Source: Oscillospiraceae bacterium
GTDB lineage: Bacteria > Bacillota > Clostridia > Oscillospirales > CAG-382
Direction: 5' to 3'
Assembly: GCA_015065225.1 (NCBI GenBank)
Contig: SVQR01000003.1
Span: 1-52,330, forward strand
DNA length: 52,330 nt
In this document: in pieces, positions 1 through 52,330 of the stretch
Layout: the number at the start of each line of letters is the position of its first letter
How positions within the stretch are numbered: the stretch's first letter is position 1
Notes under the pieces: model-generated
Seen by the model: only the letters and a program-made list of their open reading frames with translations
Databases searched by the model: none
What the model was told of the DNA's origin: nothing
Made by a program: the position numbers and the translations under genes

Positions 1-1
1 T

Positions 2-1054
2 GTGGGAAATTACATAATAAATATCGCAAAGAAGTTCGGCTGGAATGTTGAGATTAATAAGCAGGAGGTCTCCGGCAATGCCGTATGCATCACTATGAAC
101 AAGGATGCCGGGAAAGCTCCCGTCTGCTTATCCGGACATATCGACACGGTACATCCGAAAGGTCTTTTCGGTTATCCGCCGGTAAAGATAGACAGGGCTG
201 CAGGCAAAATATACGGTCCCGGTGTTGTTGACTGCAAGGGCGGTGTGGCATCTTCGCTTCTTGCTATGGCGGCACTTCGTGAATGTGGCTTTGACGAAAG
301 ACCGATAAAACTAATACTTCAATCTGACGAGGAGGTCTCCAGCATCACAAGCGGCAAATCCACGGTCAAGTTTATGGCAGACTGTGCAAAGGATTGCGTT
401 GCTTTCCTTAACGGTGAAGGGCACGACAAGGGCAAGGTCACAATTGAGCGTAAAGGCATCATAAGATACGTTATGGATATAACGGGCAAGGCGGCTCATT
501 CATCAAAGTGCTTTCAGGGTAAAAGCGCGATCCTTGAAGCGGCTCATAAGATCATCGAGCTTGAAGAAGGTCTCGGTGACGAATGGAAAAATGATGATGG
601 GATTACCTGCAACTGCGGTGTCATAAGCGGCGGTACGGTTGCAAATACCGTTCCCGAAAAATGCAGTGTTCTGGTCGATATAAGATACAAAACAAAGGAA
701 CAGCTTGAAGCAGTGCAAAAAAGAGTAAAGGAGATCGCAGAGAAGTCTTACATTGAGGGTACGACCTGTGAGCTTTCCGTAAAGAGCCAAAGAGTCAGCA
801 TGGAGATATGTGAAAAGAATGAGGCTCTATTTGAAAGAATAAACGAGATCTTCGCTGCAAACGGACTTATGCCTGTGGCAAAAAATAAAGGTGCGGGCGG
901 CTCGGATGCCTCTGATATGACCTCCTACGGAATACCTACACTTGATAATTTCGGTTCATACGGCGGAAGTATACATTCAAAGGACGAATGGGCGTGGCTT
1001 GATTCTGTCGCATATTCAGCGAAGATGCTTGCGGCAATCGCTATAGAGATTTGA
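2..1054 (+). CDS. M20-family metallopeptidase/deacylase (ArgE/DapE/CPG2-like); 5' end probably cut by the window edge
   Basis: Motifs LSGHIDTVHPKG and GPGVVDCKGGVASSLLAMAAL, catalytic EE (SDEEVSS), C-terminal GGSDASDM; ORF opens at base 2 with GTG and no visible RBS. Confidence 0.85.
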   Translation: MGNYIINIAKKFGWNVEINKQEVSGNAVCITMNKDAGKAPVCLSGHIDTVHPKGLFGYPPVKIDRAAGKIYGPGVVDCKGGVASSLLAMAALRECGFDERPIKLILQSDEEVSSITSGKSTVKFMADCAKDCVAFLNGEGHDKGKVTIERKGIIRYVMDITGKAAHSSKCFQGKSAILEAAHKIIELEEGLGDEWKNDDGITCNCGVISGGTVANTVPEKCSVLVDIRYKTKEQLEAVQKRVKEIAEKSYIEGTTCELSVKSQRVSMEICEKNEALFERINEIFAANGLMPVAKNKGAGGSDASDMTSYGIPTLDNFGSYGGSIHSKDEWAWLDSVAYSAKMLAAIAIEI

Positions 1055-1120
1055 TATGTAATGGATGGGGAAAGCTTTATTTCCCTCATTTTGCATTTTT
1101 AAAAAAGGGAGACTATTCAA

Positions 1121-2194
1121 ATGAATATAAATACTACAGCAATACGCTCCGGTTACGACGGCAAAAAGTGTTTTGTCCACGCAAGATTCTGCGAAGCACC
1201 CGGATTCCTTATCGCAACGGCACAGCATCTTGATGTTACGGGGTGCGATATGTTTGACGGTATATATTCTTCAAAGAGCTATGACGGCGGTAAAGCGTGG
1301 ACAGAGTTCGCTCCGGAGCCCGGGCTTGCCGCAATACACAATAAAGAATATACGGTCGTCGGATGTGACGGCACTCCCATGTACCACAAAAAGACAGGCA
1401 AAGTGATAATTACAGGTAGTATGGCAGAGTACGATAAGAACGGAAAGAGACCTGCTGTCAGAGTGAGAAGCACATGGTACAGTGTTTATGATGAGGAAAA
1501 AGGATGCTTCTCAAAAATAAAGTTTATCAAAATGCCCGAAACTGTCACGGACAGCGGAAATGGCTGCGGACAGTCGTGGGAGCTTCCGAGCGGCGAACTG
1601 CTCATACCGATCTATATGAAAAAGTCGTCAGGCAGGTATTCATCGGTGGTCATGCGATGCTCATTTGACGGAGAGAATATAGAGCTTGTCGAGATGGGAA
1701 ACGAGCTTGCCCTGGATATTGCGAGAGGGGCATACGAGCCTTCGATATTTTACCATAAAGGTACATATTATCTTACAATGAGAAACGACGAATGTGCACT
1801 GTGGTCAAAGAGTAGTGACGGACTAAACTATAAGGAAATGCACTTTTGGTCATGGGACGACGGAAGCATTCTTCAGAGCTACAACACCCAACAGCACTTC
1901 ATGACGGTCGGTGATGAGCTGTATCTTGTTTACACAAGACGAGGTGCAAATAACGATCATGTATTCAGGCACAGAGCCCCGCTCTTTGCGGCAAAGGTCA
2001 ATGAAAAGACACAGCTTGTAAGGGACAGCGAGATCATAGTAGCACCCGAAAGAGGAGCAAGACTTGGCAACTTCTGTGCGTATACCATGAATGACGGCAG
2101 AGGTGCCGTTATGGCGGCGGAATGGATGCAGCCTATAGGCTGTGAAAAATACGGCAGCGACAATTCGATATTCCTTTCCTTTATCGGAAAGTAA
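1121..2194 (+). CDS. Sialidase-like/BNR-repeat six-bladed propeller protein (exo-alpha-sialidase-like)
   Basis: Asp-box-like SKSYDGGKAWTEF near the N-terminus, SKSSDGLNYKE later; overall pattern of sialidase-superfamily proteins; RBS aaaaaaggga upstream. Confidence 0.6.
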   Translation: MNINTTAIRSGYDGKKCFVHARFCEAPGFLIATAQHLDVTGCDMFDGIYSSKSYDGGKAWTEFAPEPGLAAIHNKEYTVVGCDGTPMYHKKTGKVIITGSMAEYDKNGKRPAVRVRSTWYSVYDEEKGCFSKIKFIKMPETVTDSGNGCGQSWELPSGELLIPIYMKKSSGRYSSVVMRCSFDGENIELVEMGNELALDIARGAYEPSIFYHKGTYYLTMRNDECALWSKSSDGLNYKEMHFWSWDDGSILQSYNTQQHFMTVGDELYLVYTRRGANNDHVFRHRAPLFAAKVNEKTQLVRDSEIIVAPERGARLGNFCAYTMNDGRGAVMAAEWMQPIGCEKYGSDNSIFLSFIGK

Positions 2195-2212
2195 GGAAAT
2201 TTTGGTGATAAT

Positions 2213-3520
2213 ATGAAAAAATATGATGCAATAGTGGTAGGCGGAGGCTTTGCAGGTGTATGTGCCGCAATTTCTGTTGCAAGAAGCGGACTTCGGGTCC
2301 TTATAGCCGACAAAGGAAACTGTCTTGGCGGTACGTGTACCCAGGGACTTGTTACTCCCTTTATGCCAAACTCTACCACCGTTAACGGCGAGAGAGAGGT
2401 CTTCAGCTACGGAATATTCCGTGAAATCGCCGAGGCTCTTATGGAAAGAGAAAAAGAGACCCTTCGTGAACATCACGGTGACAAGGCTGATGATTTCAGA
2501 TATGTTTATACCAGCAATTATCTTATAGATGATGAATATTTGAAATTCCATCTCAATAATATGATGAAGGAAAACGGCGTTGATATTCTGTTCCACGCTT
2601 TTCTTACCTCTGCAAACAAGGAAGGAAATCGTGTGCGAAGTGTCGTTTTTGCAACAAAGTCAGGCAATATTGAAATTGAAGCAGACTACTTTATAGATGC
2701 CTCCGGTGATGCCGACCTTGCGTATCTTTGTGATTGCCCCATGGAGCTCGGCAGAAAAGAGGACGGACTTTGCCAGCCTATGTCACTTGGCTTCAGAGTG
2801 GCTAACGTGGATATGGAAAAATTCCTTGTGCCGGGAAACGGCGACAGAATAAACAAGAGATTCAATGAGCTGAAGGCTCTCGGAAAGATAAAGAACCCAA
2901 ATAACAGCGTGCAGATTTTTCTCAATTGTGCAAAAAATACCGTTCATTTCAATTCCACAAGAGTAATAAAGCTCAATCCCGTTGATGCTTTTGACCTTTC
3001 AAGGGCGGAAATTCTGGCAAGAGAGCAGGTTTACGAGCTGTACGATTTTATGAAAGAGAATATCGACGGCTTCCAAAACAGCCGTGTTGTCAAAACGGCA
3101 TCGTCAATAGGCATAAGGGAAAGCCGCAGAATAGTCGGTGAATATGTGCTGACAGGGGAGGACCTTGTAAATTGCCGCATATTTGAGGACTCCATATGTG
3201 CGGGAAACTATGACCTTGATATACACAACCCAACCGGAGAGGGTGTAAGTCACCACTACTTTAGTCCCGGAGAATACTATACAATTCCCTACAGAAGTCT
3301 CTTGCCGAGGAATGCGGAAAATCTTGCCGTTGCGGGCAGATGTATATCCGCAACTCACGAAGCGCAGGCCTCCATAAGAATAATTGCTATCGTAAGCTGC
3401 CTCGGTGAAGCCGCGGGAAATGCCGTGGGTATTGCACATAAAAGCGGATGTGCGCTGAAGGATATAGACGTTTCGGCACTGCAGCAGCACCTTATAAAGC
3501 AAGGCGCAAGGCTTAAATAA
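2213..3520 (+). CDS. FAD-dependent oxidoreductase (PF12831-like)
   Basis: N-terminal Rossmann motif YDAIVVGGGFAGVCAAISVARSGLRVLIADKGNCLGG; C-terminal NLAVAGRCISATHEAQASIRI. Confidence 0.85.
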   Translation: MKKYDAIVVGGGFAGVCAAISVARSGLRVLIADKGNCLGGTCTQGLVTPFMPNSTTVNGEREVFSYGIFREIAEALMEREKETLREHHGDKADDFRYVYTSNYLIDDEYLKFHLNNMMKENGVDILFHAFLTSANKEGNRVRSVVFATKSGNIEIEADYFIDASGDADLAYLCDCPMELGRKEDGLCQPMSLGFRVANVDMEKFLVPGNGDRINKRFNELKALGKIKNPNNSVQIFLNCAKNTVHFNSTRVIKLNPVDAFDLSRAEILAREQVYELYDFMKENIDGFQNSRVVKTASSIGIRESRRIVGEYVLTGEDLVNCRIFEDSICAGNYDLDIHNPTGEGVSHHYFSPGEYYTIPYRSLLPRNAENLAVAGRCISATHEAQASIRIIAIVSCLGEAAGNAVGIAHKSGCALKDIDVSALQQHLIKQGARLK

Positions 3521-3522
3521 AG

Positions 3523-4185
3523 GTGACTGTTATGAACAAAAAACTGAAAATAATAGCATTCGGTGACAGCCTTACCGCAGGAAACGCGATAGGCGGCGAA
3601 TTTGAGAATTGGACGGAAATTATAGCAAGAGAGCACAACGTCGATGTAGTAAACGCAGGTGTCGGCGGAGACACAACATACCTTGCAATGCAAAGATTTT
3701 GTAAGGATGTATTGGGAAAGAAGCCTGATATCGTGTTTATAAATTTCGGAATGAACGACCATTTGCTCAGTAAAGAGGGCAGAAGGTATACGCAGATTTC
3801 CGATTTTGAAAAGAATATCTGCTGTTTTATAGACGAGCTCGAAAAAATCGGCGCGAGGGCGGTGCTTGTCACACCCAACTATTTTTTAGAGGGGAACGAA
3901 AGCGAATATTATTATTCCCGTCATAACGAAAAAGACTATGAAAAATACGGTGGTGCCCTGGCACTGTTTGATGAATACACGGAAAAGCTTCGTGAGATTG
4001 CAAGGTATAAGAATGTCGCTCTTGTCGATATAAGAAAGGAATGCGAGAAATATAATCCGTATGATTTTTTGAGAACGGCAGAAAACTGTAATGCCAATGA
4101 CGGTGTTCACCCCGGGCGTGTCGGAGTCAGAGCTTATGCCGATCTTTTGGGTGAGTATATCGAAAAAATTTATATTAAAAAGTAA
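3523..4185 (+). CDS. SGNH/GDSL-family esterase
   Basis: Block I AFGDSLTAGN, GxND block FGMNDH, block V DGVHPG. Confidence 0.85.
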   Translation: MTVMNKKLKIIAFGDSLTAGNAIGGEFENWTEIIAREHNVDVVNAGVGGDTTYLAMQRFCKDVLGKKPDIVFINFGMNDHLLSKEGRRYTQISDFEKNICCFIDELEKIGARAVLVTPNYFLEGNESEYYYSRHNEKDYEKYGGALALFDEYTEKLREIARYKNVALVDIRKECEKYNPYDFLRTAENCNANDGVHPGRVGVRAYADLLGEYIEKIYIKK

Positions 4186-4200
4186 ATATCTCAAAAAACG

Positions 4201-4232
4201 GGGGCTGTGGCGAAATAAACGGCTGCAGCCCC
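4201..4232 (-). terminator. Rho-independent terminator for the GH51 gene (minus strand)
   Basis: GGGGCTG...CAGCCCC stem; T-run lies on the minus-strand side (plus-strand caaaaaacg). Confidence 0.55.
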
Positions 4233-4243
4233 TAAAAAATCGA

Positions 4244-4268
4244 CGTACCTCCAAATAAAGGAGGTACG
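4244..4268 (+). terminator. Bidirectional-looking hairpin terminator between convergent SGNH and GH51 genes
   Basis: CGTACCTCC-aaataaa-GGAGGTACG followed by cctttttcgttttt. Confidence 0.7.
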
Positions 4269-4284
4269 CCTTTTTCGTTTTTAA

Positions 4285-5772
4285 TCAGTATTTGAGTTTT
4301 ATCATATTCCACGAATGCTTCTTCAGTTTCACCGAATGCACGGTTTTTTTGCCCTTGCATACCTCAACATTTATAGGAGCAATTCTTTCTTCTTCGGCAC
4401 TGTTTGTCGCAAGAAGATCATCGCTGTAAAGCATAATGTGCTCCGTAATTTCACATTCACCGAAGTTTTCAAATGTAAGCTCGACTTCCATATCTTCCGA
4501 AAGATTTCTGTTTACCGCAAAGATGTGAAGCTCTCTCTTTTCTTCATCGTTTATAACGGAGGTCTCAATGTAAGGAACTTCATTTGCAAAGGAGGTCTTG
4601 TAAGAATCACACTTTGTAATCGTATTCATAACTGTACCTCTGCCGAAGTTTGAGCCGTACATAAAGGGATAGAATATGGTCTGACACCATGCCTTGCCGC
4701 CGGGCTCTGTCATGATGGGAGCTATGACGTTTACAAGCTGTGCGAGACACGCCATCTTTACTCTGTCACAGTTGTTCTGTAAGGTCATCAGCATACAGCC
4801 CAGAAGAAGCGCATCGCCGAAGTTGTAAATGTCTTCGTTTACCCTACATATCTCTTTCCAGTCCTTTCCGCGCCTTTGGGGATCATGATACCATAAGTTC
4901 CATTCATCAAAGGAAAGATTTATTGTTTTCTTTGAATGCTTCTTTGCTTTGACGGCATCACATATTGATTTTACTCCCTGAATAAATTCATTCATCTGGA
5001 CACTTCTTCCGAGAAATTCGGCATCATTGCCGTCATTGCCGTAGTAGGTATGTAGAGATATATAATCCACATTGTTGTAGGCGTGATTAAGAACAGTCCA
5101 TTCCCATTCGCCGAAGGTGTTGATATTGTAACCGGAGCTTCCGCAAAGTACAAGCTCTATGGTGCTGTCTGCCCATTTCATGAGCTTTGCACTTTCAAGG
5201 GCTACTCTGCCGTATTCCTCGGCTGTTTTATGACATATCTGCCACGGACCGTCCATTTCGTTTCCGAGACACCATACTTTAATATCGTGCGGCTTATCGT
5301 AGCCGTTTTCTTTTCTCATTTTAGCGTACTTTGTATCACCGTCAAAGTTGCAGTATTCAACGAGATTTCTCGCATCGTCAGCACCTCTTGTTCCGAGGTT
5401 TACCGCCATCATGACATCGGTATCCGCTTTCTTTGCCCATGTGCAGAATTCGTCTGTGCCGAATTGGTTGGTTTCCGTTGTAAACCAGGCAAGCTCCTGT
5501 CTTTTCGGTCTCTTTTCCTTCGGACCTACACCGTCTTCCCAATTATAGCCCGATACAAAGTTTCCGCCGGGGTATCTTACTATCGGTACATTCAGCTTTT
5601 TAACAAGTTCTATAACGTCCTGCCTGAAGCCGTCTTTGTCGGCTGTGGGGTGATCAGGCTCGTATATGCCTGTATATACGGCACGTCCGATATGCTCTAT
5701 AAATGAGCCGTAAAGCCTCGGATCGACTTTGCCGACGGTGTAATTTTTATTTATGATTATTTCAGCTTTCAT
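4285..5772 (-). CDS. Alpha-L-arabinofuranosidase, GH51
   Basis: N-terminal VDPRLYGSFIEHIGRAVYTGIYEP; CLGNEMDGPWQ acid/base Glu region; FDEWNLWYHD nucleophile region. Confidence 0.93.
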   Translation of the reverse strand: MKAEIIINKNYTVGKVDPRLYGSFIEHIGRAVYTGIYEPDHPTADKDGFRQDVIELVKKLNVPIVRYPGGNFVSGYNWEDGVGPKEKRPKRQELAWFTTETNQFGTDEFCTWAKKADTDVMMAVNLGTRGADDARNLVEYCNFDGDTKYAKMRKENGYDKPHDIKVWCLGNEMDGPWQICHKTAEEYGRVALESAKLMKWADSTIELVLCGSSGYNINTFGEWEWTVLNHAYNNVDYISLHTYYGNDGNDAEFLGRSVQMNEFIQGVKSICDAVKAKKHSKKTINLSFDEWNLWYHDPQRRGKDWKEICRVNEDIYNFGDALLLGCMLMTLQNNCDRVKMACLAQLVNVIAPIMTEPGGKAWCQTIFYPFMYGSNFGRGTVMNTITKCDSYKTSFANEVPYIETSVINDEEKRELHIFAVNRNLSEDMEVELTFENFGECEITEHIMLYSDDLLATNSAEEERIAPINVEVCKGKKTVHSVKLKKHSWNMIKLKY

Positions 5773-5803
5773 TTTTTGGATCCTCCTTTTTCGAGTTTAC
5801 CTC

Positions 5804-5832
5804 ATTATAAACCCTTGACAAACAAAAGTCAA
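5804..5832 (-). promoter_or_regulatory. Sigma-A-type promoter for GH51 (minus strand)
   Basis: Minus strand TTGACT - 17 bp - TATAAT. Confidence 0.7.
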
Positions 5833-5871
5833 CATTTTTATTGTTTTAAAAATCAAAAATATGATTTACAC

Positions 5872-5900
5872 TTGACAATACAAGCAACGGAATATATAAT
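5872..5900 (+). promoter_or_regulatory. Sigma-A-type promoter for GH31
   Basis: TTGACA - 17 bp - TATAAT, 35 bp upstream of the GH31 ATG. Confidence 0.8.
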
Positions 5901-5935
5901 GGAATATAGAAAACTGTTTTACAGGAGGAGACTCA

Positions 5936-8092
5936 ATGCTAATTATAAAAAATCTCGGAAACGGCATATACCATATAAATGAAGGTGATTCCGATCGCAG
6001 TATGCTGTACCGTTACGGTATCTTAAAAAGGGACTGCGAGATGGAAAAGGATGACATCTGCACAACAGAGGATGAGAGAGTAAAGCTTATCGCAAAAAGA
6101 GAAGTGGAAATATCCGCAGAAAAGAAAGAGACGCATATACGTCTGACAATTCCCATGTCGGAAAATGAACGCTTCTTCGGAATGGGAGATGCCACAAGAA
6201 AGGCATTGCAGATGCGCGGCATGAAGATAGATGTCGAGATAAAGAATGTCGTAGGCTACGGTCCCATGCCGATATTCATGAGTACGGACGGCTGGGCGTT
6301 CATACTCAACTGTACATATCGCAGTGTATTCAACTTCGGAGAAAAGGATAAGGACACTCTTACCGTTGATATTCTCGGCGGCGATATAGATTATTACCTT
6401 ATAGTCGGCGACAGCATGAAGACACTTCTTTCAAAGATCACGGATGTCACAGGAAAACCCATGATGCTCCCGAAGTTCGCTTACGGTCTTACATTCGTTC
6501 AGAACGAACAGACGGATGCAAGAAGCCTTCTCTGGGATATACGCACCATTCGTGACAGGAACATCCCTTGTGATACCATGGGACTTGAGCCGAACTGGAT
6601 GGAAAAGCATTATGATTTTTCGGTGGATAAAAAGTGGAACAAGGAAAAATTTTACCTGCCGCATTGGCTTCCGGAGAATCAGTCGGATCATTTTTCCTTC
6701 TTCTATCCCATGAGGAAAATGGGGATGCAGCTCAGCCTCTGGCTCTGCGAGGATTACGATCTTTTCTATGCCGAGGACAAGAACCTTGAAAAGAAGGAAG
6801 AGTACCAATTCGATGAGGATGCGGTGATTCTTGACGCAAACTTTTCCTCCGGTGTCAGGATTGATACTGTTACAAAGCCGGAAGAGCCGTGGTTTGACCA
6901 TCTCAAAAAGTTTGTGGATAACGGAGCAAACGCCTTCAAGCTTGACGGCTGTACCCAGGTACTTTCTCACAGCGACAGACTCTGGGGCGGAAAGTATTTT
7001 GACAATGAAGTACATAATGTGTATCCTGTTATACTTGCAAAGCAGATGACGATGGGCTTCCGTGACTATACGGACAGACGACTTCTGCTTTATACCGCAG
7101 GAGCATTTACGGGAACTCAGCAGTACGCCGCTACATGGGCAGGGGATACCGGAGGCGGTCCGAAGACCGTGACATCCCTTCTCAACTATGCAATGTGCGG
7201 ACACTCAAATACATCCTGTGATATAGACGTAGATCCTGCGGGACTTCATTACGGATTTTTGCTTCCCTGGTCACAGTATTTCTGCTGGGCTAACTGGAAG
7301 TATCCGTGGTTTATGGGTGAGACAATCGAGGACATGGTGAGATACTATTCAAATCTCCGTTCATCGCTTATTCCCTACATCTACACCATGGCACACAAGG
7401 CCTACGAAACGGGACTTCCCGTGATGCGTCCTCTTCCTCTTATGTTTGAAGATACCGACCGATTTGACGGCACAAATAACGCCTATATGCTCGGCGACAA
7501 CTTCTATGTGGGTGTATTCAACATGGATCTGAAGCTTCCGGACGGAAAATGGATAGACTACTTCACGGATGAAGTATATGAGGGTGATTTCACCTACAAT
7601 ATTCCCGAAGGCAGAGGCGGTGCCCTGTTTGTAAAGGAAGGAAGCGTTATTGTGACCATGAAGCCGCAGAAGTATGTGCTTGAAAAACAGCATGATTATG
7701 TGGTAAAGGTATATCCCGGCAAAGATTCTTCTTTTGCACTCTTTGAGGATGACGGTTTCACATATGACTACGAAAATGGTATATATGCAGAAACAATTAT
7801 AGAAACAAGAAACAGTACCGAAAACGGCTTTGAGCTTGTCATAAATCCGAGAAAGGGTACATTCCAAGGTCGTCCCGACAACGGTCATGACATGAAGAGA
7901 AACTCTGTTCCGGAGATAAAGGGTATACAGCCCGAAAAAAACATGACGGTGGAGATACACGGCAGAAAGCCGCAGAGCATTACGGTAAACGGTGAGGTCG
8001 TTCCCTTTGAATATGACGGAAAAAGTGCCGTGTTTACCGCAAAGACCTCGGAAAGAGCAGATAATGCGCTTACATTCAAAATAACATATTAA
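5936..8092 (+). CDS. GH31 family alpha-glycosidase
   Basis: PKFAYGLTFVQNEQT, nucleophile region FKLDGCTQ, acid/base region TWAGDTGGG; RBS caggaggag. Confidence 0.9.
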   Translation: MLIIKNLGNGIYHINEGDSDRSMLYRYGILKRDCEMEKDDICTTEDERVKLIAKREVEISAEKKETHIRLTIPMSENERFFGMGDATRKALQMRGMKIDVEIKNVVGYGPMPIFMSTDGWAFILNCTYRSVFNFGEKDKDTLTVDILGGDIDYYLIVGDSMKTLLSKITDVTGKPMMLPKFAYGLTFVQNEQTDARSLLWDIRTIRDRNIPCDTMGLEPNWMEKHYDFSVDKKWNKEKFYLPHWLPENQSDHFSFFYPMRKMGMQLSLWLCEDYDLFYAEDKNLEKKEEYQFDEDAVILDANFSSGVRIDTVTKPEEPWFDHLKKFVDNGANAFKLDGCTQVLSHSDRLWGGKYFDNEVHNVYPVILAKQMTMGFRDYTDRRLLLYTAGAFTGTQQYAATWAGDTGGGPKTVTSLLNYAMCGHSNTSCDIDVDPAGLHYGFLLPWSQYFCWANWKYPWFMGETIEDMVRYYSNLRSSLIPYIYTMAHKAYETGLPVMRPLPLMFEDTDRFDGTNNAYMLGDNFYVGVFNMDLKLPDGKWIDYFTDEVYEGDFTYNIPEGRGGALFVKEGSVIVTMKPQKYVLEKQHDYVVKVYPGKDSSFALFEDDGFTYDYENGIYAETIIETRNSTENGFELVINPRKGTFQGRPDNGHDMKRNSVPEIKGIQPEKNMTVEIHGRKPQSITVNGEVVPFEYDGKSAVFTAKTSERADNALTFKITY

Positions 8093-8098
8093 ACGAAA

Positions 8099-8128
8099 AC
8101 AGGGGAAAGCAATGTTGCCTTCCTCTGT
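8099..8128 (+). terminator. Hairpin terminator after GH31
   Basis: ACAGGGGAA...TTCCTCTGT followed by tcttttt. Confidence 0.55.
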
Positions 8129-8192
8129 TCTTTTTGTGTGTTCAAAAGCTCCCGACACAGCCGTAATAATAGCTATGTCGGAAAATATATTA

Positions 8193-10208
8193 TCAGATAA
8201 ATACCGTATATCTGTATTCCTTATATTCCTCAGTATCGCTTGCAGAAGCAAAATCGCACATCTTTACTGTGAAGTTCTCGTATTTTTCGTTTTTTGAAGT
8301 AAAGGAAAGCTCATAGGCGCAGAGAGTATCTTCAACTTCAAGGGGGACTGCTTTTACGGAATAATTTTTGCCGAAAACAGTATTTTGTGCTTTGATATCC
8401 TCAATCGTTGCACCAAGCTCAAGTGTTCTTGCAAGTAAAACAGGACCGATAAAGACCGTTGCATGAGGTTTGTCTATCATTGTATCAAGCTGTATCTTTT
8501 CCGCAGATATATATCTTTGCAGCATATATGGACTTGTGGGATAGAAAGCAAAGTTGTAGTTTTTTTCAATAAGTCTCGGAGTGTTGTCGAAATGAACCGT
8601 TATTTCGCTCTCACCGTTTTGGAGAGGAAGTGCAAAGTAGTATCCGCACTCATTAAGTGCGTATGTCTTTCCGTTTGCTGTCACTACGGTATATTTTGAC
8701 CATTCGGGGATTCTCAGCTTTAATGTAGGTGTTATTCTTGAACCGAGCTCTGCATTAACTTTAAGTTTAACCTTGCATTCTTTAAGATAGCCTTCGGATA
8801 TTTCAACGCTTACAGTGTCTTTGCCCGTCGGATGTACGGTAGCCTTTGCGGGAGTGTAGAAGTTTACCATAACTTCGCCTTCTCCTGCACTTAAAATATT
8901 TTCGGATATATTAAAGAAGCCTCTTGGCATATTGTTTACACAGCAGTGGTTCTTTGTAAAGCCTGCCTGAAGATGTACGAAAAGATGTGTGTCTGCGGCT
9001 CTTACACCTCTTGCACCCCATTTTCCGTCTCTCGTTACACCGGGAAGGAAGCAGTTTATAAAGCCGAGTTCCGCGTAGTCAAGGTATCTTGCTTCGCCTG
9101 TCAGTCTGTGAAGCTCTGTTGCAAGTCTCATAAAGTGAATAACGTCGCAAAGCTCGGAAATGGCATTCTGGTATTTTACGGCGTTCATAAACTTGTCATT
9201 GAAGCCTACGGAACCGAAAAGATTAAGTTCATCTCTTACAAGAAGTTCAAAGTAGTTCTTTGTTGCTTTAAGGTATCTTTCTTCGCCTGTGATTCTGTAA
9301 AGCTCTAAAAGTCCGTCAAAGCAGGACTGCATTTCATATACTTTACCTGAATATTCAACATCCGTTTCAGTTACGTCAAAAACAGGACTTCCTTCCGGAA
9401 GCAGAGGATTGTATTTTGATTTCGGCACAATGCGTGCGGGAATTTCGCCCCAGGTGTGAATGGGAATCATATTCAGAGCGCAGGGGATAAGCTTCGTACT
9501 GCAGGTATCCTCATCCTCCCACTGGGATGCGATTTCAAGAGCAAAGTCAAGATACTTTTTGTTTCCGGTAATTCTGTAAAGGATAAGCACGGGCTTCATA
9601 ATCGAAGCTGAAGCCTGACCGTAGAACATACCCGTCTCACAGATTCTTGCACCCATATCGTGAAGCATATCTATCATCTGATTAAGTGACTTTTCCGCAG
9701 ATTCAAGTATTTTACCGTCATTTGTGACCTCAAAGGCTTCAACAAGTGCCCAGATAATATATTTTCTGCACCAGATATTCCACGTCCAGTCACAGGGCCA
9801 GCCTCTCATTTGTCTGCCTATTTTTGGCGAAACTCTGAAAAGCTGTTTTTCGTTCTTGTATGTTCCGAGATAGCCGTCTTCTCTTTGGTGGGAGATTACT
9901 CTGTAACAGCTTTCCTTTATAAATTTCAAAAGTTCTTTGTCACCGCAATATTTATATGCACGGCAGGCGGAAATCATCTGTTTTCCCCAGAATTCTCCCT
10001 GCCAGATACCTATTGGAGGCTCTGCGTCGTCAGCCATTGTATCAAAGGCACTTTCCGCTTCACCGAAAACTTCGTTTTGAGCATATTCGCCGGAAAGTCT
10101 TTCGTATATTACTCTGTCGAGCTTTTCGCCTATACTTCCGAGAAGCTTTGTCTCGGAAAGCTTTGATGGTTCATATGCGTTTTTTACTTTGTATTCTACC
10201 TTATACAT
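8193..10208 (-). CDS. GH127-like beta-L-arabinofuranosidase (DUF1680)
   Basis: (a/a)6-barrel sequence with HCCVNNMPRGFF Cys region typical of GH127; GGAGGAG RBS favours the ATG at 10208 (MYKVEYK) over the 10223 start. Confidence 0.8.
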   Translation of the reverse strand: MYKVEYKVKNAYEPSKLSETKLLGSIGEKLDRVIYERLSGEYAQNEVFGEAESAFDTMADDAEPPIGIWQGEFWGKQMISACRAYKYCGDKELLKFIKESCYRVISHQREDGYLGTYKNEKQLFRVSPKIGRQMRGWPCDWTWNIWCRKYIIWALVEAFEVTNDGKILESAEKSLNQMIDMLHDMGARICETGMFYGQASASIMKPVLILYRITGNKKYLDFALEIASQWEDEDTCSTKLIPCALNMIPIHTWGEIPARIVPKSKYNPLLPEGSPVFDVTETDVEYSGKVYEMQSCFDGLLELYRITGEERYLKATKNYFELLVRDELNLFGSVGFNDKFMNAVKYQNAISELCDVIHFMRLATELHRLTGEARYLDYAELGFINCFLPGVTRDGKWGARGVRAADTHLFVHLQAGFTKNHCCVNNMPRGFFNISENILSAGEGEVMVNFYTPAKATVHPTGKDTVSVEISEGYLKECKVKLKVNAELGSRITPTLKLRIPEWSKYTVVTANGKTYALNECGYYFALPLQNGESEITVHFDNTPRLIEKNYNFAFYPTSPYMLQRYISAEKIQLDTMIDKPHATVFIGPVLLARTLELGATIEDIKAQNTVFGKNYSVKAVPLEVEDTLCAYELSFTSKNEKYENFTVKMCDFASASDTEEYKEYRYTVFI

Positions 10209-10296
10209 AACATTCTCCTCCATATATGCTTGGTTATATTTTATAATATCTCAAAGCTGTTGTCTATGGTCTAAAAGTATTAGTTTTGTGGTGTTT

Positions 10297-11172
10297 TTAT
10301 ACTTCGATATGCTGCTTTGTATTTCTGAATTCCGACGGAGACATACCGTAAGCTGTTTTGAAAACCTTTGAAAAATACAATGCATCGGTATAACCGACAC
10401 TTTGTGCTGTTTCGCCTATGCTTTTTGAGGTGGTGCGGAGCAGGCTTTGTGCCGTTTCGAGTCGTGTTTTTGTGATATATCCGATGATTGTCATGCCCGT
10501 GACTTGTTTGAATATGCGGATAAGATATTTCGGTGAAAGTCCCGCAACCGCTGCAAGCCATGAAACTGTAAGCTCCTGTGAATAATGTGACCGTATGTAA
10601 GAGCATACGGAAGCGATATATCTGTCGGTTGTTGTAATATTGTCCGTTGTACTTGTGTCGACTATGCTGAGAAGCTGGTACAGTATGCCGACAAGATATG
10701 CGTGTCTGCGGCGAATGCATACTTCCGCATCATCGGGACATTTTGGAAAAATACTGTCAAAAAGCGAAATCATGATCCTCTTTCCGCTTTCGTTCTTTGC
10801 ATAATCAAAGGTGTGTGATTGTATCGGTATCCCAAAGCTTTGAAGAAGCTCCGGTACTTCACTTCCATCAAAGTTTATCCAGTACTGTTCAAAGTTGTCG
10901 CTCTCAACACTCATGCCCTGCGATTCACCGGGGACTACAAGAAAGGCTGTACCTTCGCTTATTTCCGAGCCTCTGAAGAGACCTTTGCCGCTTACAACAA
11001 AATGAAGCTGATAATAAAGACTTATCTCGTCAGCTCGTTTACCCGTCACAGGTTTGCTGTGTCCCATTTCCGTGACGGCAAGTTTTGATAGGGAGACGTT
11101 TTGCGAACGGTTGATAATAAATTCCATATTTTCTGTCTTTGTTTCTATTCTTGCATATTGCAAATCAAACAT
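10297..11172 (-). CDS. AraC-family transcriptional regulator
   Basis: N-terminal cupin-like region plus C-terminal double HTH (LTVSWLAAVAGLSPKYLIRIFKQVTGMT ... IGETAQSVGYTDALYFSKVFKTAYGMSPSEFR). Confidence 0.93.
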   Translation of the reverse strand: MFDLQYARIETKTENMEFIINRSQNVSLSKLAVTEMGHSKPVTGKRADEISLYYQLHFVVSGKGLFRGSEISEGTAFLVVPGESQGMSVESDNFEQYWINFDGSEVPELLQSFGIPIQSHTFDYAKNESGKRIMISLFDSIFPKCPDDAEVCIRRRHAYLVGILYQLLSIVDTSTTDNITTTDRYIASVCSYIRSHYSQELTVSWLAAVAGLSPKYLIRIFKQVTGMTIIGYITKTRLETAQSLLRTTSKSIGETAQSVGYTDALYFSKVFKTAYGMSPSEFRNTKQHIEV

Positions 11173-11197
11173 GGTGTATCACCTCTTTTTTAATATG

Positions 11198-11226
11198 ATT
11201 ATAACACTCTCTTTCGGGTGTGTCAA
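11198..11226 (-). promoter_or_regulatory. Consensus promoter of the araC gene at 10297-11172
   Basis: Minus strand TTGACA - 17 bp - TATAAT. Confidence 0.75.
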
Positions 11227-11270
11227 CAGAAAAAGGTGAATATTTTCCATATATCGGATACTGTGATACA

Positions 11271-11299
11271 TTTACAAAATATGTAATGTGGCATATACT
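11271..11299 (+). promoter_or_regulatory. Promoter of the divergent GH-D-like gene
   Basis: TTTACA - 17 bp - TATACT. Confidence 0.6.
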
Positions 11300-11329
11300 T
11301 TAGACAACAAGGTGGAAAGGAGCAAAAAC

Positions 11330-12859
11330 ATGAAGATAACGAATATGAAAAGAACAGACATAAACCTCGTTCCCGATACGGTAAATACATCTCCCGACTA
11401 TTTCTGCACATGGCAGGTACAGCTTTTTAAGTGCAACAACACGGGACCTCAGGGACAGAGAGACAACATGACGGAAGGCAATATCTTCGGTACGGGAAAT
11501 GAAGCCGAAGACAGAAAGAACGGCATCGGCTGGGCGGCACATCTTCACAAGGATGCAAGACGTGACCTTATATATCTGCTTGATGACAGCTGGGATATCC
11601 CGATAGGTGCGCTCAAGGATAAGGACCCGTGGTATGCAAGCCAGATACTTGCAAAGGATAAGTTCCCGAGCTTTTACGAGGATGGTGATCCTTTTGACGG
11701 TGAGAGAAACACACGCTCCATGAGAAATCTTTCCGAAAAGATAAAATCCCTCGGCTGGAAGGGACTTGGAGGCTGGATATGCGTTGAAAAGTCACCTCTT
11801 GCAAAAGAAAAGGATGACGAATCCTACTGGGCGGAAAGACTCAAATGGTCGCAGAATGCAGGATGGAAATACTGGAAGCTCGACTGGGGACGTGACTGCA
11901 ACACATATAGAGTACGTCGCCTTATAACAGATCTGAGATTCAAGTACGCTCCCGATCTTATTGCAGAGCAGGCGATAGTTCCGGAAATGATCCCCTATGC
12001 AGACTCCTACCGTACATATGACGTATTCACGCTTCTTGCTATACCGATAACCATGGAAAAGCTCGGCTTTGACTTCAAGTTTGATGCAGCACCCGGATAT
12101 CTTGGATATATCAACTGTATGGATGAGGTATATACCGCCGCAGCTCTCGGATGTGCCATAGACGTTACACGTCACAACATGATTGGAAATCTTCCCAACG
12201 GTGATCCCGATCCCTCATTCCCCGCACTTCACAGACAGCTCAAGACGAAAATGGATGAGGTCACAAGGACTGTAAGATGGCACAGGATAGCGCCCGCGTT
12301 CTCCGTCAACGGCAGTGATACCTTTATCGACGAGAACAAGCTGACCGACTTCTGGGATGTTATCGAGCAGAAGAAGGAGATAGAGGCATGGTGGAAGTAT
12401 AAAGACGGTGACCACATAGAAAGAAGCGGTCCTGCAAGAATAAGCAGAGGGCTTGAGCCTGCTGTGGCAGAGCCGGATGATGAAGGCTTTGTACCGTTCC
12501 TTATTTCCGCACTGCATCCTTGTGGTGTAGCATCCGTAGGTACACTTGCAAGAACACAGGGCAGAAGATATTTCAATCCTCTCTGCAAGGTTACACAGAA
12601 TGTAAAAAATGCAGACATGATAGGTGTGTTCGGATATTATGCATCGCTCACGCTTGAAAGTACCGCAATAAAAGAAAGCTCCCGTATACTCATGCAGGAT
12701 CTCATAGACGATGCGGCATATGACGTTACGGAGCTCTGCGAAGTACAAAACGGAAAGCTCATCATTCCCGGAGAGCTTATCACGAAGATAGGTACAAGCT
12801 GCAACCATGAGGGCGACACCTCCGAGCCGGGACTTATAGTGAAGATAGAAAATAATTGA
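11330..12859 (+). CDS. TIM-barrel glycosidase-like protein related to alpha-galactosidases (GH27/GH36 clan-like), exact family unknown
   Basis: WKYWKLDWGRD resembles the clan GH-D nucleophile strand; start moved to the ATG at 11330 behind ggaaaggag. Confidence 0.5.
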   Translation: MKITNMKRTDINLVPDTVNTSPDYFCTWQVQLFKCNNTGPQGQRDNMTEGNIFGTGNEAEDRKNGIGWAAHLHKDARRDLIYLLDDSWDIPIGALKDKDPWYASQILAKDKFPSFYEDGDPFDGERNTRSMRNLSEKIKSLGWKGLGGWICVEKSPLAKEKDDESYWAERLKWSQNAGWKYWKLDWGRDCNTYRVRRLITDLRFKYAPDLIAEQAIVPEMIPYADSYRTYDVFTLLAIPITMEKLGFDFKFDAAPGYLGYINCMDEVYTAAALGCAIDVTRHNMIGNLPNGDPDPSFPALHRQLKTKMDEVTRTVRWHRIAPAFSVNGSDTFIDENKLTDFWDVIEQKKEIEAWWKYKDGDHIERSGPARISRGLEPAVAEPDDEGFVPFLISALHPCGVASVGTLARTQGRRYFNPLCKVTQNVKNADMIGVFGYYASLTLESTAIKESSRILMQDLIDDAAYDVTELCEVQNGKLIIPGELITKIGTSCNHEGDTSEPGLIVKIENN

Positions 12860-12881
12860 AAAGGGATATTTAGTTTCGTAA

Positions 12882-12902
12882 GGGAGGGGCTTTGCTCCTC
12901 CC
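12882..12902 (+). terminator. Hairpin terminator
   Basis: GGGAGG..CCTCCC followed by attgtttt. Confidence 0.6.
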
Positions 12903-12932
12903 ATTGTTTTATGCTTTGGCTGTAACGAAAAA

Positions 12933-12951
12933 GGCGGAGTATAACTCCGCC
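12933..12951 (-). terminator. Hairpin terminator for the minus-strand isomerase gene
   Basis: GGCGGAGT-ata-ACTCCGCC with minus-strand T-run (plus-strand cgaaaaa). Confidence 0.65.
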
Positions 12952-12970
12952 CATAACTGTGTTATAGATA

Positions 12971-13756
12971 TTATTTAAGCCCCATTTTACGAAGGCTGTC
13001 ATAGCTCGTCTTTATCGCCTCGAAAACATCACCGTCGCACATATCCTGCTCAACGACAAAAAGATTGATGCCGATATCGTTTGCGGTCTTCATAATACCA
13101 TCCCAGTTAAGGTTGCCTTCACCTACGGAAGCAAAATAATAGGGAACGTTCTCTATCTTTCCTTCAAGCTGCTTTATGGCATAGTCCTTAACGTGCATTG
13201 TGAAAGCTCTGTCCTTGAACATACGAAGTGAAACGGACGGCTCTGTTCCTGCATTTGTCAGCCAGAAAACATCCGGATAGAAGTAAACAAGTTCGGGGTC
13301 TGTTTCATTGAGAAGTATGTCGATTCCTCTCTCCTTGCCGAATGTGATCCATTCAAAAGCATGGAAGTGATACATATACTTGAGTCCCGCATCCTTACAA
13401 GCTTTGCCGCTCTCATTCATGAGCTTTGCGAATTCTCTGTAGCCGTCTGCACCCTTTATACGCATCTCGTCGGGAATGGAGTTGGTACGAAGTACATCAC
13501 AGCCGTAAGCCTCTGCCTCTTTTGCCGCATCCGCAATTTCCGGAATTACCTTATCCCAGGGTTTAAATACGGAATCCGCTTTGAGTCCGAGGGAATTAAG
13601 AAATGCCACATTCTCGGAAAGCTCCATAAAAGCCGGTCTTGTCATCTGAAGAACTTTGTATCCTATCTCTGCAACCTTTGTTACCGTTGCCTTGTAATCT
13701 TCGAGAGTCTTTACATGATCTCTCATTGTGTACATCTGTAAGCCTATTCTGCTCAT
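12971..13756 (-). CDS. Sugar phosphate isomerase/epimerase-like (AP endonuclease 2 / xylose isomerase-like TIM barrel)
   Basis: IGLQMYTMRDHV start; KYMYHFHAFEW; VFWLTNAGTEPS; HVKDY; VGEGNLNWDGI; FVVEQDMC. Confidence 0.88.
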   Translation of the reverse strand: MSRIGLQMYTMRDHVKTLEDYKATVTKVAEIGYKVLQMTRPAFMELSENVAFLNSLGLKADSVFKPWDKVIPEIADAAKEAEAYGCDVLRTNSIPDEMRIKGADGYREFAKLMNESGKACKDAGLKYMYHFHAFEWITFGKERGIDILLNETDPELVYFYPDVFWLTNAGTEPSVSLRMFKDRAFTMHVKDYAIKQLEGKIENVPYYFASVGEGNLNWDGIMKTANDIGINLFVVEQDMCDGDVFEAIKTSYDSLRKMGLK

Positions 13757-13786
13757 AGTCGATCTCCTTTTTGAAAATGTCTCGTT

Positions 13787-14920
13787 TTATATATCCAATA
13801 CCATTTCCGGATATTCAACAATACCCGATTCAAACGCTGCAGCTCTTTCGCAGGTGGTCTCCATCTTGTGGTAATTGTTCTCACCCTCAAGATTCATAAT
13901 ATTAACGCCCGCTTCAAGAACGTGTATCGCTCTGTCATATGAGCATCTCGGTTCTCTGCCGTTTCGCAGAGCATAGCACATATCCGCAACGCCGAGACCT
14001 CTTGAATTGTCCTTGTAGGCAAAGCTCTGAGGGATCTCACTTGTCTGTCCCGTTGCTGTCTTTAGAATTATAGGTGCTGTAAAGTCATTGGGGTCATTGA
14101 GGGTAAGCACACCCTTTGTGCCGTAAATGACAAAGCTGTTTGTCGCACCTACCGACTCTGAAGATGTGATGATAACACCCATAGCTCCAGACTTGAACTT
14201 CATCGCTCCGCAGACATTGTTGGGAGTTTCTATCTTCATGACAGTACCGTAACCGGGATTTTTTGCGTTCATAAAGATACGGCTGTTTGCATCTCTTGTA
14301 TCACTGTAGCCGCAGACGGAATCTATAGGACCGAGGATGTTTATGAGAGCCTGAAGATAATAACATCCCATATCGTACATTATACCTCCGCCGGGAAGGA
14401 ATGCAAATCTTCTCTCGGGAGTATCCTTGAATCTTTCGTGGTGATAGCCTCTGACAACTATCGCATTTGCCATAACCGGAGTGCCGATAAGTCCCGCATC
14501 AATGACCTGACGTGCCGTCTGAAGTCCCGCACCCAGGAATGTGTCGGGAGCACCGCAGAATATAACTCCCTTTTCTTTGGCAATACGTCCGAGCTCCTTT
14601 GCTTCGTCAACCGTTATGCACATCATCTTTTCGGAATATACATTCTTTCCCGCTTCAAGTGCCGCCTTTGATACTTCAAAGTGGGATGTGTGATATGTGA
14701 GATTTACAACTACCTCAATTTCAGGATCTGCGAATATCTCCTCGTTCGTCATCTGCTTTATGCCGAATTCCTCGGCTTTTGCCTTTGAACGCTCAGGAAT
14801 GATGTCGGAACAGCCCACGAGCTCTGTTACATTGAACATATTCTTAAGATTTGTAAGATAAATGCCGCTTATCATGCCGCAGCCGATGACCGCAACCTTT
14901 ACGGGCTTGAATTGCTTCAT
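13787..14920 (-). CDS. Gfo/Idh/MocA family oxidoreductase
   Basis: VKVAVIGCGMISGIYL; ALEAGKNVYSEKMM (EKP-like motif); GGGIMYDMGCYYLQAL. Confidence 0.92.
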   Translation of the reverse strand: MKQFKPVKVAVIGCGMISGIYLTNLKNMFNVTELVGCSDIIPERSKAKAEEFGIKQMTNEEIFADPEIEVVVNLTYHTSHFEVSKAALEAGKNVYSEKMMCITVDEAKELGRIAKEKGVIFCGAPDTFLGAGLQTARQVIDAGLIGTPVMANAIVVRGYHHERFKDTPERRFAFLPGGGIMYDMGCYYLQALINILGPIDSVCGYSDTRDANSRIFMNAKNPGYGTVMKIETPNNVCGAMKFKSGAMGVIITSSESVGATNSFVIYGTKGVLTLNDPNDFTAPIILKTATGQTSEIPQSFAYKDNSRGLGVADMCYALRNGREPRCSYDRAIHVLEAGVNIMNLEGENNYHKMETTCERAAAFESGIVEYPEMVLDI

Positions 14921-14961
14921 TTTGTATTCCTCCTTTGTTTTAAGGATAACTCTATGGTTAC

Positions 14962-14990
14962 ATTATATATTCCGTGCGGAGAAATTTCAA
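14962..14990 (-). promoter_or_regulatory. Promoter of the Gfo/Idh/MocA gene
   Basis: Minus strand TTGAAA - 17 bp - TATAAT. Confidence 0.65.
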
Positions 14991-15045
14991 TGCAGAAATC
15001 GTGCATATGATAGGACAAATCGCTCAAACTTTGTACCGTTTTGTG

Positions 15046-15074
15046 TTGACAAATGCTTGCTTGTATGATAGAAT
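15046..15074 (+). promoter_or_regulatory. Promoter of the araC gene at 15110
   Basis: TTGACA - 17 bp - TAGAAT. Confidence 0.65.
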
Positions 15075-15109
15075 TACTTTGCGAAATATGTGTAAATGGG
15101 GGAGTTCTG

Positions 15110-15937
15110 TTGAAGCAAATATCTCTTGAGGATGCCTATTCCTACGATTACAGCATATTCTCCGTCCTCGCCTTTCCCCAAAGATGGCAGGAGGGAGCTG
15201 TCTACCGAATGCCGGAAAAAGGACGTCCCGATAACGGTTTTATGCTTATCACCGACTGCGAGTGCGTTATGACGTACAAAGGCAAAGAGATAAGATCATA
15301 TCCGGGACAGCTTTTGTATCTTCCTATGGGGGCGAGATACGATGCATATTTTACAAAAAGTCGCAACTCTGTCGGTGAGTCGGCTCATATAACAAATTAT
15401 CTTTTGAATTTTACACTGAAAACAAGTGACGGCGAGCCGCTGACCTTTTCGGAGAATATCCGTGTGTTTACACCCTCTGACGGACAGAAACTCAGTATAA
15501 TGCTTGACAACATATGCAAAGACAGCCTTAATGCCGCATTTTCACCGTCGCTTCTGAAAGCGCAGGCTTACGGAATAATTACCGAGATATCAAAGCAGAT
15601 ACTCGAAAAGAGCAATTCCGACGGTAATTCTTCGGTGTTGTCAAGAGCGATGGACTATATAGGCGAACACTGCCTTTCCGAAAATGTGGAGATATCACAT
15701 CTTGCGGATATATTTCATGTAAGCGAAGCAACTCTGAGACGCATATTTGTATCCGGACTCGGTATATCTCCGAAAGATTATATCAATTCCCTGAGACTCG
15801 AACGTGCAAAGCTGCTTCTCAGGAACGGAGGAATTGAGGTCTGCGAAGTGGCACGCCTATGCGGCTTTGATGATCCGTCATATTTTTCAAGATTCTTTAA
15901 AAAGCATACCGGCAAAACTCCCGGTAAATTTATATAA
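15110..15937 (+). CDS. AraC-family transcriptional regulator
   Basis: C-terminal VEISHLADIFHVSEATLRRIFVSGLGISPKDYI ... VCEVARLCGFDDPSYFSRFFKKHTGKTPGKF. TTG start at 15110 preferred (gggggag RBS) because the 15053 start overlaps the promoter. Confidence 0.9.
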   Translation: MKQISLEDAYSYDYSIFSVLAFPQRWQEGAVYRMPEKGRPDNGFMLITDCECVMTYKGKEIRSYPGQLLYLPMGARYDAYFTKSRNSVGESAHITNYLLNFTLKTSDGEPLTFSENIRVFTPSDGQKLSIMLDNICKDSLNAAFSPSLLKAQAYGIITEISKQILEKSNSDGNSSVLSRAMDYIGEHCLSENVEISHLADIFHVSEATLRRIFVSGLGISPKDYINSLRLERAKLLLRNGGIEVCEVARLCGFDDPSYFSRFFKKHTGKTPGKFI

Positions 15938-15955
15938 ACTCTAAGGAACGTTCAT

Positions 15956-16894
15956 ATGGAAAGTCTTATACTCTCATTCAATTCCGTCATGCCGATATTT
16001 CTTTTGATGCTGACGGGATACATCCTCAAAGCTGTGAATATAGCCGACAAAAAAGGCTTCGACACGGTAAACAGGCTGGTGTTCAAGGCATTTCTGCCGA
16101 CACTTCTGTTTTACAATATCTACAAGACAGAATCCGCCGATGTGGTAAATCCCGGGCTTATGATTTTTACTGTTGCGGGAACGCTTATTGTTTTTGCGGT
16201 CGGCTATGCTTCCGTTTTTATACTTACAAAAGACAATGCCAAAAGGGGAGTTATGCTGCAAGGCTTCTTCCGTTCAAATTATGCCATACTCGGACTTCCT
16301 CTTGTGGAATACATCTGCGAGGGCAAGACAAGCGGACTTTCCTCACTTATGGTGGCGGTAATAGTTCCGTTGTTCAATGTGCTTGCGGTAATCAGCCTTG
16401 AACGGTTTCGTGACGGTAAGCTCAATATACCTAAGATGCTCAAGGGTGTATTGACAAATACACTGATAATCGGATGTCTTCTCGGACTTGTTTTCTATCT
16501 TGCCGGAATAAAGCTTCCCGACGTTGTTGAAAAAGCAGTATCCGACGTTGCAAAGATAGCAAGTCCCCTTGCAATAATCGTACTTGGTGCGAGCTTTACT
16601 TTCTCAAGTCTTCGCGGCTGTGTAAAGGAGCTCTGTACCGTTGTTGCGGCAAGACTTGTCATAGTTCCCGCGATTGCGATATTCTTTGCGGTTCTTTTAG
16701 GTTTTACCGGTGAAGCACTTGCCTGCGTACTTATAGCCTTTGGTGCACCGGTTGCGGTATCATCTTTCTCCATGGCACAGCAGATGGGGGGAGACGAGGC
16801 TCTTGCGGCACAGGTTGTCGTCGTGTCATCGGCACTTTGCCTTTTGACGTTGTTCGGCTGGATATTCCTCCTGAACTCTATGGGGCTTTTTTAG
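15956..16894 (+). CDS. AEC (auxin efflux carrier) family transporter
   Basis: Multi-TM protein with N-terminal FNSVMPIFLLMLTGYILK and C-terminal AFGAPVAVSSFSMAQQMGGDEALAAQVVVVSSALCLLTL. Confidence 0.88.
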   Translation: MESLILSFNSVMPIFLLMLTGYILKAVNIADKKGFDTVNRLVFKAFLPTLLFYNIYKTESADVVNPGLMIFTVAGTLIVFAVGYASVFILTKDNAKRGVMLQGFFRSNYAILGLPLVEYICEGKTSGLSSLMVAVIVPLFNVLAVISLERFRDGKLNIPKMLKGVLTNTLIIGCLLGLVFYLAGIKLPDVVEKAVSDVAKIASPLAIIVLGASFTFSSLRGCVKELCTVVAARLVIVPAIAIFFAVLLGFTGEALACVLIAFGAPVAVSSFSMAQQMGGDEALAAQVVVVSSALCLLTLFGWIFLLNSMGLF

Positions 16895-16942
16895 TGAACT
16901 TGTAAATTATTTCAATAATACGTCCTTATTTTTCAAATACAG

Positions 16943-16970
16943 TTGACTTAAACAAAAAATATGTTATAAT
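16943..16970 (+). promoter_or_regulatory. Promoter of the histidine phosphatase gene
   Basis: TTGACT - 16 bp - TATAAT. Confidence 0.7.
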
Positions 16971-17002
16971 TAAGGTAAATTTAAAAGAAAGCGAGATATA
17001 TC

Positions 17003-17728
17003 ATGCTGTTCTTCTATATACGCCACGGGCATCCGATATATTCACCCGACAGCCTTACACCGCTCGGTGAACGTCAGGCGGAAGCTGTTGCAAAAAGGCT
17101 TGCGCTTTACGGCATAGATAAAGTTTATTCTTCAACGTCAAACAGAGCTAAACTTACCGCAAAGCCGACCTGCGAGCTTCTATGCAAAGAGCCGGAGCTT
17201 CTTGATTTTGCAAATGAGGGGCATGCATGGAAACAGCTCGGATGCTGGGCGGATGAGGAAAAGACAAAATGGACATGGCTCATAGATGTCCCGAAAATGA
17301 GACGCTTCCTGTGCGATCCCGAGGTTGTAAAGCTCGGACATAACTGGTACGATCATCCGAAATTTGCCGAATATGATTATAAAAAGGGCATAGACAGAGT
17401 GAGAACGGAAAGTGATAAGCTGTTCGCCTCCCTCGGCTATGAGCATATCCCGGGTACGGGGATGTACAAGGCGACAAATCCGAATAATGACAGAGTTGCA
17501 CTGTTTGCCCATGCGGGCTTCGGACTTACATTTCTGAGCTGCATCCTTGATATACCATACCCTCAGTTTGCCATACATTTTGATATATGCCATTCCGGAA
17601 TGACAGTCATAAATTTCGGTGACAACGGTGAAGGATATTCCATACCGAGAATCATGACATACTCCAATGACTCACATCTTTACCGTGAAGGCATCATGAC
17701 AGGCTACAATAACGGTATAAGATTCTGA
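17003..17728 (+). CDS. Histidine phosphatase family protein (phosphoglycerate mutase-like)
   Basis: FYIRHGHPIYSPDSLTPLGERQAEAVAKRL; second His ALFAHAGFGLTFL. Confidence 0.88.
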   Translation: MLFFYIRHGHPIYSPDSLTPLGERQAEAVAKRLALYGIDKVYSSTSNRAKLTAKPTCELLCKEPELLDFANEGHAWKQLGCWADEEKTKWTWLIDVPKMRRFLCDPEVVKLGHNWYDHPKFAEYDYKKGIDRVRTESDKLFASLGYEHIPGTGMYKATNPNNDRVALFAHAGFGLTFLSCILDIPYPQFAIHFDICHSGMTVINFGDNGEGYSIPRIMTYSNDSHLYREGIMTGYNNGIRF

Positions 17729-17764
17729 TAAACACCCAAACAATAATATACGAGGTATAAACAA

Positions 17765-19441
17765 ATGAAAAAATTCGATATGCACATACATACCTACGAG
17801 CAGCACCCTGATCCCGAAAAGTTTGTTGCAGAGCTTGAAAAGTCGGGATTCTACGGCGGATGTATATTTTCTTCCCCCTCGGATGTTCCGGAAATAAGTC
17901 ACGGCATAAGCTTTGAGGCTCGTCTTGACGAGCTTGACAGATGGACAAAGGGCTACGAGGGCAGACTTTTCCCTGTAATATGGATGCATCCCACAGAGGA
18001 AAATGCGATAGAAAAAGTAAAGATAGCCGTTGACAGAGGTGTTGCGGGCTTTAAGTTTATCCTTCATGACATTTATGCAGGTGACGAAAGATGCCTTGCA
18101 CTCTTCCGTGAGATTGCAAAATACGATAAGCCGATATTCTTCCATTCCGGAATACTCTGGTCATCCATACCGGATGAGGTCTCAAAGTACAACCGTCCCG
18201 TAAACTGGGAGGCTATGCTGAAAGTGCCGGGACTTCGTTTCTCTCTCGGACACTGCTCGTGGCCGTGGGTGGATGAGTGTATTGCTCTTTACGGGCGACT
18301 CAACGATGCAAAGAAGCTGTTCAAAGATGGCGAAAAGCCCTGCGAGATGTTCTTTGATCTGACACCGGGAACACCCGACAATTATCGTGAAGAGCTCTTT
18401 ACAAAGCTTGTCGAGGTTGATATGGACAACGTAAACAATATCATGTTCGGCTGTGACCAGTGGGCGGAAAGGTACAAATCCGCAAGACTCGACCACATAT
18501 ATGAGATGGACAGAAAGATACTTGACAAGCTCGGCGTAAGTGTCGAAGTAAGAAAAAGGATATATCACGACAACCTCATGCGCTTTCTCGGTATCAATAA
18601 AGAAGTTCCGGAAAGGATTCCCTTTGTCAACAAAAAAGGCGTTGCCGATATCTGCCGCAAATGGTACAAAAAGCTGGAATTTCCGATGGAGTACGACAAC
18701 GATTTCGAGCTTCTCCTGAAGGAGTACAACATTTCGGATGCGATCACAGCGGACAAGTACGACTACAGCGAAAAGGACGGCAAGCGAAACCTTCTCTCAA
18801 TGCTCTTTATGTGCGAGGAGCTTGAAGAAAAGTACAGGGAAAAGGGCATAGACGAAAAGATACTCATTGACACCGCTAAGGACATAGTCCTCTGGACAAA
18901 CTCCTGGACAAACGTCAAAGGCGAGCTGTGTCTTTATGAGCTTCCCTGGCTGTCCTTCCATATGCAGATGAAGCTGTTCAGAATAGGAAGCCTTGAATTT
19001 GTGGCATCAAACACCGAATACAGTTGTCCGGAGCTTGGACTTTCAAAGGGCGATCCGATAGTCGAGATACATATTCCGGAGGGAGCGGATATGCGTCCCG
19101 AAAAGGTGGAAGAGTCGATAAATGCGGCAAAGGAATTCTTTGCGAAGTATTATCCTGAACACAAATATGAGCACTTCACGTTCCACTCATGGATAATGGA
19201 CAAGGAGCTTGCAAAACTTCTTAAGCCGGAAAGCAATATCCTTAAATTCCAGAATTCCTTCACAAGAATAGAATCGGAGATCACAGAGGATTATGCGGCT
19301 CTTCGATATGTATTCGGATGGGACACCACAAGAATGAATCTCCGCAGTCGCTATGCTTCCTCGAGCTTTGCGGAAAACATGAAAAAGCACGTTCTCAGCG
19401 GTGGAAAGCTGCATCTCGGCGTTGGTGTGAGAAAAAAATAA
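17765..19441 (+). CDS. Amidohydrolase_2-like domain fused to a C-terminal GNAT_C-like acyltransferase module (DUF5596/NAT_N-GNAT_C type)
   Basis: N-terminus DMHIHTYEQ, FHSG, GHCSWPW, FGCDQW; C-terminal half KGDPIVEIHIPEGADMRPEKVEESINAAKEFFAKYYPEHKYEHFTFHSWIMDKELAKLLKPESNILKFQNSF resembles acyltransferase-domain proteins. Confidence 0.7.
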   Translation: MKKFDMHIHTYEQHPDPEKFVAELEKSGFYGGCIFSSPSDVPEISHGISFEARLDELDRWTKGYEGRLFPVIWMHPTEENAIEKVKIAVDRGVAGFKFILHDIYAGDERCLALFREIAKYDKPIFFHSGILWSSIPDEVSKYNRPVNWEAMLKVPGLRFSLGHCSWPWVDECIALYGRLNDAKKLFKDGEKPCEMFFDLTPGTPDNYREELFTKLVEVDMDNVNNIMFGCDQWAERYKSARLDHIYEMDRKILDKLGVSVEVRKRIYHDNLMRFLGINKEVPERIPFVNKKGVADICRKWYKKLEFPMEYDNDFELLLKEYNISDAITADKYDYSEKDGKRNLLSMLFMCEELEEKYREKGIDEKILIDTAKDIVLWTNSWTNVKGELCLYELPWLSFHMQMKLFRIGSLEFVASNTEYSCPELGLSKGDPIVEIHIPEGADMRPEKVEESINAAKEFFAKYYPEHKYEHFTFHSWIMDKELAKLLKPESNILKFQNSFTRIESEITEDYAALRYVFGWDTTRMNLRSRYASSSFAENMKKHVLSGGKLHLGVGVRKK

Positions 19442-19463
19442 TTTGTTCCGAAAGGATGGAGAA

Positions 19464-20591
19464 ATGACAGTAAGAAGATGCCGTTTGTCGGCGTTTTTGT
19501 CGGCAGTGATATTATTGATATATACCTTTGCGGTATTTGCCGTAAAGGCAGGGGATACCTCGACAGTACCCGGATATAAGCTCGTAAATACCTATGATGA
19601 GACAAAGGGGATTGTGACATCCGAGGTATACCTTACGGATGGGCTGGGACTTGTAGGACAGTTCGGACTATGCTACAATACGGAGCTTGTTACCCTTGCG
19701 GTGCCATTGACGGATGGCAGGATAATAACCGAATACGAGGAGCAGATGGCTTCGGGAAAACTGAAGATAACCCATTTTGTCACAGCAGACAACAAGTGCG
19801 TCATAACGAACGAGACCAATAAGCTGCACGATCTTATAAATGAAGAAACCGGCGAATTTTTCCTTGCATGGTATGCACCAAGCTCGTTAAAACTTGATGC
19901 TACAAGTGAGGACAAAAAGATAGCGACAGTGACATTCAAGGTCAATGACGGAGTTACTGCACAGGATATCGAGAGGGCGGGAAATGATGTTATAAGATTC
20001 TCCTCCCATACGCCTTCGGATACCAATGTTGTTGGTTACAGCTCGGGAGCTTACTGCGCAAATGAGGATAACACGCCTGTCAGAAACAATGGCAGAACAA
20101 AGTACTCCATAACACTTCTTACGGAATATGTGGGACTTTCCATTCCCGGTGGCTTTGATATTACTTTGAAGGAAAACGATAATGGCATAACCATCCCCGC
20201 AACACACGGAACATCAAATCGTATAATGCCTGTACCGCTGAATACACAAAGCTCGGAGATAAGATCTGTTTTGACTCTTCCGCTGAATATGGCGGCAGTT
20301 ATACAGACACGGGATGGTGAGGTATCACCGGAAATTGTAAAAACCGGCGACACAATAACTCTGACCAAGGGAAACATGAAGGAAACGATCGTCATCGCCG
20401 CAAAGAGTGACACGGACGGAGACGGAAATGTGACTATGGCAGATCTTAATACAATGATGCGCGTAATATCCGGTGATTTGGAGAATGCTCCGGAGGAAGC
20501 CTTGTACACTGTTGACACAAACGGTGACCGGGTGCTTTCCGATGAAGAATACGGTGGATTTATTGCGGATATCATTGAAAGCAATAAGTGA
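19464..20591 (+). CDS. Secreted protein with cohesin-like beta domain and C-terminal dockerin-type EF-hand repeat
   Basis: Signal/TM segment RRCRLSAFLSAVILLIYTFAVFAVKAG; DTDGDGNVTMADLNTMMRVISG ... VDTNGDRVLSDEEYGGFIADII (20409-20588). Confidence 0.75.
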   Translation: MTVRRCRLSAFLSAVILLIYTFAVFAVKAGDTSTVPGYKLVNTYDETKGIVTSEVYLTDGLGLVGQFGLCYNTELVTLAVPLTDGRIITEYEEQMASGKLKITHFVTADNKCVITNETNKLHDLINEETGEFFLAWYAPSSLKLDATSEDKKIATVTFKVNDGVTAQDIERAGNDVIRFSSHTPSDTNVVGYSSGAYCANEDNTPVRNNGRTKYSITLLTEYVGLSIPGGFDITLKENDNGITIPATHGTSNRIMPVPLNTQSSEIRSVLTLPLNMAAVIQTRDGEVSPEIVKTGDTITLTKGNMKETIVIAAKSDTDGDGNVTMADLNTMMRVISGDLENAPEEALYTVDTNGDRVLSDEEYGGFIADIIESNK

Positions 20592-20598
20592 AAAATAC

Positions 20599-20626
20599 AT
20601 GGCTGTGTCTATTTGGGTACAGCCAT
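20599..20626 (+). terminator. Hairpin terminator after the dockerin gene
   Basis: ATGGCTGT...ACAGCCAT followed by attttgtccttttt. Confidence 0.6.
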
Positions 20627-20637
20627 ATTTTGTCCTT

Positions 20638-20665
20638 TTTACAAAACGCAAAAAAATGATATAAT
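20638..20665 (+). promoter_or_regulatory. Promoter of the sialidase-AraC fusion gene
   Basis: TTTACA - 16 bp - TATAAT; starts just after the preceding terminator. Confidence 0.6.
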
Positions 20666-20721
20666 TCCGAAAAAATGTATGATAGTATAAATTTATAGAA
20701 TCCCCCAAAGGAGAAACTACC

Positions 20722-22401
20722 ATGCTGATAACAGATAAGGAAATACTCAAAAAATATACTGCCGAAAACCGCATATGGCAGGGAATATCAAGTATTGAAG
20801 TAACAAAAAAAGGCAGAATATTCGTCACTTTCTATTCCGGTTACATAAAGGAGCATTTCGGAAACTATGTTCTTCTTATAAAATCGGATGATGACGGAAA
20901 GACATTCTCCGATCCCATCGCCGTTGCATATAAGGACGAGAATCACAGATGCTATGATCCTGTTTTGTGGATAGATCCTCTCGGAAGACTTTGGTTTATC
21001 TGGGCTCTGCTTCCCGCAAACGGTGTTTATGCTTCGGTTTGTGACGATCCGGATGCGGATGAACTCGTATGGTCAACGCCACGGAAAATAGGAAACGATG
21101 TTATGATGTGCAGACCTACCGTTCTTTCGACAGGGGAATGGCTGTTCCCGATAGCCGTGTGGAGAAGGGGACTTGTACCTCACATCTGGCCGGAAACAAG
21201 AATACCCGATTGTGAGACAGGTGCATTCGTATACAAGACCACAGATAACGGAGAGACCTTTACAAAACTCGGAGGCGCAAGGGTAGAGGGCAGAAGCTTT
21301 GATGAACACATGACTCTGGAGCTTCCAGACGGAAGACTGAGGCTCTTTGCCCGTACAGGCTACGGTATAGGTGCATCCGATTCCTACGACAGAGGAAAGA
21401 CCTGGGGAGCATCTTTCAACACAGGTTACGGCGGACCTTGCTCGAGATTCCATATAACAAGGCTTTCTTCCGGTAGGCTTCTTCTTATCAATCACTATAA
21501 TTACACCTCCAGAAACAATCTTTATGCGATGCTCTCGGAGGATGAGGGCAAGACCTGGAAGTACAAGCTGCTTCTTGACGAACGAAATGAAGTGTCCTAT
21601 CCGGATGCTGTTGAGCGCAACGGTTATATCTACATAACCTACGACAGAGAGCGCGGAGGCTTTATGGGATCCTTTGCGGCGGCGTACAGTAAAGCCCGTG
21701 AGATTCTTGTGGCAAAGATAACCGAGGATGATATTATCGAGGGTACGCTTAAAAGTGACGGTTACCTTAAATGTGTTGCCTCAAAGCTCGGAAGATATTG
21801 CCGTGACGATGTGGAAAATCCCTATATGTTCCTTCCGCAGTATGATACGGTGGGAGCTGTAAAACAGATAATGAATGACCATCCGAGAGAGAAGTATATC
21901 TCCGTGATATTCGATGCTTTCTCCGTGAACTGCACCAATATGCACAAGCTTGACTGCGAAAAGCTTGATGCACTCATTACCCGCTTTGACGAGCATGACG
22001 GCTATGACGACGAGATACTTGAAGAAATAATCGTTCTTGTAAAAAATGTCACGGAAAGCAAGACACAGTCCGTGCCCGTTATCGACAGGATAAAGTCTGT
22101 CATTGAGGAAAACCTTGAAGCCGACATATCTGTTGCGGATGTTGCGAAAAAGATAGGCATGAGCAAGTTCTATATGTCCCACATTTTCAAAAAAGCGACA
22201 GCAATAACCGTTGTTGATTACAAGAACGAGCTCAAGCTCACAAAGGCAAAGAAATTGCTTGTTACCACAGATGACAGCATAACGGACATCGCATACTCCT
22301 GCGGATTCGGCTCTGCCAGCTATTTTACCGAACGGTTTACAAAGGCGGAAGGGATACAGCCGGGCAAATACAGAGTGCTTAACAAGAAAGATAAAAGATA
22401 A
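20722..22401 (+). CDS. Fusion protein: N-terminal sialidase-like Asp-box propeller + C-terminal AraC-type double HTH
   Basis: Four Asp-boxes (SDDDGKTF, TTDNGETF, SYDRGKTW, SEDEGKTW) and YIYITYDRERGG; C-terminal ISVADVAKKIGMSKFYMSHIFKKATAITVVDYKNELKLTKAKKLLVTTDDSITDIAYSCGFGSASYFTERFTKAEGIQPGKYR; single uninterrupted frame, RBS aaaggag. Confidence 0.93.
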   Translation: MLITDKEILKKYTAENRIWQGISSIEVTKKGRIFVTFYSGYIKEHFGNYVLLIKSDDDGKTFSDPIAVAYKDENHRCYDPVLWIDPLGRLWFIWALLPANGVYASVCDDPDADELVWSTPRKIGNDVMMCRPTVLSTGEWLFPIAVWRRGLVPHIWPETRIPDCETGAFVYKTTDNGETFTKLGGARVEGRSFDEHMTLELPDGRLRLFARTGYGIGASDSYDRGKTWGASFNTGYGGPCSRFHITRLSSGRLLLINHYNYTSRNNLYAMLSEDEGKTWKYKLLLDERNEVSYPDAVERNGYIYITYDRERGGFMGSFAAAYSKAREILVAKITEDDIIEGTLKSDGYLKCVASKLGRYCRDDVENPYMFLPQYDTVGAVKQIMNDHPREKYISVIFDAFSVNCTNMHKLDCEKLDALITRFDEHDGYDDEILEEIIVLVKNVTESKTQSVPVIDRIKSVIEENLEADISVADVAKKIGMSKFYMSHIFKKATAITVVDYKNELKLTKAKKLLVTTDDSITDIAYSCGFGSASYFTERFTKAEGIQPGKYRVLNKKDKR

Positions 22402-22435
22402 GCGTTTTGTGTAATCGCAGGCAGTATCAAAAAAA

Positions 22436-22454
22436 TGCCTCCGTAACGGAGGCA
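22436..22454. terminator. Bidirectional hairpin terminator
   Basis: TGCCTCCGT-a-ACGGAGGCA preceded by A-run. Confidence 0.65.
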
Positions 22455-22488
22455 TCAATACAGTAATTGGTATGTCATCCCGACGGTT

Positions 22489-23079
22489 TTACGGAGCTGT
22501 CGGGTATCTTTTTTTGTCTTCTTCGGTAATAGCTCTCATTACCTTGCAAGGAACACCGCAGGCAACCACATTCGATGGTATATCCTTTGTTACAACACTG
22601 CCGGCACCGATGACTGCGTTGTCGCCGATTGTAACACCGCCGAGAACGATAACGCCCGCACCGAACCATACATTGTTTCCGACAGTTATGGGAAGAGCAA
22701 CTTCAAGTCCCGCATTCCGTTGCCCGGCATCTATAGCGTGTTCCGCAGTGGTAAATACACAGTTTGGTGCGATAAACACATGATCGCCGAAGGTTACGGC
22801 ACATCCGTCGAGTATCTGACAGTTGCGGTTGGCGAAGAAATAGTCTCCCACATAGACATTATATCCGTAATCGCAGTAGAAAGGGGAGACCACATTGATG
22901 TCCTTTCCCGCCTTGCCGAGTATTTTTCCGAGTAGCTCTGTTCTTTTTTGAGAATCTCTGTGGCTTGTCATGTTGAGTTCACTGCAAAGATCCCAGCAAT
23001 GTGCTATTTCGGACAGGAGCTCCTTGTCGTAGTTTGCATCGTATAAAAAGCCTTTGGCTCGCTTTTCTTTTTCTGTCAT
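22489..23079 (-). CDS. Maltose/galactoside O-acetyltransferase-like LbH protein
   Basis: MTEKEKRAKGFLYDANYDKELL N-terminus, hexapeptide repeats, FGAGVIVLGGVTIGDNAVIGAGSVVTKDIP. Confidence 0.93.
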   Translation of the reverse strand: MTEKEKRAKGFLYDANYDKELLSEIAHCWDLCSELNMTSHRDSQKRTELLGKILGKAGKDINVVSPFYCDYGYNVYVGDYFFANRNCQILDGCAVTFGDHVFIAPNCVFTTAEHAIDAGQRNAGLEVALPITVGNNVWFGAGVIVLGGVTIGDNAVIGAGSVVTKDIPSNVVACGVPCKVMRAITEEDKKRYPTAP

Positions 23080-23169
23080 GTCGTTTGTTTCCTTTGAGGT
23101 TTTTATCGGTAGAGTATCCGATTGTAAAAATGAAAGACATTGATGCTGAGCATGATGAATTATGGATAC

Positions 23170-24834
23170 TCAGTCATATACATCATCATTTCTCTTGATG
23201 GGATTTAGGGGGAATGGATTATAATCCGTAAACTCTATTTCTCCGTAAAGGCCTTTGACAAAGCCTTCGACAGTCTCCTTGTTGTAGCTGTAACAGTTGA
23301 TGAATGTCTTTGCCGCAGTGAAATAGTTGAAGAAGATATCTGTGCTTCCGAAGGATATGCCTATTGACTTTTCAACTCCCTTTGTCATGATAAGTCCCAT
23401 CATTTTACATTCGTCGCCGAAGAAGTACGGTCCGCCTGCGGGAGCATGGAAGCCTATGAAGGTGGAATAAACTATGAGGTCATAGTCTGCTATAGTGTCG
23501 TTATCCTCACGCTTGTATCCGATCTGAAAATCTACTGTTGCTCCGTGTCTTTCGAATTCGGGAATGGCATATTGCTGTATGCTGTCGGAACAGTACTTTG
23601 AGTAACCGATATAGACTATCTTTACCTTCTTTATCTTGTTTTTGTCTATCGGAACGATACCGGTTCTGTTGGCGGTCATGGTGATGCCCTTTTTCGCTAT
23701 GTCCTCGGAAACGGCGTGGATATTATCCTCTACCCTCTTGCGTTCCTCCGCTGTAGGCTTCTTTATCTCACCTTCAGTGAAAATGCCATACTTTTCCTTC
23801 ATTTTAAGAACACGTCTGCAGGCATCGTTTATTCTCTCCTCGGAAAGATCACCGGCAAGAACAGCTCTTTCTATAATATCAATATAGTCAAGCTCAACAG
23901 GACCAAGTATCATGTCGATACCGCATTTAAGACATTCAACATACACCTTTTCCGGCGGATACACCGCGTTAAATGCTTTCATGTCGACACCGTCGGTGAG
24001 AACCACACCTTCAAATCCGAGCTTGCCCTTTATAAGCTCTGTCACGACCTTATATGAAAGCGTACAGGGCAAAAGTGCACCGTCCACCATAGTATCGTCA
24101 ACGGCTTTGAAAGTTTTGTGCCCAACCATGATGCTGTCAACTCCTGCTTCTATACAAGCCTTGAATTCACGTCCTTGCGTCTTTTCCCAGTATTCGTAGC
24201 TCTGAGAATAGGAAGCGGTGCAAAAGTGTGAATCTCTATATTCGTAAGGATCGGAGCCGGGGAAATGCTTTACTCCCGTTGCAACGCCCGCATCCTGCAT
24301 ACCTTTTATAAATGCTGTAAGAATCTTACAGTTATTCTCCGTATCCGAGGATGTCTGACGAAGATCCACATAGTGTCCTGCATTGTCTGCAATAGGACTC
24401 CATACCCAACGGAAGCCTGATATATGAAGATCGTCACCGAGAGCCTTGGCGTATCTGTAAGCAAGCTCCTCATCTCTTGTAGCACCGAGACCTGCGGCGG
24501 TGGGAAGTGCCGCATGACCTTCAAACTTCGATGCGGGAATACCCTGAGCACAGTCTATCGCAGGCATAAAGGGAACTGACATATGCTTGTTTGCATAGTT
24601 CACAAAGTCAATAAACATATCGTCCTTGCGTCCCTCAAGGTTTGGATTGCCCATTTCCGCTTCGATATATCTGTAGGTCTCCTTCGGCTGAGTTGATACC
24701 CAGTCCGAGCCTATAACATTGTTTTTGAAGTATTCGGATGGCTTCTCCAACTTTCCGAGATTTGAATGATTGAAGATAAGTGTCTGACCTATCTTTTCAC
24801 GAAGTGTCATTTCTTCAAGCTTGGGTGTTTTCAT
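23170..24834 (-). CDS. Glycoside hydrolase family 3-like protein (NagZ-type beta-N-acetylhexosaminidase-like)
   Basis: GVKHFPGSDPYEYRDSHF (KHFPG...DSH), SIMVGH, GFEGVVLTDGVDMKAF with Asp nucleophile. Confidence 0.88.
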   Translation of the reverse strand: MKTPKLEEMTLREKIGQTLIFNHSNLGKLEKPSEYFKNNVIGSDWVSTQPKETYRYIEAEMGNPNLEGRKDDMFIDFVNYANKHMSVPFMPAIDCAQGIPASKFEGHAALPTAAGLGATRDEELAYRYAKALGDDLHISGFRWVWSPIADNAGHYVDLRQTSSDTENNCKILTAFIKGMQDAGVATGVKHFPGSDPYEYRDSHFCTASYSQSYEYWEKTQGREFKACIEAGVDSIMVGHKTFKAVDDTMVDGALLPCTLSYKVVTELIKGKLGFEGVVLTDGVDMKAFNAVYPPEKVYVECLKCGIDMILGPVELDYIDIIERAVLAGDLSEERINDACRRVLKMKEKYGIFTEGEIKKPTAEERKRVEDNIHAVSEDIAKKGITMTANRTGIVPIDKNKIKKVKIVYIGYSKYCSDSIQQYAIPEFERHGATVDFQIGYKREDNDTIADYDLIVYSTFIGFHAPAGGPYFFGDECKMMGLIMTKGVEKSIGISFGSTDIFFNYFTAAKTFINCYSYNKETVEGFVKGLYGEIEFTDYNPFPLNPIKRNDDVYD

Positions 24835-24973
24835 GTTGATTCTCCTTTTTTCGATGCTGATACTGACAGTATAGGCTTTTTTTGTGGTGATGTCAATATA
24901 TATTTTATTATTTTAGATGGAATATATTGCTTTTTTCTGAAATGTGATTATCATTGAAATACAAAAGTCCTGT

Positions 24974-25062
24974 GTGAAAGAAAACGGTTTTATGATAACG
25001 GCAAAGAACTACGGTGCATACGGTGACGGAATACATGACGATTATATGACAATGCAAAAAGC
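24974..25062 (+). pseudogene. Truncated N-terminus of a pectin-lyase-fold protein (GH28/pectate lyase 3-like)
   Basis: MITAKNYGAYGDGIHDDYMTMQKAFD matches the xDYGAxGDGxxDDTxAxQxAxD signature, then runs into transposase-like sequence. Confidence 0.55.
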
Positions 25063-25260
25063 CTTTGACAGATTGAAAGTTGAAATGTTTACAGAGAAAA
25101 ATTTGAAAGCATTAACGCTTCCATTGATGAATTAAAAAGGTATATTGACTACTACAATAACGAAAGAATATCTATGAAACCAAAAGGAATGAGTCCGGCG
25201 CAATACCGAACTCATTCACAAGCAGGTTAAGACTTATTTTTGTCTAAACTTTGGGATCCA
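25060..25260 (+). mobile_element. Decayed 3' end of an IS3-family (IS150-like) element
   Basis: RLKVEMFTEK, then shifted frame FESINASIDELKRYIDYYNNERISMKPKGMSPAQYRTHSQAG* (25102-25230), followed by terminal-repeat-like tgtctaaactttgggatccacttca. Confidence 0.75.
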
Positions 25261-25332
25261 CTTCAACTATGCTCCGGCTTCTTTGGCAATTCATTGTTGA
25301 TATCCGAATCTGCCATTCAAATGATCCCGTGT

Positions 25333-26040
25333 TCAGTTCCCATTCTTCGCTTCCTCAATCTTTGCGCGGAGCTTCTCCATCCTCACGTCAAGTCCCGCAA
25401 TATCATCGGCACATACACGAAGCTCGTCACGAAGCTCTTTGGCGATACTTTCCGGTATTTCCTTCTTGTAGTGCATCTTATGTTCAAGACTTGCCCAGAA
25501 GTCCATAGCGATGGTGCGAAGCTGTACTTCAACTCTCATCATGCGTTTTTCCTTCTGGAGATATATCGGTATTTCAATTATAAGATGAAGACTGCGGTAT
25601 CCGTTTTCCTTCGGATTTTTTATGTAGTCGGTAGCGTTTATGAGCGTTATGTCATCCTGTGCGAGAAAGCACTCCGCAATGGTGTAGATATCATCAACAA
25701 ATGGACATATCACTCTTACTCCCGCAACGTCGTTGAGGTTTGCTTCAAGTGATTCCACCGTCAGCGGAAGCCCACGCCTGAGAAGCTTTTCCGAGATGCT
25801 TTCGAAGGATTTCAGCCTTGTCTTTATACTCTCGATCGGGTTTCTGGCCTGCTCCAGCGAGAACTGGTAATTGAGCACTTTGAATTTCGTCTCCGTTTCA
25901 AGCATCGCACAGTTGTAGTAGGTCATTATTCTTTTTGCACCCATGAGATGTCTGTAAAACTCATCTATGGTCTTTGCTTGCTCCGGGGTGAGCTTTCTTC
26001 CCGGGGTTATATCTGCCATGTTATCTTCGCCTTTCGTCAT
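25333..26040 (-). CDS. Small alarmone synthetase, RelQ/YjbM-like (p)ppGpp synthetase
   Basis: RelA/SpoT synthetase motifs: IKTRLKSFESISEKL, LNDVAGVRVICPFVDDIY, NPKENGYRSLHLI, VEVQLRTIAMDFWASLEHKMHYKK. Confidence 0.92.
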   Translation of the reverse strand: MTKGEDNMADITPGRKLTPEQAKTIDEFYRHLMGAKRIMTYYNCAMLETETKFKVLNYQFSLEQARNPIESIKTRLKSFESISEKLLRRGLPLTVESLEANLNDVAGVRVICPFVDDIYTIAECFLAQDDITLINATDYIKNPKENGYRSLHLIIEIPIYLQKEKRMMRVEVQLRTIAMDFWASLEHKMHYKKEIPESIAKELRDELRVCADDIAGLDVRMEKLRAKIEEAKNGN

Positions 26041-26118
26041 ATTATAAAACCATTATAGCACCCATATATGAAAAAGTCATGACCGCAATGTGAGATTCGT
26101 CTGTTTACACAGGAAAAG

Positions 26119-27174
26119 TCAGGAAAGACGGTACGCCTTTGTGGTAGCCATATATCCGTTTCTCTCATCACAGAGCATTATCCTTATATACTTTGCACCC
26201 TTCGGGATGATAAATTCCGTATTCGTAATACCGTTTTTATCCCTGATACTGTCCCAGCGTATTCCGCCGAAGAATGCAAGAATGTTCGTACATTGAGAAC
26301 ATTCGATATGCACTTTTCCGTCCTCCGTATAAAGGCTGAATATATCTATCCCCGTGGAAGCATAAAAGCTCTGTTCCTCAAGTGCCTTCATTATACCGCC
26401 GTATGTAAAATCGTCGGTACATATCATTGTATAGCCTCTGAAGGAGTCGGAATTCTCCATATCATAATTGTAATTATGGTTATCGTCTGCCGCTATGGGT
26501 GCAACATCCATACCGTGCTCAACCATAGCACCGTAGTCGTTCCACATAAAGGAATTGAGAAGCGGGTTATCCTTTCCGAGATCCGAGCCACCCGCATTGT
26601 ATACCTCAATTGCAAAAAGTCCGCGAAGTCCGATAATATCCCACTGCGGCTGCAGTGACCAGAACGGATGATTCAGGCATACGATAAAACCATTGTCATT
26701 TGCGATATCTATGACCTTCTGAATATCCTCATATCCTCTTTTGCATTTTTCACCGATATACTTCAGGATATCGGCTATGCCCTTTACATGATTTGGCAAC
26801 GCATTAGGATCAAACATAACGTGTCTGTCCTCATATGGATCCTTGGCATATAGATTGAGATGACAACACTTTCTGTCACGCCATGTATCCTCCCAGCTTC
26901 CGGGAAGCTCGGGTGTATAAAGACCTATCTCGTAGCCGGTTATCGCGATAAAGTCGCTGTCATTGAACTCCTGATGATTAACTATGTACTCATGATCTGT
27001 AAACGCCATGACCCGATAGCCGTGCCTTTTATATGCAGACCGCATCTCTTCGGGAGATATCCTGCCGTCGGAAAGTGTGGTATGGCAGTGAAGATTAGCC
27101 TTATGCTGTGTCGTATGCGGCAGAAGATATTTTCTTAACACTTGTGTTTTCTCCTTTTTATCTGTTTCTGTCAA
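26119..27174 (-). CDS. PHP-domain metal-dependent phosphoesterase-like protein
   Basis: ANLHCHTTLSDGRISPEEMRSAYKRHGYRVMAFTDH; CLNHPFWS. Confidence 0.85.
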   Translation of the reverse strand: MTETDKKEKTQVLRKYLLPHTTQHKANLHCHTTLSDGRISPEEMRSAYKRHGYRVMAFTDHEYIVNHQEFNDSDFIAITGYEIGLYTPELPGSWEDTWRDRKCCHLNLYAKDPYEDRHVMFDPNALPNHVKGIADILKYIGEKCKRGYEDIQKVIDIANDNGFIVCLNHPFWSLQPQWDIIGLRGLFAIEVYNAGGSDLGKDNPLLNSFMWNDYGAMVEHGMDVAPIAADDNHNYNYDMENSDSFRGYTMICTDDFTYGGIMKALEEQSFYASTGIDIFSLYTEDGKVHIECSQCTNILAFFGGIRWDSIRDKNGITNTEFIIPKGAKYIRIMLCDERNGYMATTKAYRLS

Positions 27175-27568
27175 GAAAGCTCTGCAGTATTATCTGTGCC
27201 GACAGCGTATCAATGGCGTCTTTCCTTTTTTTCCCGAAAGTTCCTGTCTCATTCATAAATCCCGCAGCAAGTATTGTTGTTCTTCTCTCATCGTACATCT
27301 CGACCTTGATGCCGCTTTTTTCACCGACCTCATTTGCGAAATCACGGCATTTATCCGCACGTCCGCCCTGAGTTCCGTCCATATTTACCGGAAGTCCCAC
27401 AACAATAAGCTCCACCTTGTTATCAAGTGCCGCCTTTACTGCCGCTTCCACCGCACCCTTGAATCCCGAAACCTTTACTGTGCCTATACCGCTTGCGAGA
27501 AATCCCGTAGGATCGCTCAGCGCAAGTCCCATTCTTGCTTCTCCGAAGTCTATTCCCAATACTCTCAT
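27158..27568 (-). CDS. ruvX: Putative pre-16S rRNA nuclease / Holliday junction resolvase RuvX (YqgF)
   Basis: MRVLGIDFGEARMGLALSDPTG; IVVGLPVNMDGTQG; YDERRTTILA; DAIDTLSAQIILQSFLD. Confidence 0.95.
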   Translation of the reverse strand: MRVLGIDFGEARMGLALSDPTGFLASGIGTVKVSGFKGAVEAAVKAALDNKVELIVVGLPVNMDGTQGGRADKCRDFANEVGEKSGIKVEMYDERRTTILAAGFMNETGTFGKKRKDAIDTLSAQIILQSFLDRNR

Positions 27569-27591
27569 ATTATTTCTCCTGTCAATTTATC

Positions 27592-28458
27592 TCAAAATTC
27601 CGGCCCGTTAAAATTACGATATCTGTTAGGTGTCATGCCGGTTGCTTCCTTGAATACACTTATGAAATGTGAGCAGCTGTTGAATCCGCACTCGAAGCAC
27701 ACATCCGTGACATTTGCACCGGATGCAAGCATTATCTTCGCTCCGGATATCTTCTTGTATTGCAGATACTGCTTTATACCGACCTTCATATGCTTTGAAA
27801 ACAGCGATGAAAGGTATGATGAGCTGACATGAAAGTGCCTTGCTATCTCGCTGACCGTGGAAAGCTCCGCAAAGTTTTTGGATATGTAGGCAAGCACATC
27901 TCTCAGTATCGGAGGAAGATTTGTATCTGCGGGTACGGAGATGCTTTGAGCCTTGTTGAGGATATACAGTGCACGCAGAAAGTATGAATATGCGAGATAC
28001 CTGTTTTCCGCATCCTCTGAAATACATTCGCTTATTTTGGTAAGTATGCGCAGAAAAGCACTTCTTTCCTCATCACTCAGCTCTATTGCTCTTATCTCCG
28101 TATCCTTTACGCGAAGGAAGCAGTCGATGGGAGACTTTTCGCAAAGATCAAACCCCGAAAAAGCATCCACCGGAACGGTTATGAAGAACCTTTCGTATTC
28201 CTTGTTGCTTTTTACTACCGGTCTGTGAAGTTCATTGGGAAATGTGAACAGTATATCGCCATATTTCAGAGTTTTATAGCTGTCACCTATAATAAAATCC
28301 ACATCTCCGCTGACGTAGACATATATCTCAAGCATATCATGCAGATGAAAGCTCTGGTCGGTGTCATCGTTATTTGTCTTTTTGTGGTTGAACAGGATAG
28401 TCTTTTTGCTATCAACGCCTATATTGACATTATCCGCAAATATCTCGTTGCTGCTCAT
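27592..28458 (-). CDS. AraC-family transcriptional regulator with cupin-like sensor domain
   Basis: FHLHDMLEIYVYVSGDVDFIIGD; C-terminal HTH VSEIARHFHVSSSYLSSLFSKHMKVG ... VTDVCFECGFNSCSHFISVFKEATGMTPNRYR. Confidence 0.93.
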   Translation of the reverse strand: MSSNEIFADNVNIGVDSKKTILFNHKKTNNDDTDQSFHLHDMLEIYVYVSGDVDFIIGDSYKTLKYGDILFTFPNELHRPVVKSNKEYERFFITVPVDAFSGFDLCEKSPIDCFLRVKDTEIRAIELSDEERSAFLRILTKISECISEDAENRYLAYSYFLRALYILNKAQSISVPADTNLPPILRDVLAYISKNFAELSTVSEIARHFHVSSSYLSSLFSKHMKVGIKQYLQYKKISGAKIMLASGANVTDVCFECGFNSCSHFISVFKEATGMTPNRYRNFNGPEF

Positions 28459-28648
28459 AAGCTCCTCCGCATATCAATCTTTTCACGACATAACAAAAGT
28501 TATATTTTTGCGACGAAAAATTATATACATATAAGATTTATTATGCTACAATCATATTGTAATATAAAAAAATGAATAAATAAAGGGAATTGTATTAGGA
28601 TTTAGGGTACAGTTCCGGTATTCCGCTTTTACAGAAAGGTTTTTCGCC

Positions 28649-29812
28649 ATGAACAAAATAAGATCCGCTATCATCGGTATCGGAGGCTATGCCTCCATAT
28701 CACTTGACAACATTTTTGCCGCAATGGACGATGGCAGAGACGACTTTGAGATAGTCGCATTTGTCGATCCGTATCCGGAATCATCAAAGCATTATGAGAG
28801 ACTGAAAAACATGAATGTGCCGCATTTTAACGATATCACCGATATGTATGATGCGAATATATGCCCCGATCTCTGTCTTGTATCCACACCGATACAGTTT
28901 CACAAGCAGCAGATACTTGCCTGCCTTGAAAACGGTACATCTGTTTTGTGTGAAAAACCTATGACCGGCAATGCGGAGGATATAGATATACTTGCAAAAG
29001 CCGAAAAGGAGAGCGGAAAATTTGTTGCTATAGGCTATCAGTGGTCTTACAGCGATGCGATACAGGCTCTTAAAAAGGATATTATGGACGGTGTATACGG
29101 AAAGCCCGTCAAGATGAAGACTCTCGTTATGTGGCCGAGAGACAAGGCATATTTCAGGAGAAGTACCGGCTGGGCGGGCAAAATTTACGCTTCCAACGGT
29201 GAAAAGATACTTGACAGTGTTGCAAACAATGCTACCGCTCATTATATACACAATATACTTTATGTTCTCGGTGACGGGATTGATGCTTCAATGAAGGCAA
29301 CCGATGTGGAAGCTGTTCTTATAAGAGCAAATGACATAGAGACTTTTGACACCTGTATTGCAAAATTCAAGCTGGAATGCGGAGCAGACGGAATTTATAT
29401 AGTATCTCACTCGACTAAAAACACGGTGAATCCGCAGTTTGAATATACCTTTGAAAAGGGGATCGTTACATTCAACGAGGAGCAGGGCGTTATTATCGGT
29501 AAAACAAATGACGGAAAAGAGATAAACTACGGCGATCCGTTCAAATCTCCCACCAAGAAATTCTTTGACTGTATTGATTGTATAAAGAACGGCAAGACCG
29601 AAGTTCTTTGCGGTATAAATGGAGCATCCGCTCAGGTGGATTTTATCGCAAAGCTTCATGCGAATAATGAAATATATAATGCGTCGAGGCATTCTCTGAA
29701 AGAAACAGAAGACGGACGGCTGTATATTGATCATCTGGATGATGTCCTTCTCAGACATTACGAAATTGGCGGACGTTTTTTGAGAGAAGATTTTGATCTT
29801 ATTGCAGAATGA
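28649..29812 (+). CDS. Gfo/Idh/MocA family oxidoreductase
   Basis: IRSAIIGIGGYAS; CLENGTSVLCEKPMTGNAED; AIGYQWSYS. Confidence 0.9.
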   Translation: MNKIRSAIIGIGGYASISLDNIFAAMDDGRDDFEIVAFVDPYPESSKHYERLKNMNVPHFNDITDMYDANICPDLCLVSTPIQFHKQQILACLENGTSVLCEKPMTGNAEDIDILAKAEKESGKFVAIGYQWSYSDAIQALKKDIMDGVYGKPVKMKTLVMWPRDKAYFRRSTGWAGKIYASNGEKILDSVANNATAHYIHNILYVLGDGIDASMKATDVEAVLIRANDIETFDTCIAKFKLECGADGIYIVSHSTKNTVNPQFEYTFEKGIVTFNEEQGVIIGKTNDGKEINYGDPFKSPTKKFFDCIDCIKNGKTEVLCGINGASAQVDFIAKLHANNEIYNASRHSLKETEDGRLYIDHLDDVLLRHYEIGGRFLREDFDLIAE

Positions 29813-29854
29813 TCGATAATATCCGAAATACTTATTTTAAAAAAGGAACAAAAA

Positions 29855-30937
29855 ATGATAAACAAAGATTTATTGGCTCTCCCGGAAAAAGCCGGTAAAG
29901 TGGTAAAAGACGGAGAATTCCCTTTTGCCGCTGTCGGACTTTCTCACGGGCATATATACGGTATGTGTGCGGGACTTATTTCGGCAGGTGCAACTCTACG
30001 ATATGTCTATGATGACGATCCGTCGCTGGTGGCGGCTTTTCTTGAAAGATACCCGGATACACCGGTCGCAAAGAGCCTTGACGAGATCCTTTCCGACAAG
30101 AGTATAAAGCTGGTCGCAAGTGCGGATATACCTTCAAAAAGATGTTCTCTCGGAATAAAGGTGATGGAAGCGGGTAAAGACTATTTTGCGGACAAAGCTC
30201 CACTTGTGACACTTGAGCAGCTTGATATGGCAAGAAATGCCGTAAGAAGGACAGGGAAGAAGTACGCAGTGTATTACGGTGAACGTCTCGGCAGTGAATG
30301 CGGTATTTTTGCGGGTACTCTCATTGAAAGAGGAGCTATCGGCAGAGTGATAAACGTCATCGGCATGGGACCTCATAAGCTCGCAAACGGCGAAAAGCGC
30401 GGAGAATGGTTTTATAAGCGCGAAACTCAGGGCGGTATCCTTATAGATATCGGAAGCCATCAGATAGAGCAGTTTCTCCATTACACCGGCAACAACAGGG
30501 CTACCGTGACATCTTCACGTATCGGCAATTACAATCATAAGGAATTTCCCGAATTTGATGATTTCGGCGACTGCAATCTTCTCGGTGCAAACGGAGCGAC
30601 AGGTTATTTCAGGGTAGACTGGTTCACACCTCTCGGTGTCAAGCCTTTCGGAGATGGAAGAACTGTGATAGTGGGTACAGACGGATATATCGAGCTTCGC
30701 AAATACACCGATATCGGTGTAGAGGATATCGGAAACAACATGGTAATCGCTACCAATGATGGGGTGGAGAAGCTAAATGTCAACGGCAAGATAGGACTTC
30801 CCTATTTCGGACAGTTGATCCTTGACTGCCTGGAAGGAACTGAACGTGCCATGACTCAGGAACACGCTTTTCACAGTGCGGAGCTTTCAATTATCGCACA
30901 GAATGCGGCATTCGACTGCAAGAGAATGATCAGATGA
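29855..30937 (+). CDS. Gfo/Idh/MocA family oxidoreductase
   Basis: FPFAAVGLSHGHIYGMCAGLISAGATLRYVYDDDP; VMEAGKDYFADKAPLVTLEQL; GGILIDIGSHQIEQFLHY. Confidence 0.9.
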   Translation: MINKDLLALPEKAGKVVKDGEFPFAAVGLSHGHIYGMCAGLISAGATLRYVYDDDPSLVAAFLERYPDTPVAKSLDEILSDKSIKLVASADIPSKRCSLGIKVMEAGKDYFADKAPLVTLEQLDMARNAVRRTGKKYAVYYGERLGSECGIFAGTLIERGAIGRVINVIGMGPHKLANGEKRGEWFYKRETQGGILIDIGSHQIEQFLHYTGNNRATVTSSRIGNYNHKEFPEFDDFGDCNLLGANGATGYFRVDWFTPLGVKPFGDGRTVIVGTDGYIELRKYTDIGVEDIGNNMVIATNDGVEKLNVNGKIGLPYFGQLILDCLEGTERAMTQEHAFHSAELSIIAQNAAFDCKRMIR

Positions 30938-30945
30938 ACAAACAT

Positions 30946-30969
30946 GGGCTGTGACTGCGGTCACAGCTC
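30946..30969 (+). terminator. Hairpin terminator
   Basis: GGGCTGTGAC-tgcg-GTCACAGCTC + ttttt. Confidence 0.7.
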
Positions 30970-30989
30970 TTTTTCATTATACAAAAAAG

Positions 30990-31017
30990 TCCGGTATATC
31001 CCGAAGGATACACCGGA
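30990..31017 (-). terminator. Hairpin terminator for the SLH protein gene
   Basis: TCCGGTATATCC-cgaa-GGATACACCGGA with minus-strand T-run. Confidence 0.65.
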
Positions 31018-31035
31018 TGATAAAGCTGTTATATC

Positions 31036-34000
31036 TTACTTGAGATAGACCACAACTTCTCCTTCTTCACCGATGGTTTTGAAGGATTCCGCAGTCTTTG
31101 CATCAAATGCATAATTAAGATTGTTATATACGCCCAGCTTTGCGCCGAGGTTCTGTACATATATATTGCCCTGAAGCTTTGCGAGGAATTCGGGCTTTGC
31201 CGCACCGATCTCAAAGAGCGAAGATGTGCTTGTGAAGAATACGTTGTTCTTTACAACATAGTCCTTCGCAGGATTCTGCTGTCCGCCGCCCTTGATGCCT
31301 GCTGCTGTCGTGCCATCGGCTGCCTGCTGTGAAAGTCCCTTGCCGATATCAAGGAAGTAGTTGTTCTCTATAAGAAGTCCGTTTATAAGATTTGTATCGT
31401 CGGTATAGTCCTGATGGAGGAATATCTCGATCGGATACTTCGCGCACTTAACGATGTTGCCGTGGAAGTGAGAGTTCTTGAAGTAGTTGTTCTCGGTATT
31501 CTCGTCCTTCCTGTACTGGTTGGTGATACCTGCATCGTATACCTGGTTGATGTAGTTGTTGTATACCAGCATATCGTCGGATCTTCCCCATGTCTCAACA
31601 GCGTTGCCGAATCTTACGGGATATCCGTTTGTGTAACCCTGGATGCCGCCGCCTATCCATTCAAATACGCAGTTGCGAACAGTAAGTCCCGCACAGTTTC
31701 CGGAGGAGATACCGTGTGCGCCGGCGTTTCTTATTTCAAGATTATCTATGGTTACATTCTTCATACATACCATAGCATGATCACGTACCGCAAATTCGAT
31801 GGATTTGAATATCTCACCGGGGTTGCCGTTGTCACATCTGAGGTAGAGCGTACCGTAGCAGTTTGTCTGATCAAGGCTCGGGAATGTTCCTACCTTTGTG
31901 TAATCAAGCTGTACGAAGTCAAGATCCTTTGTCAGATGCTTTGTGGGATCAAATACGTTATTGGTATTCTTAACCATATACTTGCCGTTGATATATGAAG
32001 GGATGTGTTTATATGCGTGCTTTTCGTTATCAATTACGAGAGTTCCGCAGTCCATTATCTGTCCGTTGTATTTCCAGATATTGGATGTGCCGTCAACAAG
32101 TGTCCAGAGAGTTTTGTCGGCACCGTCGAGGGGAGAACGGTTAAGTATGGGTTTCGGACCTTCACCGTATGCGGAATATGTTACGCCCGGCTTTGTCCAG
32201 AGCTTCTGTCCTCTCCATTCGCCGCCTCTTTCAAAGAGTACGACGTCACCTGCTTTGAGCTTTCCGTCTTCTGCTCCGATATGTCCGACTGTCTTCTTTG
32301 CGGTTTCCGGAGTCATACCATCATTCTTGTCATCGCCGTTGGGGGATACATACCAGATGCGACCGCCCTCACCGACTTTGTATTCACTCTTTGTGTTCTT
32401 TATGGATTCTTCAAGCTTCTGTGCTCCGTATTCCACAGCCTCGACTACCTTGTCGGCACTCTTCTTGTCCTGAGCCTTCGCGTAGTCGATATAGCCTTTT
32501 GCGGATACCTCAAGCGCATCTATCTCACTCTTTATGCTTGCTGTCTTACCTGCCTTTTCGGGGTATGCTGATGCTTCTATCTGAGAAGCTGCCCAGTGAT
32601 CGGCAACATCGGTGAAGTAATACTTTTCCGCAGTAACGGTGTTTCTGCCGATGAATCTGTTGATGACGGTTACGGCCTCTGCTCTTGTGATATCACCGTC
32701 GGGCTTGAAGCTGAATGTGCCGTCTCCGTTGTCATAGCCGTTGACTATACCGTTGGAAGCCGCCCATCTTACGGAAGCGTAAAGGGGATGGGAATCATCA
32801 ATATCCGTAAAGCTTACGTTCTTGAAAGCACCGTTTCCGATGTTGGCAAGTATCTCAACGAATTCCGCTCTTGTGATCTTTTTATCGGGATGGAAATTAC
32901 CTTCAAAATACTGAAGGTAACCGGCATCCTCAAGGATGGCGATAGAGTCGTGATACCATTTGTCCTTTGTGACATCTGTGTATGCACTCTCAAGCTTGCC
33001 CTTGAGATCTTCCGCACCCGTGAGAAGACGTGAGATTATGGTAACAGCCTCTGCTCTTGTGATGTTGCCTGCGGGATTGAATCTGAATGTTCCGTCACCG
33101 TTGTCATATCCTGTGATGTACTTTGCATCGGCGTTTATGGCATATTCCTTCTTGTCTATCGGGAAGAGCACCTTGTCGAAGTTCTTTAGAAGATCACCGT
33201 GAATGTCTCCGTCGAACTTACGAAGATCCAGCGTTCTTGTGCCGAGGACCTTAGCATGATCCGAACTGTCAGAGCCGGAAAAGCCTGTACAGTTTGTGAA
33301 GTCACCACCGTAGATCTTAATGGTGGTATTACCTGTTATCTGTCCGGGGGAATCCTTGATATAAGAGTTGTTTCCGCCGTTGATACCGCCCGTAAATGTA
33401 CCGCCGTATATCTCGATAAGAGTATTACCGTTGACATTTCTGTTTGCCGTACCGCCGTAAATTGCGGAGAAAGTACCGCTTCTTATTATGATGTGTGTAT
33501 CGCCGTCAATGACGTTTGTGTCACCGCCGCCTCTGATGGAGATGTAGTTTCCGACATTCTGACCTTTTGTTACTGTAACGCCGTTGCCTATTTCAAGGGT
33601 ATGACCCTTGCCGAGGATGAAGATACTGTTGGCGTTGACTTCCCAGTTGATGTTCTCGATGGTGGTATCACCGCCGATGCCCCATGTTTTGGAATATATG
33701 AGCTTTGCGCTTCCGTCTATACCCGAAAGGGTGATGTGACCTCTTTTTGCGGTCTCACCGAAGCCTTCTTTGTGATCATAAGTACCGACGATCTTTATAT
33801 GACCGCCTTTTTCACCGAGAAGCTCCACAGCCTTTTTGAGAGTTGCAACGGGGGTGAATTTCGTTAATCCGTCATTCATGTCGTTGCCCTTTTCCTCACC
33901 TGCGAGGTAAACGATCTTTTCCTCTGCCTTTTCCTCGGCAGTGACAGCTGCAGCAGTATCCTGTGCGAATACCGGAGAGCCTGCCGCGGGAACAGCCAGG

Positions 34001-34038
34001 AGAACAGCAATTGCGAGTGCAAGCAGTTTCTTGTTCAT
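31036..34038 (-). CDS. Secreted S-layer-homology protein with N-terminal beta-helix-like region and C-terminal right-handed beta-helix (polysaccharide lyase-like)
   Basis: Signal peptide MNKKLLALAIAVLLAVPAAGSPVFA; three SLH motifs (GYDNGDGTFRFNPAGNITRAEAV, NFHPDKKITRAEFV, GYDNGDGTFSFKPDGDITRAEAV); C-terminal repeated NNYF/NNVF strands. Confidence 0.88.
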   Translation of the reverse strand: MNKKLLALAIAVLLAVPAAGSPVFAQDTAAAVTAEEKAEEKIVYLAGEEKGNDMNDGLTKFTPVATLKKAVELLGEKGGHIKIVGTYDHKEGFGETAKRGHITLSGIDGSAKLIYSKTWGIGGDTTIENINWEVNANSIFILGKGHTLEIGNGVTVTKGQNVGNYISIRGGGDTNVIDGDTHIIIRSGTFSAIYGGTANRNVNGNTLIEIYGGTFTGGINGGNNSYIKDSPGQITGNTTIKIYGGDFTNCTGFSGSDSSDHAKVLGTRTLDLRKFDGDIHGDLLKNFDKVLFPIDKKEYAINADAKYITGYDNGDGTFRFNPAGNITRAEAVTIISRLLTGAEDLKGKLESAYTDVTKDKWYHDSIAILEDAGYLQYFEGNFHPDKKITRAEFVEILANIGNGAFKNVSFTDIDDSHPLYASVRWAASNGIVNGYDNGDGTFSFKPDGDITRAEAVTVINRFIGRNTVTAEKYYFTDVADHWAASQIEASAYPEKAGKTASIKSEIDALEVSAKGYIDYAKAQDKKSADKVVEAVEYGAQKLEESIKNTKSEYKVGEGGRIWYVSPNGDDKNDGMTPETAKKTVGHIGAEDGKLKAGDVVLFERGGEWRGQKLWTKPGVTYSAYGEGPKPILNRSPLDGADKTLWTLVDGTSNIWKYNGQIMDCGTLVIDNEKHAYKHIPSYINGKYMVKNTNNVFDPTKHLTKDLDFVQLDYTKVGTFPSLDQTNCYGTLYLRCDNGNPGEIFKSIEFAVRDHAMVCMKNVTIDNLEIRNAGAHGISSGNCAGLTVRNCVFEWIGGGIQGYTNGYPVRFGNAVETWGRSDDMLVYNNYINQVYDAGITNQYRKDENTENNYFKNSHFHGNIVKCAKYPIEIFLHQDYTDDTNLINGLLIENNYFLDIGKGLSQQAADGTTAAGIKGGGQQNPAKDYVVKNNVFFTSTSSLFEIGAAKPEFLAKLQGNIYVQNLGAKLGVYNNLNYAFDAKTAESFKTIGEEGEVVVYLK

Positions 34039-34226
34039 ATTATATCCTTCCTTTCGTGCCGCATTGTGTGACCGTGCGGCATTTTATGTTTGAGGATATT
34101 ATAGCACAGGCGGTCATGATTTGTAAATAGGTTTTTTTGCGAAATTGTTGTATCCTTCCGACACTTTCGTTGGGATGGATAAAAAATCCTTGCTGTTTTT
34201 GGCGGATGTGACGAATACTTTTAGGC

Positions 34227-34487
34227 TTAATTGCCGCACGTGAGAAGGTAATCATCAATAAAATCATTTATGAGCCTGTGCATACTTGTACCGTTGTCAC
34301 TTGCGACAGTCTTGAAATGATCGAACTTTTCCGCTTCAAGCCAGACTCTGAGCTGCTTGCGGCTTGACAGATATTTTTTTTGCGCTGTGTTGTTGTTGTT
34401 TTTGATTATACTGCGCACTTCGGTCTTGGTCTCTTTTTTCAATTTTATCTTCCCTTTCGCTTTTGTGAATGACCTGTTTTTTGACAT
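34227..34487 (-). CDS. Small basic protein, possible ribbon-helix-helix DNA-binding protein
   Basis: C-terminus SSRKQLRVWLEAEKFDHFKTVASDNGTSMHRLINDFIDDYL resembles RHH; basic Lys-rich N-terminus; no strong RBS. Confidence 0.45.
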   Translation of the reverse strand: MSKNRSFTKAKGKIKLKKETKTEVRSIIKNNNNTAQKKYLSSRKQLRVWLEAEKFDHFKTVASDNGTSMHRLINDFIDDYLLTCGN

Positions 34488-34624
34488 TCACTGTCTGTAT
34501 TTTGATTATATCACTTCTTGTGTCCGATAAAACTCCCTCTTTTGTGATTTTTTTATCAATATCAGCTGAAAATCCGGGGAAATGTACAATTTACAGGGTA
34601 AAAACAGATGAATGATCACATATT

Positions 34625-35230
34625 TCATGCACGCATTTTTTGCTTTACAAATCCCGAGAGGAACAGATAAGCACATATAAACACCAGTGAGATATTGTAT
34701 CCCGACAGAAACAGCATAAGCAGAGCGAGGATACACAACAATGCAAAGGCAATGGTGGAAAGTGTATCACAGACCTTTTGAGCGAAGGAAAGGTCATATT
34801 TGGTATAAAGCAATACTTCAAGAGCTCTTCCGCCGTCAAGACCGGTTACCGGAAGGATATTAACGAAGAAGAACATAAGATTCGATACTGCAAAGAACAG
34901 AATATACGCTCCATGCATAAAACCGTAAAATACAAATGCGGTAACACACAGCACAAGGCTTGCAAGAGGTCCGGAAAGAAAGACGGCTATCTCACTTTTA
35001 TATGAAAGCCGCGAAGTATCTGCTCTGATATCAGCACCGCAGGGGTAGACGGAGATACGTATTATACTTGCTCCGAAGATCATCATTGCGGTTATATGAG
35101 CGAATTCGTGAAAAAGTGCACCCGAAAGTGCGATGCATAAAAACAGCGCATCATGCGACAATGCAAGCATCGGTACGAGTAACAGCGCAAATATACTTAT
35201 ATAGATACGGGATCTGAATAAACGGATCAT
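34625..35230 (-). CDS. M50 (site-2 protease, SpoIVFB-like) membrane metallopeptidase
   Basis: HEFAH zinc motif and NILPVTGLDGGRALEVLL; start at MIRLFRS (35230) with ATGA overlap to the upstream small ORF. Confidence 0.88.
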   Translation of the reverse strand: MIRLFRSRIYISIFALLLVPMLALSHDALFLCIALSGALFHEFAHITAMMIFGASIIRISVYPCGADIRADTSRLSYKSEIAVFLSGPLASLVLCVTAFVFYGFMHGAYILFFAVSNLMFFFVNILPVTGLDGGRALEVLLYTKYDLSFAQKVCDTLSTIAFALLCILALLMLFLSGYNISLVFICAYLFLSGFVKQKMRA

Positions 35231-35415
35231 TCCTGCCGCCTTTCCGCACTGTGAGCTGTGAACAGGTCTGTTATGGTAATGTTGTTGTTTTCTGCCGCTC
35301 CGAACGCACCTGCCTGAGCGGTCTCGGTGGATTCCAGATAGTATATACACAGCAGAAACGCAAGTGCAAGTATGACGAGAAGTATCTGAAAAAAAAGTAT
35401 GCGGAAGTTCTGCAT
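35227..35415 (-). CDS. 62-aa single-TM protein, translationally coupled to the M50 protease
   Basis: MQNFRILFFQILLVILALAFLLCIYYLE; CAAGGAGG RBS on the minus strand; stop overlaps the next ATG. Confidence 0.65.
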   Translation of the reverse strand: MQNFRILFFQILLVILALAFLLCIYYLESTETAQAGAFGAAENNNITITDLFTAHSAERRQE

Positions 35416-35527
35416 TTTTATCCTCCTTGGGAGATGTTGCTTTTAATTATATTCCGAAAGGAGGAAGGATATGAATCGTAAACCGGCCGTGGATCCAATC
35501 TCAGGGTTTTTGCTAAGATCAAAAAGC

Positions 35528-35554
35528 GGGTGTCTACCTTACCGATAAACACCC
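35528..35554 (-). terminator. Hairpin terminator after the glycyl radical enzyme gene
   Basis: Minus strand GGGTGT...ACACCC followed by gctttttgatc. Confidence 0.55.
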
Positions 35555-35576
35555 ACCGAATAAAAGCGATATTTTT

Positions 35577-37838
35577 TTATACCATAGCCTCGGCACGCAT
35601 AATATACACATCCTGCTCGGACTTGGGAAGATTGTTCCACAACACGTTCCAACCGCAGACACGCACCTGAAGTGTCCTGTATTTTTCGGGATACTTCTGT
35701 GCTTCTCTCAGTGTATCAACATTGAATACATTCACATGAATGGATGCTCCGCCCTGCTTTACATAGGTCATGAGAATACCGTAGAACGCTTCAAGTCCGT
35801 CATCACCGCTTACCGCAGAAGGATGAAGCATGGCATCAAGACAGCCGCCGGCATCGTTCAGGGACATATCCATGCTCGTTACGGAATTTATTGCCGCCGT
35901 GATACCTTTTCTGTCGGCACCCGGTACGGGAGATACATTCTTGGACATCTCTTCGCCCGCACGTCTTCCGTCGGGGGTCGCTTCAATACGTTTTCCCTGC
36001 TCGATAAACGCCCTTGCCGAGTGTAGCTCGTAGCCGTATGTTCCGCCGTGAGCATTACGTCTCCCCGCAAGATCTGCGGCGTAGAATTTGTGGAATGCAT
36101 CCGCGTATGCATCTGCGATCCTGTCGTTGTTCCCGAATTTATGCTTACAATTAAGAGCCTTTGCACGGAGCTTTTCATAGCCCTCCCAGTTTGCATCGAG
36201 TGCTTTCAGTAATTCATCCATCGTACAGACTTTTCTTTCATATACAAGCTCATACACCGCCATTGTAGCATCCACAAGACTTGCAAAGCCGCAGAAAAGC
36301 GTTCCCGTTCTGTTGGTGACTCCTCCGTCTATTGCATCCGTGAGATTTTCTGCACATTCAGCAAGTGTTCCGGAGAACAGTACCGACGGATTTACTTCTC
36401 CGACGTGTCTTTCCGCTTCGTAATTATAAGTGAAGCAGGTCTCGTTTATATGTCCGAGCTGTGCTCTTACAGCATTGTAGAACTTATCGAAAGTATCAAA
36501 GCTTCTCGGATCGCCGGTTTTAAGTCCGAGTTGTTTGCCGGTTGTCTTATCAAGACCGTTTGAAAGAGCAAAGCATACGGCTTTAAGTCCGTCGATATAG
36601 ATCGAAGATATGTCGATACCGCCTCGCTTTGACTTGTATTCGTAGCATCCGGATATCACCGAATCACAGGCTTCCTCGTAGGTTATGCCTCTTGACATAA
36701 GTGCCTTTGTGATAATGTCTTCATTTACAAATACGATACTGTTGACACCGTTCCTTACCATATCAAGAGCTTTCATAACGATATCCTTAGGTGTCCTGTC
36801 GCATACCTTGAACTGTATCTTCGGGTTGTATATGCCCATCTGATAATATACGTCAAGTATCATGTGAGTAAGCTCATTGACTTTTGTCGTTCCGTCGGCA
36901 TTTGTACCCGCAAGATAGAAGGGTTGTCCCCAGTAGTTTTCTATGCAGGAGAACTGCTGAAGGAAATATGCGATAAACTCCGCTATCTCGTCTTTTGTGT
37001 ATCTTCCCGATTCTATATCCTTTTTATAGAATGGATAGAGCGATGCATCAAGACCGTAGCCCAGAGAACGCACCTGATAGTGGTCTACGCTCTCGCTTAT
37101 CATGAAGTAGAGGTACATCATATGAAGTGCATCGTAAGTATCCTGCGCACCGCCGTCGCGTAAATGCTCAAGGCTTGCCTTTGTCGCCGTTGACTTTGCG
37201 TTAGCCTTTGTGTCGGCGTACTTTACAAATCTTTCCATGATACGCAAGATCGCTGTGTACTCTATTTCAAGAGCCGTGAAGAAGATCTCCTGCTTTTCCG
37301 TAAGAGTGCCGTCAGCCTTCTTGCTCTCATATGATCTTCGTGCTCTCTCAAGTATGCCGCTCCAGCCGAGATCAAGAAGTGAGTCCCAATCGGGAACGGT
37401 GTGGTCAAAATCAAGCCACGTCCATGCTGTACCGGATGCCCAGAAGTCGTCAAGCACCTGCTTTTTTTCTCCGACATATTTTGCGTAGCACTGCGCACTC
37501 CATTTATTTATGACCTTTTTTATTACTCTGCCCCAGGTATAGATACCGACAAAGTAGTCATGCTCGTTGACATCAATTCTTGTGTTGTCGAGAACATATT
37601 CGACAAGTCTTGCCTTTAGTATCTGGTTGTTGTAATCGGGAGTGTTGCCGAACTCTGCGACAATTTTGTCTATTCCCGCAATTATCTCTTCATCGGTAAG
37701 TCCCGTTGAGCTGTCGTATTCGTAACCGTGATAGTCGAAACGGGCAAAGGGGTTGTAGTTCTCGTCTTGCCTGTGATATTTGTTGAGAAGATATTCCATA
37801 TCCCCGTCAAGTGTTTTGAAACAGTATTTTTCGTGCAT
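35577..37838 (-). CDS. Glycyl radical enzyme (pyruvate formate-lyase-like family), substrate unknown
   Basis: Active-site SGCYEYK (Cys-Tyr-Glu at 36639-36647) and C-terminal glycyl loop VRVCGWNVLWNNL (Gly at 35652-35654); start moved to MHEKYCF at 37838 behind CGAAAGGAGC. Confidence 0.88.
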   Translation of the reverse strand: MHEKYCFKTLDGDMEYLLNKYHRQDENYNPFARFDYHGYEYDSSTGLTDEEIIAGIDKIVAEFGNTPDYNNQILKARLVEYVLDNTRIDVNEHDYFVGIYTWGRVIKKVINKWSAQCYAKYVGEKKQVLDDFWASGTAWTWLDFDHTVPDWDSLLDLGWSGILERARRSYESKKADGTLTEKQEIFFTALEIEYTAILRIMERFVKYADTKANAKSTATKASLEHLRDGGAQDTYDALHMMYLYFMISESVDHYQVRSLGYGLDASLYPFYKKDIESGRYTKDEIAEFIAYFLQQFSCIENYWGQPFYLAGTNADGTTKVNELTHMILDVYYQMGIYNPKIQFKVCDRTPKDIVMKALDMVRNGVNSIVFVNEDIITKALMSRGITYEEACDSVISGCYEYKSKRGGIDISSIYIDGLKAVCFALSNGLDKTTGKQLGLKTGDPRSFDTFDKFYNAVRAQLGHINETCFTYNYEAERHVGEVNPSVLFSGTLAECAENLTDAIDGGVTNRTGTLFCGFASLVDATMAVYELVYERKVCTMDELLKALDANWEGYEKLRAKALNCKHKFGNNDRIADAYADAFHKFYAADLAGRRNAHGGTYGYELHSARAFIEQGKRIEATPDGRRAGEEMSKNVSPVPGADRKGITAAINSVTSMDMSLNDAGGCLDAMLHPSAVSGDDGLEAFYGILMTYVKQGGASIHVNVFNVDTLREAQKYPEKYRTLQVRVCGWNVLWNNLPKSEQDVYIMRAEAMV

Positions 37839-37878
37839 GATGATGCTCCTTTCGGTGCGGTGATTATCTGTTACGTTC

Positions 37879-37907
37879 ATTAAAGCACACAAAGGAGGTT
37901 TTGTCAA
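37879..37907 (-). promoter_or_regulatory. Promoter of the glycyl radical enzyme gene
   Basis: Minus strand TTGACA - 17 bp - TTTAAT. Confidence 0.65.
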
Positions 37908-37976
37908 CAGCCTGAGCGACGGTTTTGTGTTGAAAAGTACAAATTGCACAAAAAATCCCCATAAAGAAAAAAGAAT

Positions 37977-38003
37977 GGCGCAGGCATCAAAAGACACCGC
38001 GCC
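37977..38003 (-). terminator. Hairpin terminator after the HTH-only gene
   Basis: GGCGC...GCGCC with minus-strand T-run (attcttttttc). Confidence 0.55.
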
Positions 38004-38399
38004 CTACTGTATTATTACGTTTTCTTGTATCTTTTTTTCCGATCTGTACCTTGTCGGAGACATACCACATACCTTTAAAAAACGTTCCGAAAAGTACCCC
38101 TGACTTGAGAATCCGCAATCATATGCAATGGATGTGATATTTTTATCCGTTTCGCGAAGTTCTTTTTTTGCTTTGTTGATACGCAGGAGCGTTCTGTACT
38201 CCACAACGGTCATCCCCGTGGTGTTCTTAAAAATATGAGACATATAAAAAACGCTTATTCCGACTCTTTTTGAAATTTCGGGAAGGGACATATTCGATTC
38301 GAGATTTTGTTCTATAAGATTCTTGATCCTGTCAACTACCGGGGAACTCATCATTTCACCGTCCTTGTGGTTGCTTACAGGGTTATTATAATCAACCAT
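38004..38399 (-). CDS. AraC-type HTH-only protein (131 aa, no sensor domain)
   Basis: MSLPEISKRVGISVFYMSHIFKNTTGMTVVEYRTLLRINKAKKELRETDKNITSIAYDCGFSSQGYFSERFLKVCGMSPTRYR. Confidence 0.9.
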   Translation of the reverse strand: MVDYNNPVSNHKDGEMMSSPVVDRIKNLIEQNLESNMSLPEISKRVGISVFYMSHIFKNTTGMTVVEYRTLLRINKAKKELRETDKNITSIAYDCGFSSQGYFSERFLKVCGMSPTRYRSEKKIQENVIIQ

Positions 38400-38486
38400 G
38401 AATCAATTTTCAAGGGGGTGGGGTGATTATGGAGAAATTGTAGTATTCCTTGTCGAAAAATTTGTATTTCTGATGCGGATGACGGT

Positions 38487-39293
38487 TTACTCGTTCTCAT
38501 TCAATTTTGCAAGGTACTCGCTTGGCGAAAGTCCAAGAGATGATTTGAAGACATTGGAAAAGTAAAGCGGGTCGGAATACCCCGATAAAAGAGCAACATT
38601 TTTCACTGCAGTAACTCCATTCTCCATGAGAAATACGGCGTGTTTTATCCTCGTGTTTTTCAGATATTCCGAAAAGGTGATCCCCACATTCTTACTGAAT
38701 ATTCGCGAGATATACTTCGGATTATATCCCAGTGTCTGTGCCGTTGAGGCAAGGGAGAGCCTGTTATCGGAAAAGCAGTCCTCAATGTGCTTTATTATAC
38801 TGCCGATAAGATATTGCTCACTGTTCTTCTCATATTGTGACATCTGTGAAAAGGTGTAAAGCAGTACACTCTCGGAAAGAAGATCGAGGTTTTTGCTGTC
38901 CGCTTTGCCAAGTGCGCTCTGCCAGAAGGGGAGAAGACCCTCACAGCCGGAAAAGATTCTGTTTGATATGTTTATACCGAACCGTTCGAACAGTTCTTCG
39001 GATTTTGTTCCTTTAAAGCTTATGTACATATATTCAAAGCTGTCATCTCCCGTAAGCTCCGAAGGCTCGCCGATGAAGGTGAAAAAAAGAGTTCCCGGTG
39101 TTATATCGTGATTTCTACCGTCAACGTTCAGTACGGCTCTCCCCGTACAGCACAGATTTACGCAATTGCTGCTCCTTACAAGCGTTTGCCCGTTGTTTAC
39201 GTTGTTTTTTTCAAATACAAAGTTTATCGTGGAAAGGGATGACTGCGTTCCTTCGGTTACATATTTACATATATTTTCACGGGATGTCCTCAT
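38487..39293 (-). CDS. AraC-family transcriptional regulator
   Basis: C-terminal HTH LSLASTAQTLGYNPKYISRIFSKNVGITFSEYLKN ... VKNVALLSGYSDPLYFSNVFKSSLGLSPSEYL; start at MRTSREN (39293) behind GGAGGT. Confidence 0.92.
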   Translation of the reverse strand: MRTSRENICKYVTEGTQSSLSTINFVFEKNNVNNGQTLVRSSNCVNLCCTGRAVLNVDGRNHDITPGTLFFTFIGEPSELTGDDSFEYMYISFKGTKSEELFERFGINISNRIFSGCEGLLPFWQSALGKADSKNLDLLSESVLLYTFSQMSQYEKNSEQYLIGSIIKHIEDCFSDNRLSLASTAQTLGYNPKYISRIFSKNVGITFSEYLKNTRIKHAVFLMENGVTAVKNVALLSGYSDPLYFSNVFKSSLGLSPSEYLAKLNENE

Positions 39294-39333
39294 GCTACGG
39301 TACCTCCGAATGGCGAAATATGCGGTTTTTTTA

Positions 39334-39362
39334 ATTATAACATATGTTTTTTCCACTTTCAA
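39334..39362 (-). promoter_or_regulatory. Promoter of the araC gene at 38487-39293
   Basis: Minus strand TTGAAA - 17 bp - TATAAT. Confidence 0.65.
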
Positions 39363-39403
39363 TACAAAGTGGAAATTTTCTATGGGTAAGTGGAATATTT
39401 TTA

Positions 39404-39432
39404 TTTACTTTTCGTGGCTGCACCATTATAAT
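39404..39432 (+). promoter_or_regulatory. Promoter of the tandem Gfo/Idh/MocA genes (weak -35)
   Basis: TTTACT - 17 bp - TATAAT. Confidence 0.5.
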
Positions 39433-39483
39433 GCTGGTGTAAGATTGATTTTCGATTTTGTTTGAGTGTCAAAGGGGGACATA

Positions 39484-40791
39484 ATGGAAAAGATCAGGAT
39501 CGGTATTTTCGGACTGAACCGAGGATGTTTCAATGTAAAGAGCATTCTTTGGAACGGTGGTGAGATAGTCGCCATATGCGACAAAAACAGAAGGCTTCGC
39601 AAGGATATAGAAGAAATTACAGGTCATGAAATACCGTTTTTTGAGGATTTTGATGAATTTATAAAAACTCCCATGGACTGTGTACTTCTGACGAACTATT
39701 TCCATGAGCACGCCCCATATGCGATAAGATGTCTTGAAATGGGCATCAATGTCATATCCGAATGTACATCCAACAGTACCATGGCGGAAGGCGTGGCTCT
39801 TGTGAGAGCTGCGGAAAAGAGTAAGGCACGTTATTTCCTTGCGGAGAATTATCCGTTTATGCAGTCGTGCTGTGAGATGAGAAGAGTATACCGTGAAGGC
39901 TCGTTGGGAAAGCTCATGTTTGCCGAGGGCGAGTATAACCATCCCGGATCACCCTATTACAATACAAGCGATCTTTCAGGGTTGAAATATACGATATCAC
40001 TTTTTGACAACGAAAAGCACTGGAGAAATCACCTTCCGGCAACATATTATATAACACATTCCCTTGCACCTCTGATGTATATGACAGGTGCGTTCCCGAA
40101 AAGAGTTTGCGCATTTGCGACTTTTATGCCCGAGCCGGCGGACAGTGACAGCTATTCATATAACGGCGACAAGAACGCCATCATAATGACACAGAATGAT
40201 GACGGATCGGTATACAGGATCACAGGCTGTGCTTCATTCGGTGCAAGAGAGGATTCTTACCGTATCTGCGGTACAAAAGGGCAGATGGAGACCATGCGCG
40301 ACCGTTCGGAAAAGGTAATGTTGAACTATAATTCCTGGGATACGCCAAAAGAAAGCGAAAAAAGCCGCTGTTATTTTCCCGAGATTTTTGAAAAGGACAA
40401 GGACAGCGAGTACATAATGCAGACAGGTCATTCCGGATCGGACTTTGTGGTCATCCGTGAGATATTTGATTCGATACGCAATAATACTCCGTTTGAACTT
40501 GATGAATATTTTGCCACAAGCATGGCATCGGTTGCGATACTGGCTCACAGGAGCATACTTTACGGCGGCAAGCATTACGACATTCCGGACTTTCGCCTTG
40601 AGTCCGACCGCGAAAAGTGGGAGAACGATCATCAATCACCGTTTTATTACAGTGACGGCAGAGAGCCGAATATCCCCTGTTGTTCGCATCCCGAATACAG
40701 ACCGTCAAAGCAGCAGAAAGAGAACTTTGAGAAGTGGCGCAGGAAGTATGAGAATGGCGAATTTGATGATGTTGATAATATAAAAGGATAA
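39484..40791 (+). CDS. Gfo/Idh/MocA family oxidoreductase (paralog 1)
   Basis: MEKIRIGIFGLNRG; CLEMGINVISECTSNSTMAEG; ATG at 39484 behind aaaggggg. Confidence 0.9.
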   Translation: MEKIRIGIFGLNRGCFNVKSILWNGGEIVAICDKNRRLRKDIEEITGHEIPFFEDFDEFIKTPMDCVLLTNYFHEHAPYAIRCLEMGINVISECTSNSTMAEGVALVRAAEKSKARYFLAENYPFMQSCCEMRRVYREGSLGKLMFAEGEYNHPGSPYYNTSDLSGLKYTISLFDNEKHWRNHLPATYYITHSLAPLMYMTGAFPKRVCAFATFMPEPADSDSYSYNGDKNAIIMTQNDDGSVYRITGCASFGAREDSYRICGTKGQMETMRDRSEKVMLNYNSWDTPKESEKSRCYFPEIFEKDKDSEYIMQTGHSGSDFVVIREIFDSIRNNTPFELDEYFATSMASVAILAHRSILYGGKHYDIPDFRLESDREKWENDHQSPFYYSDGREPNIPCCSHPEYRPSKQQKENFEKWRRKYENGEFDDVDNIKG

Positions 40792-40829
40792 TTTAAGTAA
40801 CTATAACAAAGTAAAAAGGAGAACCAATC

Positions 40830-42131
40830 ATGTCAAAAACACTTAAGATCGGCATTTTCGGTGCCAACAGAGGAAGCCATTATTTTGACATCATAATGGC
40901 AAACAACGGTGAGATAGTTGCTGTGTGTGACAAAAAGGAAAAGCTGGTAAATGCGGCTGTTGCAAAGCTCGGCGGTACAGCAAAGGGCTTTACCGATTTC
41001 GAGGAATTCATCAAAGAGCCTATGGACTGTATCTTCCTTGCAAACTACTTCCATGAACATGCAAAATATGCTATCCGCTGTCTTGAGATGGGCATCAACG
41101 TAATTTCCGAATGTACTGCCAACAGCACAATGGCAGAAGGTGTTGCGCTCTGTCGTGCCGCAGAAAAGAGCAATGCTATCTACATGATCGCAGAGAACTA
41201 TCCCTTCATGCTGTTCAATCAGGAGATGAAGAGAGTTTGTGACAGCGGTTCTCTCGGTAAGATAATGTTTGCCGAGGGCGAATACAATCATCCCGGATCG
41301 CCCTATTATAAGAAGGAACCCGGTGTAAAATACACCATATCTCTCAAGGACAGCCTTGAGCATTGGAGAAATCATCTTCCGGCAACATACTATGTAACTC
41401 ACTCTCTTGCTCCTCTCATGGCGGCAACCGGTGCGTTCCCCAAGAAGGTCACAGCTATGCCGATATTCATGCCTCTTCCCGAGGATTGCGACAATCCGAA
41501 GGCGGTAGGTGACGGGACTGCCATCATCATGACGCAGAACGACGACGGCTCTGTATTCAGAGTTACCGGCTGTGCTACATTCGGTGCCAGAGAGGATTCC
41601 TACCGTATCTGTGGAAAAAAGGGACAGATAGAGAATGTCCGCGGCAGTGACGGCATGGTTATGCAGCAGTATAACGGTTGGGACAGACCCGAGGGCTGGG
41701 ATACAAACTGCAAATACTACAAGCCCGAACTTATAGACGATGACAAGGAGCTTATAGAAAAGTCAGGTCACGGAGGCGGAGACTTCTTTGTATTCCGTGA
41801 ATTCTTCAGATGCGTAAGAGAGGGCAAGCCTCATCAGTTTGACGTATACTTTGCGACTGCAATGGCATCCGTCGCTATCCTCGGTCACAGAAGTGTTCTT
41901 GCGGGCGGTGTTACATTTGACGTTCCGGACTTCAGACTTGAAGAGGACAAGAAGAAATGGGAAAACGACTATTCAACTCCATTCTTCTACTCGGAAGGCT
42001 ACTTCGACGATGTTACAGCCCCCAACATTCCCTCATGTTCAAGACCGGAATACAGACCTTCAAAGCAGCAGCTTGAGAATTACCTCAACTGGCTTGAGAT
42101 GTACAACAACGGCGAGCTTGACGAATTCTGA
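40830..42131 (+). CDS. Gfo/Idh/MocA family oxidoreductase (paralog 2)
   Basis: LKIGIFGANRGSHYFD; CLEMGINVISECTANSTMAEG; long identical blocks with the preceding gene; RBS aaaaggaga. Confidence 0.92.
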   Translation: MSKTLKIGIFGANRGSHYFDIIMANNGEIVAVCDKKEKLVNAAVAKLGGTAKGFTDFEEFIKEPMDCIFLANYFHEHAKYAIRCLEMGINVISECTANSTMAEGVALCRAAEKSNAIYMIAENYPFMLFNQEMKRVCDSGSLGKIMFAEGEYNHPGSPYYKKEPGVKYTISLKDSLEHWRNHLPATYYVTHSLAPLMAATGAFPKKVTAMPIFMPLPEDCDNPKAVGDGTAIIMTQNDDGSVFRVTGCATFGAREDSYRICGKKGQIENVRGSDGMVMQQYNGWDRPEGWDTNCKYYKPELIDDDKELIEKSGHGGGDFFVFREFFRCVREGKPHQFDVYFATAMASVAILGHRSVLAGGVTFDVPDFRLEEDKKKWENDYSTPFFYSEGYFDDVTAPNIPSCSRPEYRPSKQQLENYLNWLEMYNNGELDEF

Positions 42132-42141
42132 TATGTATGAT

Positions 42142-42170
42142 AAGACGGTACTTTTGTGTGCCGTCTTTTT
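42142..42170 (+). terminator. Hairpin terminator
   Basis: AAGACGG...CCGTCTT followed by tttt. Confidence 0.7.
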
Positions 42171-42297
42171 TGATTCTGCGATTATATATATTTGTTACTC
42201 TGATATTCCGTGTTTTGTTTCTATGCTTTGCTATCTATCAAATATAACAAATTTTAATAAAAATGCTCAAAAAAAACGTGCTTTTTTACAAAAACTC

Positions 42298-42325
42298 TTG
42301 ACAAATTACTATTTTGTGGTATACT
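42298..42325 (+). promoter_or_regulatory. Promoter of the large secreted protein gene
   Basis: TTGACA - 16 bp - TATACT. Confidence 0.65.
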
Positions 42326-42390
42326 AAACTTGTATGGTTATACACGGGAAAAGTGTATGCCCGCAAATACTTTATTCAAGGAGGATTTCC

Positions 42391-45300
42391 ATGAAATTCA
42401 AGAAGTTTTTCGCGGCTCTGCTCGGTGCACTGATGATTACATCCGTCATGAGCTTTACCGCAAACGTGAGCGCTGTTGAAAGCAGCCTCATCAAGGAAAG
42501 TACTTTCAACCAGCAGTACAGTGCCGAAAGAGGTCAGACATCCGTTCAGATGTATGACGAGGTAAATGACATTGTATTTTCGAGAATGACACCCTCGACA
42601 AACGAGGCAAATGCTTCAAAGTCCTGCTATGTCAATATATCGGGACAGACAATCGCTCCCACGGCAGAGCAGATTGCAAATGACAGTGTTTACGTTGTCT
42701 TCTATATTCGTACAAATATGACTATGGACGAAAACGACAAGCCTTCGCTTGCACTTTATAATGCATATTGGGGACCCGATGCAATAAAGTCCGACGGTAC
42801 TTGCTCTCTTGTTACCGGCAACGAAAACTTTATTGAACAGGTCGGTAACGACTGGGGCACAATGTGCTTCAAGCTTAACACAACGAAGACTATCAGCGGC
42901 ACGGAGTATTCCATCAACAAGTGGACACAGTTTGCATTCCTTGCACTCGGTTCTGCTTCAACAAAGCCTATCTCCGAATGGTTTACAAGCGTACCCGAGG
43001 GCGTAACTCCCAATGTTGACTGTGCAGGTTATGCGGTTCTCACATCTCTTGAAGCTGCTGAAGCTTATGACTTTACAGCAAGTGCACAGCCCAAGAAGAT
43101 CACTCTCACCTTCGACACAGGTCTTGCTGAAGACGATTCCGACGTTGAAACTGTTGAAGACGTTGTTATCGGTAAGTGGACAGGTGCAAAGGTTGAGTTC
43201 CCCGAGATCAAAGCTCCTTCCGAAGACTACGAGTTTGTAGGCTGGTTCACAGATGCAGAGTATCAGAACAAGATCGAGGATACAGCAGCAGTTACTGTTC
43301 CCGATAAGGATACAGCATACTACGCACTCTGGCAGGACAACAGCACTCCTCCCACATTCGCACTTGATTTCATGACTGTCAACGGTCTTGATGCATCCAA
43401 GTTCGGTGCTGATATCACAGCCGAAACCATCGCTGTTACACTTCCCTACGGTTGGGCAAAGCTTGAAGCTCTCGGTGTTATGCCCGAGGTTGCCGTTCAG
43501 GCAACAGCTCCCGCATTCGCAGAGTATGTTGCAGGTGCAACTCTTGCAGACGGCGGTAAGATCAAGTTCACACAGGGTAATTATACCGATGAGGTTGATG
43601 TAACATTCACTGTAGGTACAGCAAAGGATAAGAAGAACGCCCCCTCAGCAGGTGTATACTCCACAAGCGGCAAGATCACACTTCCCGACGGTACGGAGAT
43701 CAATGCTGACAATAAGATAAGAGCTGTCGGTATGCATTCTAAAAAGACGACCTTCAAGGGTGTAGAAGCATACAAGCACACGCCTATCTACAAGGGTAGC
43801 GATCTTGACGGTACACTTACCAAGGAAGGCGGCACAGAATACTACACCAGCAACAGAAGCGTAAACCTTGAAGGCTACAGTGCATTCGGTCTTTACGACT
43901 ATGAATCCTATGAAGTATACCGTGCTCTTTGCTACATAGACACAGGTGCAAACGGCAATTTTGACGTTGTTCCTCAGCCTCTGATATACTTCCAGAGCTC
44001 CGACACAACAGGTACTGTAAAGACAAACGGTCTCAACACCTCCAACGGTCTTGCTGCATATAACAATTATGTCGGCGACAGATGGGAATACATCTATTTT
44101 GTAAAGAACGATAAGACAGAAAAGCTTTACGGTAACGCAAGACAGCCCGTATTCGCTTTCTTCGGTGTAAATGGCAGCACAAAGGCTACATCCTACACAG
44201 ACGACGTATTCTACTGTGCGGAAGTTGCAGCGCTTACCGATGCTCCCGAATATGTTCAGTATCAGCCTACCGGTCTTGTTGCAACAAATGTTGACGGCGA
44301 TACTCTCGGAACAGTTTCCGGTCTCTCCGATGATATGGAAGTACTCGTTGGTGAAGAATGGGTAGCAATTACAGAGTTTGAAGACTACGCAAACGGCAAA
44401 CTTTCGGGACTTGAAGCAGGTAACTACTCCTTCAGATATGCTGCAACAGACGCACTTCTCGCTTCCGAAGCGGTTGAAGTTGAAGTACTCCCAGGCTCTG
44501 TTTCCATCACATTCGATGCACAGAACGGCGAAGAAGCTGCAACAACAAAGTACGAGTTTAATGCAGACGTTACAGTTCCCGCAGCACCCGCAAAGGGCGG
44601 CTACATCTTCAAGGGCTGGTCGGAAACAAAGGACGGCGAGGTTGTTGACCTCACAGGTCTCAAGGCAACAGAAGAAAAGACATACTACGCTATCTGGGAA
44701 AAGATAGAGGTTGTATATGTCAAGGCTTCCGCTGACGCATCCGGAAACGGTCTTTCGGCAGAAGCTCCCTTTAAGACACTCGCTGAAGCAGGTGCTATTG
44801 CTTACCAGTACGGCGGTACTATCGTTATCATGGACGATGTAGCATGGTCAAATAAGGTAAACGGTCAGAACAATTACAACTATGTATATAATGATGTTGT
44901 TATCACATCCGTTGACCCTGTAACAGGTACAGACTATCCCGGTGCACTTGTTCAGACCACATCTCTTAACTTTGACGGTGATTTCTCCGCAAAGATTACT
45001 ATTCGTGATATTGAGATCGCTTCCTGGAGATTCGGTTCTGCTTCCGACAAGTGGCAGTACATCAACTTCAGAGGACATCCGATCGAGCTCGGTGACAACC
45101 TCAGAGCAAGAACAGGTACTGTTCCCGCAGGTTACACCGTAGGTCAGACAAGCGCAGTTACCGATGAAGATGCAAACAAGGAAGTATATTTCCCCGTACA
45201 TATCCGTGCACAGGGTGAAAATGCCGACCTCGGTTACGGCAACAAGATAATCTACAGAGATACGGATATCAGATCCAACATACTTGCAGGTAAGATCCCT

Positions 45301-47079
45301 TACGGCGAAAATGCAAATGCCGCACTTAATAACTACGCATCCGATATCGACCTTGAATACTACGGTAACGCAAATACAGGTCTCAGCGTAGGTAACGACT
45401 CCAACACATATACGGAAGACAACGTTAAAAAGTATCGTTACGGTAAGCTGAATGACGTAAAGCTCCTCTTTGAGACAGCTCCCAAGTCTATCTCCTTCAG
45501 CAACATTACAGGAATCCTCGGTGAATTCCAGGTTATCGCAAATAACGGCGTACAGGTAAAAGTTCCCGCATTTGAATTTACAAATGCTAACACTAAGGAA
45601 AAGGAAGACCTCACTCCCGCAGGCGGCTACTGGAAGATCAACTCTGCACAGGGCGGTCGTGTAGACTTTACTGAAACAGCAGGTACATTCGCAGTTACAT
45701 CCGAAGAAGAATACATCGTTGTAACTAACATCAAGACAGCTGAATCCACAAAGATCAGACTCTCCGACGGCGTATCCGGTGATGCAAACCTCTTCGATGA
45801 CGGTGCATATGCACTCACACTCGCAGCAGGTGAATACAACATCGAATATACAAGCGAGGCTGTAAAGATCGACGTTACATTTGAAAACGGCGACAATGAC
45901 GAGACTTATACAGTAGCAAAGGGCGAAACAGCAACATTCGCAGGTACTGTAACTGCTCCCGCAGGTAAGGTATTCGCAGGTTGGAAGTCCGCAGACGACA
46001 AGATCAAGCTGGACGGCAACTCCTACACAGCAGATACATACTATGCAGACGGCATCACATTCGTTCCCACATTTGCTGACGATGCAAACGCTCCTTACTA
46101 TTACGCATACGGCGAATACGATGCACTTAACGCTAAGTACATTGTAGATGTCAAGATCGCAAACGGCAAGTTCACCGCGGGTACACTCGGTGTAACCTTC
46201 GATAAGAGCATGCTTACATACAAGGGCTATACTCTCGGCGAAGGCATATCCAATAACCTCGGCACAGAACCTACTATTGTTTCCGAGAATATGTTTGACG
46301 GTCAGGATAACAAGTTCGTTCTCGTATGGGATGCGGCACAGGGTATTATTGATGCATCCGCAGAACAGGTTACCATCGTAACATTTGAATTTGATGTTCT
46401 TGATGCAGAAAACATAGAAAATGCTGCAGATTATTTCGTACCCGCAAAGGAATACGCAAAATACTTCAACGGTACATACTACCTTGCATCTCCCGAAAAC
46501 ACAAGCGATAACCCCTACGCTGTTGACTACGTTCCCGTATACTTCGGTGAAACAACAATAACAGAAAAGAGCTACGAAAAGGCAAACATCACCTTCGAGA
46601 TCACATTCGCATCCAAGGAAGGTGCAACAGTTGTAAACACAGCAGAGCTTGCTCTTACAGGCAAAGACGGTGAAGTTTCCTACAATGTAGACACAGAGGG
46701 CAACACAGAAGCAACTGTAACACAGGTAGTATCCAACTTCTACGTAGGCGATACATTCAGCTATTCCGTACATAAGAACGGATATCTCGGTGTTGACGTT
46801 AAGGATGTTGTTGCCGAAGACGGTATGACTGTCAAGATCACACTCCTTGCAGGTGATATCAAGAACAGCACAGCTGATTGCTGCGGCGACGGTAAGATCA
46901 CTCTCGCAGACTTTGTAAGAGTTGTAAGAGCATTTGACGAAGGCGCAACAGATGAATACAAGGCACTCGTTGACCTCAACGAAGACGGTGCGGTTAATGT
47001 TACCGATCTCTCCATCATCAAGGCAAACTTCGACAAGACAAGTGCAGACAACACTGTTGAGATTGAGCTTGGCGAATGA
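42391..47079 (+). CDS. Large secreted multi-domain protein: InlB B-type repeats, beta-helix-like segment, cohesin-like domain, C-terminal dockerin-like repeat
   Basis: Signal peptide MKFKKFFAALLGALMITSVMSFTANVSA behind aaggagg; B-repeat-like blocks (EFVGWFTDAEYQ, GYIFKGWSETKDGE, KVFAGWKSADDK); CGDGKITLADFVRVVRAFDEG ... VDLNEDGAVNVTDLSIIKANFDK (46876-47037). Confidence 0.85.
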   Translation: MKFKKFFAALLGALMITSVMSFTANVSAVESSLIKESTFNQQYSAERGQTSVQMYDEVNDIVFSRMTPSTNEANASKSCYVNISGQTIAPTAEQIANDSVYVVFYIRTNMTMDENDKPSLALYNAYWGPDAIKSDGTCSLVTGNENFIEQVGNDWGTMCFKLNTTKTISGTEYSINKWTQFAFLALGSASTKPISEWFTSVPEGVTPNVDCAGYAVLTSLEAAEAYDFTASAQPKKITLTFDTGLAEDDSDVETVEDVVIGKWTGAKVEFPEIKAPSEDYEFVGWFTDAEYQNKIEDTAAVTVPDKDTAYYALWQDNSTPPTFALDFMTVNGLDASKFGADITAETIAVTLPYGWAKLEALGVMPEVAVQATAPAFAEYVAGATLADGGKIKFTQGNYTDEVDVTFTVGTAKDKKNAPSAGVYSTSGKITLPDGTEINADNKIRAVGMHSKKTTFKGVEAYKHTPIYKGSDLDGTLTKEGGTEYYTSNRSVNLEGYSAFGLYDYESYEVYRALCYIDTGANGNFDVVPQPLIYFQSSDTTGTVKTNGLNTSNGLAAYNNYVGDRWEYIYFVKNDKTEKLYGNARQPVFAFFGVNGSTKATSYTDDVFYCAEVAALTDAPEYVQYQPTGLVATNVDGDTLGTVSGLSDDMEVLVGEEWVAITEFEDYANGKLSGLEAGNYSFRYAATDALLASEAVEVEVLPGSVSITFDAQNGEEAATTKYEFNADVTVPAAPAKGGYIFKGWSETKDGEVVDLTGLKATEEKTYYAIWEKIEVVYVKASADASGNGLSAEAPFKTLAEAGAIAYQYGGTIVIMDDVAWSNKVNGQNNYNYVYNDVVITSVDPVTGTDYPGALVQTTSLNFDGDFSAKITIRDIEIASWRFGSASDKWQYINFRGHPIELGDNLRARTGTVPAGYTVGQTSAVTDEDANKEVYFPVHIRAQGENADLGYGNKIIYRDTDIRSNILAGKIPYGENANAALNNYASDIDLEYYGNANTGLSVGNDSNTYTEDNVKKYRYGKLNDVKLLFETAPKSISFSNITGILGEFQVIANNGVQVKVPAFEFTNANTKEKEDLTPAGGYWKINSAQGGRVDFTETAGTFAVTSEEEYIVVTNIKTAESTKIRLSDGVSGDANLFDDGAYALTLAAGEYNIEYTSEAVKIDVTFENGDNDETYTVAKGETATFAGTVTAPAGKVFAGWKSADDKIKLDGNSYTADTYYADGITFVPTFADDANAPYYYAYGEYDALNAKYIVDVKIANGKFTAGTLGVTFDKSMLTYKGYTLGEGISNNLGTEPTIVSENMFDGQDNKFVLVWDAAQGIIDASAEQVTIVTFEFDVLDAENIENAADYFVPAKEYAKYFNGTYYLASPENTSDNPYAVDYVPVYFGETTITEKSYEKANITFEITFASKEGATVVNTAELALTGKDGEVSYNVDTEGNTEATVTQVVSNFYVGDTFSYSVHKNGYLGVDVKDVVAEDGMTVKITLLAGDIKNSTADCCGDGKITLADFVRVVRAFDEGATDEYKALVDLNEDGAVNVTDLSIIKANFDKTSADNTVEIELGE

Positions 47080-47131
47080 GAAGTATTAAAAAAGTATGAT
47101 ATTTTGATATAAAGAATATTGTATGACTTTC

Positions 47132-47159
47132 ATCTCCCTCGGATCTTTCCGGGGGAGAT
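47132..47159 (+). terminator. Hairpin terminator after the large secreted protein gene
   Basis: ATCTCCC...GGGAGAT followed by tttttt. Confidence 0.75.
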
Positions 47160-47493
47160 TTTTTGCCCGGACGCCCGGGCGGGCACATTCGCGCACCGAG
47201 GTTTGGTTTAGGCTCGGTCTTTTGTTCATGCGATGTGCCATGTTTGCCGCCAACACACGGCGACAAACTCCTTCTTATTTTGGGTGCTCTGCAAAGTGAG
47301 ACCTTATTCCGTTGTACGTCGGTCAACCCACGACCGCCGAACAAGGCATCGATTGTATGTGTGTTGCAAATTTGCAGGTACTATAAATTTGAAACATTTT
47401 TATTACATATCCCCATAGCAAACACAACAGAAGGTGAGACCATTGATTACAAGCCAAATTTGTAAACAAATTGAAAAAATACCCAAAAACTCC

Positions 47494-47522
47494 TTGACAA
47501 CCGCTTGAAAAGCTGATATAAT
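47494..47522 (+). promoter_or_regulatory. Perfect-consensus promoter upstream of rpoB
   Basis: TTGACA - 17 bp - TATAAT; predicted 5' UTR of about 185 nt to the ATG at 47715. Confidence 0.85.
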
Positions 47523-47714
47523 CCTAAAATGCATTATAATCGCTAGTATTGTGCAATGATATGATGAACTCATATGCCCATTCGACAAAAAGCGCTGAGT
47601 TTTTTTGTTGTGAGTATTTGAGAACTTTGTATCGAAACTGCTCGAAATTTCAGCGATTTGAACAATAAAAGCGGAAAAATAAAACCCTAAGTTTAAGGAG
47701 TGTGATTGCTAATT

Positions 47715-50700
47715 ATGGTAAAACCCGTAAAACTCGGAAAGACCGTAAGACAGAGCTTTTCCAAGATCAACGAACTGCTCGAAATGCCCAACCTTATCGA
47801 AGTCCAGAAGGAATCCTTCGATTGGTTTGTAAAAGAGGGTCTTCGTGAAGTGCTTGAGGATGTTTCTCCTCTCGTTGACTATTCCGGAAATCTCAACATC
47901 GAATTTATCGACTATTCCATCGGCGCAAAGACAAAGTATCCCGTCGAGGAATGCAAGGAACGTGACGTCAACTATGCAGCACCTCTTGAAGTTAAGGTAA
48001 GACTTTCAAATAAGCTCACCGGTGAAGTTACCGACTCAAAGGTATTCATGGGTGATATCCCGCTTATGACAGAGACAGGTACCTTTGTTATCAACGGTGC
48101 GGAAAGAGTTATTGTGTCCCAGATTGTCCGTTCTCCCGGTATCTATTATGAATCGGCAACAGATAAGTCGGATAAGAAGACCTTTGCAACAACCGTTATC
48201 CCTTACAGAGGTGCATGGCTTGAGTACGAAACAGATGCAAATGACATCTTCTATGTAAGAATAGATAAGAACAGAAAGCTCCCCGTTACGGTACTTATAA
48301 GAGCTCTCGGCGTAGGTGCTGACAATCAGTCCCGTGATGACGACGTTATTGCTGTGTTCGGCGATGACATCAAGGTGCTTGAGACACTCAAGAAGGATAC
48401 ATCCGAAACAGATGCCCTCAAGAGCGGTACAACTCCCAGAGAGGAAGCACTCAAGGAGATCTACAAGAAGCTCCGTCCCGGTGATCCGCCTCTTGTTGAA
48501 TCCGCAGAGCTTCTCCTGCATAACCTCTTCTTTGATCCCAAGCGTTACGATATTTCCGCTGTCGGACGTTATAAGTTCAATAAGAAGCTTTCCATCGCGA
48601 AGAGAATTGCAGGCTTTGAGCTTGCAGAGGATGTGTTCTCTCCCTTTACCGGCGAATGTCTCTTTGAAAAGGGAAAGATCCTTACAAAGGCTGATGCTGA
48701 AGCTATAGAGAACGCAGGTGTCTGCGAGGCTTACATCATGTCCAACGAGATCAACACCGAACCTGTAAAGTTCAAGGTGTTCACCAACGGTGCGATAGAT
48801 ATATATGCTCTTGAAGCAGGTATCATCCCCAAGGATTACGATCTTTCATCCCTTGAAATCACCGAAAAGGTGAACGGTGCTGTTCTCAAGGAAATCCTTG
48901 ATGCGACAGACAATGAAAAGGACTTCCTTGATCAGTTTGAGCTTCGTCGCGATGAACTCATTCCCAGACACATTACAAAAGAAGATATATTTGCTACAAT
49001 AAACTATCTCCTTTGTCTTGTCCATAACTCCGGTACGGTTGATGATATCGACCATCTCGGCAACCGTCGTCTCAGATGTGTAGGTGAGCTTCTTCAGAAC
49101 CAGATGAGAATAGGCTTTGCGAGAATGGATAAGATAGTCAAGGAAAGAATGACCATGCAGGATCAGGATAATATGAAGGTACAGAACCTCATTAATATCC
49201 GTCCTATCGTATCCGCAATAAAGGAATTCTTCGGATCATCTCCTCTTTCCCAGTTCATGGATCAGTCCAACCCTCTTGCGGAGCTTACTCATAAGAGAAG
49301 ACTTTCCGCTCTCGGTCCGGGCGGTCTCTCAAGAGACAGAGCATCCTTTGAAGTTCGAGACGTACATTATACCCATTACGGAAGAATGTGTCCCATCGAG
49401 ACTCCCGAAGGTCCTAACATCGGTCTTATTTCCTACCTTTCAACATATGCTAAGATCAACAAGTTCGGCTTTATAGAAGCTCCTTACCGTAAGGTCGACA
49501 AGGAGACAGGCAGAGTTACCGAAGAAGTTGTATATATGACAGCGGACGTGGAAGACCAGTACGTTGTTGCTCAGGCTAACGAACCTCTTACAGACGAAGG
49601 CTACTTCGTAAATAAGAGAGTAACGGTTCGTAACAGGGAAGAAATCCTTGAAGTCGATATGGAAAAGGTCGACTACATGGACGTATCTCCCAAGATGGTG
49701 GTATCCGTTGCAACAGCCTGCATCCCCTTCCTTGAAAACGACGACAACACCAGAGCTCTGATGGGTTCAAACATGCAGAAGCAGGCAGTTCCGCTTATGA
49801 TGTGCGACAATCCTATCGTAGCTACAGGTATGGAATACAAGGCAGCCGTTGACTCGGGCGTTGTTATCTGCGCAAACGAGGACGGTGTCGTAACAAAGGT
49901 AACATCCGACTATATCAAGATCATGGACGATCTTGGCAACGAACACGTTTATGAGCTTCTCAAGTTCAAACGTTCCAACCAGGGCACTTGTGTTAACCAG
50001 AGACCTATCGTTGACTCCGGCGAAAGAGTTACAAAGGGTCAGGTAATTGCAGACGGTCCCGCAACAAAGAACGGCGAGATAGCCCTCGGTAAGAACGCCC
50101 TCATCGGCTTCATGACCTGGGAAGGCTACAACTACGAGGACGCCGTACTCCTTAACGAAAATCTCGTAAGAAATGACGTTTATACCTCTATCCATATAGA
50201 AGAATATACACACGAAGCCAGAGATACAAAGCTCGGTCCGGAAGAGATCACTCGCGAGATCCCCAATGTCGGTGAGGATGCTCTCAAGAACCTTACACTT
50301 GACGGTATCATCTGTAAGGGTGCCGAGGTTCAGGCGGGCGATATTCTTGTAGGTAAGGTAACACCCAAGGGTGAAACAGAGCTTACCGCAGAAGAAAGAC
50401 TTCTCCGCGCTATCTTCGGTGAAAAGGCAAGGGAAGTAAGAGATACATCTCTCAGAGTTCCTCACGGTGAATCCGGTATCATCCTTGATGTAAGGGAATT
50501 CACAAGAGAGAACGGCGACGAGCTGGGTCCGGGTGTAAACAAGGTAGTCAAGATCTACATCGCACAGAAGAGAAAGATCTCTGTAGGTGACAAGATGGCG
50601 GGTCGTCACGGTAATAAGGGTGTCGTTTCACGTATCCTTCCTCCCGAAGATATGCCCTTCCTTGCAGACGGTACTCCTCTTGATATAGTTCTTAATCCTC

Positions 50701-51461
50701 TGGGCGTTCCTTCCCGAATGAATATCGGACAGGTGCTTGAAGTGCATCTCGGTATTGCGGCAAAGAAGCTCGGATGGAAGATAATGACTCCCGTATTTGA
50801 CGGTGCAAACGAAAAGGATATCGAAGAGTGTCTCAAGATGGCAGGTATGTCCGAGGACGGAAAGTCCATACTTTACGACGGACGTACAGGTGAGAGATTT
50901 GATAACCCCGTAACTGTAGGTATCATGTATTACCTCAAGCTCCACCACCTTGTTGATGATAAGATCCATGCTCGTTCCACAGGTCCTTATTCACTTGTAA
51001 CTCAGCAGCCTCTGGGCGGTAAGGCTCAGTTCGGCGGTCAGAGATTCGGTGAAATGGAAGTTTGGGCACTTGAGGCGTACGGTGCGGCTTATACACTTCA
51101 GGAAATACTCACAGTGAAGTCGGACGACGTTGTGGGACGTGTAAAGGCATACGAAGCTATCGTCAAGGGACAGAATATCCCCACTCCCGGTGTTCCCGAA
51201 TCCTTCAAGGTGCTTGTGCGTGAGCTTCAGTCTCTTGCTCTCGACATTCAGATACTTGACAATGACGGCAACGAGATAAGACTCAAGGATTACTCGGACG
51301 ACACAGAAATGCTCCGTAACATTCCCGGTTCTTCCGAAGATTTCGCAAAGGACGAGGAATATGTTACAAACGAAGATGAACTTGCAGGAAGCTTCAGAAC
51401 AGGTGAGGCCGACGAAATGGACTCTGACGCAGATCTCGATTTCGGCGACGGTCAGGAATGA
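47715..51461 (+). CDS. rpoB: DNA-directed RNA polymerase subunit beta
   Basis: [105 protein letters not shown]. Confidence 0.99.
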
Positions 51462-51568
51462 TATCCGCACACCGATCGAGATAAAAAGAACAGAGCAACA
51501 TCTTGCGTAAACGAAAATTAACGGGTGGATATACACCTGTGACTACAAGTAAAGGAGCGCATATATAG

Positions 51569-52330
51569 ATGGATCAGATGCAGCATAATGAATTTGATGC
51601 AATAAAAATCGGTCTTGCCGACCCTGATATGATACGTCAGTGGTCATACGGCGAGGTTAAAAAAGCCGAAACAATAAACTACCGTACACAGAAGCCTGAA
51701 AAAGAGGGTCTGTTCTGCGAAAAAATCTTCGGACCGACAAAAGACCTTGAGTGTAGCTGCGGCAAGTACAAGAGAGTACGCTACAAGGGCAAGGTCTGCG
51801 AAAAGTGCGGTGTTGAGATAACCACAAACAAGGTAAGAAGAGAAAGAATGGGACATATCGAGCTCGCAGCTCCCGTATCCCATATCTGGTACTTCAAGGC
51901 TATTCCCTCAAGAATGGGACTTCTCCTTGATATTTCTCCCAAGATACTTGAAAAGGTATTGTACTTCGCTCAGTTTATCGTAACAGATCCCGGTGTTGGT
52001 ACAAACCTCATCCTCGGTCAGCCCCTTACAATGGAAGAATATGCCGACAGACGCGAAAAGTTCGGCAACGGCTTCAAAGCAGAGATGGGCGCAGAGGCAA
52101 TAAAGGCTCTTCTTCAGCAGATAGACTGCGAAAAGCTCGCAGAGCAGCTGAAAGCCGAGCTTGCCGAATCCACAGGACAGAAGCAGGTAAGGATAGTAAA
52201 GAGACTGGAAGTTGTTGAAGCTTTCAGAAAGAGCGGCAACAAGCCCGAATGGATGATCCTTGACGTCATTCCGGTAATTCCTCCGGAAATTCGTCCTATG
52301 GTACAGCTTGACGGTGGCAGATTTGCAACA
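51569..52330 (+). CDS. rpoC: DNA-directed RNA polymerase subunit beta' (N-terminal part, truncated by window end)
   Basis: Own translation: [83 protein letters not shown] (zinc-binding Cys); RBS aaaggagc. Confidence 0.98.

Follow-up and report, generated by a model that had tools for sequence, protein, structure and literature searches.

A sialidase-fold propeller joined to an AraC-type DNA-binding domain in Clostridia: a candidate ligand-gated one-component regulator

The usual sensor of AraC-type regulators is a cupin domain, as in AraC, MelR and RhaS, and other members of the family carry an amidotransferase-like domain (FtrA and GbdR), a methyltransferase (Ada) or a periplasmic-binding-protein-like domain (XylR). 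We know of no AraC regulator with a glycosidase-fold sensor. A search of the full-text literature, which covered few subscription papers, returned no earlier description of an AraC-sialidase fusion, and a survey of Asp-box propellers mentions neither AraC nor helix-turn-helix (HTH) domains (PMC2716378). A review of gut sialidases lists the active site that these enzymes share, composed of a Glu-Tyr relay, an Asp acid/base and a trio of arginines (PMC4747158).

The gene described here lies in the window, the whole 52,330-nucleotide stretch of an Oscillospiraceae genome (G000) that was analysed. An earlier interpretation made from the letters alone, the sequence-only reading, had seen one uninterrupted 559-codon frame, and this was borne out: positions 20722-22401 form a single ATG-initiated frame with the following features.

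20638..20665, + strand: putative extended -10 sigma-70-like promoter, 11/12 matches to the consensus
20707..20713, + strand: ribosome-binding site AAAGGAG, read from the sequence
20722..22401, + strand: whole gene, encoding a sialidase-superfamily propeller, a helical linker and an AraC HTH in 559 aa (frame, Pfam and fused relatives)
20722..21756, + strand: BNR_2/sialidase-fold propeller, residues 1-345 (PF13088, E = 2.9e-22; AF2 model)
20884..20907, + strand: Asp box 1, SDDDGKTF, residues 55-62
21238..21261, + strand: Asp box 2, TTDNGETF, residues 173-180
21382..21405, + strand: Asp box 3, SYDRGKTW, residues 221-228
21535..21558, + strand: Asp box 4, SEDEGKTW, residues 272-279
21757..22068, + strand: helical linker domain, residues 346-449 (its last ~70 residues accompany the HTH in both fusion types)
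22069..22389, + strand: AraC-type double HTH, residues 450-556 (HTH_18 and HTH_AraC)
22479..22504, + strand: intrinsic terminator-like hairpin 3' of the fused gene

The promoter call is a consensus match only, from a scan that gave 5 sites in the region versus 3.9 expected. The fused gene looks monocistronic, since it has a separate promoter-like site and a good ribosome site and is followed by a terminator-like hairpin; an additional product from an internal start is possible. The gene directly upstream (19443-20591) encodes a protein that is putatively secreted and weakly matches cohesin and dockerin/EF-hand. A single frame at 17765-19441, of which G032 has an orthologue, fuses an Amidohydrolase domain to NAT_N/GNAT_C acyltransferase domains.

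The BNR_2 match in the 559-residue protein spans residues 65-305, and residues 1-345 gave BNR_2-type Pfam matches only, with no cupin or AraC_binding domain. The AF2 model of the propeller (pLDDT 71 and pTM 0.79 from a two-sequence input; pLDDT 60 for the whole protein from such an input) matched best the orphan protein Dfer_1899 (PDB 5hx0, TM 0.66) and then GH33 sialidases (TM about 0.6). Pfam and the model fold thus both identify a sialidase-type Asp-box propeller. The four Asp boxes and a YIYITYDRERGG segment are present as the sequence-only reading had listed them, while the propeller, which it confined to the first ~330 residues, ends near residue 345. At the C-terminus, HTH_18 (PF12833, E = 2.3e-20) covers residues 475-551 and HTH_AraC (PF00165, E = 5.9e-14) two stretches, and both NCBIfam, with many AraC-type matches, and the PDB search agree. 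The double HTH, formerly placed at 22084-22398, is indeed complete, with its boundaries moved to about residues 450-556 (22069-22389). The protein therefore possesses the DNA-binding domain of about 100 residues that characterizes the AraC/XylS family, and belongs to the AraC family by virtue of it.

The segment between the two domains had been described as about 110 residues of uncharacterised linker. Pfam and PDB profile searches with it returned only chance-level or designed-helix matches, and its identification with a known domain was rejected for want of a credible relative. The linker is predicted to be helical, and the ~70 residues before the HTH show a pattern, VFDYYPxNCxNMxxLDxxKLDEL, common to fusions with the propeller at the N-terminal (N-type) or C-terminal (C-type) end; the same residues form the N-terminus of sister proteins without the window-type propeller. 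Given this recurrence, the linker acts like a regulator domain and not like a spacer or inert connector. No hydrophobic stretch was found at the N-terminus of the fused protein (maximum 15-residue Kyte-Doolittle mean of 0.39, whereas a secreted BNR protein from this genome reaches 2.23). As no signal peptide is visible, the protein looks genuinely cytoplasmic, as had been proposed for its propeller.

Full-length fused relatives, 45-79% identical to the window protein, were found in eight other genomes. G032 (79%), G055, G051, G048 and G050 are from the window genome's own family, G150 and G078 from two other families, and the last is an Oscillospiraceae MAG, SIG672 (locus L009). The nine genomes represent three families of one Clostridia order. 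The flanks of the two G055 copies are nearly identical, and a single locus may have been assembled twice there. As no further fused form was present, beyond the window's own, in 399 genomes sampled over the phylum, the fusion is, within this sampling, confined to that order; a search for plasmid copies returned none. None of the fused relatives has a stop at the junction, and close genomes carry the same single frame and not two separate genes.

The same join occurs in the genomes of at least nine species and in three arrangements, and it is real. In addition to the N-terminal propeller of the window protein (propeller A), a second one, propeller B, follows the linker-HTH unit in four genomes (G000, G078, G195 and G373); the gene of the window's own genome lies on contig C73 (L033:2572-4260) and is a 567-residue linker-HTH-propeller B frame. 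SIG672 combines both in a single 930-residue frame (L009:7989-10781) of propeller A, linker, HTH and propeller B, on a low-coverage MAG contig. Standalone versions of either propeller exist in other genomes of the same order. Propellers A and B, standalone or fused, occur in 17 and 10 of 394 genomes, respectively, and together in 6 (nominal hypergeometric p = 5e-7, relatedness being ignored). A secreted protein of 1665 aa in the window genome also contains a related propeller, together with repeat regions and, by eye, a dockerin-like C-terminal end (G000:C239, L035:13140-18134). The window itself contains another relative.

38004..38399, - strand: HTH-only relative of the fused HTH, 52% identity, without propeller and linker

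In the HTH tree, this gene clusters with the fused HTHs of the window and G032 (support 97/95); it is a derivative of the fused regulator. The same tree joins the G000 C-type gene to SIG672, apart from the other C-types, with moderate supports, and the propeller B tree is compatible with that grouping. Propeller B may accordingly have been joined at least twice, or losses may have followed from an ancient form with two propellers. In the propeller A tree, the standalone forms of G244, G235 and G236 nest among fused ones, indicating that the HTH was lost or gained more than once.

We aligned a profile of 23 propellers, fused and standalone, with the sialidase 7lbu (E = 2.4e-16). The presumed roles of the 7lbu residues follow the pattern of motifs and what is generally known of GH33, not an annotated structure. 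The columns correspond as follows.

20779..20784, + strand: Q20-G21, position of the first triad Arg (FRIP motif), Arg replaced
20851..20853, + strand: E44, aligned with the sialidase acid/base Asp
21304..21306, + strand: E195, aligned with the Glu that activates the Tyr nucleophile
21352..21354, + strand: R211, aligned with the second triad Arg
21511..21513, + strand: R264, aligned with the third triad Arg
21598..21600, + strand: Y293, aligned with the catalytic Tyr

E44, E195, R211, R264 and Y293 are present in all 23 sequences. The equivalents of the Tyr nucleophile and its activating Glu are thus both invariant. Of the residues that the sequence-only reading proposed to look for, the alignment shows the Glu, the second and third arginines and the Tyr, but not the first Arg or the acid/base Asp. 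The column of the first Arg, G21 in the window protein, holds Gly in 20 sequences, Leu in 2, Ser in 1 and Arg in none. The neighboring R17 and Q20 are invariant, and R17, R76 or Q20 might substitute for the missing arginine. The conserved charged residues comprise R17, Q20, E44, N48, D194, E195, R211, R242, R264, Y293, R311 and E327. Propeller B keeps equivalents (E275, E426, R441, R494 and Y532 in its own numbering). As fused and standalone propellers show the same pattern, the changes define an enzyme subfamily rather than decay after fusion. When the window gene is compared with that of G032, a pair with dS near saturation, purifying selection is strongest on the propeller (dN/dS of about 0.04, compared with 0.16 for the linker and about 0.08 for the HTH). 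Both lines of evidence indicate that the pocket has been retained, yet not as that of a canonical sialidase. With the first Arg lost and a Glu at the acid/base position, catalysis and substrate cannot be read off from sialidases, and as two defining GH33 residues are missing we do not file the protein as a GH33 sialidase.

The window is a glycan-use region, with GH31, GH127, arabinofuranosidase-type and GH3 genes, Gfo/Idh/MocA oxidoreductases and several AraC genes. Matches to the query numbered 95 in the G000 genome and were nearly all AraC HTH domains, which for 3.1 Mb is a very large expansion of this family. In the window the fused gene stands alone, without an adjoining aldolase gene; in G150 and in G078 (C-type), a KDPG aldolase and an HpcH/HpaI aldolase gene, respectively, begins about 20-25 bases 3' of it. 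LacI, EamA and Melibiase genes are found near the N-type genes of G048 and G050 and near the C-type gene on G000 contig C73, which also adjoins a cupin AraC gene. G048 and G050 also have a glycyl-radical enzyme gene near the fused gene; in the window, a PFL-like homologue of it (35577-37997) comes after the HTH-only gene, and the pair (35577-38399) has a cupin AraC gene before it. Neighboring genes thus vary from genome to genome. Other BNR_2 paralogs in these genomes adjoin DHDPS-family aldolase genes; there are 11 BNR_2 matches in G000 and 15 in G032, several of them beside such aldolases. Upstream of the fused genes, no conserved operator-like or direct repeats were found.

These surroundings point to the breakdown of sugar acids and glycosides rather than of sialic acid in particular. 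Of the 15 searched genomes with either propeller, only 4 gave a NanE match, several genomes with the fused gene gave none, and no nan genes were seen near the window gene. The sequence-only reading had proposed that the propeller gates DNA binding by directly reading out an imported sialoside or other acidic glycoside. It is supported in part: the fusion of a sialidase fold, found by the BNR_2 profile, to an AraC HTH is genuine and the pocket conserved. Specific sensing of a sialoside lacks support, given G21, E44 and the scarcity of NanE, and was dropped.

With a ligand or catalytic pocket conserved, a one-component regulator or a trigger enzyme is the natural reading. We lean towards a one-component transcription factor whose cytoplasmic propeller is gated by a ligand, is probably catalytically competent and acts through the linker on the AraC HTH. 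The propeller would take the place of the usual cupin sensor and receive an imported glycoside or sugar-acid conjugate in its pocket. Occupancy of the pocket, or turnover through the Tyr/Glu pair, would alter the propeller, the helical linker domain would relay the change to the double HTH, and the latter would control local catabolic genes. Candidate targets are those adjoining the fused gene in several genomes, namely the KDPG or HpcH/HpaI aldolase, the Melibiase-type glycosidase with the EamA transporter, and the glycyl-radical enzyme. Through the fusion, an enzyme probably signals the presence of its own substrate. A more specific proposal, which we regard as tentative and rather doubtful, is that these proteins are a family of trigger glycosidases built from the linker-HTH cassette and two sialidase-like propellers at either end or both, in which the propellers are retaining Tyr-nucleophile enzymes whose turnover or covalent intermediate directly switches the attached AraC domain.

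It may be instead that a catabolic propeller and a regulatory HTH were joined for co-expression, with no signaling between them. The complete retention of catalytic-type residues would fit such a bifunctional protein, and the standalone forms of both propellers, three of them nested among fused ones, show that the parts function apart. We nevertheless find it unlikely, as a conserved linker domain accompanies the HTH in both arrangements, and there would presumably be little use for a catabolic enzyme that a monocistronic gene supplies only at the level of a regulator. Loss of catalysis, leaving a pocket that merely binds a ligand in the manner of the amidotransferase-like domains of FtrA/GbdR-type regulators, would account for the missing first Arg and the Asp-to-Glu change. 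Standalone propellers without a regulatory domain have the same two changes, which marks an enzyme family, and Glu and Tyr are invariant though a pure binder would not need them. Thus, the lost Arg argues against a sialidase and the retained Glu/Tyr pair against a pure binder, a reading that we consider quite improbable. Asp-box propellers can serve as protein-binding scaffolds, and a structural platform for oligomerization or protein docking, with no small-molecule role, is conceivable; the deep conservation of a charged pocket makes it very unlikely. An artefact joining two genes, suggested by the MAG-like draft assemblies of the window and most relatives, is refuted for the fused gene by the same single frame in nine genomes at 45-79% identity.

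If the ligand-gated regulator is correct, it would be a one-component sensor with a glycosidase-type propeller as its sensing domain and most catalytic residues kept. Because the same propeller exists in closely related standalone and fused forms, the change from enzyme to sensor could be tested directly. The fused proteins would also give a handle on the function of the cytoplasmic BNR_2 proteins of gut-type Clostridia, a large and uncharacterised family, as the genes under their control should reveal the substrate.

Among known systems, GH33 sialidases such as the Cutibacterium acnes surface sialidase 7lbu share with the fused protein the propeller fold, the Asp boxes and the aligned Glu, second and third arginines and Tyr, whereas the fused protein lacks the FRIP Arg, has Glu for the acid/base Asp, is apparently cytoplasmic and carries a DNA-binding domain. 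Dfer_1899, the closest solved fold, is 364-365 residues long and has no HTH. AraC, MelR and RhaS have the C-terminal double HTH and a likely role in carbohydrate catabolism in common with the fused protein, whose sensor is a sialidase-fold propeller instead of a cupin. By analogy, the protein may work like the enzyme-fold AraC regulators (FtrA/GbdR type and Ada) or XylR, whose HTHs were matched in the NCBIfam and PDB searches and in which an unrelated fold, once an enzyme or a binding protein, gates an AraC HTH, as we infer here. It differs from them in that its family keeps catalytic-type residues and can have a propeller on either side of the HTH or on both.
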